This document shows positions 1 to 63,855 of a stretch of 63,855 bases of DNA, piece by piece; positions within the stretch are counted from its first letter, which is position 1, and each line of letters begins with the position of its first letter. The DNA is taken from assembly GCA_000517005.1 (NCBI GenBank), contig KI911965.1, positions 163,220 through 227,074 on the forward strand. Reading direction: 5' to 3'. The translations under genes and the position numbers were made by a program. Source of the DNA: Microvirga lupini (GTDB lineage: Bacteria > Pseudomonadota > Alphaproteobacteria > Rhizobiales > Beijerinckiaceae). The notes under the pieces are model-generated. The model ran no database searches and had not been told where the DNA came from. It was given only the letters and a program-made list of their open reading frames with translations.

Positions 1-241
1 CCAGCACGCCATGATGAGCGGTCGGCGTGGAGAGTGAGACCGACAGCATGGCGGCGACCACGGTAATGGCCCAGTTGGTGGTCCGGTCGATTCGGTCGCG
101 CCAACCCGCCATGCGGGCAATCTCGGCCCGGTGGTAATGGGCCATGACGTTGATGAACTCGGTCGAGGTGCTGGGAAAGACCGGCGCCGTTATGGACGGG
201 CGCAGGGTCTGCACAAGGCCTTGTTCGTTCTTCGGCAGCAT
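1..241 (-). CDS. DUF2270 family membrane protein (N-terminal 80 residues, runs off the window)
   Basis: Only the N-terminus is present; the gene continues beyond base 1. The translation begins MLPKNEQGLV and contains INVMAHYHRAEIARMAGWRD, then a TTNWAITVVAAMLSVSLS segment that starts a transmembrane helix, followed by a HH pair. This pattern of a membrane-facing basic stretch, TTNWA and a first helix matches the DUF2270 (predicted integral membrane) family as I remember it. Function is unknown. It lies downstream of cysK on the same strand with about 160 bases between them, and no clear terminator separates the two. Confidence 0.7.
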   Translation of the reverse strand, partial: MLPKNEQGLVQTLRPSITAPVFPSTSTEFINVMAHYHRAEIARMAGWRDRIDRTTNWAITVVAAMLSVSLSTPTAHHGVL

Positions 242-401
242 GATGGCGCTTCCTCATGCCCCCGACGGCACTTGAACATGACCGGTCAGCTCTGAAGGCT
301 CATCCTGTTTGAGGGTCTCACCGGGACAGAACTATTATAGCACCGGAAGGTGATGTTCGAAGATCGAGAACATGTGGCAGGACTTACCTGATGGTTGTCT
401 T

Positions 402-1433
402 TTAAACGAGGCACTTATCCAGGGTGCTTTCCCGCTCCAGCCAAGCTGGAACAGGCAGATTCTTGGAGCGTAGGAAGTCCGGATTAAACAACTTCGATTG
501 GTAGCGCGTGCCATAATCGCACAAGACGGTCACGATCGTGTGGCCAGGCCCAAGATGCTGCGCAAGGCGGATCGCGCCTGCCACATTGATGCCGGAAGAT
601 CCGCCCAGGCAGAGACCCTCCTGCTCCAGCAACTCAAAGACGAGCGGAATCGCCTCCTCGTCCGGGATCTGGAAGGCCACATCAGGCTGGAACCCTTCCA
701 GGTTCTTGGTGATCCGCCCCTGGCCGATGCCCTCCGTGATCGACGATCCCTCTGCCTTCAGTTCGCCCCGCGTATAATAGTTGTAGAGGGCAGCCCCCAT
801 GGGATCCGCAAGGCCGATGGCGATCTTCGGGTTGCGCTCCTTGAGGGCGATGCCGACCCCGGCAAGCGTGCCTCCCGTCCCGACCGCACACACGAAGCCG
901 TCCACACGGCCATTTGTCTGGGCCCAGATTTCCGGTCCGGTGGTAACCACATGGCCGTCACGGTTGGCGACATTGTCGAACTGATTGGCCCAGATGGCTC
1001 CATTCGGCTCGCTTTTTGCCAGGTTTTCGGCAATCCGGCCCGAGACCTTCACGTAATTGTTGGGATTGGCATAAGGCACGGCCGGGACTTCGATGAGCTC
1101 CGCCCCACAGAGGCGAAGCATGTCCTTCTTCTCCTGCGTCTGCGTTTCCGGGATGACGATTACGGTGCGATAGCCCAGTGCATTGCCGACGAGCGCCAAG
1201 CCGATCCCCGTATTGCCGGCGGTTCCCTCGACGATCACGCCGCCAGGCCGCAGAAGGCCGCGCTTCTCCGCGTCCTGGATGATGAACAGGGCCGCACGAT
1301 CCTTCACCGACTGGCCTGGATTCATGAACTCGGCCTTGCCGAGGATGGTGCATCTGGTCAGCTCGGAGGCGCGCTGAAGCCGGATCATCGGCGTGTTGCC
1401 GATTGCGTCGACGATTCCATGATGAACGGACAT
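402..1433 (-). CDS. cysK: Cysteine synthase (O-acetylserine sulfhydrylase family, PLP-dependent)
   Basis: This predicted 343-residue cytoplasmic enzyme should make cysteine from O-acetylserine and sulfide. The PLP lysine is K44 in NPGQSVKDRAA. The substrate loop TAGNTG is at 71-76, and the phosphate-binding GTGGT motif follows in CAVGTGGTLAGVG. The open frame continues about 137 residues upstream of MSVHHGIVDA, but that part is not family-like, so the start is the ATG at 1433. It is the last of three minus-strand genes (peroxiredoxin, persulfide dioxygenase, cysK), 50 bases after the dioxygenase stop. This suggests sulfide or persulfide handling rather than housekeeping cysteine synthesis alone. 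A cystathionine beta-synthase-like relative is an alternative. Confidence 0.88.
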   Translation of the reverse strand: MSVHHGIVDAIGNTPMIRLQRASELTRCTILGKAEFMNPGQSVKDRAALFIIQDAEKRGLLRPGGVIVEGTAGNTGIGLALVGNALGYRTVIVIPETQTQEKKDMLRLCGAELIEVPAVPYANPNNYVKVSGRIAENLAKSEPNGAIWANQFDNVANRDGHVVTTGPEIWAQTNGRVDGFVCAVGTGGTLAGVGIALKERNPKIAIGLADPMGAALYNYYTRGELKAEGSSITEGIGQGRITKNLEGFQPDVAFQIPDEEAIPLVFELLEQEGLCLGGSSGINVAGAIRLAQHLGPGHTIVTVLCDYGTRYQSKLFNPDFLRSKNLPVPAWLERESTLDKCLV

Positions 1434-1483
1434 AGGCTGCTCTCCGCTTCCTTCGCCGTCACTTCCGCATGCGGGAGGACGTG

Positions 1484-2404
1484 TCAGTCCCAAACGGCAT
1501 AGGGAAGCGCATCGAGGGGTATCTTGAGATAACGCGTTCCATTGCTCTCCGGTGCCGGCAAGCGCCCCCCCGCCATATTCACCTGCAGAGCATGAAGGAT
1601 CAGTTTCGGCATCGGCAGCTTTGCATCCCGTGCCTGACGCATGACAACGAACTCGTCCTCGGTGCGAGCCTGTGCAAGGTGGACGTTTTGGGCCTTCTGG
1701 CCAGCGACAGTGCTCTCCCAGGCCGGAGCCCGGCCACCCGGCATGTAATCGTGTCCGGAGAACAAGCGGGTGTCCCCGGGCAGGGAGAGAATGCGCTGAA
1801 TGGTGCGCCACAAGGCTCTCGCGTCTCCCCCGGGAAAGTCGCACCGGGCCGTGCCGAAGTCAGGCATGAAGAGGGTGTCGTGGATGAAGGCAGCGTCTCC
1901 AATGACATAGGTAACGGATGCGAGAGTATGACCAGGTGAGAAAACGACCCTCACATCCATATCCCCGATCTGGAAGACATCACCATCGGCAAACAGGTGG
2001 TCCCATTGCGAGCCATCCGCCTCGAAACCACTGAGATTGTAGATCTCCTTCCAGAGCCGCTGAACATCGACGACGCGCTCGCCGATAGCCGTCTTCGCGC
2101 CTGTCCTGTCCTTTAGATAACCGGCTGCAGAAAAGTGGTCTGCATGAGGATGTGTATCGAGGATCCACTCGACGGTCAGGCCCTGTTCCTTCACGCGAGC
2201 AAGAAGGGCATCGGCAGACTTGGTCGCGACGGAACCCGACTTCTCGTCATAATCGAGGACCGGATCGATGAGAGCGCAGCGTCCGGTTGCAGGGTCGGAC
2301 ACCACATACTGAACGCTGCAGGTGCGCTTGTCGAAGAATGCATCGACTGACGGCCTTGCAGTGGAGCGGTCGAGCGTCGATTGAGGGAAAGCCGCCGTAC
2401 TCAT
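1484..2404 (-). CDS. MBL-fold metallo-hydrolase, persulfide dioxygenase (ETHE1/Blh-like)
   Basis: A 306-residue metallo-beta-lactamase-fold protein. It carries the metal motif HPHADH at residues 85-90, a second histidine in FSPGHTLASV, the acidic ligand in FMPDFGTARCDFPGG and a terminal histidine in FSGHDYMPGG. This set is typical of ETHE1-type persulfide dioxygenases, which oxidise glutathione persulfide to sulfite, and of the related Blh proteins. The start at 2404 has a good GGAGG ribosome site; the longer open frame upstream is not protein-like. It sits between a peroxiredoxin and cysK on one strand, which supports a role in sulfide detoxification. Glyoxalase II is less likely given the neighbours and motif spacing. 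Confidence 0.8.
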   Translation of the reverse strand: MSTAAFPQSTLDRSTARPSVDAFFDKRTCSVQYVVSDPATGRCALIDPVLDYDEKSGSVATKSADALLARVKEQGLTVEWILDTHPHADHFSAAGYLKDRTGAKTAIGERVVDVQRLWKEIYNLSGFEADGSQWDHLFADGDVFQIGDMDVRVVFSPGHTLASVTYVIGDAAFIHDTLFMPDFGTARCDFPGGDARALWRTIQRILSLPGDTRLFSGHDYMPGGRAPAWESTVAGQKAQNVHLAQARTEDEFVVMRQARDAKLPMPKLILHALQVNMAGGRLPAPESNGTRYLKIPLDALPYAVWD

Positions 2405-2507
2405 TAACTTTGCCTCCTTCAGGCGCACGAACCCGCAATAGCCCTCGGGACCGCCATGCAATGCTGCGGCCCAGAGCATCGGTATCCGCCAATGAGCCAG
2501 GGCCTCA

Positions 2508-3170
2508 TCAGGCACCGGGCTGCGGCACGATCCGGATATAGGGTTTCGGCGCCTTCCAGCCCTGCGGGTAAATCTTCTTGGCCTCTTCGTCCGGCACCGA
2601 GCCCGCAATGATGACATCCTCGCCCTGCTTCCAGTTCGCTGGCGTCGCCACCCGGTGCTTTGCTGTCAGCTGGAGGGAATCGATGACGCGAAGTACCTCA
2701 TCGAAGTTGCGGCCTGTGGTCATCGGATAAACGAGAACCAATTTGATCTTCTTGTCCGGACCGATGACGAAGACGTTTCGCACGGTCTGGTTGTCCGCAG
2801 GGGTCCGGCCTTCCGAAGTGCCGCTGGTGCTGGCCGGAAGCATCCCATAGAGCTTGGAAATCGTGAGATTGGAGTCGCCGATCATCGGGAAATTCGGCGC
2901 TTCGCCTTGCGTCTCTCTGATGTCCTCGGCCCACCGCGCATGATTGTCCACGGGATCGACGCTGAGCCCGATGACCTTCACATTGCGTCGGTCGAATTCG
3001 GGCTTGATCTTGGCCATGTAACCCAACTCGGTCGTACAGACCGGGGTGAAGTCCTTGGGATGGGAGAAGAGCACGCACCAGGAATCACCGATCCAATCGT
3101 GGAAGCGGATTCGCCCTTCTGTTGTTTCGGCTTCGAAATCCGGCGCGACATCGCCAATCTGGAGTGTCAT
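2508..3170 (-). CDS. 1-Cys peroxiredoxin (AhpC/TSA, Prx6-like)
   Basis: A 220-residue peroxiredoxin that reduces peroxides through the peroxidatic cysteine C45 in DFTPVCTTELG. The long C-terminal extension (QLTAKHRVATPANWKQGEDV, then WKAPKPYIRIVPQPG) is characteristic of the Prx6/1-Cys group, and no resolving cysteine in the usual C-terminal position is seen. Start choice: the ATG at 3170 is preceded by AGGAGG, whereas the open frame begins 14 codons earlier without such support. It is the first gene of the apparent peroxiredoxin, persulfide dioxygenase, cysK operon. A 20-bp AT-rich near-palindrome lies 36 bases upstream. Confidence 0.9.
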   Translation of the reverse strand: MTLQIGDVAPDFEAETTEGRIRFHDWIGDSWCVLFSHPKDFTPVCTTELGYMAKIKPEFDRRNVKVIGLSVDPVDNHARWAEDIRETQGEAPNFPMIGDSNLTISKLYGMLPASTSGTSEGRTPADNQTVRNVFVIGPDKKIKLVLVYPMTTGRNFDEVLRVIDSLQLTAKHRVATPANWKQGEDVIIAGSVPDEEAKKIYPQGWKAPKPYIRIVPQPGA

Positions 3171-3205
3171 GAAAACCTCCTGCCGCAAGCGAGCCCCTTC
3201 GCCGG

Positions 3206-3225
3206 TTGACATATATATACCTCAA
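3206..3225. promoter_or_regulatory. AT-rich near-palindrome upstream of the peroxiredoxin operon
   Basis: TTGACATATATATACCTCAA reads almost the same on both strands (TTGA...TATA arms with two mismatches per half). It starts 36 bases before the peroxiredoxin ATG, where a promoter or operator is expected. TA-rich palindromes are known targets of ArsR-type persulfide sensors such as BigR that control persulfide dioxygenase genes. No such regulator is encoded in this window, so the assignment is inference. Confidence 0.4.
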
Positions 3226-3332
3226 GGCCGCGACGGTGAAGTGGTGCCCAGGACAGCACGAAATGCGCGTCGGCGGTACTTCGCGAGGCGCCAAAACAGC
3301 GCTCCGAATTGCTGAGCTGAACTCTTTTCCTT

Positions 3333-4049
3333 TCAACCCTGCATGAAGACTTCGGCGTGCTCGACCGAGAAACGGCCCAACTCCTCTACGACTGCCTCCA
3401 GATGGGTTTCCATCGCCCGACGAGCCGCGCGAGCATCATGCGCCTCGAGAGCGCGAAAGATCTCCCGATGTTCGGCAAGGGTCACGACATGCCGCCGCGG
3501 AGAGGAGAGAAGGCGGCGCACACGATCGATATTGGCGCGCGAGGCTTCGATCACGGCGGCCACCCGCGGCATCTCCAATCCCTCAACCAGAATCGTATGG
3601 AATTCGAGATCCAGGGCATGGAAGCCGGAACGGTCCCCTCTTGAGACGGCCTCCTGCTGCGCTTCCAGGTTGCTGCGAAGGGCCTCGATAGCCCTGGAGG
3701 ATAGATGCTTTGCAGCGGTCTCCGCCGCCATGCCCTCCAGAGCCTGACGGATCAGCATCGATTCCCTGATTTCCGACAAGCGGATACGCGCCGCGCGGGA
3801 GCCTCGCTGGGGCAGGATCTCGACGAGCCCTTCAGCGGCTAAACGTGCCAGGGCCTCGGAAACCGGGAAGCGGGACACCCCGAGCGCCGTGCAGACGGCG
3901 CCCTTATCGATGAACTCGCCCGGGGCGAAATCGAGAGCCACGATGGCGGACCGGAGGGACCGTTCCACCTGCTCCGTCGTATGCCCCCGTGCTCCCCGCT
4001 CCAAAGGGTCTAGGAAATCGTATCTTTTTCTCTTGTCGATCGCGTCCAT
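3333..4049 (-). CDS. GntR-family transcriptional regulator, FadR/FCD subfamily
   Basis: A 238-residue regulator. The N-terminal winged helix-turn-helix spans roughly residues 30-95 (KGAVCTALGVSRFPVSEALA, then the wing ILPQRGSRAARI). An all-helical FCD ligand domain follows (MLIRQALEGMAAETAAKHL; FHALDLEFHTILVEG; the C-terminal H in TLAEHREIFRALEAHD). FCD proteins usually sense sugar acids or other carboxylates. It is divergent from the TRAP transporter and UxaA-type dehydratase, so it is probably their local regulator. A perfect 12-bp palindrome lies just upstream of its start codon. Confidence 0.87.
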   Translation of the reverse strand: MDAIDKRKRYDFLDPLERGARGHTTEQVERSLRSAIVALDFAPGEFIDKGAVCTALGVSRFPVSEALARLAAEGLVEILPQRGSRAARIRLSEIRESMLIRQALEGMAAETAAKHLSSRAIEALRSNLEAQQEAVSRGDRSGFHALDLEFHTILVEGLEMPRVAAVIEASRANIDRVRRLLSSPRRHVVTLAEHREIFRALEAHDARAARRAMETHLEAVVEELGRFSVEHAEVFMQG

Positions 4050-4053
4050 TTGC

Positions 4054-4065
4054 CTAACATGTTAG
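4054..4065. promoter_or_regulatory. Candidate operator of the GntR/FCD regulator
   Basis: CTAACATGTTAG is a perfect 12-bp palindrome located 4 bases upstream of the regulator start and about 110 bases upstream of dctP, inside the divergent intergenic region. Size and position fit an autoregulatory FadR-type operator. Binding is inferred, not shown. Confidence 0.5.
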
Positions 4066-4174
4066 CCGAACCGATGAGTAGATGCCACCAGCTTGTCGGG
4101 TCCCTTTCCACGAGCGGAGCCGTTCGTGATCATTTTTCAACCGGCCGCAGAGCCGGCTATTCGGAGGAACGCCT

Positions 4175-5170
4175 ATGCCATTTCTGACCCGCCGCCTAGC
4201 GTTCGGCCTCATCGCAGCCGCAACCGCCGTGCTTCCCGCTCTACCCGCCAGTGCCCAGACAAAGCTGAAATGGGCCCATGTGTATGAGGCCTCCGAACCT
4301 TATCACAAATGGGCACTATGGGCCGGCGAAGAACTGAAGAAGCGGACCAACGGGAAATATACCATCGAGGTCTTTCCAGCCTCCTCACTCGGCAAGGAGA
4401 GCGACATCAACGAGGGGCTCTCCCTTGGGACTGTCGACATCATCTATACCGGCCAGCTCTTTGCCGGCCGCGCTCATGGGCCGATCGCCATCGGCGGCGC
4501 ACCCTACATGTTCCGCGATTTCGGCCATTGGAACGCCTTCCGGAAATCCGACCTCTTCAAGGAACTGGGACAAGGATACGAAAAGAAAGCGGGCCACCGG
4601 GTTGTGAGCCTCACCTATTATGGTGAACGTCACGTGACGGCCAACAAGGACATCACCAAGCCTGAGGATATGAAAGGCGTGAAGATCCGTGTGCCCGATG
4701 CGCCGCTCTACACCATGTTTCCCAAGGCTGTCGGTGCGAACCCCACCCCTATCGCCTTCGCTGAGGTCTACCTCGCGCTGTCGCAGGGCGTGGTCGATGC
4801 GCAGGAAAATCCGCTGGTCACCATCCAGGCCAAGAAGTTCCACGAGGTGCAGAAGAACATCGTGCTCACGGGGCACATCACGGATGCTCTACTCACGATC
4901 GTTTCGGGCGGCACGATGAAGCGCCTGTCAGCGGACGAGCAGAAGGCGTTGACCGAGATCCTGCAGGAAGCTGCAGACAAGTGCACCGACGACATCGTCA
5001 AGATGGAGAAGGAGCTGGTGGACTGGTTCAAGAGCCAGGGCAAGAACGTCGTCGCCGTCGACCGTGCACCATTCCGTGAGGCTGTCGTGAAGGCTCACAT
5101 GGGTCCGGATGCAACCTGGGACAAAGCGACATACGATCGTCTGCAGGCCATCAAGACGGCTACGAACTGA
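4175..5170 (+). CDS. dctP: TRAP transporter substrate-binding protein (DctP family)
   Basis: A 331-residue periplasmic binding protein. A signal peptide (MPFLTRRLAFGLIAAATAVL, cleavage probably after ASAQ near residue 28) precedes KLKWAHVYEASEPYHKWALW, a typical DctP opening. The conserved region GVKIRVPDAPLYTMFPKAVG contains the arginine that normally pairs with the substrate carboxylate, and AEVYLALSQGVVDAQENPL is the family signature. GGAGGA at 4163-4168 supports the start. It is the first gene of the transporter operon; the neighbouring sugar-acid dehydratase and FCD regulator suggest an aldonate, uronate or aldarate substrate. A strong hairpin follows its stop. Confidence 0.92.
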   Translation: MPFLTRRLAFGLIAAATAVLPALPASAQTKLKWAHVYEASEPYHKWALWAGEELKKRTNGKYTIEVFPASSLGKESDINEGLSLGTVDIIYTGQLFAGRAHGPIAIGGAPYMFRDFGHWNAFRKSDLFKELGQGYEKKAGHRVVSLTYYGERHVTANKDITKPEDMKGVKIRVPDAPLYTMFPKAVGANPTPIAFAEVYLALSQGVVDAQENPLVTIQAKKFHEVQKNIVLTGHITDALLTIVSGGTMKRLSADEQKALTEILQEAADKCTDDIVKMEKELVDWFKSQGKNVVAVDRAPFREAVVKAHMGPDATWDKATYDRLQAIKTATN

Positions 5171-5182
5171 GCCCTGCTTCTG

Positions 5183-5206
5183 TGCCCTCTCCTTCGGGAG
5201 AGGGCA
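5183..5206 (+). other. Intercistronic UUCG-capped hairpin between dctP and dctQ
   Basis: A perfect 10-bp stem (TGCCCTCTCC pairing with GGAGAGGGCA) is closed by a TTCG tetraloop, 12 bases after the dctP stop and 30 bases before dctQ. There is no T-run after it, so it is unlikely to be a full terminator. It more probably protects the dctP mRNA or attenuates read-through, so that binding protein exceeds membrane subunits. Confidence 0.6.
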
Positions 5207-5236
5207 TTCCGATGCTGTGAAGAAAAGCCAGAGCGA

Positions 5237-5848
5237 ATGACCGTTATGCAAAACACCCAGGCTCCTGCGATCTCCACTAATATAGACAAATCGCCTCCTC
5301 AGGAGGATCTGCAGAAAGAGATGGATGTCCTGTTCGAGCAATGGCAGGAGGAAGAGTCCCACGTGGACTTGTCCGATCTACGCTGGTCCGACGCGCTGGT
5401 TTTCGCGATCTTTTGGATCCTTTTTGGTGTCGTCTTCCTGCAGTTCTTCACTCGTTATGTCTTGAACAACTCGCTGGGATGGACGGAAGAGATCGCCCGT
5501 TATCTCCTGATCCTCGTCACCTTTGTGGGCTCGGTCACCGCCATGCGCAAGGGTTCCCACATCGCCGTCGAAGCTCTTCTCACCTTTTTGCCACCCACGG
5601 CGAAGCACTGGACGCTTGTGGTTGTTGACGGACTCGTAGCTCTCTTCTGCGGCGCCATGGCATGGTATGCCTACCAGCTCGGTGCACTCGCTCCAGGCTA
5701 CATGGTCTCCATCGATATTCCGAAAGGATACATGTACTGGGCCGTATCCGCCGCACTGGCCGGCGTAACGGTCCATGCGACATTGCGTTTCGTCCGTCGC
5801 CTCCTGCGCTGTGAGACGGATGTCTCTCACGGCCTTGCGCTCGATTGA
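5237..5848 (+). CDS. dctQ: TRAP transporter small permease (DctQ family)
   Basis: A 203-residue integral membrane subunit. A hydrophilic N-terminal stretch of about 50 residues rich in acidic residues is longer than usual. Four predicted helices follow (starting near ALVFAIFWILFGVVFLQFF, then the conserved LGWTEEIARYLLILVTFVGS, AVEALLTF, and YWAVSAALAGVTVHATL). LGWTEEIARY is the DctQ signature. A shorter start at the later methionine (MDVLFEQWQEE) is possible because the ribosome site of the first ATG is weak. It links the binding protein to the large permease. Confidence 0.85.
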   Translation: MTVMQNTQAPAISTNIDKSPPQEDLQKEMDVLFEQWQEEESHVDLSDLRWSDALVFAIFWILFGVVFLQFFTRYVLNNSLGWTEEIARYLLILVTFVGSVTAMRKGSHIAVEALLTFLPPTAKHWTLVVVDGLVALFCGAMAWYAYQLGALAPGYMVSIDIPKGYMYWAVSAALAGVTVHATLRFVRRLLRCETDVSHGLALD

Positions 5849-5862
5849 TCGCGGAGATCTCC

Positions 5863-7218
5863 ATGCTCATCGGTTTGATGCTTGTTGCTCTCCTGATCAT
5901 GATCGTGATCGGCGTGCCGATTGCGGTGGCGCTCGCCGGCTCCTCGCTTCTGTTCCTGCTTGTCGGCAACTTGACCGGTGAGGTGACAACGCCGGTGATC
6001 ACGGTGATTCATCGCATGGTGAACGGGGTCGATTCCTTTCCTCTTCTGGCGGTTCCGTTCTTCATCATGGCGGGCAATCTGATGAACTCTGCCGGCATCA
6101 CCAAGCAGATCTACGACTTCGCCGTCGCTGCCGTCGGCTGGCTGAGAGGCGGCTTGGGGCACGTGAACGTCGCGGGTTCCGTGATCTTTGCCGGCATGTC
6201 CGGCACTGCCGTTGCAGATGCCGGCGGTCTCGGAACAATCGAGATCAAGGCCATGCGCGATCATGGCTACGACACGAAATTTGCGGTAGGCCTGACGGCC
6301 GCCTCTTCCACCATCGGGCCGATCATTCCGCCTTCCCTCCCCCTCGTCATCTACGGCGTCGTCGCCAATGCATCGATCAATGCCCTTTTCGTCGCAGGCA
6401 TCATTCCGGGTCTGATCATGGCCCTCTTCATGTCCGCGACAGTGGCTCTCTATGCGCATCATTATGGCATCGGCCGCGATGCGAGCTTCGAACTCGGCCG
6501 CCTCGGGCGGTCGTTCTTCAACGCCTTCCTGCCTCTTCTGACCCCTGCGATCATCATCGGCGGCATGAGCTTTGGTCTGTTCACACCGACGGAGGCCGCG
6601 GTCTTCGCCTGCGCCTATGCACTCCTTCTCTCGACGGTCATCCACCATACCTTCAACATGGTTCTCGCGGCACGGGGCCAGCACCCTCGCTATTCGGTTC
6701 TGAGCCTGCGTCAGTTCGTGCGAGTGACCATGGATACGATCGAGACAACCGCCGTGGTTCTTCTCATCGTGGCCGGTGCCTCGATTTTCGGCTGGGTGCT
6801 CACCACCACCCGCACGACGGATGCCCTCGGCGAATGGATCATTACTTACGCATCCAATCCGATCACCTTCCTGCTTCTGGTCAATGTCTTTCTTCTGATC
6901 GTCGGCTGCTTCATGGAAACCATTGCAGCCATCACGATCCTGACGCCGGTGCTGCTGCCCGTAGCCGTGAAGCTCGGCATCGACCCGGTGCATTTCGGTC
7001 TCATCATGGTTTTGAACCTGATGATCGGCCTTCTCACACCACCGGTCGGCATGGTGCTCTACGTGCTGACCCGGGTCGCAAAGATATCCTTCGAGGACTG
7101 CATGAGAGCCTGTGCGCCATGGTTGGTGCCCTTGCTTCTGGTCCTGGCCCTGATCACCTTCGTTCCTGAAACCGTCCTGTGGCTACCGAATTTCCTCAAG
7201 GAACTCGGCTACCTCTGA
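5863..7218 (+). CDS. dctM: TRAP transporter large permease (DctM family)
   Basis: A 451-residue permease with about 12 hydrophobic segments that carries out sodium- or proton-coupled uptake. Family landmarks are VPFFIMAGNLMNSAGITKQI, GSVIFAGMSGTAVADAGGLG and the helical-hairpin region GPIIPPSLPLVIYG. The frame opens at a TTG overlapping the dctQ stop, but the ATG at 5863 follows a GGAG motif and gives the normal MLIGLML start. It is co-transcribed with dctPQ, with the UxaA-type dehydratase 18 bases after its stop. Confidence 0.92.
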   Translation: MLIGLMLVALLIMIVIGVPIAVALAGSSLLFLLVGNLTGEVTTPVITVIHRMVNGVDSFPLLAVPFFIMAGNLMNSAGITKQIYDFAVAAVGWLRGGLGHVNVAGSVIFAGMSGTAVADAGGLGTIEIKAMRDHGYDTKFAVGLTAASSTIGPIIPPSLPLVIYGVVANASINALFVAGIIPGLIMALFMSATVALYAHHYGIGRDASFELGRLGRSFFNAFLPLLTPAIIIGGMSFGLFTPTEAAVFACAYALLLSTVIHHTFNMVLAARGQHPRYSVLSLRQFVRVTMDTIETTAVVLLIVAGASIFGWVLTTTRTTDALGEWIITYASNPITFLLLVNVFLLIVGCFMETIAAITILTPVLLPVAVKLGIDPVHFGLIMVLNLMIGLLTPPVGMVLYVLTRVAKISFEDCMRACAPWLVPLLLVLALITFVPETVLWLPNFLKELGYL

Positions 7219-7236
7219 TTACGAAAAGCAAATGTT

Positions 7237-8754
7237 ATGAACATTCCCCGCACCATCCGCCTCTCGCCCGATGATAACGTGGTCATCGCCATCGACCTTG
7301 TGAACCAGGGCGCCAACGCGGCGGGATTGACTGCCCGTGAGCGTATTCTGCGGGGCCACAAGATGGCTGCGGAGCCGATCCGCGAGGGTGAGCCGATCCG
7401 GAAGTTCGGTCAGATCATCGGCTTCGCCAAGACACACATTGCGCCTGGCGAATGGGTCCATGAGCACAATGTCGGTCTGCACGACTTCGAGCGCGATTAT
7501 GCGTTCTGCGTCGACGCGCGGGAGGACAATCTGCTTCCGCTCGAGATGCGCGCCACTTTCCAGGGATACCGCCGCGCTTCCGGCCGGACTGGCACGCGCA
7601 ACTATATCGGCATTCTGACATCGGTGAACTGCTCGGCCTCCGTCGCACGCTTCGCCGCGGCCGAAGTGGAGCGTTCCGGGATCCTGCGCGATTATCCCGG
7701 CATCGATGGTGTCGTCGCCATCGTCCACGGCACGGGATGCGGACACGCGGCTTATGGAGAGGGGTTCGATATCCTGCGCCGCACGCAGTGGGGCTATGCC
7801 AGCCACCCCAACTTCGCTGGCGTGATCATGGTCGGTCTCGGCTGCGAGGTATTTCAGATCGGCCGGATGAAGCAGGAATACGGCCTCACGGAAAGCGAAA
7901 CATTCCGCACGCTCACCATTCAGGAGACAGGCGGCACAAGGCGCACCGTGCAGGCCATCGTCGATGCGGTGAAGGACATGCTTCCGATCGCCGCCAAGGC
8001 TCAGCGCGAAACGCGTCCTGCATCGGAGCTGGTGCTCGCACTCCAATGCGGCGGTTCCGACGGCTACTCGGCCCTCACTGCCAACCCGGCTCTCGGTGTC
8101 GCCTCCGATCTGCTGGTACGCCACGGCGGAACGTCGATTCTGTCTGAGACGCCTGAGATCTATGGTGCGGAGCATCTGCTCACCCGACGCGCTGCCACCA
8201 GGGGGATCGGCGAAAAGCTCGTTTCGCGGATCAGATGGTGGGAGGATTACACCGCCCGCAACGGCGGCGAGATGAACAACAATCCGTCACCCGGCAACAA
8301 GGCGGGCGGGCTGACGACGATCCTCGAGAAATCCTTGGGCGCCGCGGCGAAGGGTGGACGCTCCACGCTTCGCGCCGTCTACGAATATGCGGAACTTGTG
8401 AAGGATCATGGTTTCGTCTACATGGATACGCCGGGCTACGATCCCGTCGCCGCAACGGGTCAGGTGGCTGGCGGCGCAAATTTGATCGCCTTTACCACCG
8501 GACGGGGCTCGGCTTTCGGCTGCAAGCCCGTTCCATCCCTGAAACTCGCCACGAACTCCGATATCTACCGCCGCATGCTGGACGACATGGACGTCAATTG
8601 CGGCGACATCCTCGACGGTGTTTCGCTGGAAGCGAAGGGAAGGGAGATCTTCGAGATCCTGCTGCGCGTCGCATCCGGAGAGCATACGAAATCGGAAGAT
8701 CTCGGTTATGGCGATCTTGAGTTCGTTCCCTGGCAGGTCGGCGCGGTCATGTGA
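7237..8754 (+). CDS. UxaA/GarD-family sugar-acid dehydratase (altronate or galactarate dehydratase)
   Basis: A 505-residue enzyme with an N-terminal SAF domain (about residues 1-95, including GEPIRKFGQIIGFAKTHI and EWVHEHNVGLHDF) fused to the large UxaA/GarD catalytic region. That region is marked by GYRRASGRTGTRNYIGILTS, HGTGCGHAAYGEG, ALQCGGSDGYSALTANPALG and NNNPSPGNKAGGLTTILEKS. The family removes water from aldonates or aldarates using a metal ion. It is the last gene of the TRAP operon, so its substrate is presumably what the transporter brings in. Whether that is D-altronate, galactarate or another acid cannot be decided from sequence here. Confidence 0.88.
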   Translation: MNIPRTIRLSPDDNVVIAIDLVNQGANAAGLTARERILRGHKMAAEPIREGEPIRKFGQIIGFAKTHIAPGEWVHEHNVGLHDFERDYAFCVDAREDNLLPLEMRATFQGYRRASGRTGTRNYIGILTSVNCSASVARFAAAEVERSGILRDYPGIDGVVAIVHGTGCGHAAYGEGFDILRRTQWGYASHPNFAGVIMVGLGCEVFQIGRMKQEYGLTESETFRTLTIQETGGTRRTVQAIVDAVKDMLPIAAKAQRETRPASELVLALQCGGSDGYSALTANPALGVASDLLVRHGGTSILSETPEIYGAEHLLTRRAATRGIGEKLVSRIRWWEDYTARNGGEMNNNPSPGNKAGGLTTILEKSLGAAAKGGRSTLRAVYEYAELVKDHGFVYMDTPGYDPVAATGQVAGGANLIAFTTGRGSAFGCKPVPSLKLATNSDIYRRMLDDMDVNCGDILDGVSLEAKGREIFEILLRVASGEHTKSEDLGYGDLEFVPWQVGAVM

Positions 8755-9090
8755 TTGAACTCAAGAAACATTATTGCATTTCAATTTGGTCTCGCGCGCA
8801 GATCTCGTGCGACAAATCTTCCTCAAAGGAGGATCGTTAACCAAATGGTAACCATAGCAAAGCGATGATCTTTGCGCTGATCCACACGCGGATCAACACT
8901 CTCCCAAATGCGAACGGGGCGCGGATGTATCGCCTCGCTTCGCTTTGGGATGCAGGGGCCGAGCCCACGGCAACACAGATCCGTCACGAGAGTCGGGCTC
9001 GACGGTGCTCAACTTCTTCTCAAGTTCCTGATGTCCTCATCCAAGCCATCGGATGAGCCGACCGAAGGCAGATCAAGGTCGTCACTGCTC

Positions 9091-9258
9091 TTAGCCGAGG
9101 ACGTAAAAAGCTGCCCCAAGCGCTGCAATCGCACCAACGAATGCATAAGGATACCAAGCTGGAAAAGGCTTGTCGTGACCGTTGAAGCTCAAGCACGATC
9201 TCCCGAGGTAAGAGGCACGTTCTCTCTTCTCTACGCAAAATGGTATTTTCGTGGAATC
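9091..9258 (-). CDS. Possible small membrane protein (weak)
   Basis: A minus-strand frame ends with FNGHDKPFPAWYPYAFVGAI followed by AALGAAFYVLG and a stop. This is one plausible transmembrane helix after a proline/aromatic-rich stretch, unlike the random frames around it. The beginning is uncertain: the ATG at 9258 opens MSPQTDSTKIPF, but no good ribosome site is visible. It could be a real small inner-membrane protein or the remnant of a decayed gene. I do not recognise a family. Confidence 0.25.
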   Translation of the reverse strand, partial: DSTKIPFCVEKRERASYLGRSCLSFNGHDKPFPAWYPYAFVGAIAALGAAFYVLG

Positions 9259-9421
9259 CGTTTGAGGACTCATGGCGGTCGACCTCCCGTCCACAGGCTG
9301 GGGATGAAGCGAGGATGAGCCCCGGCACGACTCATCATGGCGTCGTGGAATGCAGGAAATTTACTTTGAAGCTCTTTTAAAGAAGCGATTTCCATCCCGA
9401 TCTCAAAGCTCTAGCGTCTGT

Positions 9422-9438
9422 TTTAGAATACCTCTGAT
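9422..9438. promoter_or_regulatory. Candidate iron-responsive (Irr ICE-like) box
   Basis: TTTAGAA, three bases, then CTCTGAT. The left arm equals the ICE half-site bound by the alphaproteobacterial regulator Irr; the right arm matches only about four of seven positions. It lies about 190 bases upstream of the secreted-protein/exbB/exbD/tonB cluster, whose homologues are commonly iron regulated. This is a weak match. Confidence 0.25.
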
Positions 9439-9627
9439 TTTCTCCTAAGCCCTTGATCAATCTGAATTCTTTCAGATATCTCATCAGGGCTGCCCACGGG
9501 GAAATCTCCCGGTTTCGGGCATTCGATTGATTTGCCGAAGACACCTGCGCTCAGCGTCTCCATTGGAGACTCTGAAACTGCGCATCGCATCGGACAATCG
9601 CTCGCCAACATGAGGGAGAGTGAGTTC

Positions 9628-10095
9628 ATGGGCATGAGTACCTGGAATGAGCCTGGATTTGCAGCCGGCAGCATCTTTGCCTGCCTGGCCCTGCTCCTGC
9701 CTTTCACCGGGACGGCTCTCGCTCAGGACAATGCGACGCCTTCAAGCCCGTTGCGCATCGAACTGAACAAGATCGAGGCATCGGGAGACAGCTGCAGAAC
9801 CTATTTCCTCATCGACAATCAAAAGGGCGAGAACTGGAAATCGCTGAAGCTCGATCTGTTCGCTCTCGATACCGATGGCGTGGCAGCCAAGAGGCTTGCC
9901 GTGGAGGTCGGCCCAGTGCCTCGCCGCAAGACACTCATCAAGCTCTTCGATTTTCCGGGGCTGAACTGCTCGCGCTTCGGGCGTGTTCTCCTCAACGATG
10001 TCCTGACCTGTGAGGGCGCGACAAGTTCACGGGAGGATTGCCTGTCGGTGATCGAGACGGCCTCCAAGATCGACACCGTATCCTTCGTGAAGTGA
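9628..10095 (+). CDS. Secreted conserved hypothetical protein upstream of ExbB
   Basis: A 155-residue protein. A signal peptide (FAAGSIFACLALLLPFTGTA, cleavage near ALAQ) precedes a compact domain with two cysteines in CRTYFLIDNQKGENWKSLKL and LNCSRFGRVLLNDVLTCEG that could form periplasmic disulfides. The first ATG of the frame (9610) has no ribosome site; the ATG at 9628 follows GGGAG. It sits 10 bases before exbB. Homologues in this position occur in other Hyphomicrobiales as far as I recall, so it is probably an accessory periplasmic protein of the TonB energy system. Its function is unknown. Confidence 0.72.
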   Translation: MGMSTWNEPGFAAGSIFACLALLLPFTGTALAQDNATPSSPLRIELNKIEASGDSCRTYFLIDNQKGENWKSLKLDLFALDTDGVAAKRLAVEVGPVPRRKTLIKLFDFPGLNCSRFGRVLLNDVLTCEGATSSREDCLSVIETASKIDTVSFVK

Positions 10096-10105
10096 GATTG
10101 CCATC

Positions 10106-10792
10106 ATGAACGAGACCATGCCCGCAGCTACGCATGACATGTCCTTCCTCGGCCTGTTTCTGCAAGCCGATCCGATCGTCAAGAGCGTCATGATCCTGCT
10201 CGTTCTGGCATCTCTCGGCTGCTGGACGATCGTCTTCGAGAAGCTTCTGCGCTTCAGAACCATCCGTCGTCAGGCCCGCGCATTCGAGGCTGCAGCCCGT
10301 TCGGGCGAGAGGCTGACGCCGCAGATGGCTGGAGCAACGGGCCGGATCGTCACGGCCGGCCATGAGGCATGGCGCGACCAGGACGTCTCCGAGAGCCGCG
10401 CGGAGCGGCGGGAGCGCATTGAGCGGGCCATGCGGGCTGCGCTCTCCGCCGATATGCGCCAGCTTCAGGTCGGCTTGCCGTTTCTCGCCACCATCGGCTC
10501 GGCCGCACCCTTCATCGGTCTGTTCGGTACGGTGTGGGGCATCATGAGCTCGTTCTCCGCCATTGCGGCGAGCCAGGATACGAGCCTCTCCGTTGTGGCG
10601 CCCGGCATTGCGGAAGCCCTGTTTGCAACCGCCATCGGCCTCGTGGCCGCCATTCCGGCCGTGATCGCCTACAACAAGCTGACGACCGATCTAGGCCGCC
10701 TGCAGCAATCCTTCGCCGCCGGCATCACGGCGCTCGGCGACCGTCTGGCGCGTGACCGTAAGCCCCACGTTCGAGCAGAGGCTGCCGAATAA
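10106..10792 (+). CDS. exbB: ExbB-type proton channel subunit (MotA/TolQ/ExbB family)
   Basis: A 228-residue inner-membrane protein with three predicted helices: one near residues 20-42 (SVMILLVLASLGCWTIVFEK) and two in the C-terminal half (PFLATIGSAAPFIGLFGTVW; GIAEALFATAIGLVAAIPAV). The last two carry the family signature. With ExbD it forms the proton-driven motor that energises TonB for outer-membrane uptake of iron chelates and similar ligands. TolQ is the main alternative, but the following gene is a TonB-type protein and no tolA, tolB or pal is present, so ExbB is preferred. Its stop overlaps the exbD start by one base. Confidence 0.88.
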   Translation: MNETMPAATHDMSFLGLFLQADPIVKSVMILLVLASLGCWTIVFEKLLRFRTIRRQARAFEAAARSGERLTPQMAGATGRIVTAGHEAWRDQDVSESRAERRERIERAMRAALSADMRQLQVGLPFLATIGSAAPFIGLFGTVWGIMSSFSAIAASQDTSLSVVAPGIAEALFATAIGLVAAIPAVIAYNKLTTDLGRLQQSFAAGITALGDRLARDRKPHVRAEAAE

Positions 10793-11238
10793 TGGGTATG
10801 GGACCTATCCGGACGCAGGACACGGACGACGAGTTCGGGGCTGCTCCCCTGTCCGAGATCAACGTCACGCCGCTCGTGGACGTGATGCTCGTTCTGCTTA
10901 TCATCTTCATGGTGGCCGCCCCCCTCATGACTGTCGGCGTGCCTGTGCAGCTGCCGAAGACAGCGGCCCCGAAAGTGTCGCAGCCGAAGCAGCCGGTCGT
11001 GGTCACCATCGACGCACAGGGTCAGCCGTTCCTCGACAAGGAACCCCTTGCACCTGAGACCATGATGCCGCGCCTGCGGCAGCTCGCGAGCGTGGACCCG
11101 AGCCAGGTTGTCCTGGTTCGCGGCGACAAGGCCGTTCCTTACGGGCGCATCATCGAAATCATGGGCCAGATCAATGCGGCCGGCTTCAGCAAGGTATCGC
11201 TGATCGTGCAAGCCCAGAGCGGAACACCGGCTCAGTAG
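10792..11238 (+). CDS. exbD: ExbD-type biopolymer transport protein
   Basis: A 148-residue protein with a cytoplasmic N-terminus, one helix (VMLVLLIIFMVAAPLM) and a periplasmic domain. The essential proton-carrying aspartate is D30 in INVTPLVDVMLVLL. The C-terminal half (VVLVRGDKAVPYGRIIEIMG) matches the ExbD/TolR fold. Translation is coupled to exbB through a TAATG junction. It partners with ExbB and the TonB-like protein downstream. Confidence 0.9.
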   Translation: MGMGPIRTQDTDDEFGAAPLSEINVTPLVDVMLVLLIIFMVAAPLMTVGVPVQLPKTAAPKVSQPKQPVVVTIDAQGQPFLDKEPLAPETMMPRLRQLASVDPSQVVLVRGDKAVPYGRIIEIMGQINAAGFSKVSLIVQAQSGTPAQ

Positions 11239-11255
11239 GATCTGAAGCAAGTCCG

Positions 11256-12113
11256 ATGTCCGTTCAAACTCTCAGACCGACGCAGGAGCCGAGCCGGCTC
11301 GGGATTGCCTTCCTCACGGCCCTGCTTCTGCACGGAGCCGCCCTGACGGCCGTGACCTTCTGGCCATCTGACAAGACGGAAGCACCCGGCGAGCAGGAGA
11401 TCACCATCGATTTCGCACCCGCGCTCGAAGAGATCGTATCGGCAGAGCCGGCGGTGGTGCAGGCCCAAGAGGTACCTCCCATCGAGGCAGAGCCAATCGA
11501 GACTGAAACGACCGAAGAGCAGCCTCCTGAGGAGATCGTCGAAGCTCAGCCTCAGGAAATAACCGAGGTCGCGCCTATCGAAGCACTTCCAGTTGAACCA
11601 GAGACAACTGATACAGAGGCTGTCGTTGCCCTCCCGCCACCCGAAACGGTCATCGCGAAACCTGTCGTGGAGAAGCCCGCACCCAAAAAGGAGCCACCAC
11701 GTAAGCCAGTGGAACGCAAGCCACCGCCGCGCCGGACGATTGCCGAACAGCGGCCTCCATCCGAAGCGCGCCAAGGACAAGCTTCAGCTTCTCGCGAGAA
11801 CATGGGCGGTGCGGCAGCTTCAGCTGATCCGAATGTTCTGAACAGTTACAAAGCAAGCCTTAGATCAGCCTTGCAAAGGCGCCTGCGTCTCAATGGCACG
11901 CGAATCCAAGGCGCTACCGGTTCTGCACGGGTACGGTTTACTTTGGACCGATCCGGCCGCATCGTCAGTTCATCTCTTGTAAGTAGCTCTGGTAATCCTG
12001 CGATTGATCAGGCTGTTCTCGCGACAGTAAACCCAGGATCTTCCCTCCCTGCTGTACCCGCCTCCATTTCGGAGTTCTCTTACAACATACCGCTAGGCTT
12101 TACTTCGCGCTGA
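11256..12113 (+). CDS. tonB: TonB-like energy transducer
   Basis: A 285-residue protein with the TonB plan. An N-terminal anchor (RLGIAFLTALLLHGAALTAV, near residues 10-32, with the conserved-type histidine in LLHGA) is followed by a long region rich in Pro, Glu and Thr/Val (about 45-150), then a basic Lys/Pro stretch. The C-terminal TonB domain (about 200-285) contains GSARVRFTLDRSGRIVSSSL and NPAIDQAVLATVNPGSSLPA. The protein spans the periplasm and couples ExbBD to TonB-dependent receptors; no receptor gene is in the window. Base composition becomes AT-richer in the last 250 bases. Confidence 0.88.
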   Translation: MSVQTLRPTQEPSRLGIAFLTALLLHGAALTAVTFWPSDKTEAPGEQEITIDFAPALEEIVSAEPAVVQAQEVPPIEAEPIETETTEEQPPEEIVEAQPQEITEVAPIEALPVEPETTDTEAVVALPPPETVIAKPVVEKPAPKKEPPRKPVERKPPPRRTIAEQRPPSEARQGQASASRENMGGAAASADPNVLNSYKASLRSALQRRLRLNGTRIQGATGSARVRFTLDRSGRIVSSSLVSSSGNPAIDQAVLATVNPGSSLPAVPASISEFSYNIPLGFTSR

Positions 12114-12250
12114 ATGCAGCTCCGAACCGATCTATCACAGCGAACTTGACGGTCGCTGGATCAAGTCTACCCTGTTCCTCAATAACGCCAACCATCGTTT
12201 TCGTGAGAACGCGATGGTATGAGCTGCATCTAACGACAGGGAGAAGCGCT

Positions 12251-12415
12251 ATGGCCGAGGAGGCATTTGCGTCGACAGGCAATTTGTCCGTTGCGACGGT
12301 GTCGTTTATCGAGATCAGGCCGGATCTGGATGCCTTCACGGTCGGAGACCCCACTTCCGGCATCGTCGGTAGTGGTGCCGGCTGCATGGTCATCGATGGC
12401 CAGGCTACGCCATGA
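12251..12415 (+). CDS. Small hypothetical ORF coupled to the FAD monooxygenase
   Basis: A 54-codon frame (MAEEAFASTG to MVIDGQATP) begins at an ATG with a good AGGGAGAAG ribosome site at 12238-12246. It ends in an ATGA overlap with the monooxygenase start. No family is recognised, and the composition is not strongly protein-like. It may be a leader peptide that sets translation of the next gene, or simply a fortuitous frame. Confidence 0.3.
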   Translation: MAEEAFASTGNLSVATVSFIEIRPDLDAFTVGDPTSGIVGSGAGCMVIDGQATP

Positions 12416-14016
12416 ACACCCGCAGGATTCTCTACCAGTTCGGCTACCGTCGCAGCGCGGATCAGGATCGTCCCTCGCCGGCCCGCCACCCTGTCGTTGT
12501 CGTCGGTGCAGGCCCCGTCGGGCTGTGCACCGCTATCGACCTGGCACAGCGCGGCGTGCCCGTGGTGCTTCTCGACGATGCCGATCGGATCGGGGAAGGA
12601 TCACGCGGCATCTGCTATGCCAAGCGCACGCTCGAAATCCTCGACCGACTCGGCGTTGCCGAAACGTGCCTCGAGAAAGGCGTGACCTGGAAACTCGGCA
12701 AGGTATTTCAGCGCAACGATCAGCTCTATGCCTTCAACCTGTTGCCCGAGGACGGGCACAAGATGCCGGCTTTCATCAATCTCCAGCAATATTATCTTGA
12801 GCATGCGCTCGTGGAACGTGCTGCGGAGCTGCCCCATCTCGACCTCCGCTGGCGCAACAAGGTGAGCGGCCTCAAGCGCCGCAATGACGGCGTGTCGCTC
12901 ACCATCGAGACGCCCGAGGGATCCTACGATCTCGACGCCGATTGGCTGGTGTCGGCCGACGGCGCGCGTTCGGCTCTACGCGGGATGCTCGGGCTCGATT
13001 TCCAGGGCGAAGTCTTCGAGGATCGCTTTCTCATCGCGGATGTGAAGATGAAGGGCGATTTTCCACCCGAGCGCTGGTTCTGGTTCGATCCGCCCTTCCA
13101 TAACGGCCGCTCCGCACTTCTTCACAAGCAGCCGGACGATGTCTGGCGCATCGACCTGCAGCTCGGTCCCGATGCGGACGCGAAGGCCGAGCAGGCGCCT
13201 GAACGCGTGATCCCCCGGATCAGCAAGATGCTGGGACATGATGCCTTCACGCTCGAATGGGTGTCGGTCTACACGTTTCAGTGCCGGCGACTGGAGCGTT
13301 TCGTGCATGGCCGTGTGGTCTTTGCTGGCGACGCCGCGCACCAAGTTTCACCCTTCGGGGCACGCGGCGCGAACTCCGGCATCCAGGATGCGGAGAACCT
13401 TGCCTGGAAGCTCGCGCTCTTCCTCAGAGGCGAAGCGCCCGAGAGCCTGATCGACACCTATGACCTCGAACGCTCTGCCGCCGCGGACGAGAATATCGGC
13501 CATTCGACTCGCTCAACGGATTTCATCGCTCCGCGCTCGGCGCAAGAGTTGCGCTTTCGCGATGCAACTCTTGCTCTCGCGCGTCACGCACCCTTTGCCA
13601 AGCGGATGGTGAATTCCGGCAGGCTGTCGATGCCATCGACCTATGAAACGCCTCTGTCGACACCGGATGAGGACGCCTGGTCCGGTTCCGCCCGCCTTGG
13701 CGCACCTCTGCCCGACGCGCCGATGCGTAACCGCAACGGTCAGCCGATCTGGCTCCTTGAAGCGCTGGGCGGTGAGGAAACCTTCATCCATGTGCCTAAC
13801 GGAGAACCGCCACCGACTAGCGCTCGCGTCCTCGTCATCGGCGAAGACCTTGTCGATGAGAGAGGATTTTTCACCCAGCGCTTCGACGCCACACCTGGCA
13901 GCACTTACCTCATTCGTCCGGATCAGCACCTTGCGGCACGCTGGCGCCACGCGACGGCATCGCTGATCGAGCGCGCCTCCCATCGTATGAGAGGATTCGA
14001 GGGAGAGCACGCATGA
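12412..14016 (+). CDS. FAD-dependent aromatic-ring monooxygenase (PheA/TfdB/MhpA-like)
   Basis: A 534-residue class A flavoprotein hydroxylase. The Rossmann FAD motif GAGPVG is at 32-37; LVSADGARSALRGMLGLDFQ holds the DG motif; GDAAHQVSPFGARGANSGIQ is the second FAD-binding motif. A thioredoxin-like C-terminal region follows (from about 430). Such enzymes hydroxylate phenolic acids using NAD(P)H and oxygen. The substrate is not predictable; 3-hydroxyphenylpropionate or hydroxybenzoate types are the nearest known groups. It overlaps the DUF2783 gene by four bases. The nearby phenylacetate and ABC-transport genes are consistent with an aromatic-acid role. Confidence 0.85.
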   Translation: MNTRRILYQFGYRRSADQDRPSPARHPVVVVGAGPVGLCTAIDLAQRGVPVVLLDDADRIGEGSRGICYAKRTLEILDRLGVAETCLEKGVTWKLGKVFQRNDQLYAFNLLPEDGHKMPAFINLQQYYLEHALVERAAELPHLDLRWRNKVSGLKRRNDGVSLTIETPEGSYDLDADWLVSADGARSALRGMLGLDFQGEVFEDRFLIADVKMKGDFPPERWFWFDPPFHNGRSALLHKQPDDVWRIDLQLGPDADAKAEQAPERVIPRISKMLGHDAFTLEWVSVYTFQCRRLERFVHGRVVFAGDAAHQVSPFGARGANSGIQDAENLAWKLALFLRGEAPESLIDTYDLERSAAADENIGHSTRSTDFIAPRSAQELRFRDATLALARHAPFAKRMVNSGRLSMPSTYETPLSTPDEDAWSGSARLGAPLPDAPMRNRNGQPIWLLEALGGEETFIHVPNGEPPPTSARVLVIGEDLVDERGFFTQRFDATPGSTYLIRPDQHLAARWRHATASLIERASHRMRGFEGEHA

Positions 14017-14231
14017 CGGCCCTTGTTACAGAAAGTCGTTTTCCCGATCCGGATCGTGCCTATCGTGCGTTGATCGAGGCGCATCGGGGATTGTCGGACC
14101 AGGAGAGCGCTGCACTCAACACCTCTCTCGTGCTGATCCTCGCCAATCATATTGGCGATCACACCGTGCTTCAGGAGGCTCTCGCTCTCGCAAAGCAAAG
14201 CATCGATCAGACGCAATCGGCATCAGGGTGA
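14013..14231 (+). CDS. DUF2783 domain-containing small protein
   Basis: A 72-residue soluble protein with FPDPDRAYRALIEAHRGLSD and ESAALNTSLVLILANHIGDH, the recognisable DUF2783 pattern. Family members usually follow a FAD-dependent aromatic monooxygenase gene, as here: ATG and TGA overlap at 14013-14016. This implies co-translation and perhaps a helper role for that enzyme. No catalytic residues are evident. Confidence 0.8.
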   Translation: MTALVTESRFPDPDRAYRALIEAHRGLSDQESAALNTSLVLILANHIGDHTVLQEALALAKQSIDQTQSASG

Positions 14232-14244
14232 TGGGGAAGGTTAA

Positions 14245-14967
14245 TCACTCGATGCCGAGATAAGCTGCCTTGACTTGCGGATCCGCAAGCAGCGCCGAGC
14301 CCGCACCGCTGTGAGCCACTTTGCCTGTTTCCAGCACATAGCCCCTATCGGCAATGGCCAAAGCCGCGCTGGCATTCTGCTCGACGAGAAGGACCGTGAT
14401 GCCTTCTTTCTTGAGCGAGACGATAGCGTCCAGGATTTGATCGACCAGGAGCGGCGACAGACCGAGCGATGGCTCATCCAGGAGCAGAAGCTTGGGACGG
14501 CCCATGAGTGCGCGGCCGATCGCCAGCATCTGCTGCTGACCGCCTGACAGTCCCCCTGCCAAAAGATGCCGCTTCTCGGCCAGAATCGGAAACATCGCAA
14601 AGATGCGATCGCGATCCTGATCGATCTCTCTGTCGCGCCGCCTGTAGGCGCCAAGCCGCAAATTGTCCTCGACCGTCAGCGGTCCGAACACCTGCCGGCC
14701 TTCCGGCGATTGCGTGATCCCCAGCTCCACCCTCTGGTGAGGCGGTAGGCGATCGATACGCTGTCCCTTGAAGCGGATTTCGCCACCGGTGATCGGTTGA
14801 ACGCCGGAGAGCGTACGGAGCAACGTGGTTTTGCCCGCACCATTCGAGCCGACCAACGCCACGATCTCGCCGGCCATGACCTCAAGATTGACGCCCTTGA
14901 GCACCTCGATCCGGCCATAGGCGCTGCGCAGGTCCTTCACTTCAAGCAGGGGCAGCCTCCCGTGCAC
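14245..14967 (-). CDS. livF: Branched-chain amino acid-type ABC transporter ATPase (LivF)
   Basis: The protein starts near LPLLEVKDLRSAYGRIEVLK and has Walker A GSNGAGKTT, the signature LSGGQQQM and Walker B with catalytic Glu in KLLLLDEPSLGLSPLL, followed by the switch histidine region VLLVEQNA. Start choice is uncertain. The GTG at 14967 gives a normal-length protein of 240 residues. An ATG at 15006 has a perfect-looking GGGAGGTG site but would overlap livG by 65 bases, and that site is also codons of the conserved livG REVRDDP motif. It works with LivG on the LivHM pore. Confidence 0.88.
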   Translation of the reverse strand: MHGRLPLLEVKDLRSAYGRIEVLKGVNLEVMAGEIVALVGSNGAGKTTLLRTLSGVQPITGGEIRFKGQRIDRLPPHQRVELGITQSPEGRQVFGPLTVEDNLRLGAYRRRDREIDQDRDRIFAMFPILAEKRHLLAGGLSGGQQQMLAIGRALMGRPKLLLLDEPSLGLSPLLVDQILDAIVSLKKEGITVLLVEQNASAALAIADRGYVLETGKVAHSGAGSALLADPQVKAAYLGIE

Positions 14968-15724
14968 CGTGCTGTCCCAGATAAGCCTCAAGGACCCTTG
15001 GATCATCGCGCACCTCCCGGGGCGTTCCTTCGGCCAGGGGTCTTCCACGCTCGAGCACGAGGATCCTGTCGGAGATCTTCATCACGAGCTTCATGTCGTG
15101 CTCGACAAGAACGACGGCCACTCCCCGGTCGGCGACCTGTTTGATCAGGTGATCGATCTCTTCGGTTTCCACCGCGTTGCAGCCTGCGGCAGGCTCGTCG
15201 AGGAGAAGCACGCGCGGTTCCGCGGCAAGCGCACGGGCGATTTCGAGACGCTTGCAGGCCCCGTAGGGAAGTGAACCTGCGGAAACATCCGCAACATCCT
15301 TCAAGCCCACAGAGGCGAGAAGATCGAGAGCGGCCATCCGCGTTTCGCGATTCTGGCGCGTGACGGAAGGTGTTCGGAACAAGGCTGGCAGAAGGCTGCA
15401 CCTTTCCCGCAGATGGCGCCCCACCATCACGTTCTCGCAGGCTGTCATCCGCTGGAAAATCTGCAGGTTCTGGAAGGTTCGGGACAAACCGCGCGCAGCC
15501 AGCTTGTGAGGCGCGAGCCCCGTCACATTCTCGTCATCGAGATGAATCGACCCGCGGCTTGCCGCATACACACCGGACACGATGTTGAAAAGAGTGGTCT
15601 TCCCGGCGCCGTTCGGACCGATGATCGACAGGATCTGCCCGGGGCTGACCGAGAAGCTCACGCCGTCGACGGCTTTCACGCCACCAAAGGAAATGCCGAT
15701 ATCGGTTGCCTTCAGGATGCTCAT
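14942..15724 (-). CDS. livG: Branched-chain amino acid-type ABC transporter ATPase (LivG)
   Basis: A 260-residue ATPase. It has Walker A GPNGAGKTT, the long LivG-type helical insert (NVMVGRHLRERCSLLPALFR), a variant signature LPYGACKRLEIARAL (usually LSYGQQR in the family), Walker B RVLLLDEPAAG and the H-loop LVEHDMKLVM. The start at 15724 follows GGAGGG; upstream translation in this frame belongs to the livM strand in another frame. It overlaps livM by four bases and livF by about 26. The A-C substitution in the signature loop is unusual, but the loop is otherwise intact. Confidence 0.9.
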   Translation of the reverse strand: MSILKATDIGISFGGVKAVDGVSFSVSPGQILSIIGPNGAGKTTLFNIVSGVYAASRGSIHLDDENVTGLAPHKLAARGLSRTFQNLQIFQRMTACENVMVGRHLRERCSLLPALFRTPSVTRQNRETRMAALDLLASVGLKDVADVSAGSLPYGACKRLEIARALAAEPRVLLLDEPAAGCNAVETEEIDHLIKQVADRGVAVVLVEHDMKLVMKISDRILVLERGRPLAEGTPREVRDDPRVLEAYLGQHGAREAAPA

Positions 15725-16668
15725 GAGCGTGCCCTCCGGAAGACCAGAGCCGAGAGGCTCGGCACGATGCCGTTGCGCATGAAGATCATTGCCACGATGA
15801 TGATGAGGCCGAGCAGAAGATGCTCGTATTCCTGAAAGACGGTCAAAGCCTGCGGAAGCGTTATGAGCACGGCGGCGCCGACGATGCTGCCGACGACGGA
15901 TCCCAGCCCGCCCAGCACCACGATGGTGACGAGTTCCACCGAATGCAGGAAGCCCGCCTGATCCGGATTGATGAAGCCGTTCATGAAAGCCAGCGCGGAG
16001 CCTGCGAGCGACGCATAGACGGCGGCGATCACGAAGGCCTGCAGCTTGAAGCGCGCCACATCGACGCCGACCACCTGCGCAGCCACCTCGCTGTCGTGCA
16101 GGGCGCGGAAGGCCCGCCCTGTCGGTGTCTCGTCGAGATTGAGGGCAATCCAGGTTCCGACGAGCAGGAGAGCGCCCGTCACCCAGTACCATGTATAGGA
16201 TCCGCTGACCCGCCAGCCGAAGAGAGAAAGTCTCTCAACGGGCATGCCGTCCGGCCCGCCGGTCCAGCCACTTTCCGTCGTGATGACGAGGGCGACGAGC
16301 ACGCCAAGGCCCAAGGTGGCAATGGCGAGATAATGCCCTTTGAGCCGCAGGATCGGGCGCCCGACCAGATAGGCGAGAGCCGCCGAGAGGACTGCCCCGA
16401 TGAGAAGCGCCGCCCAGGATGGAATACCGAGATGTGTCGGTCCGATGGCGACGGCGTAGGCGCCGATGCCAAAGAACGCCGCATGTCCCAGGCTGACTTG
16501 GCCCGCCTGTCCCATGAGAATGTTGAGGCCGATGGCCGCCAGCGCGGACACCCAGACGAGTGAAGCGACGCGGAAATAGTAGCTCGACGGAAAGATGAGT
16601 GGGAGAGCGGCGATCACGATCGCCAGCACGGCGAGCGTGAGGAAGCGCTGGTTCATGAGAGCACGCAT
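15721..16668 (-). CDS. livM: Branched-chain amino acid-type ABC transporter permease (LivM)
   Basis: A 315-residue permease of eight to ten helices. The family motifs are GLNILMGQAGQVSLGHAAFF, RLKGHYLAIATLGLG and GRAFRALHDSEVAAQVVGVD with the coupling-helix region. A GTG six bases upstream (16674) overlaps the livH stop and is an alternative start; the ATG at 16668 has better spacing from GGAGAGG. It forms the channel with LivH. Confidence 0.9.
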   Translation of the reverse strand: MRALMNQRFLTLAVLAIVIAALPLIFPSSYYFRVASLVWVSALAAIGLNILMGQAGQVSLGHAAFFGIGAYAVAIGPTHLGIPSWAALLIGAVLSAALAYLVGRPILRLKGHYLAIATLGLGVLVALVITTESGWTGGPDGMPVERLSLFGWRVSGSYTWYWVTGALLLVGTWIALNLDETPTGRAFRALHDSEVAAQVVGVDVARFKLQAFVIAAVYASLAGSALAFMNGFINPDQAGFLHSVELVTIVVLGGLGSVVGSIVGAAVLITLPQALTVFQEYEHLLLGLIIIVAMIFMRNGIVPSLSALVFRRARS

Positions 16669-16670
16669 TC

Positions 16671-17543
16671 TCACACCCTCTCCACAACCCGGCGCCCGAA
16701 CAGGCCTTGAGGTGCCGCGAACAGGACGATCAGGATGACAAGGAATGCAAAGGCATCCTTGTAGGTCGAACTGATGTAGCCGGCGCCGAATGCCTCCAGC
16801 AGACCGAGCAAGAGTCCGCCGACGACTGCGCCGACCGGATTGCCCATGCCGCCCAGCATGGCAGCTGCGAAACCCTTCAGGGCCAGAAGCGTACCAACAT
16901 CGTAGCTGGTCAGGGTGATCGGCGTCACGAGAATCCCGGCGATCGCCCCTATAGCGGCGGAGCCGCCGAAGGCAAGCGCCATGATCGTGGTGGTATTGAT
17001 CCCGACGAGACGGGCGGCCAGACGGTTCGCGGCGGTTGCCAGCACGGCTTTGCCGATGATCGTATGTTCAAGAAAGACATAAAGCGCCAGGACGACGACA
17101 GCGGTCCCTCCGAGCACCCAGAAGCTCTGCGGCTGGACGGCAGCACCCAGCATGTCGACCGGCGTATCACCCGTGAAAGCGGGCAGCTTGTGAAACTGCT
17201 TGTCGAAGACGATCGCCGCAAGGCCGCGCAACAGGATCGATGCGCCGATGGTAATGATGATGAGCGTCACGGCTGATGCGCCGCGCGCGGGCTCGATAGC
17301 GAAGCGATGGAGCACAAGGCCGATCACAATGGCAGCGCAAATGGCAATCAGGGCCGCCAGCGGCAAGGGCATTCCGGCAGCGGATGCGAAAACCGTCACC
17401 ATGCCGCCGAGCATGACGAACTCGCCCTGCGCGAAATTCACCACGCCCGATGCGTTGTAGATCAGAGTGAAGCCGAGGGCGACCAGCGCATAGACGGCTC
17501 CCACCGTCAGACCGGAAATAAGGAACTGGAGGAACTCGGCCAT
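16671..17543 (-). CDS. livH: Branched-chain amino acid-type ABC transporter permease (LivH)
   Basis: A 290-residue permease. Typical landmarks are GAVYALVALGFTLIYNASGV near the N-terminus, VNFAQGEFVMLGG, and the C-terminal GFAAAMLGGMGNPVGAVVGG followed by GLLEAFGAGY. It lies 78 bases downstream of the binding-protein gene, with a strong hairpin in the gap. It is paired with LivM. Confidence 0.92.
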   Translation of the reverse strand: MAEFLQFLISGLTVGAVYALVALGFTLIYNASGVVNFAQGEFVMLGGMVTVFASAAGMPLPLAALIAICAAIVIGLVLHRFAIEPARGASAVTLIIITIGASILLRGLAAIVFDKQFHKLPAFTGDTPVDMLGAAVQPQSFWVLGGTAVVVLALYVFLEHTIIGKAVLATAANRLAARLVGINTTTIMALAFGGSAAIGAIAGILVTPITLTSYDVGTLLALKGFAAAMLGGMGNPVGAVVGGLLLGLLEAFGAGYISSTYKDAFAFLVILIVLFAAPQGLFGRRVVERV

Positions 17544-17570
17544 GATGCTGTCCCGTGACCTTCAGGTTGC

Positions 17571-17603
17571 CGAACGGGAGGCTGACGATCAGCCTCCCGT
17601 TCG
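17571..17603 (-). other. Intercistronic hairpin between the liv binding protein and livH
   Basis: A perfect 15-bp stem has arms at 17571-17585 and 17589-17603 (CGAACGGGAGGCTGA and its complement) with a three-base loop. It sits 18 bases after the binding-protein stop and lacks a T-run on the minus strand. It is probably a stabilising or attenuating element that raises binding-protein output over the permease and ATPase genes. Confidence 0.6.
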
Positions 17604-17621
17604 ATGGGTTGCAACGAGAAA

Positions 17622-18788
17622 TCAGCTTCCAGAGGCGACCAGGTTCCAGTCGCCGCCCTTGATCTCGAGCATGCGGAAGGCCGAAAGGTCGAGGCCCAGA
17701 TGATCGGTGGGCGACATGTTCACGATGCCGCCGGTGCCGACGAAATCCTTGGTCTTCTCGATCTCATCGCGGATCTTCTTGGGATCGGTCGAGTTCGCGC
17801 GCTTCATAGCCTCGACCAGAATGAAGAGGCCGTCATAGGCATGACCGCCGAAGGTCGAGACCGGCTGCTTCGTCGAGCCCTCATAGGCCTGCTTGTATTC
17901 CGTCACGACCTTCTTCTGCGGGTCGCTCTCCGGCAGCTTGTCGCCGACGAGGAGCGCTGCCGCCGGCAGCCGGACGCCTTCCGCAGCAGCGCCGGCCAAT
18001 TCGATGAAGCTCTTCGAGGCGACACCGTGGCTCTGATAGAACGGGATGTTCGTCATGCCGAGCTGGGCATAGTTGCGGGTCACGATGGCCGGGCCCTGAC
18101 CGAAGCCCGGATTGACCACAGCCTGCACGCCGGCCGTGTTCTTGATCTTCGTGAGCTGAGCGGTCATGTCGCTGTCGCGCGGACCGTAGGTCTCGTCACT
18201 GACGATCTGCATGCCGTAATTCGGCGCGACCTTGACGCATTGCACGCGCATGGAAGCCCCGAAACCATCCGTGCCCGAGATCATGCCGATCTTGGTGAGA
18301 TTGCGCTTTTTCAGATCCTCGAAGATCTTCTCGCAGGCCATCTTGTCAGTGTGCGGCGTCTTGAAGACGAACTTGCGCACCGGATCGATCACCTCGATGG
18401 CACCGGCGAGCGAGATGAACGGAACCTGAGCCTCTTCGAATACCGGGATCATCGCCATGGTGGTGCCGGTGGTTGTTCCACCGACCATGGCGATCACTTC
18501 GTCATCCTCGATGAGGCGCGTCGCGAAGGTGCGCGCCTTGTTGGCGTCACCACCGTCGTCGTAGATCACGAGCTCGATCTTCTTGCCGGCGACGCCGCCA
18601 GCCGCGTTGATCTTGTCGACGTAGATCTTCAGCGTCTTGTCCTCAGGCTCGCCGAGGAAGGACGAAGGTCCGGTCACCGAAAGCACCGATCCGATCTTGA
18701 CGGTGTCCTGGGCGAGCGCGCCATGGGTGAGACCGAAGCCCATGGCAGAGGCGGCCAGCAGGGTTTTGAGAGTTGCCTTCGTGTTCAT
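17622..18788 (-). CDS. Branched-chain amino acid-type ABC transporter substrate-binding protein (LivJ/LivK-like)
   Basis: A 388-residue periplasmic protein. The signal peptide is about 26 residues (MNTKATLKTLLAASAMGFGL, cleavage after ALAQ). DTVKIGSVLSVTGPSSFLGE and KKIELVIYDDGGDANKART are typical of the Peripla_BP_6 family. A GGAGG site precedes the start. This is the first gene of the five-gene liv-type operon. The divergent paa genes upstream make an aromatic acid such as phenylacetate a reasonable ligand, since Liv-type systems are known for aromatic acids; leucine-type ligands cannot be excluded. Confidence 0.9.
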   Translation of the reverse strand: MNTKATLKTLLAASAMGFGLTHGALAQDTVKIGSVLSVTGPSSFLGEPEDKTLKIYVDKINAAGGVAGKKIELVIYDDGGDANKARTFATRLIEDDEVIAMVGGTTTGTTMAMIPVFEEAQVPFISLAGAIEVIDPVRKFVFKTPHTDKMACEKIFEDLKKRNLTKIGMISGTDGFGASMRVQCVKVAPNYGMQIVSDETYGPRDSDMTAQLTKIKNTAGVQAVVNPGFGQGPAIVTRNYAQLGMTNIPFYQSHGVASKSFIELAGAAAEGVRLPAAALLVGDKLPESDPQKKVVTEYKQAYEGSTKQPVSTFGGHAYDGLFILVEAMKRANSTDPKKIRDEIEKTKDFVGTGGIVNMSPTDHLGLDLSAFRMLEIKGGDWNLVASGS

Positions 18789-19088
18789 TTGTTTCCTCCG
18801 GGTTCGTTATCGCTCGTTGTTCTTATTGTTGCGCAAGGGATCAGGCCGCCAAGAGCCTGCCGATCATTGCGGAAAAGGAAGCAATCGGACAGGAATGCGC
18901 AAGCTGGCGTTGCTGTACGCGTGCATCCTGCTGGCCGCCGAAACATGCCATTCCGCTTTGCTCCCTGAAGGGCCGAGCATTGGCTCATTGACGCTGTTTC
19001 TCCATCAATATAATTGACCGAACGGTTGGTCAATAGTAAACAAGTCGCAAGACCATCTGCTTGCCATCAGCGAACATTCGGGAGGGCC
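18789..19088. promoter_or_regulatory. Divergent promoter region between the liv operon and paaG
   Basis: A 300-base gap that must hold promoters for both the liv operon (minus) and paaG-paaI-paaK-paaR (plus). The clearest element is the palindrome at 19013-19034, listed separately, which lies about 55 bases upstream of paaG. No further gene is convincing here. Confidence 0.5.
19013..19034. promoter_or_regulatory. Candidate PaaR operator upstream of paaG
   Basis: A 22-bp palindrome with left arm ATTGACCGAAC and right arm GGTTGGTCAAT, agreeing at 9 of 11 paired positions. The right arm is shared (GGTYGGTCAAT) with a second palindrome upstream of paaZ at 28132-28153. A TetR-family protein is encoded in the same operon at 21712, and TetR-type operators are of this size. 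Binding is inferred. Confidence 0.6.
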
Positions 19089-19883
19089 ATGGTGGAGAAC
19101 GATCTCATCATCACTGAGCATCGAGAGGGTTATCGGGTCATCACCCTCAACAGGCCCGATCGCCTGAATTCGTTCAACGAGGCGATGCATGTGGCCCTGA
19201 TGTCAGCCCTTCTCGATGCCGAAGCCGACGGCAGCTGCCGCGCGCTCGTCCTCACAGGCGCCGGACGCGGGTTCTGCGCCGGTCAGGATCTGTCAGACCG
19301 GGTCTTCAGTCCCGGCCAGGTTCCGGATCTCTCCTCCACCCTGGAGCGCCTCTACAATCCCCTCGTGCGCAAGATCCGGTCTCTGCAGATACCCGTCATC
19401 TGCGCCGTCAACGGCGTTGCGGCGGGGGCAGGCGCCAACATCGCCTTCGCCTGCGACATCGTCCTGGCGTCCCGCTCGGCCAAGTTCATCCAAGCCTTCG
19501 CGAAGCTCGGCCTCGTGCCGGATTCGGGCGGAACCTGGTTCCTGCCGCGCCTCGTCGGCACGGCGCGCGCCCGCGCTCTCGCCCTGCTAGCCGAGCCGGT
19601 TCCCGCCGATCAGGCGGAGGCCTGGGGGATGATCTGGAAAGCGGTCGACGATGCCGGCCTGATGGACGAGGCGCATCGCCTCGCCGTCCACTTCGCGGTT
19701 CAGCCGACAATCGGCCTCGGCCTGATCAAGCAGGCGCTCGATGCCTCGGAGACGAACGATCTCGACCGGCAGCTCGATCTGGAACGTGACCTGCAGGGAC
19801 AGGCGGGCCGCAGGCCGGATTATCTGGAAGGTGTTACCGCCTTCTTCGAGAAGCGGCAGCCGAAATTTACCGGGAGAGCCTGA
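19089..19883 (+). CDS. paaG: Ring 1,2-epoxyphenylacetyl-CoA isomerase (PaaG, crotonase family)
   Basis: A 264-residue crotonase-fold enzyme. The oxyanion-hole segment is GAGRGFCAGQDLSDR, and the C-terminal active-site aspartate lies in KLGLVPDSGGTWFLPRL, the PaaG-specific arrangement. It converts the epoxide made by PaaABCE into oxepin-CoA. The frame opens 25 codons earlier through the operator region; the ATG at 19089 next to GGGAGGG is the sensible start (GTG at 19092 is also possible). The stop overlaps the paaI start (TGATG). Confidence 0.88.
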   Translation: MVENDLIITEHREGYRVITLNRPDRLNSFNEAMHVALMSALLDAEADGSCRALVLTGAGRGFCAGQDLSDRVFSPGQVPDLSSTLERLYNPLVRKIRSLQIPVICAVNGVAAGAGANIAFACDIVLASRSAKFIQAFAKLGLVPDSGGTWFLPRLVGTARARALALLAEPVPADQAEAWGMIWKAVDDAGLMDEAHRLAVHFAVQPTIGLGLIKQALDASETNDLDRQLDLERDLQGQAGRRPDYLEGVTAFFEKRQPKFTGRA

Positions 19884-20344
19884 TGGACGCGCAATCCACC
19901 CACCCGGACAACGCACCCCACGCAATCGCCGAAGCCTGCGCGGAGGCCATGTGGTCCGAGGATCAGGCGAGCCAAAGTCTCGGCATGGTGATCGAGCGCG
20001 TATCGCCCGGCGAGGCCGTCATCTCCATGGTGATCCGTCCCGACATGACGAACGGACACGGCATCTGCCATGGCGGCTTCATCTTCACGCTTGCCGACTC
20101 GGCTTTCGCGTTCGCCTGCAACACCTACAACCAGCGTACCGTCGCCCAGCATTGCGCGGTAACGTTCCTGCAGCCGGGGCGCCGGGGCGACACGATCACG
20201 GCCCATGCGGTCGAACGCAATCGCTCAGGCCGTTCCGGCATCTATGACGTGACCATCCGCAACGGCAAAGGCGAGATAGTGGCCGAATTCCGCGGACACT
20301 CGCGCACCATTTCCGGCACGCTTCTCGGCTCAGATACCCAATAA
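19883..20344 (+). CDS. paaI: Phenylacetyl-pathway acyl-CoA thioesterase (PaaI, hotdog fold)
   Basis: A 153-residue hotdog-fold thioesterase with the PaaI motif GHGICHGGFIFTLADSAFAF, where the HGG...D pattern holds the catalytic aspartate. In the known pathway PaaI releases stalled CoA thioesters to protect the CoA pool. It is translationally coupled to paaG and precedes paaK by 24 bases. A second, shorter hotdog protein is encoded at 32363. Confidence 0.88.
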   Translation: MDAQSTHPDNAPHAIAEACAEAMWSEDQASQSLGMVIERVSPGEAVISMVIRPDMTNGHGICHGGFIFTLADSAFAFACNTYNQRTVAQHCAVTFLQPGRRGDTITAHAVERNRSGRSGIYDVTIRNGKGEIVAEFRGHSRTISGTLLGSDTQ

Positions 20345-20367
20345 GAACGAACGAATGGGAGGTTTCC

Positions 20368-21702
20368 TTGCTTCAGATCCCGCTTCGCAAGCTATCCGAA
20401 CTCAAGCCTCAAGCTGCCCAACTCGATCGCTACGAACTGGCATCGCGGGATGAGCTTGCCGCCTGGCAGCGTGAGCGCCTCGCCTGGTCCTTGCACCATG
20501 CCTACGAGAACGTGCCGCACTACAAGGCGAAGTTCGACGCGGCGGGCGTGCATCCGGACGATTTCAAGGACCTGAGCGATCTTTCCAAGTTCCCCTTCAC
20601 CACCAAGGCCGATCTGCGGGACAATTATCCCTTCGGCATGTTCGCCGTTCCTCAAGATCAGATCGCCCGCGTGCACGGCTCGTCCGGCACCACCGGCAAG
20701 CCCACGGTCGTCGGCTACACGAAGCGCGACATCGACACCTGGGCCGACGTGGTGGCCCGCTCGATCAGAGCGAGCGGTGGGCGCCCGGGCATGAAGGTGC
20801 ATGTGGCCTATGGCTACGGCCTCTTCACCGGCGGATTGGGCGCACATTACGGCGCCGAGCGCCTGGGCTGCATGGTGATCCCCATGTCGGGCGGCATGAC
20901 CGAGCGCCAGGTGCAGCTCATCCAGGACTTCCAGCCCGACATCATCATGGTCACGCCGTCTTACATGCTGGCGATTCTCGACGAGTTCCGGAAGCAGGGT
21001 CTCGATCCGCGCAAATCCTCCCTGAAGGTCGGCATCTTCGGCGCCGAGCCCTGGACCAATGCCATGCGATCCGAGATCGAAGAGGCTTTCGACATCCATG
21101 CCGTCGACATCTACGGCCTCTCCGAGGTCATGGGGCCGGGCGTTGCCTGCGAATGCGTGGAGAGCAAGGACGGGCTGCATATCTGGGAAGACCATTTCTA
21201 TCCCGAGGTGATCAATCCGATGACCGGCGAAGTCCTGCCGGATGAAGAGGAAGGCGAGCTCGTCTTCACCTCGCTGACCAAGGAAGCGATGCCCGTCATC
21301 CGCTACCGCACCCGGGACTTGACGCGCCTCCTGCCCGGCACCGCGCGCAGTATGCGCCGCATGGAGAAGATCACCGGCCGCACCGACGACATGATGATCG
21401 TCCGCGGCGTCAACGTCTTCCCGACTCAGATCGAGGAAAAGCTCCTCGCGATCCCGACTCTGTCGGGGCATTACCAGATCATCCTGACCCGCGAGGGGCG
21501 GATGGACCAGATGGAGATCCGGGCCGAGATCCGCCCGGATGCCGATTATCCTGAGACCCGGAAGGCGGCCGCCGAGCGCTTGAGCCAGGCAATTAAAGAT
21601 ACTATCGGCATCACGGCTCAGGTAAATGTCCTCGATCCTGAAGGAATCGAGCGCTCGCTCGGCAAGGCGCGACGCGTAATCGACCGCAGACCGAAAGAAT
21701 AG
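20368..21702 (+). CDS. paaK: Phenylacetate-CoA ligase
   Basis: A 444-residue adenylate-forming ligase that activates phenylacetate with ATP and CoA. It has the P-loop-like VHGSSGTTGKPTVVGYT, the core motif YGLSEVMGPGVACEC, RTRDLTRLLPG and the C-terminal DDMMIVRGVNVFPTQIE. The start is a TTG at 20368, 5 bases after GGGAGG; no ATG fits the family N-terminus. It is the entry step of the pathway for free phenylacetate. Confidence 0.93.
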   Translation: MLQIPLRKLSELKPQAAQLDRYELASRDELAAWQRERLAWSLHHAYENVPHYKAKFDAAGVHPDDFKDLSDLSKFPFTTKADLRDNYPFGMFAVPQDQIARVHGSSGTTGKPTVVGYTKRDIDTWADVVARSIRASGGRPGMKVHVAYGYGLFTGGLGAHYGAERLGCMVIPMSGGMTERQVQLIQDFQPDIIMVTPSYMLAILDEFRKQGLDPRKSSLKVGIFGAEPWTNAMRSEIEEAFDIHAVDIYGLSEVMGPGVACECVESKDGLHIWEDHFYPEVINPMTGEVLPDEEEGELVFTSLTKEAMPVIRYRTRDLTRLLPGTARSMRRMEKITGRTDDMMIVRGVNVFPTQIEEKLLAIPTLSGHYQIILTREGRMDQMEIRAEIRPDADYPETRKAAAERLSQAIKDTIGITAQVNVLDPEGIERSLGKARRVIDRRPKE

Positions 21703-21711
21703 AAGAGTCCC

Positions 21712-22347
21712 ATGGCCCGCACCCGTGCCACCGATTATGACGACAAGCGCCGGGCGATCCTCGATCGCTCGGCCGAACTCTTTGCCGAGCACGGCTACGA
21801 TCGCGCCTCGATGAGCAAGATCGCCGAGGCCTGCGGTGTCTCCAAGGCCAATCTTTATCATTACTACAAGGATAAGGAGGAGCTGCTCTTCGACGTGATC
21901 CGCTTCCACCTCGAAGAACTGCTCGAGGTGGTGGAGGCGGCCGACCGTCCGGACCTCGCGCCGGCCGATCGCCTGAAAGAACTGGTCGCGGCCTTGCTCG
22001 AGGCCTATCGCGACGCCGACGCCCAGCACAACGTGCAGATCAATGGGCTGCGCCTGCTCTCCTCAGACCGTCAATCCGAGCTGAAAGCGATGGAGCGCGA
22101 CCTGGTGCGGATCTTCTCCGATGCGGTCGCAGGCGTCGCCCCGCAGCTCAAGAAAACCAAGCTGCTCAAGCCCGTGACCATGTCCCTCTTCGGCATGATC
22201 AACTGGCACTATCTCTGGTTCAAGAGCACCGGCGAGGTGACCCGCGCGGATTATGCCGAACTCGTTTCGCAGCTCATCGTGGACGGAACCCGCAATCTCC
22301 ATGTGGAACCTGCTGCCTCGTCCCGGCGCGTCAGCGCTGCGGAATAG
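21712..22347 (+). CDS. paaR: TetR-family regulator of phenylacetate genes (PaaR-like)
   Basis: A 211-residue TetR protein. The N-terminal helix-turn-helix (ASMSKIAEACGVSKANLYHY, near residues 33-52) follows the usual AILDRSAELFAEHGYDRAS helix. The C-terminal two-thirds is the helical ligand domain and includes GMINWHYLWF, common in fatty-acyl or aryl-CoA-responsive members. Position at the end of the paaG-paaI-paaK operon, plus two matching palindromes in paa promoters, make it the likely PaaR, released by phenylacetyl-CoA. The ligand is inferred. Confidence 0.83.
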   Translation: MARTRATDYDDKRRAILDRSAELFAEHGYDRASMSKIAEACGVSKANLYHYYKDKEELLFDVIRFHLEELLEVVEAADRPDLAPADRLKELVAALLEAYRDADAQHNVQINGLRLLSSDRQSELKAMERDLVRIFSDAVAGVAPQLKKTKLLKPVTMSLFGMINWHYLWFKSTGEVTRADYAELVSQLIVDGTRNLHVEPAASSRRVSAAE

Positions 22348-22369
22348 AGGGTCCTTTATGGGCCGGAGA

Positions 22370-23173
22370 TCACTGCAAGGAGACTTGGCCGTCGATCTCC
22401 AGAGATGCATGCCCTGGAACGCTAAGACCGAAGCGTGAGAGCATCGGGTGAACGAGATTCTGCCACTGGGCCGTCAGCTCTTCCCTGCCCTTCTGGCGCA
22501 AACCGTATTTTCGATGCTGAGCGAAATGGTCCGACGTGCTGCTGCCGAAGGTATCGGCCACGCGCGGATACCAATAATTGACTGAGGCCTGAGCATCGGT
22601 CCTGTCGTGACCTTTTTCCAATGCGGCTTGCAATCCCTGTTGCCCAAGTTCCGCATGACGCCTCTCGACGGGAAGGATGTCGGCAAGTACATCGGCAAGG
22701 GGTTGGTAGGAACCGCGAGTCAGCTCATCGAGCTGCACCACGGTGGCCTGTCCCATCAGGCAATTCATCACCACCGCATCGACCCAGCCGTTGATCGGGT
22801 AATGGAACACGTTGAGGCGCATGTCTCCTTCCATGCGCCGCGTGCCGAGATTGACGCTCCGGTCGAGGCGGGACGCCCAGGGATGAGCACCCACATACTG
22901 GGCCGTATTGGCGCCGAACTGCTCCATCAGAGCCAGAACCTGACGGGCATGGTTGAACTTGTCGAAGACGATGCGGGTCGCAATGATCCGCTCCTTCAGC
23001 CCGGGAGCCAGATTGATGCAGTCGGCGAAGCCTGAGGCGCCTGCCATCTCGGAATCGACGAAGATCGCCATCAGGCGCATGAGCTCGCCGCGATAACGCG
23101 GCGTGACGTTGTCCGGTGCGCTTAAGCGCCCGCCCCCGGCCACGAAGGTGACGAGGCTTTCTTCATCGACCAT
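22370..23173 (-). CDS. Extra PaaA/PaaC-family ferritin-like protein
   Basis: A 267-residue protein of the phenylacetic acid catabolic (PF05138-type) ferritin-like fold, encoded 28 bases after paaE with its own AAAGGTG site. Helix motifs resemble PaaA: E42 in FVDSEMAG, then FDKFNHARQVLALMEQFG, and E170-R-R-H173 in VERRHAELGQQG. In the first E-x-x-H pair the glutamate is replaced by lysine (K72-F-N-H75), so a complete di-iron centre is doubtful; PaaC likewise lacks a full site. It could be an extra structural or regulatory subunit of the epoxidase, or a paralogue with its own role. A standard PaaABCDE set is already present. Confidence 0.7.
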   Translation of the reverse strand: MVDEESLVTFVAGGGRLSAPDNVTPRYRGELMRLMAIFVDSEMAGASGFADCINLAPGLKERIIATRIVFDKFNHARQVLALMEQFGANTAQYVGAHPWASRLDRSVNLGTRRMEGDMRLNVFHYPINGWVDAVVMNCLMGQATVVQLDELTRGSYQPLADVLADILPVERRHAELGQQGLQAALEKGHDRTDAQASVNYWYPRVADTFGSSTSDHFAQHRKYGLRQKGREELTAQWQNLVHPMLSRFGLSVPGHASLEIDGQVSLQ

Positions 23174-23201
23174 GGGAGCACCTTTCTGATTACTTGCCTC
23201 A

Positions 23202-24278
23202 TCACTTGTCGAAATCGACCAGGATCTTGTCGCTGACCGGATAGCTCTGGCAGGTCAAAATGTAGCCGCGCGCGATCTCGTAATCCTCCAGGGCGAAATT
23301 CGCATCCATGTCCACTTCGCCTTCGACCAGCATCGCCCGGCAGGTGGAGCAGACCCCGCCCTTGCAGGCATAAGGCAGCTCGAGCCCCTCGTTCGTTGCC
23401 GCATCGAGCACGGAGGCCGTTCCCTTCTCGAACGACAGGGTGCGGGCTCGTCCATCGATGACGATCGTCGCTTCGCACAGGTTCTTGCGGTCCTCCGCCG
23501 TTGCCTCCTCAGGCCTGCGTTGGCGGCGGCTTGGGGTCGAGGTGGCGAAAAGCTCGAACTTGATCTGGCGCTTGTCGAGGCCATGCTCTTCGAGACTTTG
23601 CGCGACACCCAGCATCATGTCCTGCGGTCCGCAGATGAAGGCCGTATCGATGGACGATGCGTCGATCCAGTGGTCGAGGAGTTGGTCGCATTTCTCCTTC
23701 GTCAGGCGTCCGTTGAAGAGATCGAAATCCTGCTGCTCGCGGCTGAGAATATGGATGAGGCTGAAGCGGTCGAGATGCTCGTTCTTGAGATCCTCAAGCT
23801 CCTCACGGAACATGATCGAGCTCGATGCGCGATTGCCGTAGAAGAGTGTGAAGGAGGATTGCGGCTCGGCGACGAGCGTCGTCTTGACGATGCTGAGCAG
23901 CGGCGTGATTCCGCTGCCTGCGGCAAACCCCACGAAATGCCGCTTGCGAGTCGCATCCAGAGGCACGAAGAAATTGCCCATGGGGGGCATGGCTTCGATG
24001 ACCTGCCCGGGCGAAAGCTGCTCGCTGGCCCAATTGGAAAATGCTCCACCGGCAATCTTCTTGATCCCGACCCGAAGCCTGCCCTCCATCGGCGTGGCGC
24101 AGATGGAATAGGATCGCCGCACCTCGTCGCCGTCGATGTTGGTACGCAGGGTCAGGTACTGCCCCGGTGAGAAGCGGAAAGCCTCCTTATGCTCGTCCGG
24201 CACGTCGAGAGTGAGGATGATCGCGTCGCGGGTTTCGCGCCGCACATCGGCAACGGTGACGGGATAGAACTTTGTCAT
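23202..24278 (-). CDS. paaE: Phenylacetyl-CoA epoxidase reductase subunit
   Basis: A 358-residue reductase. It has an N-terminal FAD domain with RRSYSICATP, an NAD(P) domain with HFVGFAAGSGITPLLSI and CGPQDMM, and a C-terminal plant-type ferredoxin domain with the 2Fe-2S cysteines in CKGGVCSTCRAM plus a later C in YILTCQSYP. It passes electrons from NADPH to the PaaA di-iron centre. The ATG at 24278 fits the family start (MTKFYPVTVADVRRET); the extra 19 codons upstream overlap paaD and are not conserved-looking. Last of the core paaABCDE genes. Confidence 0.92.
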   Translation of the reverse strand: MTKFYPVTVADVRRETRDAIILTLDVPDEHKEAFRFSPGQYLTLRTNIDGDEVRRSYSICATPMEGRLRVGIKKIAGGAFSNWASEQLSPGQVIEAMPPMGNFFVPLDATRKRHFVGFAAGSGITPLLSIVKTTLVAEPQSSFTLFYGNRASSSIMFREELEDLKNEHLDRFSLIHILSREQQDFDLFNGRLTKEKCDQLLDHWIDASSIDTAFICGPQDMMLGVAQSLEEHGLDKRQIKFELFATSTPSRRQRRPEEATAEDRKNLCEATIVIDGRARTLSFEKGTASVLDAATNEGLELPYACKGGVCSTCRAMLVEGEVDMDANFALEDYEIARGYILTCQSYPVSDKILVDFDK

Positions 24279-24294
24279 GGAGCATCCGCTCGTT

Positions 24295-24807
24295 TCAAAT
24301 GCACTTGAAGTAGTCGAAAGGCTCGAGGCAATCACGGCACCGGTATTGAGCCTTGCATGGCGTCGATCCGAACTCGCTCACCCGATCCGTGTTCTCGGAT
24401 TTGCAGCGTGGGCAGGTGATCGTCAAAGGCTTGCGCAGGAACCGATCGAAGGGAGACGGCCCGCCCGCATTCTCGGCCGGCGGCGCGATGCCATAGGCCT
24501 CGAGCCGCCGCCGCCCCTCCTGGGTGATCCAATCGGTCGTCCAGGGCGGCGAGAGCCGACGCTCGATCCGCATGCGATCGATCCCTTTCGCTCGCAGGGC
24601 CGCTTCGATCTCGAAGGCGATGACGCTCGTCGCGGGGCAGCCAGAATAGGTTGGCGTGATCGCGACGACGAGCTCGTCGCCATCCCATTGCACATCGCGA
24701 ACGATGCCGAGATCCATGACGGAGACGGCCGGCACCTCCGGATCGGGAACCTCCGCCAGCCAGTGTCTGATCTGGTCCGGATCAGGCTGTGTCAGGCTGT
24801 CGATCAT
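24295..24807 (-). CDS. paaD: Phenylacetyl-CoA epoxidase assembly protein PaaD
   Basis: A 170-residue DUF59/MIP18-type protein. The N-terminal part has VPDPEVPAVSVMDLGIVRDV and TPTYSGCPATSVI, with the conserved cysteine. The C-terminal zinc-ribbon-like part has four cysteines in CPRCKSENTDRV and CRDCLEPFDYFKC. PaaD is needed for metal-centre maturation of the epoxidase. The ATG at 24807 is preferred over the GTG at 24828 that overlaps the paaC stop. Confidence 0.9.
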   Translation of the reverse strand: MIDSLTQPDPDQIRHWLAEVPDPEVPAVSVMDLGIVRDVQWDGDELVVAITPTYSGCPATSVIAFEIEAALRAKGIDRMRIERRLSPPWTTDWITQEGRRRLEAYGIAPPAENAGGPSPFDRFLRKPLTITCPRCKSENTDRVSEFGSTPCKAQYRCRDCLEPFDYFKCI

Positions 24808-24821
24808 CGATCCCGCGCTCC

Positions 24822-25580
24822 TCACCACGTCGCGTTGGGATAGGCTCGTTGCAGGAATTGAAGATCGGCCAGGATGTAGCCGAGATGCTCGGAGTGGATG
24901 CCCCGCTTGCCGCCCTTCTGCGCCCAGCCGGGCTGCGGCAAGGTGAGCGTCGCCTCCTCGGCTGTTGCACGAACGAGACCGAGCCAGGGCTCGTGCAGCG
25001 TCGCGAGATCCGGTCCGAGGCCCTCTTGAACCATGGCTTGATCGATCTCGTCGGATTCGAACAGCTCGCCCGTATACATCCAGAGATCGTCGATGGCCGT
25101 CTGCATGCGGCGGTGGCTCTCCTCCGTGCCGTCGCCGAGGCGCAGAATCCAGTCGCGGCTCCGCTCCAGGTGATAGGTGACCTCCTTGAGACCCTTCGCG
25201 GCGATCTCGGCGATCCGGGGATCCTTCGAGCCGGTCAGTTCGCGCAGCAGCAGATAATGCCAGGCATCGAAGTAGAACTGCCGCGCCATCGTGACGGCGA
25301 AGTCGCCGTTCGGCTGCTCGACGAGAAGGACATTGCGGAAGTCGCGTGCATCGCGAAGATAGGCGAGCTTGTCGGCATCGCGCCCCTTGCCTTCGACCTC
25401 GCCTGCGAGATTCAACCAGAGCTGAGTCTGCCCGATGAGATCGAGCGCGACATTGGAGAGCGCCAGATCCTCCTCAAGAGCAGGAGAATGCCCGCACCAT
25501 TCCGACAGGCGATGCCCCAGGATCAGGGCGTTGTCGCCGAGGCGCAGCAGATACTCGAAGAGAGCGTTCTGCGCGTTCAT
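24822..25580 (-). CDS. paaC: Phenylacetyl-CoA epoxidase structural subunit PaaC
   Basis: A 252-residue ferritin-like subunit (NALFEYLLRLGDNALILGHR; DLALSNVALDLIGQ; GLKEVTYHLERSRDWILRLG). PaaC pairs with PaaA but has no catalytic iron site in known structures. The ATG at 25580 immediately follows the paaB stop; a GTG one codon earlier overlaps it. Encoded in the canonical A-B-C-D-E order. Confidence 0.92.
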   Translation of the reverse strand: MNAQNALFEYLLRLGDNALILGHRLSEWCGHSPALEEDLALSNVALDLIGQTQLWLNLAGEVEGKGRDADKLAYLRDARDFRNVLLVEQPNGDFAVTMARQFYFDAWHYLLLRELTGSKDPRIAEIAAKGLKEVTYHLERSRDWILRLGDGTEESHRRMQTAIDDLWMYTGELFESDEIDQAMVQEGLGPDLATLHEPWLGLVRATAEEATLTLPQPGWAQKGGKRGIHSEHLGYILADLQFLQRAYPNATW

Positions 25581-25870
25581 CACATATGCCCCAGCTCTTC
25601 AGGGATCTCGTAGAAGGTCGGGTGGCGATAGACCTTGCTGTTGGCCGGGTCGAACAGCGGCCCTTTTTCGCTCGGCGAGCTTGCCGAAATGTCGGACGCC
25701 TTCACGACCCAGATGCTGACGCCCTCGTTGCGGCGCGTATAGACGTCGCGCGCATTCATGATCGCCATCTCCGCATCGGGCGCATGCAGGCTGCCCACAT
25801 GGCGATGAGCCAACCCATGCTGGCTGCGGATGAACACCTCCCAGAGAGGCCATTCCTTCTTATCGGTCAT
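25580..25870 (-). CDS. paaB: Phenylacetyl-CoA epoxidase subunit PaaB
   Basis: A 96-residue subunit with the family pattern WPLWEVFIRSQHGLAHRHVG, HAPDAEMAIMNARDVYTRR and EGVSIWVVKASDI, ending YEIPEELGHM. PaaB bridges PaaAC heterodimers in the full complex. The start at 25870 follows GAGAGGAAAG; the longer frame upstream overlaps paaA out of frame and is ignored. Confidence 0.92.
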   Translation of the reverse strand: MTDKKEWPLWEVFIRSQHGLAHRHVGSLHAPDAEMAIMNARDVYTRRNEGVSIWVVKASDISASSPSEKGPLFDPANSKVYRHPTFYEIPEELGHM

Positions 25871-25884
25871 CTTTCCTCTCCCGT

Positions 25885-26880
25885 TTACGCAGCCTTGGCC
25901 TGAGCGCGCGCCGCCTTCTTCGCCGCATAGGCGTCCGCCGCATCGCGCACCCACTGGCCCTCCTCGTAGGCTTTCACGCGCGTGCGCAGGCGCTGACGGT
26001 TGCAGGGGCCGTTGCCGGCGATGACCTGATAGAACTCGTCCCAGTCGATCTCGCCGAAATCGTAATGCCCGCGCTCCGCGTTCCACTTGAGATCCGGGTC
26101 GGGAACGGTGAGGCCGAGATATTCGGCCTGCGGCACAGTCTGGTCGACGAATTTCTGACGCAGCTCGTCGTTCGAGTTGATCTTGATCTTCCAGCGCATG
26201 GACTGGGCGCTGTGAACCGAGTCAGCATCGGACGGGCCGAACATCATGAGCGAGGGCCACCACCAGCGGTTCAGCGCATCCTGTGCCATCTGCTTCTGCT
26301 CGGGCGTGCCGCGGGCAAGCTTCGTCATCGCGTCATAGCCCTGCCGCTGATGGAAGCTCTCCTCCTTGCAGATGCGGATCATGGCGCGGGAATAGGGTCC
26401 GTAGGAGCAGCGCTGCAGCGGCACCTGATTCATGATCGCGGCACCGTCCACGAGCCAGCCGATGGCGCCGATATCGGCCCAGGTGAGCGTCGGGTAGTTG
26501 AAGATGCTGGAATATTTGGCCTTGCCGCTGTTGAGCTGTTCCATGAGTTCGTCGCGGCTCACGCCCAGCGTCTCGGCCGCGCAGTAGAGATAGAGACCAT
26601 GGCCGGCCTCGTCCTGTACCTTGGCGAGCAGGATGGCCTTGCGCTCCAGGGTCGGGGCGCGGGTGATCCAGTTGCCTTCCGGCTGCATGCCGATGATCTC
26701 GGAATGGGCATGCTGGGAGATCTGCCGGATCAGAGTCTTGCGATAAGCCTCCGGCATCCACTCCTTCGGTTCGATCTTGATATCGGCATCGACGCGGTCC
26801 TGGAAGACACGCTCCTCCGGAGACATCTCCTCTTTGGACTGGATGTGCTCGACGCCAGTCTTCACCATCTGTGCGTACAC
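25885..26880 (-). CDS. paaA: Phenylacetyl-CoA epoxidase catalytic subunit PaaA
   Basis: A 331-residue di-iron oxygenase subunit. Ligand motifs are visible: E61 in [16 protein letters not shown]91-A-G-H94 in [18 protein letters not shown], and E174-S-F-H177 in [13 protein letters not shown]. It inserts oxygen into the ring of phenylacetyl-CoA to form the 1,2-epoxide. The start is a GTG at 26880 (GTG TAC GCA CAG) with GGGAGAAG upstream, giving the common [10 protein letters not shown]-terminus. First gene of the minus-strand paaABCDE operon. Confidence 0.95.
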
Positions 26881-27056
26881 GGCGCTTCTCCCTGACTTCG
26901 CTGCCTTGCCGGCCTCTTCCCGCTCCGAGCGGCTCTTTGAAAGGCTGAGCCATATGCGGCGAGGACCGGAGCCTTGCCCGCTGGAGCCGCCATTCAGCGC
27001 CGGTTCGCTATCGGCGCGCGGGCGCCATGCCTCTCCGGGTTTCCGCGGGCTTTCTC

Positions 27057-27084
27057 AATATGTCACATAAAATAGATTATTCAA
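27057..27084 (-). promoter_or_regulatory. Candidate promoter of the paaABCDE operon
   Basis: On the minus strand TTGAAT (27084-27079), a 16-base spacer and CATATT (27062-27057) resemble -35 and -10 boxes in an AT-rich stretch about 180 bases before paaA. The near-palindrome TATGTCACATA overlaps the -10. The long leader and the two repeats suggest repression control, but there is no direct support. Confidence 0.35.
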
Positions 27085-27093
27085 GAATTTTTT

Positions 27094-27109
27094 GTAACAG
27101 ATTTGTCAC
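27094..27109. promoter_or_regulatory. Inverted repeat upstream of paaA, candidate PaaX site
   Basis: GTAACAGATTTGTCAC is an inverted repeat (GTAACA, 4 bases, TGTCAC; five of six pairs) just upstream of the candidate -35 of paaA. It overlaps the last codons of paaX. The position suits a repressor or activator of the paaABCDE operon. The assignment to PaaX is inference. Confidence 0.3.
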
Positions 27110-28002
27110 CCGATCTTCAATTCGGCGCTCGGCTCCATAGCCGCGAAGCGCTGCCCGAAGTCTTGGTCGACGGCGGGCAGAGGTCCCGCATCGTTCTGGG
27201 CATGGATGTCGATCCAGCGCTCCGCCGCTGGCAGCAGCGTCCGGTAGATCGTGCCGCAGAGAGCGCGGGCCGCCGTTCCGGCCCAGGGTTTGGGGAGGAG
27301 TTGGGACGGCAGCAGCGGGTCCTTCAGAACCGCCCTGCGGTAATCGTGGATCAGGAGGACGCGCACCAGCAGCGCATCGAGATTCGTGAACCCGGCGCCC
27401 CGCTCCAGAGCGCCAAGGATGCCCGAATAGGTGTCGATGAAACGCTTGTAGCGGCCCTCGATCTCGGCCAGAGGCCACGCCCGCTCCACCAGCCTCCGGG
27501 CGGTCGGCAGATCGGCCGGAGACGCGGCGAGCCTCAGGAAGGGCCCCGTCGTGCCGGCCGCTGCCGTAGCCGCCATGAGGAGGTCCGGGCCGAGGGCGCC
27601 ATAGCCCGCCGCAGAGAGCTCGCTCTTGAGCGCGCTCCGGTCCTGGGCATTCTCGAGCAGGAGGAGATCGAAGGAACCCTGCCATTCCTGGGGCGGATCG
27701 GCATAGATCCGCCGTGTGGCCTGAGCGAAGGCCTCCTGCCCTTGTGGCGTCAGGCGGTAATAGCTGTTGCGCCCGACCTTCCAACGCTCGAACCAGCCTT
27801 CGGAAACGAGGCGGGACAGGGCCGTCCTGACGAGCGTGTCGCTGATGCGGAAGGCCCGCATGATCTCATGCAGCGACGCCAGGGACAGCACCCCACCCCT
27901 GGGCACCACCGCATCCCCGAAGAACGTCACGATCAGCGACCCCGCCCGGATCGGCATCCGCTCGTGAAACTTGTCCAGCAGGGTCTCCACAAACGCGGCC
28001 AT
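27106..28002 (-). CDS. paaX: Phenylacetate-responsive transcriptional regulator PaaX
   Basis: A 298-residue regulator. The N-terminal winged helix (SLASLHEIMRAFRISDTLVR, then the wing VGRNSYYRLTPQGQEAF) is followed by the PaaX core and the C-terminal PaaX domain (RVLLIHDYRRAVLKDPLLPS). PaaX family members repress paa operons until phenylacetyl-CoA binds. The ATG at 28002 follows GGAGTGG; a further 12 codons upstream are not family-like. The gene lies between paaA and the divergent paaZ. Confidence 0.9.
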   Translation of the reverse strand: MAAFVETLLDKFHERMPIRAGSLIVTFFGDAVVPRGGVLSLASLHEIMRAFRISDTLVRTALSRLVSEGWFERWKVGRNSYYRLTPQGQEAFAQATRRIYADPPQEWQGSFDLLLLENAQDRSALKSELSAAGYGALGPDLLMAATAAAGTTGPFLRLAASPADLPTARRLVERAWPLAEIEGRYKRFIDTYSGILGALERGAGFTNLDALLVRVLLIHDYRRAVLKDPLLPSQLLPKPWAGTAARALCGTIYRTLLPAAERWIDIHAQNDAGPLPAVDQDFGQRFAAMEPSAELKIG

Positions 28003-28131
28003 GCAAGCCCACTCCGATACCAATGGCCAAGGCGGCACTCGCCTCCTCGGTCCGTCTCTCCCTCACCTACCCACTGTTCGCCCTACCTGTCGAGCCGTCG
28101 CAGTTGCACGGAACATCCTCAAAATTCCTTG

Positions 28132-28153
28132 ACTAACCGACCGGTCGGTCAAT
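28132..28153. promoter_or_regulatory. Candidate PaaR operator upstream of paaZ
   Basis: The core ACCGACCGGTCGGT is a perfect 14-bp palindrome. Extended to 22 bp the right arm is GGTCGGTCAAT, almost identical to the arm upstream of paaG (19013-19034). It is about 60 bases upstream of paaZ and within the paaX-paaZ divergent region, so it could affect both. Confidence 0.65.
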
Positions 28154-28214
28154 AATGCCCTAACGGTGCGGTGAAGCCAATACGGCCGCACATTCATCAT
28201 TCCAAGGTGCCCCA

Positions 28215-30242
28215 ATGAGACTCGAGAGCTTCGTTCGTGGAAGTTGGATGTCGCCCGGCCAGGACTTGGCCGACATTCGCAGTGCCGTCACCGGCGATGT
28301 GGTCGCGCAGGTCGCCAATGGCGGTCTCGATATGGGCGAGGTGCTGGCCTATGCCCGACAGGTCGGCGGCCCCAACCTGCGGAAGCTGACCTTCCATCAA
28401 CGGGCAGAACTTCTGAAACGTCTTGCCATTCATCTGTCAGAACGCAAGGACCAGCTCTACACGCTCTCCTTCCAGACCGGCACCACGCGATCCGACAACT
28501 TCATCGATGTGGACGGCGGCATCGGCACCCTCTTCGTCTATGCCTCCAAGGGCCGCCGCGAACTGCCCAACACTACCTTCCTTCTGGATGGAAATGTCGA
28601 GCCCCTTTCAAAGGGCGGCAGCTTCGTTGGGCAGCATGTGATGACGCCGCTCCATGGCGTCGCCGTTCACATCAACGCCTTCAATTTCCCCTGCTGGGGC
28701 ATGCTCGAAAAGCTCGCGCCCGCGATCCTGGCTGGCGTGCCGGTGGTCACGAAACCCGCGACGATCACGTCCTATGTGGCGCATGCGCTGGTGCGCATGA
28801 TCGCAGAGTCCGGCATTCTTCCCGACGGCGCGCTTCAATGCATCGTCGGCTCCACGGGCGACCTCTTCGACCATCTGACCTGCCAGGATGTGGTGTCGTT
28901 CACCGGCTCCGCCGACACGGCCCAGAAGCTGCAGCGGCACCCGGTCATCGCGCGCGAATCCGTACGCTTCATCGCCGAGCGCGACTCCTTGAACGCGGCA
29001 ATCCTGGCGCCTGACGCGGGACCGGGCACGCCGGAATTCGATCTCTTCATCAAGGAGGTCGCGAAGGAGATGACGGTCAAGGCCGGGCAGAAATGCACAG
29101 CCATCCGGCGCGCGATTGCTCCCAACGCACATGTATCTGCGGTGATCGAAGCTCTGGGCGAGCGGCTTTCCAAGATCAAGGTCGGCAACCCGGAACTTGA
29201 AAGCGTCCGCATGGGACCGGTTGTCGGCCTCGGACAACGCCGGGATGTGCTCGCGCAAGTGGCGAAGTTGCGGTCGGAGGCAGACATCGTTGTGGGTGAT
29301 CCCGACAACTTCACTGTGGAAGGCGCGGACCGCGAGCGCGGCGCCTTCATTCCGCCTCTCGTCCTGCATTGCCCGGACCCGATCCGCGCCACAAACGTGC
29401 ACAGCGTCGAGGCCTTCGGCCCTGTCTGCACCGTGATGGGCTATGACGGTCTCGATCAGGCCGTGGCCCTGGCCAATCGCGGCGACGGCAGCCTCGTGGC
29501 CTCCCTCTACACCTACGATCCCGCCACGGCGGCCGATCTCGTCTTCGGCGTCGGCGCCTTCCATGGCCGTCTGGTGCTGATCGACCGGGACTGTGCCAAG
29601 GAGCAGACCGGCCACGGCTCGCCGATGCCGCATATGGTCCATGGCGGGCCAGGGCGCGCCGGCGGCGGCGAGGAACTCGGCGGCATCCGCGGCGTGCACC
29701 ACTACATGCAACGCACCGCCCTGCAGGGCTCGCCCGCCATGCTCTCGCGCGTCACGCAAAGCTGGATCAAGGGCGCTCCGACCATCGAAGAGGGACGACA
29801 CCCCTTCCGCTACTATTTCGATGACTTGGCTATCGGCCAGACCTTCGTTTCGAAGGAGCGTACGATCACCCTCGAGGACATCGAGCACTTTGCGGAATTC
29901 ACCGGCGATACCTTCTATGCCCACATGAGCGAGGAAGCGACGAAGAACCATCCGTTCTTCCCCGGCCGCGTGGCGCATGGCTATCTGCTGTTGTCCTTCG
30001 CGGCAGGCCTCTTCGTCGATCCCGATCTAGGACCGGTGCTTGCCAATTACGGTCTCGATTCCTTACGTTTCATCAAACCCGTGCAGCCGGGCGAGACCAT
30101 CAAGGTCCGGTTGACGGCCAAATCCAAATCGCCGCGCAATGAGCAATACGGCGAGGTACGCTGGGACGTGGAAATCATGACGGAGAAGGGCGAGACGGTC
30201 GCAACCTATGAGCTCCTCACGATGAACGCGGTGCGTCCATGA
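28215..30242 (+). CDS. paaZ: Oxepin-CoA hydrolase / 3-oxo-5,6-dehydrosuberyl-CoA semialdehyde dehydrogenase (PaaZ)
   Basis: A 675-residue bifunctional enzyme. Residues about 1-510 form an aldehyde dehydrogenase with NAD-binding and active-site features, including the catalytic cysteine in VKAGQKCTAIRRAIAP. Residues about 530-675 form a MaoC-like hydratase (FTGDTFYAHMSEEATKNHPF, GRVAHGYLLLSFAAGLF) that opens the oxepin ring. Both halves are intact, so semialdehyde hand-off should work. The stop overlaps the next gene by four bases (ATGA). Confidence 0.93.
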   Translation: MRLESFVRGSWMSPGQDLADIRSAVTGDVVAQVANGGLDMGEVLAYARQVGGPNLRKLTFHQRAELLKRLAIHLSERKDQLYTLSFQTGTTRSDNFIDVDGGIGTLFVYASKGRRELPNTTFLLDGNVEPLSKGGSFVGQHVMTPLHGVAVHINAFNFPCWGMLEKLAPAILAGVPVVTKPATITSYVAHALVRMIAESGILPDGALQCIVGSTGDLFDHLTCQDVVSFTGSADTAQKLQRHPVIARESVRFIAERDSLNAAILAPDAGPGTPEFDLFIKEVAKEMTVKAGQKCTAIRRAIAPNAHVSAVIEALGERLSKIKVGNPELESVRMGPVVGLGQRRDVLAQVAKLRSEADIVVGDPDNFTVEGADRERGAFIPPLVLHCPDPIRATNVHSVEAFGPVCTVMGYDGLDQAVALANRGDGSLVASLYTYDPATAADLVFGVGAFHGRLVLIDRDCAKEQTGHGSPMPHMVHGGPGRAGGGEELGGIRGVHHYMQRTALQGSPAMLSRVTQSWIKGAPTIEEGRHPFRYYFDDLAIGQTFVSKERTITLEDIEHFAEFTGDTFYAHMSEEATKNHPFFPGRVAHGYLLLSFAAGLFVDPDLGPVLANYGLDSLRFIKPVQPGETIKVRLTAKSKSPRNEQYGEVRWDVEIMTEKGETVATYELLTMNAVRP

Positions 30243-32328
30243 CCGCAATCGCGTCATCCGGGGAGGCCGGGCCGGTCAGGCTGATTCCAACGGCTCCTGT
30301 CGCCGTGATCGAGATCGACAATCCTCCGGTCAACGCCACGTCGCAAGCCGTGAGGGCCGGTTTGCTTACGGCGATTCATGAAGTCGACTGCAATCCGCAG
30401 ATCGAAGCCGTCGTGATCGCCTGCGCCGGCCGCACCTTCGTGGCGGGTGCCGACATTCGCGAATTTGGGCAACTTCCACGCGAGCCGCATCTGCCCGACG
30501 TGATCGACGCCATCGAGGCCTGCTCCAAGCCGGTCGTTGCCGCTATCCATGGCACGGCCCTTGGCGGAGGCTGCGAGATTGCGCTGGCCTGCCATGCCCG
30601 TGTGGCCGAGCCGGGAGCAAGCCTTGGCCTGCCGGAGGTCAAGCTCGGGCTGGTTCCGGGAGCCGGCGGCACGCAGCGCCTGCCGCGTCTCGTCGGGCTG
30701 GAAGCCGCCCTCGATCTCGTGACGAGCGGACGGATCGTAAAGGCCGCGGAAGCTCTGCGCCTTGGCCTGGTCGACCGTCTCTCTTCCGGCGACCTGCGCC
30801 AGGATGCGATGGATTTTGCACGAGAACTGACCGGTCAGCCGCTGCGCCGCACCGGTGAGCGGGTTGTGACTGCACTGGACCCACAGGAGGCCTCTGCAAA
30901 AGTCGCGGAGATCCGCAGAAAGGCGAGAGGCGCCGAGGCGCCGGCTAAGGCCGCGGAACTCGTCCTATCATCCGCGAGCCTTCCGCTCGCGGACGGCATG
31001 GCGCGTGAGCGCGAGACATTCCTGGAACTGCGCTCGTCCGAGCAGTCGGCCGCTCTGCGCCACGCCTTCTTTGCCGAGCGGGAAGTGACGCGTCTTCCGG
31101 GTCTCGACTCGGTTGAGCCTCGCTCCGTCCAGAAGATCGGGATCGTCGGCGCCGGAACGATGGGGTCGGGCATCGCCATCGCCTTTGCGGATGCGGGTTT
31201 CGACGTCAAGATCGTCGAGACGAGCGAACAGGCGCTTGCCGCCGGGCAGGCGCGCATCGCGGATGTCTACGACAAGCAGGTCGCCAGCGGCCGGCTCACG
31301 GCGGCCGCGAAGGACGAACGCCTGCGGGCCATTGAGTATGCGGTTGGAACGAGCTCCCTGTCGGATCGAGATCTCGTCATCGAGGCGGTGTTCGAGGATC
31401 TGGAGGTCAAACGGGCGCTTTTCCGCGATCTCGATGCGTTCCTCCCGCCTGGAACCATTCTGGCAACAAATACCAGTTATCTTGATATTTCACTGATAGC
31501 CGCTGCCACGTCTCGGCCGGCCGATGTGGTGGGGCTGCATTTCTTCAGCCCGGCGAACGTGATGAAGCTCCTCGAGGTCGTGCGGACCGAGACCACGGCT
31601 GACGATGTCGTTGCCACGGGCCTGAGCCTCGCCAAGCGGCTGCGCAAGATCCCGGTCGTCTGCCGGGTCTGCGACGGCTTCGTGGGGAACCGCATCCTGT
31701 CGCGCTATCGCCAGCAGGCGGAATATCTGCTCGAAGAAGGCGCTCTCCCGCACGAGGTCGATGCCGCTCTCGAAGCATTCGGTTTTCCCATGGGTCCCTT
31801 CGCCGTATCGGACCTCGCCGGCCTCGACATCGCCTGGGCACGCCGCAAGCGCCTGGCCCCCACCCGCGATCCGCGCGAACGCTATGTCGACATTGCCGAC
31901 CGTCTCTGCGAGGCGGGACGCTTCGGGCGCAAGACCGGGGCTGGCTGGTATCGTTACGAGGGCGGCAAGCGGGAGGTCGATCCCTTCGTCACCGCGCTCG
32001 TCGAAGAGGCATCCAAACGACGTGGGCTGACGCGCCGACAGATCTCGGCCGAGGAGATTCAGTCCCGCATCCGGGCCGCCATCGTCAACGAGGCCTGCAA
32101 GATCCTCGACGAACGCATTGTCGAGCGGCCGCTCGATGTCGATGTGGTGATGATGCACGGCTATGGCTATCCGGCCTGGCGCGCGGTCCCCTGTTCGAAG
32201 CGGACCGTGTGGGACTGCAGCCGATCCTCGCGCAGGTGAAGGAGCGTGCCGAACGGGACGGACCCGGCTGGGAACCGGCCGAGGGTCTCGTCAGCCGCGC
32301 GGCTTCGGGAGCGAAGTTCTATCCCTGA
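30239..32328 (+). CDS. Crotonase/3-hydroxyacyl-CoA dehydrogenase fusion (FadB/FadJ-like), C-terminus frameshifted
   Basis: The N-terminal enoyl-CoA hydratase part has GRTFVAGADIREFG and GLPEVKLGLVPGAGGTQRL. The dehydrogenase part starts with KIGIVGAGTMGSGIAIAF, followed by GLHFFSPANVMKLLEVV and the C-terminal helical domain. It would supply the PaaF/PaaH-type steps from 3-hydroxyadipyl-type intermediates to oxo-acyl-CoA. The frame from 30239 stops at 32239, but the conserved ending after MMHGYGYPAWR continues in another frame (GGPLFEADRVGLQPILAQ) to a TGA at 32328. One base is missing near 32183-32190 (CGCGCGG where CGCGGCGG is expected). The strictly open part is 30239-32239, and the last 46 or so residues are altered. 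It may be a sequencing error or a true mutation. Confidence 0.85.
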
Positions 32329-32362
32329 GCAGGATCACAAAACAATAACCGGGGGATTCTTC

Positions 32363-32782
32363 ATGTTTGATCGGGCCATCGCTGAGGAGATGCTCGCAAG
32401 CGTCTTCGCACTATGGGTGCAGGAGCTCAATCTCTCCATCGAGAGCCTCGGCCATGATGGTGCGGTCTTGCGCATGCGATTCTCCGAGAAGCTGTGCCGC
32501 GACAACGGCGTGATCTGCGGGCAGGCGCTCATGAGCCTGGCCGACACGGCGATGGTGTTTGCCGTGTCCTCCGCCGGAGGCGCCTACCGGCCGATGACGA
32601 CGGTCGATCAGACCATGCATTTCCTTCGCCCTGCAGCGAATGCCGATGTGCTGGCAGACGCGAAGATCGTTCGCCTCGGGCGCACCATGGCCTTCGGCAG
32701 CGTGACGCTCACGACCGACGGCGACACGCGGCCCGTAGCGATGGCACAGCTCGCCTATGCACTGTTGCCGGAGAGCAAGTAA
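32363..32782 (+). CDS. PaaI-family thioesterase (second hotdog protein)
   Basis: A 139-residue hotdog-fold protein (VICGQALMSLADTAMVFAVS, then TTVDQTMHFLRPAANADVLA). In place of the HGG of the PaaI thioesterase at 19883 it has a CGQ segment, so it belongs to a different subgroup. It starts at 32363 after GGGGGA; the frame extends upstream over the shifted 3' end of the preceding gene but that part is not coding in this frame. It is probably co-transcribed with paaZ. Substrate unknown. Confidence 0.8.
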   Translation: MFDRAIAEEMLASVFALWVQELNLSIESLGHDGAVLRMRFSEKLCRDNGVICGQALMSLADTAMVFAVSSAGGAYRPMTTVDQTMHFLRPAANADVLADAKIVRLGRTMAFGSVTLTTDGDTRPVAMAQLAYALLPESK

Positions 32783-32828
32783 AATCGCCTGCCGTTTGAG
32801 AGATTGGACCATAATGTGCTTCCCCCGC

Positions 32829-32918
32829 CGTCATGGCCGGGCTTATCCCGGCTATCCTGATCGGAAAGGCGCTGCGCTTCAGGCAATTGGGATCACCGGC
32901 ATAAAGCCGGTGATGACG
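32829..32918 (-). repeat. 90-bp two-hairpin intergenic repeat, copy 1
   Basis: The unit is bounded by CGTCAT and ATGACG. It contains two stem-loops, GGCCGGGCTTATCCCGGC and CACCGGCATAAAGCCGGTG. A second copy with the same length and order of hairpins lies at 37085-37174 in the opposite orientation. It resembles dispersed palindromic repeats (GGCCGGGacaaGCCCGGCC type) common between genes in Hyphomicrobiales. It may affect mRNA 3' ends. Confidence 0.7.
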
Positions 32919-32986
32919 TGAGGAGGCTGCTGGCCCTTTGCGAGCCAGACATTCAGGATGAAGAGAGAGGTTTATGAGCCACCCAT

Positions 32987-33472
32987 TCAAAACGGCAGCG
33001 CCACGCTCGTCTTGATCTCCTTCAGGATCACGTTTGTGCGCACATAGCGGATGCCGGGCAGCCGGAACATGAACTCGTCCAAAAATTCGTTGTAAGCCTT
33101 CATGTCGCGCACGACGACGCGCAGGTGATAATCGGCGTCTCCCGTGGTCGCAAAGCACTCCATGACCTCGGCGCGCGCTGTTACACGTGAAACAAATTCG
33201 TCGACGAATTTCGCATCGTGCCGCTCGAGCGAGACATGCAGGATGGCCGAGGTGGCAAACCCTGCCCTTTCCCGGTCCACCAGCGCCGAATAGCCCACGA
33301 TCACGCCGGTTTCCTCGAGCGCCCGCACGCGCCGCCAGCAAGCCGAGGTGGACATGCCCACGTCCTCGGCCAATTGCTGGTTCGTGGTGCGCCCTTCTTT
33401 CTGAAGCTGCGCCAGAATGTGCTCGTCCTGCTTTTCCAACACGGCGCGGCCCTCCAAGGTAGTTTCTACCAT
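32987..33472 (-). CDS. Lrp/AsnC-family transcriptional regulator
   Basis: A 161-residue regulator. The N-terminal helix-turn-helix is in ILAQLQKEGRTTNQQLAEDV and GMSTSACWRRVRALEETGVI. The C-terminal RAM domain (about 75-155) contains VMECFATTGDADYHLRVVV, where the ligand-binding loop T-G-D-A-D-Y is conserved. Members sense amino acids. It is divergent from the indolepyruvate oxidoreductase with 130 bases between, so it probably controls that gene in response to aromatic or branched amino acids. Confidence 0.9.
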   Translation of the reverse strand: MVETTLEGRAVLEKQDEHILAQLQKEGRTTNQQLAEDVGMSTSACWRRVRALEETGVIVGYSALVDRERAGFATSAILHVSLERHDAKFVDEFVSRVTARAEVMECFATTGDADYHLRVVVRDMKAYNEFLDEFMFRLPGIRYVRTNVILKEIKTSVALPF

Positions 33473-33602
33473 TTATAGCGCCCATTCCTAGAACAACTAC
33501 CGCAAACCAAGCTTTGGAAGGAATAAATAGGAAACACCTACCACCCGTTCGGGATTATCCTTGTAGCCAACGAAGGATGCTTCTTGCTTCGGGAGGAGGC
33601 TG

Positions 33603-36600
33603 ATGAAAAGCGTTCCGTCACTCGATTCCTATCAGCTCGCCGACCGGTACAGCCGTGAGAAAGGCCGCGTCTTCCTGACCGGCACACAGGCCATCGTCCG
33701 CATCGTGCTCGACCAGGCCAAGCGGGACAAGGCGGCGGGGCTCGACACGGCAGGCTTTGTATCCGGCTATCGCGGATCACCGCTCGGCGGCGTCGATCTC
33801 GAACTCTGGCGCGTGAAGGATCAGCTCAAAGAGCACCGGATCGAATTCCTGCCCGCCGTCAACGAAGATCTCGCGGCAACCGCAGTCCTCGGCTCGCAGC
33901 AGGTCGAGACCAATCCCGACCGGCAGGTCCAGGGCGTCTTCGGCCTCTGGTACGGCAAGGGACCCGGAATCGACCGTTCGGGCGATGCGCTCAAGCACGG
34001 CAACGCCTATGGCTCGTCTCCGCACGGCGGCGTGCTGGTGATCGCTGGCGACGATCATGGTTGCGTGTCCTCGTCGATGCCGCATCAGTCCGATGTCGCC
34101 TTCATGAGCTGGTTCATGCCGACACTGCATCCGGCAAGTGTCAGCGAATATCTCGAATTCGGCGAATACGGTTATGCGCTGAGCCGCTTCTCCGGCATGT
34201 GGGTCGGCTTCAAGGCCGTGTCGGAGATCGTTGAATCCGGCGTGTCCGTGGAGCTGCATCCGCCGCGCCAATTCCGCGAGCCCGATTTCACGCCGCCGCC
34301 CGGCGGCCTGCACTATCGCTGGCCGGACCTCCCGGGGCCGCAGATCGAAGAGCGCATGGAGGCGAAGAAGCATGCGGTCTATGCCTTCGCCAAGGCCAAT
34401 CCCATCGACCGTCATATCTATGACATCCCGCATGCAACCTACGGCATCGTCACCGCCGGCAAGGCCCATCTCGATCTGATGGAAGCTTTGCGCCTCATCG
34501 GCCTCGACGAGGCGGCGTGCCGCGCGCACGGAATCGACATCTACAAGGTCGGCATGGTCTGGCCGCTCGCCTTGCACGATGCGCTGGAATTCGTGAAGGG
34601 CAAGCGCGAGATCCTCGTGGTCGAGGAAAAACGCGGCATCATCGAAAGCCAGTTCAAGGAATACTTTTACGATTATCCGGGCTCGAAGCCCGAGCGGATG
34701 GTCGGCAAGCACGACGAGACCGGCGAGCGGCTCATCCCATGGACGGGTGAACTCTCGCCGCGCTTCCTCGCCGGCGTTCTCGCCAAGCGCCTCGATCCGA
34801 TCTTTCCCGATCTCGATCTCACTCAGCGTGCCGCCGCCTTGACGCCAGATTCCGAGCGCGTGATCGCCGTGCCGGGCGCAACACGCACGCCCTATTTCTG
34901 CTCCGGTTGTCCGCACAACACTTCGACGAAGGTGCCGGAAGGCTCGAAGGCGCTCGCCGGCATCGGCTGCCATTTCATGGCGAGCTGGATGGACCGGGAG
35001 ACCTCATCGCTCATCCAGATGGGCGGCGAAGGCGTTAACTGGGCGGCTTCCTCCAGGTTCACCGGCCAGGGTCACATCTTCCAGAATCTCGGCGAAGGCA
35101 CCTATTACCATTCGGGCTCCATGGCGATACGGCAGGCCATCGCGGCAGGCGCCAACATCACCTACAAGATCCTGTTCAACGACGCAGTCGCCATGACCGG
35201 CGGCCAGCCCGTCGACGGACCGGTGAGCGTCTATGCCATCGCGCACAGCGTGCGCGCGGAAGGCGTGTCGCGCATCGCGCTCGTGTCGGACCATCCGGAA
35301 AAATTCGTCCCGGCGGATCTGCCGAAAGGCGTGACGATTCATCCGCGCGAGGATCTCGATATAGTGCAGAAGGAACTGCGCGAGATTCCCGGCGTCACGG
35401 TGCTGATCTACGAGCAGACCTGCGCCACGGAAAAGCGGCGCCGCCGCAAGCGCGGGCAGATGGAGGACCCGAAGCGCTTCGCCTATATCAACGATCTCGT
35501 CTGCGAAGGCTGCGGCGATTGCTCGGTCGCGTCCAACTGCCTGAGCGTCGAGCCGAAGGAGACGCCGTTCGGACGCAAGCGCAAGATCAATCTCTCCACC
35601 TGCAACAAGGATTTTTCGTGCCTGGAGGGCTTCTGCCCCAGCTTCGTGACCGTGGAGGGAGCCACGCGCCGGGCCAGGACCACGACAGGGTTCGACGCTG
35701 CCGCACGGGCCGCGACGCTGCCATCCCCTGCCCTTCCCGATCTTGCGAAACCGTTCGACCTGCTGGTGACCGGCGTCGGCGGCACGGGCGTCGTCACTAT
35801 CGGGGCGCTCATCAGCATGGCGGCCCATCTCGAAGGACGCGGCGTGTCGGTGCTGGACTTCACGGGCTTCGCGCAAAAGTTCGGTCCCGTGCTGAGCTAT
35901 GTCCGCCTTGCGACGGATCCCGATGCGCTCCATCAGGTCCGCATCGATCAAGGCGCAACTGACGCGCTGATCGGCTGCGATCTGGTCGTCAGCTCCTCGC
36001 CCAAAGCATCGGGCACCTATCGGCATGGCACGCGGGCGGTCGTCAACACCGCGGAGATGCCGACCGGCGACGTGGTGCGCTTCCGCGATGCGGATCTCGC
36101 CAGCCGGACGCGTCTGCGCGCGATCGAGCGGGTGATCGGCGCGGGCAATCTCGCGACGCTCGACGCCAATGCGCTCGCCGAGACTCTGCTCAGCGACACG
36201 GTTTATGCCAACGTGATGATGCTCGGCTTCGCGTGGCAGCAGGGCCTCGTGCCGGTTTCGCTCGAAGCCTTGTCCCGCGCCATCGAGCTCAACGGGGTGA
36301 CCGTCGAGCGCAACAAACAGGCCTTCGCCTGGGGTCGTCTCTTGAGCGCCGATCCCGATATCGTGCACCAGGTTGCAGGCGACAAGCCGGACGAGATCGA
36401 GACGCTCGATCAGGTGATCGCGCGGCGGGTCGCGTTCCTGACCTCGTATCAGGATGCCGCCTATGCCGCCCGTTTCGAAGCCATGGTGGCGCGAGTCCGC
36501 AAGGCCGAAAGCGCCCTCGGCTCCGAGACACTGACCGACGCCGTGGCGCGCTCGCTCTTCAAGCTCATGGCCTACAAGGACGAGTACGAGGTCGCGCGCC

Positions 36601-37070
36601 TTCACATGAAAACCGGCTTCCTCGACGAGTTGAAGCAGAAATTCGAGGGCGACTTCACGGTGCATTATCATCTGGCACCGCCGCTCCTGCCATCGAAGCG
36701 CGATACCCGCGGCCGCCCCCGCAAGCGCAGCTTCGGTCCCTGGATCCAGATGCCGATGTCCGCTCTCGCCAAGCTGAAGGTGCTGCGCGGCACGCCTTTC
36801 GACATCTTCGGCTATACGGCCGAGCGGCGCACGGAGCGGGCTCTGATCGGCTGGTACGAGGAACAGATCGACAGGATCCTCGGGAACCTCGACCGGCAGC
36901 GCTTCGCCGATCTGCTGGCCATCGCCAAAGCGCCGATGGACATCCGCGGCTACGGTCCGGTCAAAGACGCCGCCATCCATCAGGTCAAGTCGAATGTCGA
37001 GCGCCTGTGGGACCGTCTTGCAGAGCCCGTGGTGATCGACAGTCATACGCCGCAGCAGCTTCGTGCATGA
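33603..37070 (+). CDS. Indolepyruvate ferredoxin oxidoreductase, fused alpha/beta type
   Basis: A 1155-residue thiamine diphosphate enzyme. The N-terminal pyrimidine-binding part begins near GFVSGYRGSPLGGVD. The TPP domain contains GIGCHFMASWMDRETSSLIQ, MGGEGVNWAASSRF and FNDAVAMTGGQPVDGPVS. A 4Fe-4S cluster is suggested by CEGCGDCSVASNC and a later C-rich stretch (STCNKDFSCLEGFCPSF). The gamma-like domain starts at VTGVGGTGVVTIGALISMAA. It oxidatively decarboxylates arylpyruvates such as indolepyruvate or phenylpyruvate to aryl-acetyl-CoA. The GGGAGGAGG ribosome site is excellent. Adjacent paa genes make phenylacetyl-CoA formation the attractive role. Confidence 0.93.
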   Translation: MKSVPSLDSYQLADRYSREKGRVFLTGTQAIVRIVLDQAKRDKAAGLDTAGFVSGYRGSPLGGVDLELWRVKDQLKEHRIEFLPAVNEDLAATAVLGSQQVETNPDRQVQGVFGLWYGKGPGIDRSGDALKHGNAYGSSPHGGVLVIAGDDHGCVSSSMPHQSDVAFMSWFMPTLHPASVSEYLEFGEYGYALSRFSGMWVGFKAVSEIVESGVSVELHPPRQFREPDFTPPPGGLHYRWPDLPGPQIEERMEAKKHAVYAFAKANPIDRHIYDIPHATYGIVTAGKAHLDLMEALRLIGLDEAACRAHGIDIYKVGMVWPLALHDALEFVKGKREILVVEEKRGIIESQFKEYFYDYPGSKPERMVGKHDETGERLIPWTGELSPRFLAGVLAKRLDPIFPDLDLTQRAAALTPDSERVIAVPGATRTPYFCSGCPHNTSTKVPEGSKALAGIGCHFMASWMDRETSSLIQMGGEGVNWAASSRFTGQGHIFQNLGEGTYYHSGSMAIRQAIAAGANITYKILFNDAVAMTGGQPVDGPVSVYAIAHSVRAEGVSRIALVSDHPEKFVPADLPKGVTIHPREDLDIVQKELREIPGVTVLIYEQTCATEKRRRRKRGQMEDPKRFAYINDLVCEGCGDCSVASNCLSVEPKETPFGRKRKINLSTCNKDFSCLEGFCPSFVTVEGATRRARTTTGFDAAARAATLPSPALPDLAKPFDLLVTGVGGTGVVTIGALISMAAHLEGRGVSVLDFTGFAQKFGPVLSYVRLATDPDALHQVRIDQGATDALIGCDLVVSSSPKASGTYRHGTRAVVNTAEMPTGDVVRFRDADLASRTRLRAIERVIGAGNLATLDANALAETLLSDTVYANVMMLGFAWQQGLVPVSLEALSRAIELNGVTVERNKQAFAWGRLLSADPDIVHQVAGDKPDEIETLDQVIARRVAFLTSYQDAAYAARFEAMVARVRKAESALGSETLTDAVARSLFKLMAYKDEYEVARLHMKTGFLDELKQKFEGDFTVHYHLAPPLLPSKRDTRGRPRKRSFGPWIQMPMSALAKLKVLRGTPFDIFGYTAERRTERALIGWYEEQIDRILGNLDRQRFADLLAIAKAPMDIRGYGPVKDAAIHQVKSNVERLWDRLAEPVVIDSHTPQQLRA

Positions 37071-37084
37071 CGTCTGCCTCTCCA

Positions 37085-37174
37085 CGTCATCATCGGCCCT
37101 GTGCCGGTGATCTCGATCCGAAAAGCACTGAGCCTCACAGTATCGAGATGGCCGGGACAAGCCCGGCCATGATG
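37085..37174 (+). repeat. 90-bp two-hairpin intergenic repeat, copy 2
   Basis: Same unit as 32829-32918 in opposite orientation. It begins with CGTCAT, has hairpins CATCGGCCCTGTGCCGGTG and GGCCGGGACAAGCCCGGCC (a near-perfect stem with an ACAA loop), and ends in ATGATG. It starts 15 bases after the oxidoreductase stop, where it could act as a 3' hairpin or terminator. Confidence 0.75.
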
Positions 37175-37238
37175 GAAAGGGGGGCACCCAGCGCTCTCAT
37201 CCCGCGAAGGATCGAGCGCCTCTCTTGCTCAGCCAGCC

Positions 37239-37652
37239 TTACGATTCCTGAGCCATGCTTCTTTGCGGCGTTGTCGCCATGACCTTGACCAGGGCCGCCA
37301 CCAGAGCGTCCGGGAGGATGGGCTTATGGAGGAAGGTAGCATTGGGCGGCAGGTCGCCAGTGTCAGGGCTGGTCTTACCGGAAATCACGAGCACGCCCAC
37401 CTCGGGCCAGCCCTGCCGGACGAGACGCGCGAACTCGAAGCCGTCCATGGAGCCCGGCATGTCCACGTCCGTGAGGATGGCGGCGATATCGGAGCGTGTC
37501 TTCAGCAGCTCGAACGCCTCATCGGCATCCTGCGCCTCGACGACCCAGAACTCGGCCTCGCGCAGAATATCCACCTGCGTCAAACGAACGAGCGGCTCGT
37601 CCTCGACCAGGAGGACGACAGGCTGTTTCACAACTCTGCGATGCGGCTTCAT
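37239..37652 (-). CDS. Receiver-only response regulator
   Basis: A 137-residue single REC domain. The acidic pocket is in VVLLVEDEPLVRLTQVDIL, the phospho-acceptor is D62 in ILTDVDMPGSMDG, and the conserved lysine is in FLHKPILPDAL. There is no output domain, so it probably acts by protein contact or as a phosphate sink. The ATG at 37652 is preferred to the longer frame. It lies downstream of a similar regulator and a chemoreceptor on the same strand. Confidence 0.85.
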   Translation of the reverse strand: MKPHRRVVKQPVVLLVEDEPLVRLTQVDILREAEFWVVEAQDADEAFELLKTRSDIAAILTDVDMPGSMDGFEFARLVRQGWPEVGVLVISGKTSPDTGDLPPNATFLHKPILPDALVAALVKVMATTPQRSMAQES

Positions 37653-37743
37653 GCTCCATGAAACGGGCCTGCTCCGATCCAGTTCCCTTCGGTCGGACGG
37701 ACGTGAGATTTTCAAAGGGACCAGATCCGCAACAGGAATTTTG

Positions 37744-38166
37744 TCACAAGCGCTTGGCTTTCGCCATGAGCTGCCTGATCCGGTCAACGACGTCCTGTGA
37801 CGGATACGGCTTCTTCAACAGGGGGCCCGCCTCGCAGAGAGTTGCGGCGATATCGGCGGATCGTTCCGCTCCGGATGTGAGGATCACCTGCATTCCCGGC
37901 TTGTTGGCGCGGACCCACCGCGCCAGCCCGAAGCCGTCCATGCTCCCAGGCATCTCGACGTCGCTGAACACCACATCGACCGACACCTCGGGAGATTGAA
38001 GGATCACCACCGCCTCTTCCGCGCTCGCGGCTTCATGAACCCGGTAGCCGCATTCGCGCAGGTAATCCGCGATGACGAGGCGAATCAGAATCTCGTCCTC
38101 GACAACGAGTACGGTCTGGAGAGGAGAGCCGGATTCGGCTGTGATCTTTGTCGATAACGTACTCAT
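37744..38166 (-). CDS. Receiver-only response regulator, paralogue of the neighbour
   Basis: A 140-residue REC domain with VLVVEDEILIRLVIADYLRE, acceptor D69 in VFSDVEMPGSMDG and the lysine in PLLKKPYPSQDVVDRIR. It shares the DVxMPGSMDG core with the next gene, which suggests tandem duplication. It lies about 125 bases downstream of the chemoreceptor. CheY-like function is possible, but the canonical CheY of the flagellar cluster is at 47350. These two look more like adaptor or FixL-type partner regulators. Confidence 0.85.
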   Translation of the reverse strand: MSTLSTKITAESGSPLQTVLVVEDEILIRLVIADYLRECGYRVHEAASAEEAVVILQSPEVSVDVVFSDVEMPGSMDGFGLARWVRANKPGMQVILTSGAERSADIAATLCEAGPLLKKPYPSQDVVDRIRQLMAKAKRL

Positions 38167-38291
38167 CTTCAGCTAACCGCCGAGCTTTTGTCTTGGTTCC
38201 ATGGCCAAGACTCCGGTGCGCGGCCAGCCGATTGCGTGAGCGGAGCAAGGGGTCCCGCTCCGACAGAGCGAGCCCCATCCACCGCTCAGGC

Positions 38292-39962
38292 TCAAGCGGC
38301 TCGTACGTTTTGGAGGAAGCCTTCGACTTCCTTGCTCAGCGCATTCGAGTTGGACGCCAGCTCGCCCGCCGCAGCGAGCACCTGAGACGCGGCCGAACCG
38401 GCATGGGTTGCGGCACCCTGGACCTGGACGATGCTCTCGCTCACATCCTGCGTGCCTCTTGCCGCCTCGCTGACATTGCGCGCGATCTCCTGCGTGGCCG
38501 CCTGCTGCTCTTCGACGGCGGCAGCAACGCTCGTTGCGATCTGGTGCACCTCTTCGATGGTGAAACCGATGTCGCGGATGGCGTCGACCGCATCCTTCGT
38601 CGATTGCTGGATCTGCTGGATATGAGAGCTGATGTCCTCGGTCGCCCGCGAGGTCTGGTTGGCAAGCTCCTTCACTTCGGCGGCCACCACGGCGAAACCC
38701 TTGCCGGCCTCGCCTGCCCTGGCAGCCTCGATGGTGGCATTGAGTGCGAGGAGGTTCGTCTGGCTTGCGATCGTGTTGATCAGAGCGACGACCTCGCCGA
38801 TCTTCTGCGCGCCGTCTGCGAGCGTTTCCACGAGCTCGTTGGTCTTGCGCGCGTTCTGCACCGCTCTCGCCGCCGCCACGGATGTCTGCGACACCTGCGA
38901 ACCGATCTCGTTGGAGGAGGCCGCCAGCTGCTCCGCCGCCGCCGCGACGGCCTGCACGTTGCTGGAGGTTTCCTCGGCCGCGGCTGCCACCGAGTTCGAT
39001 TGCTGGTTGGTCTGCTGCGCCGTCGAAGCCATCGAGCGCGCCGTCGCTTCCATCTGCTGGGCGGCGACCGAGAGATGCTGGACCAGACCGCCGACGCTGC
39101 CTTCGAAGCTTTGGGCGAGCGCTATCATCTCGATCCTGCGCCGCTCGGCCGCGTGCTTCTCGGCTTCGGCCTGCGCCTGCCGAAGGTTCTCCGCCTCCTG
39201 CATGGCGCCGGCGAACACTTGCGTCGCCTTCCAGATATCGCCGATCTCGTCCTTGCCGGCTTTGGCCTGCGGCAGGTTGTAATCGCCCGAGGCGAGCTTC
39301 TGGATAGCCTCGGTCACGCGCCTCAGCGGCTGCGCGATCTGGCGATGGCCGACGAGCCAGCCGATCAGAAGCGCAATGACGGTGCCGGCGAGCGCAATCG
39401 AGATGAGCAGCATCAGACGCTGATCATAGAGTTCCTGCGCGCGCCGGTTGACGGCCTCGATCTCTTCGCTGCCCCGCTTGGTCAAAGCATCAATGCTGAC
39501 CTGGAAGGCTTTCCGGTTGGCGCGGTTGGCCTCGTTGTTGCCCTGCGCGTTGGCGGCTTGAGGGGAGACTTCAGCCCCCAGTCTCACCGTCTCGGAGCGG
39601 AACTTCTTGAACTCCGCCGCATCCTTTACCACGGCATCGAACAAGGCCCTGCTGTCGCTCGGAACGATCGGCTCCCATTCCTTCAGGAGAGCATCCATGT
39701 CCTTCAGAGTCGCGAGAAGCCCGTCGCCGAACTTGCGCGCATCAGCCGTGTCCTTCGACGCATAGATGCCGCGGGCCTCCATAACGACATGGGTCACCAA
39801 TCGATTGAGACGCTCTCCATAGAGCGCACGGGTGGCCGCAAGCCGCACATCGTCGACAGCCTGATTGTAGGTCTGCAGCGTGCTGATGCCGACAGCGGCC
39901 ATCATGACAGCGACAAAGCTCAAAGCCGCGACGAGCGCGAATATCTTCGTTCTAATCTTCAT
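38292..39962 (-). CDS. Methyl-accepting chemotaxis protein
   Basis: A 556-residue transmembrane chemoreceptor. The first helix is near the N-terminus ([20 protein letters not shown]), followed by a periplasmic four-helix-type domain (about 30-180). The second helix ([20 protein letters not shown]) leads into a HAMP linker ([16 protein letters not shown]) and a long signalling coiled coil. The hairpin tip contains [20 protein letters not shown] and [20 protein letters not shown]. No CheR-tethering pentapeptide is seen at the C-terminus ([12 protein letters not shown]). The ATG at 39962 is used; an in-frame TTG seven codons upstream has no support. Ligand unknown. Confidence 0.9.
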
Positions 39963-40152
39963 TAACAACCCCGATCGGCCCAAGCCGCTGCAACATCCAT
40001 GAGTGACATTTCATGGTATCTCGCGAATGCTTGCGCGAGGCTTGCTCTCATCCTTCAGGTGAATACGGCCAAGTTTCTCTTCACCAAGTGACGGATTGTT
40101 AAGCATAAACCCATAGGAATGATTCCACGTGATTTTCAACGTGGCGGTTTCC

Positions 40153-40755
40153 ATGGGTATTCGGTTCGATAAGGTATTGGAGCAGGTCGCCAGGGCCGGA
40201 AATGCCAAGGGACCCATCTCTACCGCCGAGCAGCGAGAGCGGAAGGTTCAACGCATCGAAGACTCCATCCGCGCCCGCGAGGCGGTGGGGGATCGCATCG
40301 TGATGTGCTTGGGCCTGGCCCTCACCCTCTCGGCAGTCGCCCTGCCTGTCTACGCCCTGCACTTCAGCGAAGGCTATACTTACCTCAAGGGCGCCGCGTC
40401 CGACACGGCCATCGGCAGAGCCGTCACGGCCAATGCGACGCGCGCCGTCGATCTGAGCCCCGCGACAACCGGCTCGCTGACCAGGAAAGACGTCGAGCTG
40501 CCCGCAGGTCACAAGGGAGACACGGCAGCGCGGAGTGCGAGCAGAGGAGCGCAGTTCCAGCGCTATGTCATTCATCGCGCGACAGGGGGTTCTGCCCTGA
40601 TCGAAGGCCCCGAAGGCCTCTGGTGGGTGACGCCCGGAATGACGCTGCCTGGAATCGGCCAGGTCATCTCCATCGAGCGCTCCGATGCCGGCTGGGTGGT
40701 TCTGACAACCGAGACGATGATCACGCAGTCGCCGGCGGCGCGGGCATCGAGCTAG
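40153..40755 (+). CDS. Hypothetical inner-membrane-anchored protein
   Basis: A protein of about 200 residues. It has a basic N-terminal cytoplasmic segment (STAEQRERKVQRIEDSIRAR), one helix (IVMCLGLALTLSAVALPVYA) and an outer domain. The last 70 residues (RYVIHRATGGSALIEGPEGL, WWVTPGMTLPGIGQVISIER, GWVVLTTETMI) look like a small beta-rich domain. The start may be this ATG or the GTG at 40129, which has an AGGAA upstream. No family recognised. The ending resembles domains that sit behind cell-envelope anchors, but this is a loose impression. Confidence 0.6.
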   Translation: MGIRFDKVLEQVARAGNAKGPISTAEQRERKVQRIEDSIRAREAVGDRIVMCLGLALTLSAVALPVYALHFSEGYTYLKGAASDTAIGRAVTANATRAVDLSPATTGSLTRKDVELPAGHKGDTAARSASRGAQFQRYVIHRATGGSALIEGPEGLWWVTPGMTLPGIGQVISIERSDAGWVVLTTETMITQSPAARASS

Positions 40756-40849
40756 CGCATCGGGCGGCACTCGACCGGGCGCCGCATCTGACATCGCCCT
40801 ATCATGCCGAGTGGAATCGGCAAGGGGCTTCGTCCGAAAGCTTCGTCGC

Positions 40850-41518
40850 CTATTTCGTCGCCGTCACGATCGGCGCCGCCTGGTTTCCGAGCCAGACCCA
40901 GTCTGCACTGTCGGACCCTTCCCGCTTCACATAGCGATAACCCGTCTGTTGCCAGGGAAGAACCGCTTTGCGCTTGTTGTCGAGAATGTAGTCGCCGCGA
41001 TCCGTTCTCGCCATGAGCACCGCATGTCCGGCCCCGAGTTCGTCGATCACCACCGTCATGCGCAGGGCTCGCTGCGGCAGGCCGGCCTGGGTGAGAAGGC
41101 GGCGCTTCAGCAACTGGATGTCCTCGCAATCGCCAAGGCCGTCATCCGGATAATCCCAGCGATCCGCCACACCCCAGTGATCCTGATCCGTCACCGGCAG
41201 GATCTCCTTGTTCACCCTCTCATTCACATCGACGATGGTCTTCCAGATCTCCTGATCGAGAACGATCGTGTCAGGCTCTGAAGGATTGTGAGCGCATTCC
41301 TGCGGCATATGCGTGCAGAACTCGATCCATGCCGGAGTCGGTCCGGCCGCCCCCACGGTCAGAAGCGCATCGCCAAGCCTCGGCGATTGAGGAGATGCGA
41401 GCGCCGATCCGGCACCGGCCATGACGGACAGGATAATGGCAGCGAGACCCGCCGAACCGAAGATGCGATCGAGGCGTTTACTGCACCTCGCCGAAGTCCT
41501 TAAAGTAATCCCGCACAT
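40850..41518 (-). CDS. Transglutaminase-like cysteine peptidase (BTLCP family)
   Basis: A 222-residue secreted protein. The signal peptide (FGSAGLAAIILSVMAGAGSA, cleavage near ALAS) is followed by the mature domain. Active-site features are the cysteine in DGLGDCEDIQLLKRRLL, the histidine in ELGAGHAVLMARTDRGDYI and the aspartate in ILDNKRKAVLPW. BTLCP proteins relate to LapG-type periplasmic proteases that control adhesin release. No lapA or lapD gene is nearby, so the substrate is unknown. The ATG at 41518 replaces an upstream GTG. Confidence 0.85.
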   Translation of the reverse strand: MCGITLRTSARCSKRLDRIFGSAGLAAIILSVMAGAGSALASPQSPRLGDALLTVGAAGPTPAWIEFCTHMPQECAHNPSEPDTIVLDQEIWKTIVDVNERVNKEILPVTDQDHWGVADRWDYPDDGLGDCEDIQLLKRRLLTQAGLPQRALRMTVVIDELGAGHAVLMARTDRGDYILDNKRKAVLPWQQTGYRYVKREGSDSADWVWLGNQAAPIVTATK

Positions 41519-41527
41519 GCCCCGCAC

Positions 41528-42187
41528 CTGTTCAGCTTTTTGTTTTCAATAAAGCTGTCAGCAGCGGAAGCACTGCGCAAGCGGGAACTTGCCGCAAGAT
41601 CACGAACGATCCGCCACTGTTGACTTCCAGCAACAGAGCAAGCACACACCCTCAGCGCGTGTCACAGACCTCTCTGATCGAAGAGGAAGGATCAGATTTC
41701 GGCGCTATCCAGTACAATCAGATCGAGGCAACTTCCGATCTCTGTCCCGGATCGATGAGAAGGCGTACCCGGCACCCGGGCCGGCTCCCCTACTCTGTCT
41801 TCAGCCAGGATCGGCGAAGATCAGTTCAGTGCCTCGGCGCATCGAGGCATCGTTTCATTCAATACCGGCTCTGCGCCATACTGCGACTTCTGGCCCAATG
41901 CCGGGTTCTCTTTGAAGAGATCATGAGGCGGACGACAGGCATTCCGATAAGCCCGACCAGGGATGCAGCAACGACCGGCACGAGAACGACAGCCACGGAT
42001 CTCTCCTCATCACATGGAGGTACTCCTTCCACATGCCATTGCGAGCTTGCGCGAGCCTGACGAAGAGTTTCGGCAGTCTCATCGTTCCCGAGTTGAGATT
42101 TACTACATTCCTAGGAAGAGCTTCGGTCTCTCCGGATCGGGCGTATAGTGTCGACCAAAGCGAGTTCTGTTTCTTTGGGAGATCTGC
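41528..42187. other. Intergenic region between the BTLCP gene and the lipoprotein-like gene
   Basis: About 660 bases. Longer frames on both strands lack protein-like composition and start signals. The only small frame with a good ribosome site is a 45-codon minus-strand one (41859-41996, listed separately). No terminator or RNA gene is clear. Confidence 0.4.
41859..41996 (-). CDS. Possible small membrane protein (45 residues)
   Basis: A GTG start at 41996 is preceded by GAGGAGAG at good spacing. The peptide has a hydrophobic segment (AVVLVPVVAASLVGLIGMPV) and then a basic tail (SSKRTRHWARSRSM), the plan of a single-helix inner-membrane miniprotein. No family is recognised. The case rests on the ribosome site and the hydrophobic/basic layout only. 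Confidence 0.3.
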   Translation of the reverse strand: MAVVLVPVVAASLVGLIGMPVVRLMISSKRTRHWARSRSMAQSRY

Positions 42188-42562
42188 TTGAGAACGCTCT
42201 TCGTGACACTCGCCGCGGCTATCGGGGTCGGCGGCTGCGTGCCGACCACCCATGAAACGCTCGCCCTGTCGTGTTCGGACTATATCGGGAAGCCCATCTC
42301 CGCGCGCATTGCCGCCTGGGGCCCGCCTCGGACGGTCTACAGGATCAGCCCGACCCAGGTCGGCTACATCTTCGAGAGCAGAGAGACCACGTTCATCGGC
42401 GGCGAGCCCTATTACACGGTGAACTATCTGATCGGCGCCGACAAGCACCGCACGCCGATCCGCAAGCTCACGACCGTCTGCAGCGGCGTCTTCGTCGCGA
42501 GCGCTCCCTCCGATGCGACGCCCGTGACCGAGCGCATCGTCGTGGATATCGTCTCGAAATAG
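42188..42562 (+). CDS. Putative small lipoprotein or secreted protein
   Basis: A 124-residue protein starting at a TTG (42188) after GGGAGAT. The N-terminus RTLFVTLAAAIGVGGCVPTT resembles a lipoprotein signal, with a VGGC lipobox and C17 as the lipidated residue. The rest (CSDYIGKPISARIAAWGPPR, VGYIFESRETTFIGGEPYY) is a compact domain with two further cysteines. Function unknown. Confidence 0.6.
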   Translation: MRTLFVTLAAAIGVGGCVPTTHETLALSCSDYIGKPISARIAAWGPPRTVYRISPTQVGYIFESRETTFIGGEPYYTVNYLIGADKHRTPIRKLTTVCSGVFVASAPSDATPVTERIVVDIVSK

Positions 42563-42566
42563 CGTA

Positions 42567-43352
42567 TCAGAAGCCGCCGCGCCTGAGCTTGGTGATGCTC
42601 ATCATCAGGTCCACGCTGATGCCCGCCTCCGTAGGCTCCGAGAACAGGGTCAGCACGGGCGCAACCTCCTCCAAGGTGGAGTTGTTCATGTCCCACATGG
42701 CGGAAAACCGCTGAATCAGCCTGTCGACCTTTTTGGGATCCTGCAGGTCCTTGATGTCGATGTGCTTTTCCAGGTTGCGGACCTGCAGATCGATGCCCGC
42801 CTTGGATGCTTCCTTTGGGATGTTGAACGTCGTCTGCATGAACGTCAGAAGACGCTTATCCGCCAGCAGTCCCATCACGCTGGTGACACTGGACGCCTTG
42901 CGCTTGAAGTAGAGTGCAAGCCTCACGCCTTCGTTCTGCTCGCCCTCCTTGTTCTCCAGCGTCTGCTGGTAGTACTTACTGACCGCTTCCGTGGTCGCGC
43001 TGGCCTCGGAGGTTGCCTTGTCGCCCTTGGCGGCGAAATCGAACGCCTTGGCGAATTCCTTGTAGCGGGGATCGACCAGCTTGTTCGCCATGCTCGTGGA
43101 CGACGACACCCCTTCCGTGAGCAGCTTTTTCATGAAGGCCTTGGCATAGGTCATGTCCTCGAGACCATAGGCCTTCATGGCATAGCTGAAGAGGCGATAA
43201 TCCTTCACGAACTCGTCGATGGTCTTCACCTTCGAGATATTCGCCAAGTAATACTCGGTATCGCGCTTGACCGTCGCATCATTCTGGGTGAGCGTCTTGG
43301 TCAGCGCCGAGTTGGTCTGCAACATCTGATAGCGGGTCATCGTGCTGATCAT
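42567..43352 (-). CDS. DUF1217 family flagellar-cluster protein
   Basis: A 261-residue protein, mostly helical and without a signal peptide. Recognisable DUF1217 pieces are DTEYYLANISKVKTIDEFVK, DYRLFSYAMKAYGLEDMTYA and KAFMKKLLTEGV. Family members sit in flagellar loci of Hyphomicrobiales, often near flagellin or rod genes; their exact role is unsettled. The ribosome site AGGAGTG supports the start. Here it is the last gene of the cluster on this side, separated from flagellin by a secreted-protein gene. Confidence 0.82.
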   Translation of the reverse strand: MISTMTRYQMLQTNSALTKTLTQNDATVKRDTEYYLANISKVKTIDEFVKDYRLFSYAMKAYGLEDMTYAKAFMKKLLTEGVSSSTSMANKLVDPRYKEFAKAFDFAAKGDKATSEASATTEAVSKYYQQTLENKEGEQNEGVRLALYFKRKASSVTSVMGLLADKRLLTFMQTTFNIPKEASKAGIDLQVRNLEKHIDIKDLQDPKKVDRLIQRFSAMWDMNNSTLEEVAPVLTLFSEPTEAGISVDLMMSITKLRRGGF

Positions 43353-43413
43353 TGGTCACTCCTGTGGGCGATGCTGGCCACCCGGATCGGTTTTCACAAC
43401 CGATTATTCCAGA

Positions 43414-43977
43414 CTAGTCCCTCGCGGTTGCGATGGACCGGCAATCCTTCGAAAATCTCTCGGCAACCGCGTTGGTCTCGGCGGGATCGAGAGCGAACTT
43501 CACGCTCTGCGGCTCGAGACGAAAGTTCGCAAGCTCCACGATAAGCGTTTGCGCTGTCGCGAGGCTTGCCACGAAACCCATGACCTGGTCTTCCCCGCGC
43601 AGCTGACCATAGCGATCCCGATAGACCCAGTGGGAGACCTCCGGCGGATGGTCATCCAGCCAGTAGACCGTGCTCCGTCCCTTGGGGTCGCTCGGCCCGA
43701 GATAGGCCTTCTGCATCACCGTCACGGCGACGGCCGCTTGCGGCGGATCGCCTTCGTCCGCCGCGACCCTAGTGCAGGAGAGCCAGAGAGAGCTTCCCTC
43801 CTCTCCCCTGATCTGCGCCAGCGCCCGGTTCGGAAGCCCGCCTTGATCGGTCTGAAGAGCATAGTTCCAGGTTCGGAGCGTGCCCGTCGTCGCCGCAGTG
43901 GCGGAAAGGTCGGAAGCGGCTACCCCCAGTGTGCAGGCGGACACGAGGACGATTGTGCGATGAAAGATGTCAAACAT
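43414..43977 (-). CDS. Secreted hypothetical protein
   Basis: A 187-residue protein with a signal peptide (IVLVSACTLGVAASDLSATA). The mature part has paired cysteines (SSLWLSCTRVAADEG and AERFSKDCRSI) and a beta-rich core (TVYWLDDHPPEVSHWVYRDR, FALDPAETNAVAERF). The layout is that of a class of small periplasmic proteins loosely similar to invasion-locus-B-type proteins, but I cannot assign it. It lies between DUF1217 and flagellin on the same strand, just past the flagellin terminator. Confidence 0.6.
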   Translation of the reverse strand: MFDIFHRTIVLVSACTLGVAASDLSATAATTGTLRTWNYALQTDQGGLPNRALAQIRGEEGSSLWLSCTRVAADEGDPPQAAVAVTVMQKAYLGPSDPKGRSTVYWLDDHPPEVSHWVYRDRYGQLRGEDQVMGFVASLATAQTLIVELANFRLEPQSVKFALDPAETNAVAERFSKDCRSIATARD

Positions 43978-44002
43978 GGCTCAGCATTCCGCGAGCAAAC
44001 CC

Positions 44003-44031
44003 AAAAAGCCCCGCCTTTTGCAAGACGGGGC
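44003..44031 (-). terminator. Rho-independent terminator of the flagellin gene
   Basis: On the minus strand GCCCCG ... CGGGGC (44031-44026 with 44013-44008) forms a GC stem, extended by weaker pairs, with a short loop. It is followed by five T residues (44007-44003). It starts 26 bases after the flagellin stop and should end the flagellin message before the secreted-protein gene. Confidence 0.75.
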
Positions 44032-44056
44032 CTCATGGTTACCGATCAGGAGGCTC

Positions 44057-44917
44057 TTACTGGAAGAGCTTCAGGATCATCTGGCTGTTCTGGTTGGCGA
44101 TCGAGAGCGACTGCACGCCGAGCTGCTGCTGCGTCTGCAGAGCCTGCAGGCGGGTCGAAGCCTCGTTCATGTCGGCGTCAACCAGGGTGCTGACGCTGTT
44201 CGTCATCGACTCGCTGAGCACGCCCAGGAACTTCGACTGCGCCTCGATCTGGTTCTTGGCCGCGCCGAGCTCGGTGGCGAAGTTGCGGGTCGTCTCGAGA
44301 GCCGTTTCCACCGCCGTCGCAGCCGTGTCGATGCTGGCGAGAGTCGTGATGCTGATCGCGTTGATCGCACCCGCGCCGCTGGTGAGAGCGCCGGCAGCGC
44401 CGCCCAGAGCCGTCAGGGTCACGCTGATGGTCTTGAAGCCACCGGCCCAGCCGGAGACCATCGTGATCTGATTGCCGGCCGCAACGGTGTCCATATCGGC
44501 GAGCGAGCCGTCCAGGAGGTTCACGTTGTTGAGGGCGGCGTTTTCCAGGATGCCATCGATCTCGGCGCCGATCTTGGCGAGCGAGGTGTTGATGGCATCG
44601 TAGTTGCCGTCCTTCACGTCCTTGGCCTTGGCCAGCTCAACCTTGATCTTATCGATCGCGGAAATCAGGCCGTCCATAGCCGAAGAGGCGGTGTTCACCA
44701 GGTCGCTGTTCTGCTTCAGGGTGTCCTTGATGGTCGAGACGACGCTGTTGTCGGTCTTCATCTGGGTCGACACCGACCAGTTCGTGGTGTTGTCGGCGGC
44801 AGACGCCACCTTGAGGCCGGTCGAGATCTGGCTCTGGGTCTTGCCCAGGGAGTTCTGCGTGTTGGCGAGGTTGCGGAGAGCCGTCAGAGCGGAGGCATTG
44901 GTGAGGATCGAAGTCAT
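44057..44917 (-). CDS. Flagellin
   Basis: A 286-residue filament protein. The conserved N-terminal D0/D1 part is SILTNASALTALRNLANTQN and ISTGLKVASAADNTTNWSVS. The C-terminal D1/D0 part is NFATELGAAKNQIEAQSKFL and QTQQQLGVQSLSIANQNSQM. Only a short, Gly/Ala/Thr-rich middle remains, so the outer domains are nearly absent, as in other alphaproteobacterial flagellins. FlaF and FlbT encoded at 53.3-54.1 kb are the known post-transcriptional regulators of flagellin in this class. This is the only flagellin copy in the window. Confidence 0.92.
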   Translation of the reverse strand: MTSILTNASALTALRNLANTQNSLGKTQSQISTGLKVASAADNTTNWSVSTQMKTDNSVVSTIKDTLKQNSDLVNTASSAMDGLISAIDKIKVELAKAKDVKDGNYDAINTSLAKIGAEIDGILENAALNNVNLLDGSLADMDTVAAGNQITMVSGWAGGFKTISVTLTALGGAAGALTSGAGAINAISITTLASIDTAATAVETALETTRNFATELGAAKNQIEAQSKFLGVLSESMTNSVSTLVDADMNEASTRLQALQTQQQLGVQSLSIANQNSQMILKLFQ

Positions 44918-45285
44918 GTGTGTGTTCCTTGAATGGTCGAGATTGTTCAGGGAATGTCGGAATCTAACCGACCCAGCGGAGTGGCATCATGCCTCGAGAG
45001 ATCTCGATCCGCTGTTCACATGCATCCGGGCTTGAACCGGTAAAATGGAATGGCGTCATGCCAGGCCTAAGTAAAGGCTCTCCACAGTGCTGTCTTAACG
45101 CTTTTGAATTTAAGTTTCTCTCTGCGTCTAAGTACAGTTGTAGAAAAACCCCTTGGTTCCGTCAAACGACAACAGCGGCTTCACAGGCCAACTCATTTAT
45201 TTACCTTAATATTTTCCTGCATGAATGGCAGCTTGGGGCGGTTTATAGTTAACCGGTTATGACAACTGAGGAACGGCAAGGGCTG
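44918..45285. promoter_or_regulatory. Flagellin upstream region
   Basis: About 370 bases of comparatively AT-rich DNA upstream of flagellin. It must hold the flagellin promoter and a 5' leader on which FlbT could act. AAGGAA precedes the ATG by 9 bases. I do not see an unambiguous sigma-28 or CtrA site. Confidence 0.4.
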
Positions 45286-45320
45286 AAAAAGAAGAAGGGC
45301 GGTTCCGCGGAACCGCCCTT
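45286..45320 (-). terminator. Terminator of the cheY-cheB-cheR transcript
   Basis: Bases 45295-45320 form a perfect 26-bp palindrome (arms AAGGGCGGTTCCG and its complement). On the minus strand it is followed by a T-rich run (45294-45286, CTTCTTTTT). It lies 63 bases after the cheR stop, so it fits an intrinsic terminator for the chemotaxis genes. Confidence 0.8.
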
Positions 45321-45382
45321 CCCTGTTATTGAGGTCTTAATCGAACACCACCCTTGCCTTCCGGATGGTGCTTTGCCCCGCC

Positions 45383-46237
45383 TTACCGCATGCCTATCGC
45401 CCGTTGCGTCGAAGTTGCCGCTATCGGGGCAGCCTTCGTGTAGAGGCCGCGGTGAGCCGGGTCGAGCGTCAAGGCGTCCGTGACCCCGAGCACGGTCTCG
45501 GATGCTCCGAGGAGGAGCGAGCCGTCCACCGCCATGACGTTGGCGATCCGGCGCAACACATCAGCCTTGAGCGGCGCATCGAAGTAGATCAGCACGTTGC
45601 GGCAATAAACGATGTCGAACGGGCCAAGGCGGCTGAAATCGTCGAGGAGGTTCAGGTAGCGGAAGTCGACCATCGCGCGGATCTCAGGCGAGATCTGCCA
45701 TTGGTCTCCGATTTGCGTGAAGTACTTCACGAGGAGCCGGATCGGCAATCCGCGCTGCACCTCGAACTGATTGTAGAGACCGGCCTTCGCCTTCTCCAGC
45801 ACTTCCGTGGAAATGTCGGACGCCACGATGTCGATATGCCAGCCGGGGATCCGCGCGGACGCTTCCTTCAAGAGCATCGCCAGCGAATACGGCTCTTGGC
45901 CGCTGGATGCCGCGGCACACCAGATCCGCAGCCTGCGGCTGGAGGCCCGCTCTTTCAGGTACTTCGGAAGCAGGACATCCTGGAAGAGATCGAACGGCGT
46001 CTTGTCCCGGAAGAAGAAGGTCTCGTTCGTCGTCATCGCCTCGATCGTCGCCTTCTCGAGTGCGATCGAACGCCCGGTTTTGATCTCCCGGACGAGGTGC
46101 GACAAGCTCTCGAGCTTGAAGCGCGTGCAGACGGACGAGAGACGGCTCTCGACGAGGTACCGTTTGTCCGGAGAGAGCGCCAGACCGGAGCGGGCCTTCA
46201 GGAAGACGCGCAGGGCTTCGAATTCGGCTTCGGTCAT
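45383..46237 (-). CDS. cheR: Chemotaxis protein methyltransferase CheR
   Basis: A 284-residue SAM-dependent methyltransferase. The N-terminal CheR helical domain (FEALRVFLKARSGLALSPDK) precedes the catalytic domain with RLRIWCAAASSGQEPYSLAM as the SAM motif, IVASDISTEVLEKAKAGLYN and DIVYCRNVLIYFD. It methylates receptor glutamates. The start overlaps the end of cheB by four bases. Confidence 0.93.
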   Translation of the reverse strand: MTEAEFEALRVFLKARSGLALSPDKRYLVESRLSSVCTRFKLESLSHLVREIKTGRSIALEKATIEAMTTNETFFFRDKTPFDLFQDVLLPKYLKERASSRRLRIWCAAASSGQEPYSLAMLLKEASARIPGWHIDIVASDISTEVLEKAKAGLYNQFEVQRGLPIRLLVKYFTQIGDQWQISPEIRAMVDFRYLNLLDDFSRLGPFDIVYCRNVLIYFDAPLKADVLRRIANVMAVDGSLLLGASETVLGVTDALTLDPAHRGLYTKAAPIAATSTQRAIGMR

Positions 46238-47345
46238 TTCGAAGCTCCGGTGATGAGGCCCTTCAGCGAACGGCCGATGGATTCCAAGGGGAGGACCTCG
46301 TGAGCGAGACCCGCCTTCACGACGCTGCCCGGCATGCCCCAGACGATGCTCGTCGCTTCGTCCTGAGCGATGACGGTTGAGCCTGCCTTCGTGAGGAAGC
46401 GCGCACCGTGCGTTCCGTCCGAGCCCATGCCTGTCAGGACGACGGCGAGCGCTGATGCTCCATAGACCACCGCCGCCTCCCGGAACAGGACGTCGACGGC
46501 CGGACGGCAGAAGTTCTCAGGAGGTCCGTCATTGAGCCGGATCGTCGCCTTGCCTCCGGAGGATACGACTCCCATATGCCGCCCGCCGGGAGCAACCAGG
46601 ATCGTTCCGGGAACGATGGCATCTCCATCCCTCCCCTCTCGCGCCGGGAGGGACAACAAGGTTTGCAAGTGCTCCGCAAAGACTGCGGTGAACATCGCCG
46701 GCATGTGCTGAACGATCAGCACGGGTATCGTCGCCAGTGTCGGCTTCAGGTCCAGGAGGACGCGCTCGACGGCCCGCGGTCCGCCCGTGGACGAGCCGAT
46801 GAGAAGGCATTGGGGCTTCGTGATGCCTGGCTTCAGAGCCCCGGCACCCGTGGCGGGAGGACCGAAACCGGAGCGACATGTGCCTTGGATGGACGGACCT
46901 TCGCCTCGCTCAGAGCCCGCAGCTTCTCGACGAGGTCGCGGCGGAAATCCGCCGCCGCCCCGACAGCGCGGGCACTTTCGGGCTTTGCCAGATAATCCAC
47001 CGCGCCGAGCGAGAGGCACTTCAGTGAAATCTCCGCGTTTCGCTGAGTGAGCGTCGAGATCACGATCACCTTGCTCGCCGGATGCGCCTTCAGGATCAGC
47101 GGCAGAGCCGCAAGGCCGTCGACCTCCGGCATCTCGATATCGAGCAGGATGATCTCGGGTTTCGAACGTTCCGCCGCATCGACGGCCATGCGGCCGTTGG
47201 ACGCCGTGGCGACGATGTCGAAGCCGCCTGCTTCGGTGAGCCATCGGCCGATCATGCCGCGAATGACGGCACTGTCATCCACGATCATCACGCGGGTGAG
47301 TCGGTTCGGGACGGAACTTGTCTGGGGTGCAGGAGATAGGGACAT
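46234..47345 (-). pseudogene. cheB: CheB receptor methylesterase, split by a single-base frameshift
   Basis: The receiver half (start ATG 47345; RVMIVDDSAVIRGMIGRWLT, acceptor D69 in IILLDIEMPEVDG, lysine in VDYLAKPESARAVG) runs in one frame to a TGA at 46833. The methylesterase half (CLLIGSSTGGPRAVERVLLD with the catalytic Ser, LIVQHMPAMFT with the His, LTGMGSDGTHGARFL with the Asp) is open in another frame down to 46234. Adding one G to the G-run near 46840 restores a single protein of about 370 residues (PRVPGALKPGITKP). The break is in the linker, so both domains are individually intact. It may be an assembly error, a real mutation, or less likely a recoding site. Confidence 0.85.
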
Positions 47346-47349
47346 GGTC

Positions 47350-47733
47350 TCACGCCGAATGGGATGCAGGAAGAACACCCAGCTCTTGGAGCTTGGCCGC
47401 GAGAATATCCTTGTCGAAGGGCTTCATGACATACTCGTCCGCGCCGGCCTCCAGCGCACGCGTAATATGGTCCAAGCCATTCTCCGTCGTGCAGAACACG
47501 ACCTTCGGAGCCTGCCCCTCCGGTGTGCTGCGCAGCGCCTTGAGGAAGCTGTAGCCGTCCATGACGGGCATGTTCCAGTCGAGGAGGATCACGTCCGGCA
47601 TCTCGACCTGACAGGCTTTCAGACCAGCCTCGCCGTTTTCGGCTTCCGAGACGCGAAAGTCGAGACTTTCGACAATTTCGCGGGACACCTTGCGGATCAC
47701 GCGTGAGTCATCAATGATCAGGCAATAGTTCAT
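47350..47733 (-). CDS. cheY: CheY-like chemotaxis response regulator
   Basis: A 127-residue single REC domain. Acidic pocket residues are in CLIIDDSRVIRKVSREIVES, acceptor D52 is in VILLDWNMPVMDGYSFLKAL, and the conserved Thr and Lys are in VVFCTTENG and EYVMKPFDKDILAAKL. It precedes cheB and cheR in one transcript, so it is likely to carry the signal to the flagellar motor. Confidence 0.9.
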   Translation of the reverse strand: MNYCLIIDDSRVIRKVSREIVESLDFRVSEAENGEAGLKACQVEMPDVILLDWNMPVMDGYSFLKALRSTPEGQAPKVVFCTTENGLDHITRALEAGADEYVMKPFDKDILAAKLQELGVLPASHSA

Positions 47734-47786
47734 AAAAAGTTTCCCAGGCCTCTCCGCTCCCTGGCGCTTCGGATCAAGCGTCGGTG

Positions 47787-48236
47787 TCAGGAACGGATGT
47801 CGGATTTATCGACGAAGTTGAAATTCTCGACCAAGATCTCTTTGACGATCTCGGCACCTAAACGCTTGTTGATCCTCTCTCGGACATTGCTGATCATGCC
47901 ATTGACGTTGTAGCGAGACAGTTTCTTGAAATCGAGCGTCTCATCGGCGTAGACGTAGCGAAAGACTTCGTCCTGGATGAAAGCCTCGGGCGGCACGGAG
48001 ATCTCGCGCAGGGTTTTCGCGTCGGCCGTAAAGACCAGATTCGCGATCACGTAACCCTGCACGGCCCCTTCCGCGACGATCGGGATGTTCATGGGAGGCA
48101 GCTTCTTATACTGCAGCCCCTCGTAATTTCCCTTCTCCTCCGCGGGCGGCCTGCCGACGGTCCAGGTCACGGCCGCGTAGCAGGATGCCAGCGTTACGGC
48201 ACAGACCCAGAAACCCGCCATGACGTTCTTCATCAT
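47787..48236 (-). CDS. FliL-like flagellar membrane protein
   Basis: A 149-residue protein. One N-terminal helix (MAGFWVCAVTLASCYAAVTW) anchors a periplasmic domain with VIANLVFTADAKTLREISVP and a C-terminal MISNVRERINKRLGAEIVKE that recalls the FliL ending. Sequence similarity is only motif-level. It is coupled by overlap to the FlgN-like gene upstream. In Hyphomicrobiales flagellar clusters an anonymous protein is often found in this place. A stator- or basal-body-associated role is inferred. Confidence 0.6.
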   Translation of the reverse strand: MMKNVMAGFWVCAVTLASCYAAVTWTVGRPPAEEKGNYEGLQYKKLPPMNIPIVAEGAVQGYVIANLVFTADAKTLREISVPPEAFIQDEVFRYVYADETLDFKKLSRYNVNGMISNVRERINKRLGAEIVKEILVENFNFVDKSDIRS

Positions 48237-48625
48237 GCGCCGAAGCCCGCCTTGTTCATGTGCGCCGTGTACGTGCTGTCGGACTCAGCGTTCTGGATCG
48301 CATTCGAGATGATGCTGGCGACCTCCTGCACCGCATGCATGTGACGCCGCAGAATCTCCTGATTGGCCTCGATCTTGACCTGGAGATCCTGGAGACGCTT
48401 CGTCGCCTTCTGATCAAGCGCATGGATCTCGGCCGTCCTTACGATCCGGCTGATCTCGAGAAGACACTGGCTTTTGCGCCGGTTGAACTCTTCGAGATTG
48501 GAGAGATCGCGTGCCATGAGAGCGGCCGTTTCCATGTCCAGTGTCTCTTCAAGGCGGTCGAGGGACTTCATCAACATCATGTTGCTTCCTGCTTTCTGGT
48601 GATGGTCAGCCATCATCCTCGTCAT
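48233..48625 (-). CDS. FlgN-like flagellar chaperone candidate
   Basis: A 130-residue, mostly helical, soluble protein (LMKSLDRLEETLDMETAALM, LDQKATKRLQDLQVKIEANQ). The length and helical layout recall the export chaperone FlgN for hook-associated proteins; the flgK and flgL genes lie 6 kb away in the same cluster. Start overlaps the FlgJ-like gene stop (ATGA). The family call is inference. Confidence 0.6.
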   Translation of the reverse strand: MTRMMADHHQKAGSNMMLMKSLDRLEETLDMETAALMARDLSNLEEFNRRKSQCLLEISRIVRTAEIHALDQKATKRLQDLQVKIEANQEILRRHMHAVQEVASIISNAIQNAESDSTYTAHMNKAGFGA

Positions 48626-49134
48626 ATCTTCTGAGGTGAAATCCTGCCGGAGAAGTCCGGCATCGCCGGAGCCGCTAGGATATCTGCGGACGCTCCGCCC
48701 TCCCGGGAGTCGAGAAGCCGCTTCGCGATCCCGATGCCGCCCGCTCTCGAAATCTGAGCTCCGATCTGCTCAGCCATCATGGATTTCCAGATGGAACCGG
48801 CATTGCCCTTGCCATAGGTGTTCTCCGCATCCTTGGGGAGGATGGACTCGACGAAGGTCTGAAGGATATAGGCCTCGAATTCCTGGTGGGCCTTCTTCGT
48901 TCTGGCGGCGCTGGCCGACTCGGCATCGTTACGAAGCGAGTTCCGCAAGGTGTAGATATCGGCACCGGACGCCATGAGAGGCTGACCTGCCACGGATTTC
49001 ACCGCATCCTCGAAGCTGGCGCCATCCACGGCGGATGCTCCATTGAGAAGCTTCTGAGCGGCGGCTTGATAACGCGCAGGATCGGCTGCTCTTGCGACGT
49101 CGTTGACAATATCTGAGGGCGGGCTGATCGCCAT
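48622..49134 (-). CDS. FlgJ-like rod-binding protein (N-terminal domain only)
   Basis: A 170-residue protein with the rod-binding domain typical of FlgJ N-termini: KAHQEFEAYILQTFVESILP, GNAGSIWKSMMAEQIGAQIS and RAGGIGIAKRLL. The muramidase domain of enterobacterial FlgJ is absent, as usual in alphaproteobacteria. It probably caps or scaffolds the growing rod. Confidence 0.85.
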   Translation of the reverse strand: MAISPPSDIVNDVARAADPARYQAAAQKLLNGASAVDGASFEDAVKSVAGQPLMASGADIYTLRNSLRNDAESASAARTKKAHQEFEAYILQTFVESILPKDAENTYGKGNAGSIWKSMMAEQIGAQISRAGGIGIAKRLLDSREGGASADILAAPAMPDFSGRISPQKI

Positions 49135-49184
49135 CTCGCATCTCTCAAGTTTCTATACTTGAGACAACTTGTAATCCGGCTAGC

Positions 49185-49583
49185 TTACGGGAAGCTTGCG
49201 CTTCCGCCTTTTGCAAGCGTCTCAAGAATCGAAGCGAGATCCTTTTTCTCGATCTCCCGACGCTCCTGATCCTTGAGACCGGACAGCATCTTCTCCGTGC
49301 GCTTCGTCTGCATGGCCTTATCGAAAGTGACGGCCTTCTGCGCCACCTTGGCCGTCTCTACGATGGTGGCCTGAGACGCCAATCTCTGCAGGCGCTTGGC
49401 GGCGACGTCGACGAAAAGACCGTGAAGCGTCTCGTGATCGTTCATCGTCTGAATAAGCGTCTCCTGAGCAAGCTTGAGTTCGGACGCCTCCCGCTCGAGG
49501 TTGACGAGTTTCAGCTCGGCCGCCTTCTGGAGATGCTGCTGAACTTTCAGGATGCGATCGATTTTCCGAATTCGCTGTTTCAT
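49185..49583 (-). CDS. FliJ-like coiled-coil flagellar export protein
   Basis: A 132-residue protein almost entirely charged helix (KIDRILKVQQHLQKAAELKL; LKDQERREIEKKDLASILET), consistent with the FliJ stalk that links the FliI ATPase to the export gate. It is encoded 5 bases after fliR. The identification rests on length, coiled coil and position, since FliJ sequences diverge strongly. Confidence 0.6.
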   Translation of the reverse strand: MKQRIRKIDRILKVQQHLQKAAELKLVNLEREASELKLAQETLIQTMNDHETLHGLFVDVAAKRLQRLASQATIVETAKVAQKAVTFDKAMQTKRTEKMLSGLKDQERREIEKKDLASILETLAKGGSASFP

Positions 49584-49588
49584 CCGGC

Positions 49589-50341
49589 CTACCCGTCCCG
49601 AAGCCAGGTTGAGAAAGCCTCCATGAAGAGGAGCACGTAGTCGCTTGCGGCAAAGTATACGATCAGCAATCCGCCGATCATGATGAAGGGCGTCGCCAGG
49701 AAATACACCGGGATCTGCGGCGTGAGCTTGTTCGTCAGTCCGACCGCAAGATTGACGATCACCGAGTACAGAATGAAGGGGCTGCTGATCCTGAGGGCCA
49801 GGACGAACGCGACGCCGATCTGATCGACCAGCTGCGTCAGCGAGAGTCTCGTGCCCAGTCCCTCGCCCAATGGCAGTCGCGCATAGGAGGCTATGAGCCC
49901 TCGAAACAGCTCCCAGTGAAGGTCGGACAGGAAGAGAACGGCCGTTGCCACCATCATGATGAAGGAGCTGATCGGCGGAAGAGGCTCCGCCTCATCGATC
50001 GGTGTTCCCGGCATGCTGAAGCTCAGAGCCATCGCCACGGCGCTCAGCATGGTCTGCAGGGCCAGAAAATACACGCGCCCCAGCAAGCCGATCAGGATGC
50101 CTGTCAGCAGCTCCGAGCCGATATAGACCAGGATCGCCGCGGGAGCCTGGGATGTGATTCCGCCGTGAACTTTCTCGAGAAGGACCGGTGCCAGTGCCAG
50201 GCTGGTGGCCAGGCCGATGAAAAGCCGCACCTGAATAGGGATCCGGTTGCTCGAGAAGCCCGGAGCGATCATCAGGCATCCGCCGATCCGGCAGAAGATC
50301 AGGAAGATTCCCAGCAGAAGATCAGAGGTTATCTGGCTCAC
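49589..50341 (-). CDS. fliR: Flagellar export gate protein FliR
   Basis: A 250-residue membrane protein with six predicted helices. Family pieces: [40 protein letters not shown] and [20 protein letters not shown], followed by [14 protein letters not shown]. The start is a GTG overlapping the flhA stop by four bases (GTGA). Part of the type III export gate with FliQ and FlhA. Confidence 0.9.
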
Positions 50342-52413
50342 GAGATCGTACCAAGCGAGTTGACCTCAACCCCTCGGGCGATTTCCAGATGCGACAGAAC
50401 CGGCAGGGAAGAGAACATGCGCTCGATGATCATGCGCACATAGGGACGAGCATCCGGTGCGGTCACGACGGCGAAGGTATGAACCTGACCCATGCGGGCC
50501 TTGATGGCCTCGGAAGCCTCGGTCCCGAACTGCTCCACGAGCCGCGGATCGATGTCAAACTCGACGACGTCGCCCTTCGCATCCCGTTTCAGGCTCTGAT
50601 GGAATGCGATGTCCCATTTGTTGCCGAGCCTCAGCACATTCAGAGCTCCCCCTTCGGCGAGATCGCCGCAGATCTGCTGGGCAATGCGCACTCTCACATG
50701 CTCCACCAGTTGCTCGGCCCGACGCGCATGGGGAGCGATCTCGGCAATCGCCTCGAGGATCAGGCTCAGATTGCGGATGGAGACCCGCTCGGCCAAGAGG
50801 AGCTTCAAGACCGATTGAAGTCCGGAATAGGAGATCTGCGAAGGACAGATATCATCGAGCAGGCGCTTGTACTCGGGATCAAGGCCGTCCAGGAGGTTGC
50901 GGACATCCTTGTATGACAGGAGCTGGGGCAGGTTGTTGCGGATGACTTCACTCAGGTGCGTGAGAAGGACCGATGCCCCGTCCACCGCTTGAAAGCCCTG
51001 TCGCTTGATCTCGCTCAGATAGACGTCTGAAACCCACATGGCTTTCATGCCGAAGGCCGGTTCGCGCACCTCATCTCCCGGCACGTCGGGAACAGGGCCA
51101 TCGCCGAGCACGACGAGAAGATCACCCGGGCGGACTTCCTGCGTCGCCACAACGGTCCCGTGGATTTTGATCTGGTAGCTCTTCGGGGGGATCATGAGGC
51201 TATCGGAGAGCTTCACGTCCGGTAGAACGAAGCCGTAATCCTGAGCGAATTTCTTGCGCATCTTGCCGACGCGGTGCGCCAGATCCCCATGAGAGCTCGC
51301 AAGATAAGATGCCAGATGTTTGCCGAGGCAGAGCTCGATTTCGGCAAGCTTCAGGGATTCTTTGACCGAGTCCCGTGATTCCAGAAGGTTCTTCTGCTGT
51401 TCCTGCGCGAGCTTGGCTTTGGCCTGCGCTTCCTGATCGGCCCTTTGCTTAGGAATCGAATAGGCGATGAAGCCCATGCATCCGCCGAGCAGCAGGAACG
51501 GGATCATCGGCAGGCCGGGCACGATGGCGAAGACGAACATCAGGGCGGCGGCAACCATAAGGGCCCTGGGATAGGCGCCAAGCTGCCCGAGCACGGCCTG
51601 CTGCGCCTGCCCTCTCGTGCCACCTTTCGAGACCAGGAGACCTGCGGCCAGTGAGACCACGAGAGCCGGAATCTGGCTGACCAACCCGTCACCGACGGAG
51701 AGCTGGACGAAGACGTCGGCTGCCTTGGACAGGGGCATGCCGTGGCGCGTGACACCGATGATGATGCCGCCGAAGATATTGACGGCGATCGTGATCAGGC
51801 TCGCGACGGCCTCGCCGCGGACGAATTTCGAGGCACCGTCCATGGAGCCGAAGAAGGCGCTCTCCTCTTCGAGCTCGCGCCGCCGCTTCTGGGCTTCCTT
51901 CTCATCGATCAGACCCGCGGACAAATCGGCATCGATGGCCATCTGCTTGCCGGGAATGGCATCGAGCGTAAACCTGGCACCTACTTCGGCAATACGGGTC
52001 GCACCCTTGGTGATGACCAGGAAGTTGACCGTGATCAGGATGATGAAAACGACGATACCGATAACGAAATCGCCGCTCATCACGAACTGGGAGAAGCCAC
52101 TGATCACATGGCCCGCGGCATCGACACCCTTGTGACCGTCGGACAGAATGAGTCGGGTCGAGGCAATACTCAGCGCGAGCCGCAACAAAGTTGCGATGAG
52201 TAGGACGGTGGGAAACGCCGAGAACTCGAGAGGCTTCTGGATCCAGAGCGCCACCATCAGGATCAGGACAGACAGCGCGACCGAGAGGGCAAGACCCATG
52301 TCGATCGCAAGCGGCGGAATGGGGAGAAAGAGAATGGCAAGGATGCCGACCACAGCGCCGGCAAATGCCAGATCCCTGCCGCGTCCCTGGATTGTAACTT
52401 CACTTGCTTCCAT
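50338..52413 (-). CDS. flhA: Flagellar export protein FlhA
   Basis: A 691-residue export-gate subunit. An N-terminal membrane part has about eight helices ([40 protein letters not shown]; the FHIPEP-type loop [20 protein letters not shown]). A cytoplasmic domain of about 350 residues follows ([40 protein letters not shown]). It docks chaperone-cargo complexes. Starts at 52413. Confidence 0.93.
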
Positions 52414-52534
52414 GTGCCTGTCAGCTCAACGAATGAACGATGAGTCTGACACATGGACCATGAAGCTTGCGCGAGGGTCGCAGACCTACCTCAAGAGCTG
52501 CCCTGCCCCATAGGGCAACCGGATGTCGGCGACT

Positions 52535-52629
52535 TAGAGCATTTTTCGGCGAAGTGGATCCGGTTCGCCGTTAAAAAATGCGGCACAGCAAAGAACAGAG
52601 ATGATTCCACGCAAGTGGAAACAGCTCTA
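52535..52629. repeat. 95-bp palindromic miniature element overlapping the fliQ stop
   Basis: The unit is bounded by TAGAGC and GCTCTA. Inside, a long stem (GCATTTTT then CGGCGAA, pairing with TTCGCCG and TTAAAAAATGC) carries the loop GTGGATCCGG. A second small hairpin TTCCAC-GCAA-GTGGAA follows. The core TAGAGCAT...CGAAGTGGATCC is shared with the element at the window end (63801-63850). It supplies the TAG stop of fliQ. Confidence 0.7.
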
Positions 52630-52893
52630 GAACCCTGTTACAATCTTGCCGTAGACCAGTTCGGTGAAGGCGAAAATCTGCGATCCGACGAAGGACCCGG
52701 TCACGAGGGCCACCACCAGAATGGCGATGATCTTCGGGATGAACGTGAGAGTGACTTCCTGGATCTGCGTCAGTGCCTGGACCAGGGCGATGACGATACC
52801 GATGATCATAGCTGCGGCAACCGCCGGTCCTGCAGCTATGATGACGGTCCAAATGGCTGCCCGTACGAGCTCCAGGGCATCGACTTCGTTCAT
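52627..52893 (-). CDS. fliQ: Flagellar export gate protein FliQ
   Basis: An 88-residue protein with two helices (AAIWTVIIAAGPAVAAAMII; IIAILVVALVTGSFVGSQIF) and the family loop ALTQIQEVTLTFIPK. It forms part of the export gate with FliR and FlhA. Its stop codon is inside the palindromic element at 52535-52629. That element and a leader of about 120 bases separate it from flhA. Confidence 0.9.
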   Translation of the reverse strand: MNEVDALELVRAAIWTVIIAAGPAVAAAMIIGIVIALVQALTQIQEVTLTFIPKIIAILVVALVTGSFVGSQIFAFTELVYGKIVTGF

Positions 52894-52895
52894 CG

Positions 52896-53294
52896 TCAGC
52901 TCACAATGATGCCTGGGCCGAGAAGGAGCTGCGTCCCATCCTTAAGCTTTGCGACGGGACCTTCGCTGGTGATCGTGACGGACGACACCTCGCCGGAGAT
53001 CTTGCCATCGGCGGTCGTGACCGTGCGGCCGATGACGCTGTCAGCCTGCGACCACGCCGATGAAGCCAGAAGGGCATCGAGCTTGGAGTTGCTTTTCACA
53101 GTCTGTTCGACCTGAGAAAAGGTCGCAAGCTGAGCCATGTAGTCGGTCGACTTCATGGGCTCGGTCGGATCCTGGTTCTTCATTTGAGCCATCAACAGCT
53201 TCAGGAAGTTGTCGTAGCTCGCCGTCGACGACGTGTCGGTTGCGGCTGTCCGCTGGGTCGTGAAAGTGTTGGAAACAGACGAGACGTTCATCAT
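52896..53294 (-). CDS. flgD: Flagellar hook assembly protein FlgD
   Basis: A 132-residue hook-cap protein. The N-terminal signature is SYDNFLKLLMAQMKNQDPTE, then PMKSTDYMAQLATFSQVEQT; the C-terminal part is short (VSSVTITSEGPVAKLKDGTQ), lacking the larger FlgD-Ig region of enterobacteria. It caps the hook during polymerisation of FlgE (gene at 56650). Confidence 0.9.
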   Translation of the reverse strand: MMNVSSVSNTFTTQRTAATDTSSTASYDNFLKLLMAQMKNQDPTEPMKSTDYMAQLATFSQVEQTVKSNSKLDALLASSAWSQADSVIGRTVTTADGKISGEVSSVTITSEGPVAKLKDGTQLLLGPGIIVS

Positions 53295-53306
53295 GAGGCT
53301 CCTGAA

Positions 53307-53729
53307 TTATGCCGCCTGAACTGCGGCGGGTTCAGCCTGTGCGGATTGATGAGCCTCGACCGGCTCGAACAGGGTTCGGATGAGCTTCAGCGCTTCGAAA
53401 GTGCGATCGGCTTCCACAAGGTCACCGACCTTGCGGAGGGTATCTTTCACGCCTTCATCGGTGGCGACCTGGATCAGGGCGTCGTGCAGCTTGCGGAACG
53501 CGCCCATGACCTTGCCGGCCTCCTGCGGGTTGATCAGGAGGGATTGCACGACGAAATAAAGCTGCCGCATCGGGGTCGTCGCTTCGGCGACCTGGAGGAC
53601 ATGGCTCTCCAGCAGGAAGCGCGCTTCGTTCAGAAGGCTCAACGTCACCTTCTGGCTGACGGTCAGGACGGCTCCATTGATGAAGATACGCTCACCGGCC
53701 TTGAGGGAGAATCGCATTTTGGCTTTCAT
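53307..53729 (-). CDS. flbT: Flagellum biosynthesis repressor FlbT
   Basis: A 140-residue protein with LKAGERIFINGAVLTVSQKV and LESHVLQVAEATTPMRQLYF, the FlbT signatures. In alphaproteobacteria FlbT binds the flagellin mRNA leader and represses its translation, opposed by FlaF. The start overlaps flaF (ATGA). Confidence 0.93.
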   Translation of the reverse strand: MKAKMRFSLKAGERIFINGAVLTVSQKVTLSLLNEARFLLESHVLQVAEATTPMRQLYFVVQSLLINPQEAGKVMGAFRKLHDALIQVATDEGVKDTLRKVGDLVEADRTFEALKLIRTLFEPVEAHQSAQAEPAAVQAA

Positions 53730-54073
53730 TTCAGGCCCTCCTGGATCATGGTATTGATGTCGATCAGCGCGGTCAGATTGTTATGTTCACCGAGAGCTAT
53801 GCGGCCGGTTTCCCCCATAACCCAAAATCCAATCGAAATGAGCTGTGCTTTGAGTTTGTCGGGCAATTCGTTGTCTGGATGCGCTAGCTCCTTGACGAAG
53901 GCGGTCCATAAGCGCTGGAGAAACTCCAGAGCATCGCTCATTTCGCGCGATCGGGAAGGAAAGCCCTCGGCTGCCTTCAAAAGTCCGATCGCACGCTCAA
54001 AGACTTCATACTCGCGTTGCCGGCATTCCTTAGGAGAGTCCTCGACAACTTCTGCATACGAAAATCGATACAT
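53726..54073 (-). CDS. flaF: Flagellar biosynthesis regulator FlaF
   Basis: A 115-residue helical protein. RQREYEVFERAIGLLKAAEG and LQRLWTAFVKELAHPDNELP, followed by AQLISIGFWVMGET, match FlaF. It promotes flagellin synthesis or export in concert with FlbT. It is encoded 16 bases after flgL and directly before flbT. Confidence 0.92.
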   Translation of the reverse strand: MYRFSYAEVVEDSPKECRQREYEVFERAIGLLKAAEGFPSRSREMSDALEFLQRLWTAFVKELAHPDNELPDKLKAQLISIGFWVMGETGRIALGEHNNLTALIDINTMIQEGLK

Positions 54074-54089
54074 TGATGGGGATCCGGAA

Positions 54090-55148
54090 CTAGAGATAGT
54101 TGATCAGGCTCAGCTGCTTGAGCTGCGCAGTCAGAGAGTACGAAGTTTGGATCTGCGTCATAAGTTGATCGACACGGACTTTTGCCTCCGTAGGATCGAC
54201 AGCTTCCAGTTGACCGATGCGCTCCTCGAAGATCGACTTCTGCAGCTCCATCCTCTCGCTGGCGCTCTCGGTCTTCGCCTGCGCCGTTCCGACCGTTGCC
54301 TGCACGTCAATGATGCCGCTGATCGCTGTCGAAAGAACGTTTATGGCCTTTTTGAGCACAACGTCCCTCGTGGCGGGGCTTAATGACTCGATCCCGAGAT
54401 CAAAAATCATTGTGTAAGCCATCGCGATTTGCCGCATGGGAGTCGTATTCGCATTCGTCGATGTCTCGACCTTTTCCATGGGTGAGATCAGGCTCTGAAT
54501 GTTCTGATCGGATGCATTCGAGAGCGCATTCCAATCCGGTCCCTCGAAGAGCTGCTTGAACGGCCCGTCCAGAAAGGCATCCATGTCGCCAGCTGTGATC
54601 CCGGAGACGAGCGGGTCGTTCTGCGGGAAGCCGAAGCCGCCGGCACCCGTTGGCGCCGAGAATGCGCTCGCGACCAAGTCCTTGAGTGAAGGCGGACCGC
54701 CGCTTGCATAGCCGTCGGCAGGCATCACTTTCGTGTTGATGCCGCCGAAAACATATTGTCCCCCGACCGAAGTGTTGAGGCTCGAGATCAGGCTTTCCAT
54801 ATAGGCTTCTGCTTCACCCTTGATGACCCCAACAGGGGGATTGAGCGGCAACCCAACCAATGCATCTCTGAACTTCGTTGCATCTTCACGGATGCTGTCC
54901 AGGGCTGCAGTTGTTGTCTTAAGGCGCTGGATGACGAGCCCATTGGTGTCTGTCAGCGTTTCGATCTCCGCCCGCTGCTGACGCAGGGAGAGCGACTCGC
55001 CAACCTTGTACCCGAGAGCAAGCCCGACATCCGCGTGCCGCCCCGTGGTCAATTCCGTATTGGCCTTCGCGAGACTATCCTGAAGCTTGTCGAGCGATGA
55101 TCGAGGGGAATTCCACAGCGCCACCGTCGAAATGAATGTCGTCTTCAT
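54090..55148 (-). CDS. flgL: Flagellar hook-filament junction protein FlgL
   Basis: A 352-residue hook-associated protein. The flagellin-like N-terminus (LDKLQDSLAKANTELTTGRH, then LGYKVGESLSLRQQRAEIET) and C-terminal helices (AQAKTESASERMELQKSIFE, VRVDQLMTQIQTSYSLTAQL) frame a variable middle. It is adjacent to flgK, as expected, with a 3-base gap. Confidence 0.9.
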   Translation of the reverse strand: MKTTFISTVALWNSPRSSLDKLQDSLAKANTELTTGRHADVGLALGYKVGESLSLRQQRAEIETLTDTNGLVIQRLKTTTAALDSIREDATKFRDALVGLPLNPPVGVIKGEAEAYMESLISSLNTSVGGQYVFGGINTKVMPADGYASGGPPSLKDLVASAFSAPTGAGGFGFPQNDPLVSGITAGDMDAFLDGPFKQLFEGPDWNALSNASDQNIQSLISPMEKVETSTNANTTPMRQIAMAYTMIFDLGIESLSPATRDVVLKKAINVLSTAISGIIDVQATVGTAQAKTESASERMELQKSIFEERIGQLEAVDPTEAKVRVDQLMTQIQTSYSLTAQLKQLSLINYL

Positions 55149-55151
55149 GCC

Positions 55152-56618
55152 CTAGCCTACCGCGTTTAGAAGGGTCTTGATCATTTGATCGATCACTGAG
55201 ATCAGCTTCGCGGAAGCCGAATAGGACTTCTCAAGCTGCAGCATCAGGGCTGTTTCATCATCCACATTGACGTCGGTCGCATTCGAGAGAGCTTCCGACG
55301 CATGTCCCAGGAGCGTATTCCGGTACTCGAGAGACTGGTCGGCACTCTGGCGCGAGGACTCGACCCAGCTTGCGGATGAAGATGCAAATTCCTGCAGCGA
55401 TACCTTCGTTCCCAAACCTAAGGCCGGGTCGAACGGCCGCTCCTCCGCCATTTCTCCAAGGAGGCCGTAAAGACGGTCAGAGAACGCGGTGTCATCCGGA
55501 TTGGGGTTGTAGCGGTAACCAGTGCCGTTGATGCCCCCGTCGCGGATATTTTCGAACTTCCCGGTAACGCTCTTCGTCGGATCGATTTCGTCTGTAACCT
55601 GGATCAATCCTGCCAACCCGGTCGGCGCCGGCATGGTCGGCACGCCGGTTGCGCCTGCGAAAGTGAAAACACCGGGAAGATCAGGTTGCGTTGGATCGCT
55701 CTGATGCGTCTCTGCGAAGGCCTCGATGAGACCGCGAGCAATTTCATCCAGCTGACTTTGGTAGGTCACAGCGACCTCATCCCGGATCGCCACCAAGCCA
55801 ACGAGGTTGCCCGAGTTCAGGGGCATTGGGGCTCCCACGCCGGTCACCTGAATACCGTCGACGTAGACCGGCAGCCCAGTCGTGCCAGGAGCATAAACCG
55901 TTGTCGGGTCGAACGTTACCTTTCTGGGCGTCCTGTCGAACAGGGGGACACCGCTATCGGTATAGAGAGCGATGTCGTTGCCGGCCCTCGGCACAACAGT
56001 AATGCCGATCTCCTCGGACAGCTGGGCAATCAAGCTGTCTCTTGTGTCAAGAGCATCGGTCACATCCGCCCCGTGTGCCGAACCACTCATGACCTCCTGG
56101 TTGACCTTCTCAAACTTCGCCAGGAGGTCATTGATGCGGGCTACAGAGTCCGCGACCTTGCCATCCGCCTCCAGCCGAACGGCCTGGACGGCGGCCGTAG
56201 CCTGATTCAGGCTCGCTGCTACATCATTGGCTGCCTTGATGAAGGCACGAGCATACTGCTGATTATCAGGAGCGTTCGCATATTGCTTGAGAGCACTGTC
56301 CAATGCTCCGATTCGGGCGGAGACAGACTCATCGAGTTCAGTATCGCCCACAGTCTGGCTCAGCTTTTCCAGTCCTTCCAGCAGCGCCTTCTGAGTTGCT
56401 GCATCGGATGTCGTCTCGAGCATCTTGGACAGGAGCGCCGCATCGCTGGCCCTGAGCGTCACGACCCGCGCCGCACCGCCCTGCGTCACAAGAGCTGCAA
56501 TCTTGCGCGAATAGCTTGGATCGGAGGCTCCGGTGATATTGCGCGACACAACCGCCATCTGCGATTGCGACGCCTGCAGCGATGAGCGCGCCGTATTATA
56601 GGCTACTGACAGAGACAT
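55152..56618 (-). CDS. flgK: Flagellar hook-associated protein FlgK
   Basis: A 488-residue junction protein. The N-terminus SVAYNTARSSLQASQSQMAV, followed by VSRNITGASDPSYSRK, and the C-terminus ATDVNVDDETALMLQLEKSY, then SASAKLISVIDQMIKTLLNA, are diagnostic. It joins the hook to the filament. Placed between flgE and flgL in the normal hook/junction order. Confidence 0.92.
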   Translation of the reverse strand: MSLSVAYNTARSSLQASQSQMAVVSRNITGASDPSYSRKIAALVTQGGAARVVTLRASDAALLSKMLETTSDAATQKALLEGLEKLSQTVGDTELDESVSARIGALDSALKQYANAPDNQQYARAFIKAANDVAASLNQATAAVQAVRLEADGKVADSVARINDLLAKFEKVNQEVMSGSAHGADVTDALDTRDSLIAQLSEEIGITVVPRAGNDIALYTDSGVPLFDRTPRKVTFDPTTVYAPGTTGLPVYVDGIQVTGVGAPMPLNSGNLVGLVAIRDEVAVTYQSQLDEIARGLIEAFAETHQSDPTQPDLPGVFTFAGATGVPTMPAPTGLAGLIQVTDEIDPTKSVTGKFENIRDGGINGTGYRYNPNPDDTAFSDRLYGLLGEMAEERPFDPALGLGTKVSLQEFASSSASWVESSRQSADQSLEYRNTLLGHASEALSNATDVNVDDETALMLQLEKSYSASAKLISVIDQMIKTLLNAVG

Positions 56619-56649
56619 GGATCAATGACCCTTGAGCAAAAGGGAAGGA

Positions 56650-57834
56650 TTACCGCTTCAGGTTCATCAAAACGTCGAGCAGCTCGGATCCGGTCTGGAA
56701 GACCTTCGAGTTCGCCGTATAGCTGGTCTGAGCCTCAATCATCGCCGTCAGCTCAGTGCCGATATCGACATTCGACCCTTCAAGAGCGCCGGATGCGATG
56801 GACCCGAAACCGGACATTTCCGGGAAGCCGACCTGATACCCACCGGAGCTTGCCGTCGTCTCATAGACGTTTCCTGCGCGAGGGCTGAGATTATCGGGAC
56901 TTGGTACCGTCGCGAGGGGAATCCTGTAGGCACCAACGCGGGTGCCGTCCTCGTAAACCGCATAGACGGTTCCGTCGGATGCGAACTCGACATCCTTCAC
57001 GGCTGATGGAGCATTGCCGTTGGAGCTACCGGTGACATTGTACTCGCCGGCCAGCTGCGTCATGCCCGACATATCAAGAGCAAAGGGCTCGCCGCCGGGG
57101 ATGTTGAAATTCAGCACCGATGGCCCGGTGATCTGACCGTCAGCATCGAAGGTCAAGGTCATCGTTGTCGTGCCGGTCAGCGGATCGGCAGGATTGGTGC
57201 CGTTGGCGACAGAGATGCTCCATTGCGTTGCACTGATCTTGGACAGCGTGATGTCGACCTTAATCGGGTTGCCGACCTTGTCGTAGACCTGCAGTGACGA
57301 TTGCTTGCTGATCGCTGGCGGCACAACGATTGGGTCGCCATCCGGCAGATTGCCCTTAAACGTTCCTGCCGTCGAGCCGGCGGCTTGCATCGCGAAGGAT
57401 GACAGATTGATTGGCTCAACGCCATCAAGGCTGTTCAGGGATGGCTCCACCGCGCCAGCTCCGAGCTTATAGCCCATCAGGGTGAAGCCGGCCGCATTGA
57501 CGAGGTTGCCGTTTCGACCGTCGAGGACGAAGTTGCCGGCGCGGGTCAGGTATAGAGACCCACCTGGATTTGTAACTACAAAGAAGCCGTTGCCGGAAAT
57601 CGCTAAGTCAGATCCTGAAGTCGTATAGGCGATCGTGTAACGAACCCTGCTTGTGATGGAACCGGAATTGTAATTCCCTTCGCTCGACGGCAGGATGAGG
57701 GACGAGAACTCGGTCGAGGCGCGCTTATATCCAGTGGTGCTTGAGTTCTGGATGTTCTCGGCGACGGTACCCAACTTGTTCGACTGGGCGTTCATGCCAG
57801 AAACGCCGCTACGAAGAACGCCATAAAGACTCAT
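56650..57834 (-). CDS. flgE: Flagellar hook protein FlgE
   Basis: A 394-residue hook subunit. The N-terminus VLRSGVSGMNAQSNKLGTVA and the rod/hook motif IQNSSTTGYKRAST are followed by a middle FlgE domain (DGDPIVVPPAISKQSSLQVY), and the C-terminus EGSNVDIGTELTAMIEAQTS ends SELLDVLMNLKR. FlgD encoded 3 kb downstream caps its growth. Confidence 0.93.
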   Translation of the reverse strand: MSLYGVLRSGVSGMNAQSNKLGTVAENIQNSSTTGYKRASTEFSSLILPSSEGNYNSGSITSRVRYTIAYTTSGSDLAISGNGFFVVTNPGGSLYLTRAGNFVLDGRNGNLVNAAGFTLMGYKLGAGAVEPSLNSLDGVEPINLSSFAMQAAGSTAGTFKGNLPDGDPIVVPPAISKQSSLQVYDKVGNPIKVDITLSKISATQWSISVANGTNPADPLTGTTTMTLTFDADGQITGPSVLNFNIPGGEPFALDMSGMTQLAGEYNVTGSSNGNAPSAVKDVEFASDGTVYAVYEDGTRVGAYRIPLATVPSPDNLSPRAGNVYETTASSGGYQVGFPEMSGFGSIASGALEGSNVDIGTELTAMIEAQTSYTANSKVFQTGSELLDVLMNLKR

Positions 57835-57930
57835 CTTAAGCTCCTACGGTTTCAAACTGGACCTAACACCATGACGCTTGTGCGAAGCTGTATTCCGATC
57901 CAGGGATGATGCTGTGAGACGTGAACAACT

Positions 57931-59262
57931 CTATTGCTTGAGGGCCTGTGCCAGATCCATGAACGCATCGCGGCTGGCAGGCATGGATGGATCCTGCCGA
58001 AGCGCTTCGTAGATCTTCGGGACAAGAACGACTGCTTGGTCGAGTTCCTGATCGTTGCCGGGATGATAGCCGCCCATCAGCCTGAGATCCCGCGTATCCT
58101 CGAAGCGGGCGATCAACCCGCGAAGGCGGCGCACCAGCTCCTTCTGGTCCGGCGACCAGACATGATCGGCCAAGCGCGAGATCGATCCCAGGACATTGAT
58201 GGCCGGATACCGCCCTTGATCCGCGATAGAGCGATCCAGAACGATATGGCCGTCGAGCGTTCCGCGAATGTTGTCGGCCACAGGGTCATTGTGATCGTCG
58301 CCGTCGATGAGGACGGAGAAGATGCCCGTAATTGACCCTTTTCCCTCCGCTCCGGGCCCTGCTCTTTCCAGCAAACGGGGCAGATCACTGAAGACGCTGG
58401 GCGTATAGCCACGGGCGACGGCAGGCTCGCCGGCCGCCAGAGCCACGTCGCGAGCGGCATGAGCGTATCTCGTGACGGAGTCGACGATGAGCAGGACCGA
58501 ATCGCCACAATCGCGGAAGTATTCGGCAAGAGTCACCGCCGTCCGTGGAGCCTGGCGCCGCATCATCGGGCTCTCGTCCCCGGTCGACACCACCATGACC
58601 GACTTGTGCAGGTTCGCATGGATAGGCCCTTCGAGGAACTCCCGCACTTCGCGACCGCGCTCCCCCACCAGCGCGACAACGATCGTGTCGAAGCCCTCGC
58701 ACTTGGCAAGCATTGTCAGGAGCGTGGATTTCCCGACGCCTGAGCCTGCGAAGATGCCGATGCGCTGCCCTTGGCAGATCGGCGTGAACAGATCGATGGC
58801 TTTGACGCCCGTCTTCAAGGGCGTCTTGACCCTCGCCCTGGTCATGGCGGATGGCGGTTCGGCATCGTTCTGCACGGGCTTATGGCCTGGAACGAGGGGT
58901 CCTAGGTCATCGAGCGGCTCACCGAGAGCGTTGATGACCCGCCCTCGCCAGCTATGGTCGGGGCTCAAAACGGTATCGCCCACGATGAAGGCCGGCATGC
59001 CGATACCGGCCTCGATGCGCCCGTTGAAAGGCTTTATGGTAACGCCGCCGTCATCGATGCGGACGACTTCTCCTGTCTGCGTCTTTCCCTGAGCCGCGAA
59101 GCCCACCCGGTCTCCGAGCTTCACGAACTGCGACAGTCCAGCAACGCGATAATAGCTGGGATTCACTTCGCGGATGGTTCCGCTGATCTGAATCTTCCGC
59201 CGTCCGACACCTTCGGTCAGAACGAACTCTTCAAGCTTCTGGAGAGCGTTCATCGCTGCCAT
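57931..59262 (-). CDS. fliI: Flagellar export ATPase FliI
   Basis: A 443-residue F1-like ATPase. Walker A is in GIFAGSGVGKSTLLTML, Walker B in SVLLIVDSVTRYAHAARDVA, and the catalytic glutamate in VALVGERGREVREFLEG. It energises unfolding and delivery of substrates to the export gate. The ATG at 59262 overlaps the flgF stop by one base (TGATG); a start at the second Met (59253) is possible. Confidence 0.93.
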   Translation of the reverse strand: MAAMNALQKLEEFVLTEGVGRRKIQISGTIREVNPSYYRVAGLSQFVKLGDRVGFAAQGKTQTGEVVRIDDGGVTIKPFNGRIEAGIGMPAFIVGDTVLSPDHSWRGRVINALGEPLDDLGPLVPGHKPVQNDAEPPSAMTRARVKTPLKTGVKAIDLFTPICQGQRIGIFAGSGVGKSTLLTMLAKCEGFDTIVVALVGERGREVREFLEGPIHANLHKSVMVVSTGDESPMMRRQAPRTAVTLAEYFRDCGDSVLLIVDSVTRYAHAARDVALAAGEPAVARGYTPSVFSDLPRLLERAGPGAEGKGSITGIFSVLIDGDDHNDPVADNIRGTLDGHIVLDRSIADQGRYPAINVLGSISRLADHVWSPDQKELVRRLRGLIARFEDTRDLRLMGGYHPGNDQELDQAVVLVPKIYEALRQDPSMPASRDAFMDLAQALKQ

Positions 59263-59987
59263 CAGGAGCTAGGGCCGAGGGTCCGGATGGCGTCTATGAG
59301 GGTCGACTCGCTCTCCTGGATGGTCGTTGCAGCGCTGTCAAAATTCCTCTGGACCGCGATCATCTTCGTCATCTCAAGAACGGGATTGACGTTCGACCCT
59401 TCGCTGTAGCCCTGCTGAATCCCGGTGGAGTTGAAGTCCTGCACGACTTCACCCGGAATGCTGGACATGACGCCGGAATTTCCGAAGCGGCTGAGCCTGC
59501 TGTCGTTTCTCAAATTGAAAAGGCCGATGGCTCCAACCTGGTTGGTCCCCTGCATGATGGTTCCGTCACGGGCGATGGTCGGAGAACCGGCCATGGGATC
59601 AAGGGCAATGGGTGCACCACCGGCATCAAGAACCGGATAACCTTCAACGGTCAGAAGATCGCCGTTCTCGTTCATCTTGAACCGGCCATCCCGCGTATAG
59701 ACTGTTCCATTGGGACCGTTGAACGCGAACCAGGCTTCACCCTGGATGGCAACATCGAGCGGATTGTCGGTCTTGACGATCGGACCGGTCCGCCGGGACA
59801 CGAAGTTTTGCCCGGAGGAGGCGAAGGACACGCTCTCCTTGGCCGCGAGCGAGAGAATTTCTTCGAACTTCACCTCGTCTGCACGGAATCCGCCCGTGTT
59901 CATGTTTGCAACATTGTTCGCAATTGTATTGAGACGCTTTTCCATGGTCACCTGGGCGGACAGCGCGACATAAAGCGAAGATTGCAT
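59262..59987 (-). CDS. flgF: Flagellar basal-body rod protein FlgF
   Basis: A 241-residue rod protein. The N-terminus LNTIANNVANMNTGGFRADE, the middle IQGEAWFAFNGPNGTVYTRD and GRFKMNENGDLLTVEGYPVL, and the C-terminus NPVLEMTKMIAVQRNFDSAA are typical. FlgG is the main alternative (usually about 262 residues); the shorter length favours FlgF. Divergent from motA. Confidence 0.9.
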   Translation of the reverse strand: MQSSLYVALSAQVTMEKRLNTIANNVANMNTGGFRADEVKFEEILSLAAKESVSFASSGQNFVSRRTGPIVKTDNPLDVAIQGEAWFAFNGPNGTVYTRDGRFKMNENGDLLTVEGYPVLDAGGAPIALDPMAGSPTIARDGTIMQGTNQVGAIGLFNLRNDSRLSRFGNSGVMSSIPGEVVQDFNSTGIQQGYSEGSNVNPVLEMTKMIAVQRNFDSAATTIQESESTLIDAIRTLGPSS

Positions 59988-60190
59988 CGAGGAGCTCCGG
60001 CCTTTCTCTCATGAGGGCGGCCTGGTGAGGACAGCCCTGATGGCGCGGCATCTGTCTGCCGCATGAACCTGGCCCGAAAGGTAATCGAACAGCCTTGCAC
60101 GAGGCTTGCTCCCCTGTTTCCAGCTTCGCGCAAGCCTCCGGGATTAAGACATCCTCAACAGGTTGGACTTTCACAAAAGGGACTACAACT

Positions 60191-61072
60191 TTGGGCGTTT
60201 TGATCGGATTGGCAGTCGCCATTGGCTCGCTCGTGAGCGGCTATGTCGCCATGGGCGGTCATCTGGCTGTTATTTGGCAGCCTTGGGAATATGTGATCAT
60301 CTGCGGCATCGCGATCGGCACATTCATTATCGCAAACCCTATGCCCCTGGTGAAGGACACGGGTCGGGCCGCGCGCGAGGCGATCTCCGGGGCGGTACCC
60401 AAGAGAGATCATTATCTCGCGATCCTGGGCCTTCTTTATGCTCTCATGCGGGAGCTGAAGAACAAGCCGCGCAACGAGGTAGAAGGGCATATCGACCAAC
60501 CGGAAGAATCGGAGATCTTCAAGGCCTTTCCGAGCGTGCTCAAGGACAAGGATCTCACGCTCTTCATCTGTGACTATGCGCGGCTGATCATCATCGGCAA
60601 TGCGCGCCCCCATGAGATCGAAGCGCTTATGGAGGAAGAGATCGCGACCCTCAAGCGCGACCGCACGAAACCTTATTACTCCATCAATACCGTATCGGAG
60701 GCGCTTCCTGCCCTCGGCATCGTGGCAGCCGTTCTGGGCATCGTGAAGGCTCTCGGCGCCATCGACCAATCGCCTGCCATTCTTGGCGGACTGATCGCAT
60801 CGGCCCTTGTGGGAACCTTCGGCGGCATCTTCATCTCCTACGCCTTCCTGTCGCCGCTCGCGAACAAGGTGAAAGCGACCCGCGAAAAGCAGACTCGCGT
60901 CTACGTCATCGTCAAGCAGGCTTTCATCGCTTTCATGAATGGGGCCCTCCCGCAGATCGCCGTGGAGCACGGTCGTAAGGGCATTTCCGTGGAGTATCGT
61001 CCGACCATCGACGAGGTTGAAACCGCGACGACGACGGGCGGCCGTTCCGAAGATCTGAAAGAGGCTGCGTGA
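60191..61072 (+). CDS. motA: Flagellar motor stator protein MotA
   Basis: A 293-residue proton channel subunit with four helices (GVLIGLAVAIGSLVSGYVAM; YVIICGIAIGTFIIANPMPL; ALPALGIVAAVLGIVKALGA; LGGLIASALVGTFGGIFISY). The cytoplasmic loop and the conserved HLAVIWQPWEY are present. The open frame starts 32 codons earlier, but that stretch is not MotA-like. The TTG at 60191, 7 bases after AAAAGGGA, gives the family length. motB is not in the window. It overlaps fliM by one base. Confidence 0.9.
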   Translation: MGVLIGLAVAIGSLVSGYVAMGGHLAVIWQPWEYVIICGIAIGTFIIANPMPLVKDTGRAAREAISGAVPKRDHYLAILGLLYALMRELKNKPRNEVEGHIDQPEESEIFKAFPSVLKDKDLTLFICDYARLIIIGNARPHEIEALMEEEIATLKRDRTKPYYSINTVSEALPALGIVAAVLGIVKALGAIDQSPAILGGLIASALVGTFGGIFISYAFLSPLANKVKATREKQTRVYVIVKQAFIAFMNGALPQIAVEHGRKGISVEYRPTIDEVETATTTGGRSEDLKEAA

Positions 61073-62004
61073 TGATGAGCGGAGCACAAAGCGCCAACGA
61101 CATTCGCGACATGCTTCTGGACGCGGCAGGTCTCTCCCTCGATCGCCTTCCGATGCTCCATGTGATTTTCGACCGCATGTCGACCAGCTGCGCCGAGCAT
61201 CTGCGTCACATGGCGGCATCGCCCATGTACTATTCGCTCAGCGGACTCGAGAGCGGTCGCATCACCGAAATCCTGGAGATGTACGAGGCAAACGCCGTCG
61301 CAGGAATTTTCCATGCCCCGGAATGGGACAGCCATATCCTGATCGGTTTCGACCGTGACTTCATCTACACGATGGTGGAGGTGCTCTTCGGTTCCGACGG
61401 CTCAGAGCCGCCGGTAGAAGAAGCACGGGGTTTCTCGAATATCGAGCTCAGAATGGCGCAAACGCTCTTCGAGCAGGTCGCGAAAGCGCTACAGGCCTCC
61501 TTCTCGCTGATCGTTGATACGAAATTCAAGCTCGAGCGCATCGAGACCCGTATGGATTTCGCAGTCATCGGGCGGCGGAACAATCAGGCAGTCGCAGCGA
61601 AGTTCCTTCTTCAGGCTCTCAACCGCGGCGGCGAAATGTTCGTCATCATTCCGCAATCGGTCCTCAACCCGATGCGGAAAGCTCTCTCTCAGGTGGTAAC
61701 CGGCGAATCGTCAGGCCGAGACCCTCGATGGATGAAGCAGATCGCCACGGAGGTGAAGAAAACGGAGGTCACGCTCAAGGCCGTCCTCGAGGAGCGTTTC
61801 CTCTCGCTCGGTGAGATTGCGGACCTCAAGATCGGAGACGTCATCGAGCTGCAGGCAACTCCGCGCAGCCGCGTCAAGCTTGAAAGCAATCAGCAAGGTC
61901 TCTTCTGGTGCCATATTGGGCAATCGGAGGGTTCCTATGTCCTGAAGGTCGATGAACTCATCGACCAGGAGAAAGAGTTTCTGGATGATGTCCTCCCTCG
62001 CTAA
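61072..62004 (+). CDS. fliM: Flagellar motor switch protein FliM
   Basis: A 310-residue C-ring protein. The middle domain contains VLFGSDGSEPPVEEARGFSN and IELRMAQTLFEQVAKALQAS; the C-terminal SpoA domain has VLEERFLSLGEIADLKIGDV. The N-terminus is divergent and the CheY-binding LSQ-type motif is not clear (SANDIRDMLLDAAGLSLDRL). The GTG three bases earlier is not favoured. It works with FliN and FliG in switching. Confidence 0.87.
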   Translation: MMSGAQSANDIRDMLLDAAGLSLDRLPMLHVIFDRMSTSCAEHLRHMAASPMYYSLSGLESGRITEILEMYEANAVAGIFHAPEWDSHILIGFDRDFIYTMVEVLFGSDGSEPPVEEARGFSNIELRMAQTLFEQVAKALQASFSLIVDTKFKLERIETRMDFAVIGRRNNQAVAAKFLLQALNRGGEMFVIIPQSVLNPMRKALSQVVTGESSGRDPRWMKQIATEVKKTEVTLKAVLEERFLSLGEIADLKIGDVIELQATPRSRVKLESNQQGLFWCHIGQSEGSYVLKVDELIDQEKEFLDDVLPR

Positions 62005-62299
62005 CACTGTTCTCTTCCTTGCGCTTGTGACGACCAGCATCATGGTCGCTGTGATGTATCGAAAGCTCAGGAAGCTTGATCGGTACCATGCCGAGTATCA
62101 GCAAATCTTCGACAAGACTGGAGCTGCGCTGGTGACTGCCCAGAACGCCGTGGCGAACTTCGGCACGGAGGGAAAGGAAACTCTCGTCCTTCTCGGTCAG
62201 CGCATCGAGGAAGCCCAGGCCATCGCCACCCGACTTGAGCACCTCACTCATGAGGCTCGCCTACAGATCCAGTCACGCTCCGACATACCTCACGCATAA
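61985..62299 (+). CDS. DUF6468 flagellar-cluster membrane protein
   Basis: A 104-residue protein: one N-terminal helix (LANTVLFLALVTTSIMVAVM) is followed by a basic MYRKLRKLDRYHAEYQQIFD and a helical coiled tail. This layout, and the place between fliM and fliN, is typical of the DUF6468 proteins of alphaproteobacterial flagellar clusters. It overlaps the fliM end by 20 bases. It may tune C-ring or export assembly; function unknown. Confidence 0.7.
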   Translation: MMSSLANTVLFLALVTTSIMVAVMYRKLRKLDRYHAEYQQIFDKTGAALVTAQNAVANFGTEGKETLVLLGQRIEEAQAIATRLEHLTHEARLQIQSRSDIPHA

Positions 62300-62310
62300 G
62301 GTCGACTCTC

Positions 62311-62676
62311 ATGACAAATCCTTTCGACACCAACTCCCAGGACAAAGCCCTATGGCAGCAAGAAAGTGCCTTCGAAGGGGCCGCTTTACATGACGACAAG
62401 CTGGGCAGCGGAAAAAATCTCGACTCGATTCTGCGCATTCCCGTCACGATCCAGGTCGTTCTTGGCTCCGCTACGATGCCCGTTGCCAATCTGATGAAGC
62501 TTGGGCGGGGCGCGATCGTTCCGCTCGATCACAGGGTCGGTGAGCCCGTCGATGTCGTGGTGAACGGGCGAATCATCGCCCGCGGCGAGGTCGTTGTTGT
62601 CGAAGACGACAACTCCCGCTTCGGCATCTCACTGACTGAAATTGTCGGTCCCCCCACCAACGATCTTAACGGCTAA
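62311..62676 (+). CDS. fliN: Flagellar motor switch protein FliN
   Basis: A 121-residue C-ring subunit. The C-terminal SpoA domain (RIPVTIQVVLGSATMPVANL; KLGRGAIVPLDHRVGEPVDV; NGRIIARGEVVVVEDDNSRF) is clear; the N-terminal 40 residues are acidic and variable. It is encoded between the DUF6468 gene and fliG. Confidence 0.92.
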   Translation: MTNPFDTNSQDKALWQQESAFEGAALHDDKLGSGKNLDSILRIPVTIQVVLGSATMPVANLMKLGRGAIVPLDHRVGEPVDVVVNGRIIARGEVVVVEDDNSRFGISLTEIVGPPTNDLNG

Positions 62677-62690
62677 GTTGGTCTTACGAC

Positions 62691-63719
62691 ATGGTCGCTC
62701 ATGTTCCCATGAAGGCGAATGGCACGAAGGTCCTGAAAGGGCCCGAGCGCGTCGCAACGCTCCTCTTTGCGATGGGGAAGCCTGCTGCAAGCAGGATTCT
62801 CAAGCATTTCAACGAGGAGGAGATTCGTCTTGTCACCAAGTCCGCTGCTCAACTCGGGCCTGTCTCCCCGGCCCAGATCGAGCAACTGGTTGAGGAGTTC
62901 GCATCGAACTTCTCCGATGGAGCGGACCTGATCGGCGGTGCGGCCCATATCGAAAAACTGCTGACGGGAATTCTGAGCCCGGAGCAGATCGCCAGCATCA
63001 TGAATGAGGTTGTTGGAAACGCGAACAGAAGCATCTGGGAGCGTATCTCGACCGTCAGCGAGAGCGCGATTGCTTCCTATCTCATGAAGGAGCATCCGCA
63101 GACAGCCGCCCTCATTCTGTCGAAGGTGAAACCTTCCTGTGCCGCAAAGGTTATGGCGCAGTTGCCGCAGCCGCTGCGCAACAACCTCATGCGGCGCATG
63201 CTGAGCATGAAGCCTATCGTCGATGAGACGATGAAGAACATCGAGAAGACATTGCATGAAGATTTCATGGCGAACTTCTCGAAGAATGCTGGAGCCGACA
63301 CCCACGCGAAGATCGCCGACATCATCAACAAGATGGAACGGGATCACATGGAGGATGTCCTGAACAGCCTCTCGGCCGTCCGTCCGAAATCGGCAGAGAT
63401 TCTCAGAGGCCTGCTCTTCACCTTCGACGATATCGTGAAGCTCACGCCGAGAGATCGTACGACCCTCTTCGATCAGGTTCCGCCGGATCGTGTCGTGCTT
63501 GCCCTGAAGGGCACGAACGACGAGTTCCGCAAGGTTGTCCTCTCCGCTCTCTCATCGCGCGTTCGCCGCATGATCGAGCACGAGCTCAACAGCAAAGAAC
63601 CATCCGCTCACCGCGATATTGCAGAGGCCAGACGAACCATTACGGATCTCGCTCTTGAGATGGCCGGCCGCGGAGAGATCGTCATCAATTCTGAAACCGA
63701 GGACGAAGCCTACTTCTAG
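62691..63719 (+). CDS. fliG: Flagellar motor switch protein FliG
   Basis: A 342-residue C-ring protein. The N-terminal domain has GPERVATLLFAMGKPAASRI; the middle domain has ISTVSESAIASYLMKEHPQT; the EHPQT motif is conserved. The C-terminal domain (IVKLTPRDRTTLFDQVPPDR; VVLALKGTNDEFRKVVLSAL; SSRVRRMIEHEL) holds the charged torque helix that meets MotA. It is the last complete gene in the window; fliF is not seen. Confidence 0.93.
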   Translation: MVAHVPMKANGTKVLKGPERVATLLFAMGKPAASRILKHFNEEEIRLVTKSAAQLGPVSPAQIEQLVEEFASNFSDGADLIGGAAHIEKLLTGILSPEQIASIMNEVVGNANRSIWERISTVSESAIASYLMKEHPQTAALILSKVKPSCAAKVMAQLPQPLRNNLMRRMLSMKPIVDETMKNIEKTLHEDFMANFSKNAGADTHAKIADIINKMERDHMEDVLNSLSAVRPKSAEILRGLLFTFDDIVKLTPRDRTTLFDQVPPDRVVLALKGTNDEFRKVVLSALSSRVRRMIEHELNSKEPSAHRDIAEARRTITDLALEMAGRGEIVINSETEDEAYF

Positions 63720-63800
63720 CGCGTCATGCGGAATCGAAGTCCGCTTCAGCCAAAAGCGGACCAGGTTCTCAGCGCCAAGTGATATGCCAGCCCCAGAAAT

Positions 63801-63850
63801 GAGCATTGGATCAAATCCCACAAGCGGGATCCACTTCGAATCCGATGCTC
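63801..63850. repeat. Palindromic intergenic repeat at the window end
   Basis: GAGCATTGGAT pairs with ATCCGATGCTC (10 of 11), enclosing a second stem AATCCC-ACAAGC-GGGATC. The motif CGAAGTGGATCC (read on the minus strand) and TAGAGCAT are shared with 52535-52629. It lies 80 bases after fliG. The element may extend beyond 63855. Confidence 0.6.
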
Positions 63851-63855
63851 TAGAG

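Follow-up and report, generated by a model that had tools for sequence, protein, structure and literature searches.

A third PaaA/PaaC-type protein encoded behind paaABCDE in Microvirga lupini: a candidate non-catalytic subunit of phenylacetyl-CoA ring oxygenases

Phenylacetyl-CoA epoxidase has been described as a complex of PaaA, PaaB, PaaC, and PaaE, with PaaD as an extra factor (PMC4498308, PMC9493321). What, then, is to be made of an operon that holds the genes for all of these and one more of the same kind? The question is raised by a stretch of 63,855 nucleotides from Microvirga lupini (GenBank assembly GCA_000517005.1, contig KI911965.1), here called the window. In it, paaA, paaB, paaC, paaD, and paaE form a complete operon, each scoring above its own NCBIfam cut-off (Table 1). 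Behind the end of paaE at 23202, after a gap of 28 bases, lies a gene with an ATG start that encodes a third protein of the ferritin-like family PF05138, 267 amino acids long and here called X. The original prediction had described five intact epoxidase genes and, 28 bases after paaE, a sixth protein of the PF05138 type with residues K72, H75, E170, and H173. All of this proved exact, down to the residue numbers. On the far side of the locus, the gene after paaZ (30239-32239) encodes a fused enoyl-CoA hydratase/3-hydroxyacyl-CoA dehydrogenase of 666 amino acids, which scores highest with the NCBIfam model FadJ (459.1 bits, cut-off 869) and lower with PaaH (226.1) and PaaF (122.6).

Table 1. 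Features of the window, and one gene from a related locus, with the matches on which their naming rests.
Feature	Position	Strand	Match or remark
paaK-type ligase	20368..21702	+	Pfam AMP-binding and AMP-binding_C_2; also a neighbour in related loci
TetR-type regulator, convergent with X	21712..22347	+	Pfam TetR_N and TetR_C_24
X, third PF05138 ferritin-like protein, 267 aa	22370..23173	-	PF05138 91.3 bits; own clade 100/100
X E170-x-x-H173 (PaaA E155 and H158 positions)	22655..22666	-	E and H in 117/117 relatives
Codon of X G141 (position of PaaA ligand D126)	22751..22753	-	G in 116/117 relatives
Codon of X K72 (position of PaaA ligand E72)	22958..22960	-	K in 117/117 relatives
paaE, reductase	23202..24278	-	TIGR02160 460.3 bits, cut-off 420.8; scanned as 23202-24335, start placed at ATG by reading
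paaD	24295..24807	-	TIGR02159 197.6 bits, cut-off 108.15; scanned as 24295-24828
paaC, structural subunit	24822..25583	-	TIGR02158 302.9 bits, cut-off 133.35
paaB, bridging subunit	25580..25870	-	TIGR02157 149.7 bits, cut-off 85.45; scanned as 25580-25864, start placed at ATG by reading
paaA, catalytic subunit	25885..26880	-	TIGR02156 547.5 bits, cut-off 280; coordinates of the longest ORF, real start may be further in
PaaX-type regulator	27106..28038	-	TIGR02277 253.0 bits, just below cut-off 264.55; Pfam PaaX and PaaX_C
paaZ, full-length bifunctional	28215..30242	+	TIGR02278 1013.1 bits, cut-off 562.8
133-aa protein gene	L175:970-1371	minus	beside Y; relatives in 11/11 genomes

X is neither PaaA nor PaaC, by profile score, by tree, and by ligand set. 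It lies above the cut-off of 28.5 bits for PF05138 (PaaA_PaaC), but reaches 69 bits with the NCBIfam PaaA model (TIGR02156) and 39.6 bits with the PaaC model (TIGR02158), below the cut-offs of both. In all, 146 sequences, copies of the window included, were classed as X, leaving 117 distinct relatives of at least 230 amino acids besides that of the window, whose nearest named relatives are from Microvirga. The trees and conservation counts were made after near-copies, or some of the rows, had been removed. A tree of 91 proteins sets X apart as one clade (100/100), separate from PaaA (99/94), from PaaC (100/100), and from a further group, Y (100/100), to which we return below. The tree carries a long-branch warning where Y meets X, and for this reason the order among X, Y, PaaA, and a fourth group, W, is not used. 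Thus, the original prediction stands in holding X to be neither a standard PaaA nor a standard PaaC; it had named placement within the PaaC clade as the result that would count against it, and the PaaC clade is without X.

The fold tells a similar story. An AlphaFold2 model of X (pLDDT 88.7, pTM 0.86) has the ferritin-like fold of PaaA and PaaC, although its input of 50 rows (42 of X, the window included, and eight of PaaA) may have pulled it towards PaaA. Among solved structures, PaaA is nearest (Z 26.7) and SSO1313 of Sulfolobus (4mud) is tied with it (Z 26.0), followed by PaaC (Z 22.2) and BoxB (Z 21.7). The alignment with PaaA, about 22% identical, covers 245 residues and stops at residue 250 of a chain of 301, so that the C-terminal part of PaaA is seemingly missing from X. 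SSO1313 is the best sequence match to X among solved structures (E 4.1e-11), but is only 20% identical. BoxB, of the benzoyl-CoA epoxidase, shares the ferritin-like core, but its chain of 481 amino acids has no significant sequence match to X (phmmer E 0.6). PaaC resembles X in having a degenerate metal site, and X may be non-catalytic as PaaC is. PaaC, however, is degenerate in a pattern of its own, its commonest residues at the six ligand places being A/T/C, L, Q, D, V, and H. No description of X, or of the oxygenase proposed below, was found in the open-access literature searched (subscription journals are mostly outside this coverage), and papers that name PF05138 or the PGAP name of X include, by their titles and abstracts, none on X.

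The iron ligands of PaaA from E. coli are E42, E72, H75, D126, E155, and H158; a lysine bridge connects K68 to E49, E72, and D126, and F108 orients the substrate (PMC4498308). X has neither the six-ligand set nor the K68-E49 bridge. At the E72 position, lysine is invariant among the 117 relatives. The D126 position, G141 in the window, is glycine in all of them except one, which has glutamate; this is a second lost ligand, which the original prediction had not noticed. The remaining ligands have fared better. The glutamate at E42, present in the window, is kept in 112 relatives and departs in five; H75 is histidine in 104, asparagine in eight, and serine in five; E155 and H158 are kept without exception. 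As for the bridge, the E49 position is phenylalanine in all 117, and the K68 position is isoleucine, methionine, or valine in all 117. Methionine stands at the K103 position in 103, and the F108 position is phenylalanine in 100 and leucine in 17. D132 of the window protein was considered as a stand-in for D126 and ruled out, because its counterpart in PaaA is D117, a residue outside the set of six ligands.

Here, two ligands are lost nearly throughout the family, and the other two of the first site drift in some of its lineages. The alignment register is sound, since W, which comprises most of the other PF05138 proteins found, has glutamate at 72 and an acid at 126, some of its members having all six ligands. 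An invariant lysine at 72, together with the change of D126 to glycine, makes it unlikely that X holds a normal diiron centre. The departures at E42 and H75 are, of course, what would be expected if the first iron site were not needed. Over 65 thinned rows, 49 positions of X are at least 97% conserved. Among its ligand-bearing helices, mean conservation is 3.66 bits in helix B, 3.36 in E, 3.12 in C, and 2.90 in F. Helices B and C form the PaaA-PaaC interface (PMC9493321), and the conservation of helix B might be taken as a weak sign of an interface in X; PaaA and PaaC rows peak in other helices (PaaA: C 4.16, E 4.15, B 4.06; PaaC: C 3.73, B 3.08).

The genomic linkage of X is constant. A scan of named genomes gave 534 stretches encoding X relatives, of which the best 80 were kept. 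In 74 of these best 80 loci X follows paaE, and in 69 the full series ABCDE precedes it. Repetition on this scale means that the arrangement is not due to chance. The gap between paaE and X has a median of 22 bases over the 69 loci, and lies between -20 and 100 nucleotides in 67 of them. Four of the 74 loci end at contig edges, and one (L130) is without PaaC between B and D. The remaining six of the best 80 belong to a different setting, described below. X is linked to these two kinds of locus. L130 was examined as a case in which X might have replaced PaaC within a Paa operon, and was rejected; it is the only uncut one of the 74 without PaaC, and its metagenome-assembled genome (MAG) carries A, B, and C on another contig. 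That MAG has J-A-B-C at L206 (G1062:C48) and B-D-E-X-Z at L207/L130 (G1062:C202), with two copies of PaaB, and may be a mixture of strains.

X occurs, by named-genome records, in Rhizobiales, Rhodobacterales, Thalassobaculaceae, Parvularculaceae, and Gammaproteobacteria. Of 298 genomes sampled in the nearest family, 27 carry X with an identity of at least 47%, each with a second, PaaA-like match (not every one of these was read). Another 40 genomes have a single weaker match; among those that were read, L032 and L033 are PaaA, and L031 is another PF05138 protein. The 24 genomes listed for the genus, the window's own included, divide into 11 with both X and a PaaA-like match and 13 with neither. 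Across 387 alphaproteobacterial genomes, X (above 300 bits) is found in nine, four with PaaA and PaaC and five without them; by a hand count that asked for two rows above 200 bits, 52 of the sampled genomes have PaaA and PaaC, and 48 of these do without X.

PaaA to PaaE were concatenated for a tree of 48 operons, of which 27 have X (after thinning) and 21, E. coli among them, do not. The tree was quick, made without bootstraps, and carries warnings for E. coli and L191. All 27 operons with X fall in one lineage, together with two that lack it, L198 at its base and L199 nested within; the other 19 lie outside. The presence of X changes twice on this tree, against 15.9 times when labels are shuffled. 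The stretch searched after paaE in L199 holds no remnant of X. Measured against six Microvirga relatives, X has a dN/dS of 0.051-0.079; the values are 0.047-0.096 in PaaC and 0.021-0.046 in PaaA. X is thus under purifying selection, and no decayed copy was seen in relatives, decay being the other outcome that the original prediction had held against itself. Several matches to X seemed to contain one in-frame TGA, but recoding was considered and set aside: in the plus-strand loci that were read this TGA is an ordinary terminal stop, and the others are full-length open reading frames.

The second setting lies beyond the reach of the window, and it changes the picture that the original prediction gave. 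Eleven genomes carry X without the epoxidase: PaaA/PaaC are found in none of the 11, PaaB in none, and PaaE above its cut-off in none. Five came from the sample of 387 genomes, and six (Terasakiella pusilla, T. brassicae, two Methylocystaceae MAGs, a Rhodospirillales MAG, and a gammaproteobacterial MAG) were reached through named loci. Two are isolates, four are MAGs, and five are drafts of 120-350 contigs, so that a single absence could be a gap in the assembly; it is their agreement that counts. In two control genomes, that of the window and G801, the searches found both PaaB and PaaE.

What all 11 have instead is another PF05138 protein, Y. Among the 387 alphaproteobacterial genomes, Y occurs in exactly the five that have X without PaaA/PaaC (P 1.8e-9). 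An alignment of nine Y proteins keeps E42, E72, H75, E155, H158, and K68 in all nine, and has threonine at the D126 position in all nine; with that ligand missing, a catalytic role for Y is something that we infer. Among the genes probed, the neighbour of X in all 11 genomes is a flavodoxin gene that runs the opposite way, and beside Y, again in all 11, is a gene for a protein of 133 amino acids. The copy of the latter from T. pusilla has no NCBIfam match; the protein could be a counterpart of PaaB. Seven of the 11 showed a GltD-like FAD reductase close to Y. Near X, paaG is found in all 11, and paaK and paaI in nine, the contigs ending early in the other two. In T. pusilla, the locus scores above equivalog cut-offs for PaaK (689.8/646.3), PaaX (312.9/264.55), PaaI (148.9/118.9), and PaaN (841.3/578.75), and just below for PaaY (303.3/319.6); it has PaaG- and PaaH-like matches as well, and a thiolase read from the sequence. 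Neither its X (60.6 bits) nor its Y (83) reaches the PaaA cut-off of 280. A phenylacetate-type pathway is thus encoded here, in which X and Y take the place of PaaABCDE.

From this, it may be proposed that Y would be catalytic, that the flavodoxin would feed it electrons, and that phenylacetyl-CoA would be its substrate. Each of the 11 genomes also has reductases with matches to the PaaE model that fall short of its cut-off (up to 159.9 bits), and the flavodoxin therefore need not be the electron donor. X, Y, the 133-aa protein, the flavodoxin, and the FAD reductase may make up a second type of phenylacetyl-CoA ring oxygenase, replacing PaaABCDE in some Alpha- and Gammaproteobacteria, with X as a lysine-cored pseudo-enzyme common to it and to one lineage of PaaABCDE; this we advance tentatively, as a proposal that falls somewhat short of an even chance.

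For X itself, the reading that we prefer, and to which we would give an even chance, is that of a ferritin-like protein that serves phenylacetyl-CoA ring oxygenases, both PaaABCE and the candidate X/Y type, as a non-catalytic subunit; an additional structural subunit was among the options offered in the original prediction. In the Microvirga operon, X would be made together with PaaABCDE and, as an accessory or structural subunit, would most likely bind either the PaaA-type oxygenase or its electron-transfer side. A hint of the latter is that, in either setting, X has an electron-transfer gene as its neighbour. The diiron site of X would have given way to a core built on the pairing of the invariant K72 with the acids that are left, chiefly E170. 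In the other setting, X could do for Y what PaaC does for PaaA, within an oxygenase standing in for PaaABCDE and containing the 133-aa protein and the flavodoxin; in Paa operons, PaaC would stay and X would be an extra subunit. Several facts count against the subunit. The mostly kept E42 and H75 would be needless in a purely structural protein, PaaABCE of E. coli works without X, and X is missing from 48 of the 52 sampled alphaproteobacterial genomes with PaaA and PaaC.

The first of these facts suits the view that X is itself an enzyme, an atypical oxygenase or oxidase with one metal or none, which would act in both kinds of locus on a related aryl-CoA, as the original prediction also allowed, on a pathway by-product, or on an epoxide formed by overshoot. 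E170 and H173 are fully kept and K72 is invariant, the F108 position has phenylalanine or leucine, and the closest folds are those of PaaA and SSO1313. Such an enzyme would, however, have to do without two of its six ligands and without the lysine bridge, with methionine usual at the K103 position, with the C-terminal part of PaaA unmatched, and with E42 and H75 varying in some relatives; no separate reductase for it is seen in the Microvirga operon. We consider it unlikely. X might instead assist from outside the working complex, as a factor for assembly, iron loading, or protection of the oxygenase. Its adjoining an electron-transfer gene (paaE in 74 of the best 80 loci, flavodoxin in the 11 X/Y genomes) would agree with this, as would the MAG in which the unit B-D-E-X-Z stands apart from J-A-B-C, although that MAG may be a strain mixture. 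But PaaC, the non-catalytic paralogue that is known, belongs to the complex as a subunit (PMC4498308), and a maturation role has already been suggested for PaaD (PMC9493321), which leaves the assembly factor rather improbable.

A substitution for PaaC, in which an alternative PaaA-X heterodimer gives the cell two oxygenase isoforms, draws on the genomes with Y, where X is found and PaaC is not, and on helix B as the most conserved ligand helix of X. PaaC is found beside X in complete Paa operons, which argues that X is no simple replacement for it; there PaaC is kept and equally constrained, and X is nearer to PaaA than to PaaC in both fold and sequence. This possibility seems to us quite improbable. 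Lastly, X might be a vestigial paralogue that has stayed with the operon, a notion encouraged by the many PaaA/PaaC genomes that do without it and by its one clean loss inside the lineage, in L199. The purifying selection and strong conservation described above, the wide taxonomic presence, and the occurrence with Y in a second type of locus all argue to the contrary; a decayed or vestigial X is unsupported by dN/dS or by the L199 search, and we regard it as very improbable indeed.

These distinctions matter beyond the locus. PaaA and PaaC have been proposed as genome markers of the phenylacetate pathway; a 2026 survey reports that both are kept in each of the 825 proteomes that encode the ligase, and handles the pair as a single Pfam architecture (PMC13186573). 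Both X and Y hit this Pfam family, so that an X/Y locus could pass for PaaA plus PaaC when genomes are surveyed by Pfam architecture. If X and Y do form a second oxygenase, then the marker rule needs correcting, and a new ring-activating enzyme awaits study. If X is a subunit, the complex as modelled for rhizobia, Paracoccus, and Microvirga lacks a part. A further paper bears on operon evolution only (PMC2653477).

In RefSeq-derived records X goes by the name "Phenylacetic acid catabolic protein", a family name that assigns no function. An example is WP_011751025.1 of Paracoccus denitrificans PD1222 (PDEN_RS23920), whose locus runs paaX-type regulator, pcaF, paaABCDE, X, paaZ. Directly before the PaaX-type gene of the X cluster in P. 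denitrificans is an annotated penicillin G acylase (L205:3482-5854), a possible source of phenylacetate.

The family PF05138 holds other groups as well. W proteins of about 235 amino acids (L143-L159) have all six PaaA ligands in the members read over the whole site. Five genomes without PaaA/PaaC have a match with a W-like score pattern, itself unread, no more than about 1.5 kb from a PaaE-like reductase (G727:C33, G918:C275, G745:C239, G737:C110, and G777:C21), which may be another uncharacterised oxygenase. A second subgroup of W, of about 250-260 amino acids, also has all six ligands (L160, L162, L163, and L051); by BLAST, three of these four are nearest to Y, and L051 is nearest to X.
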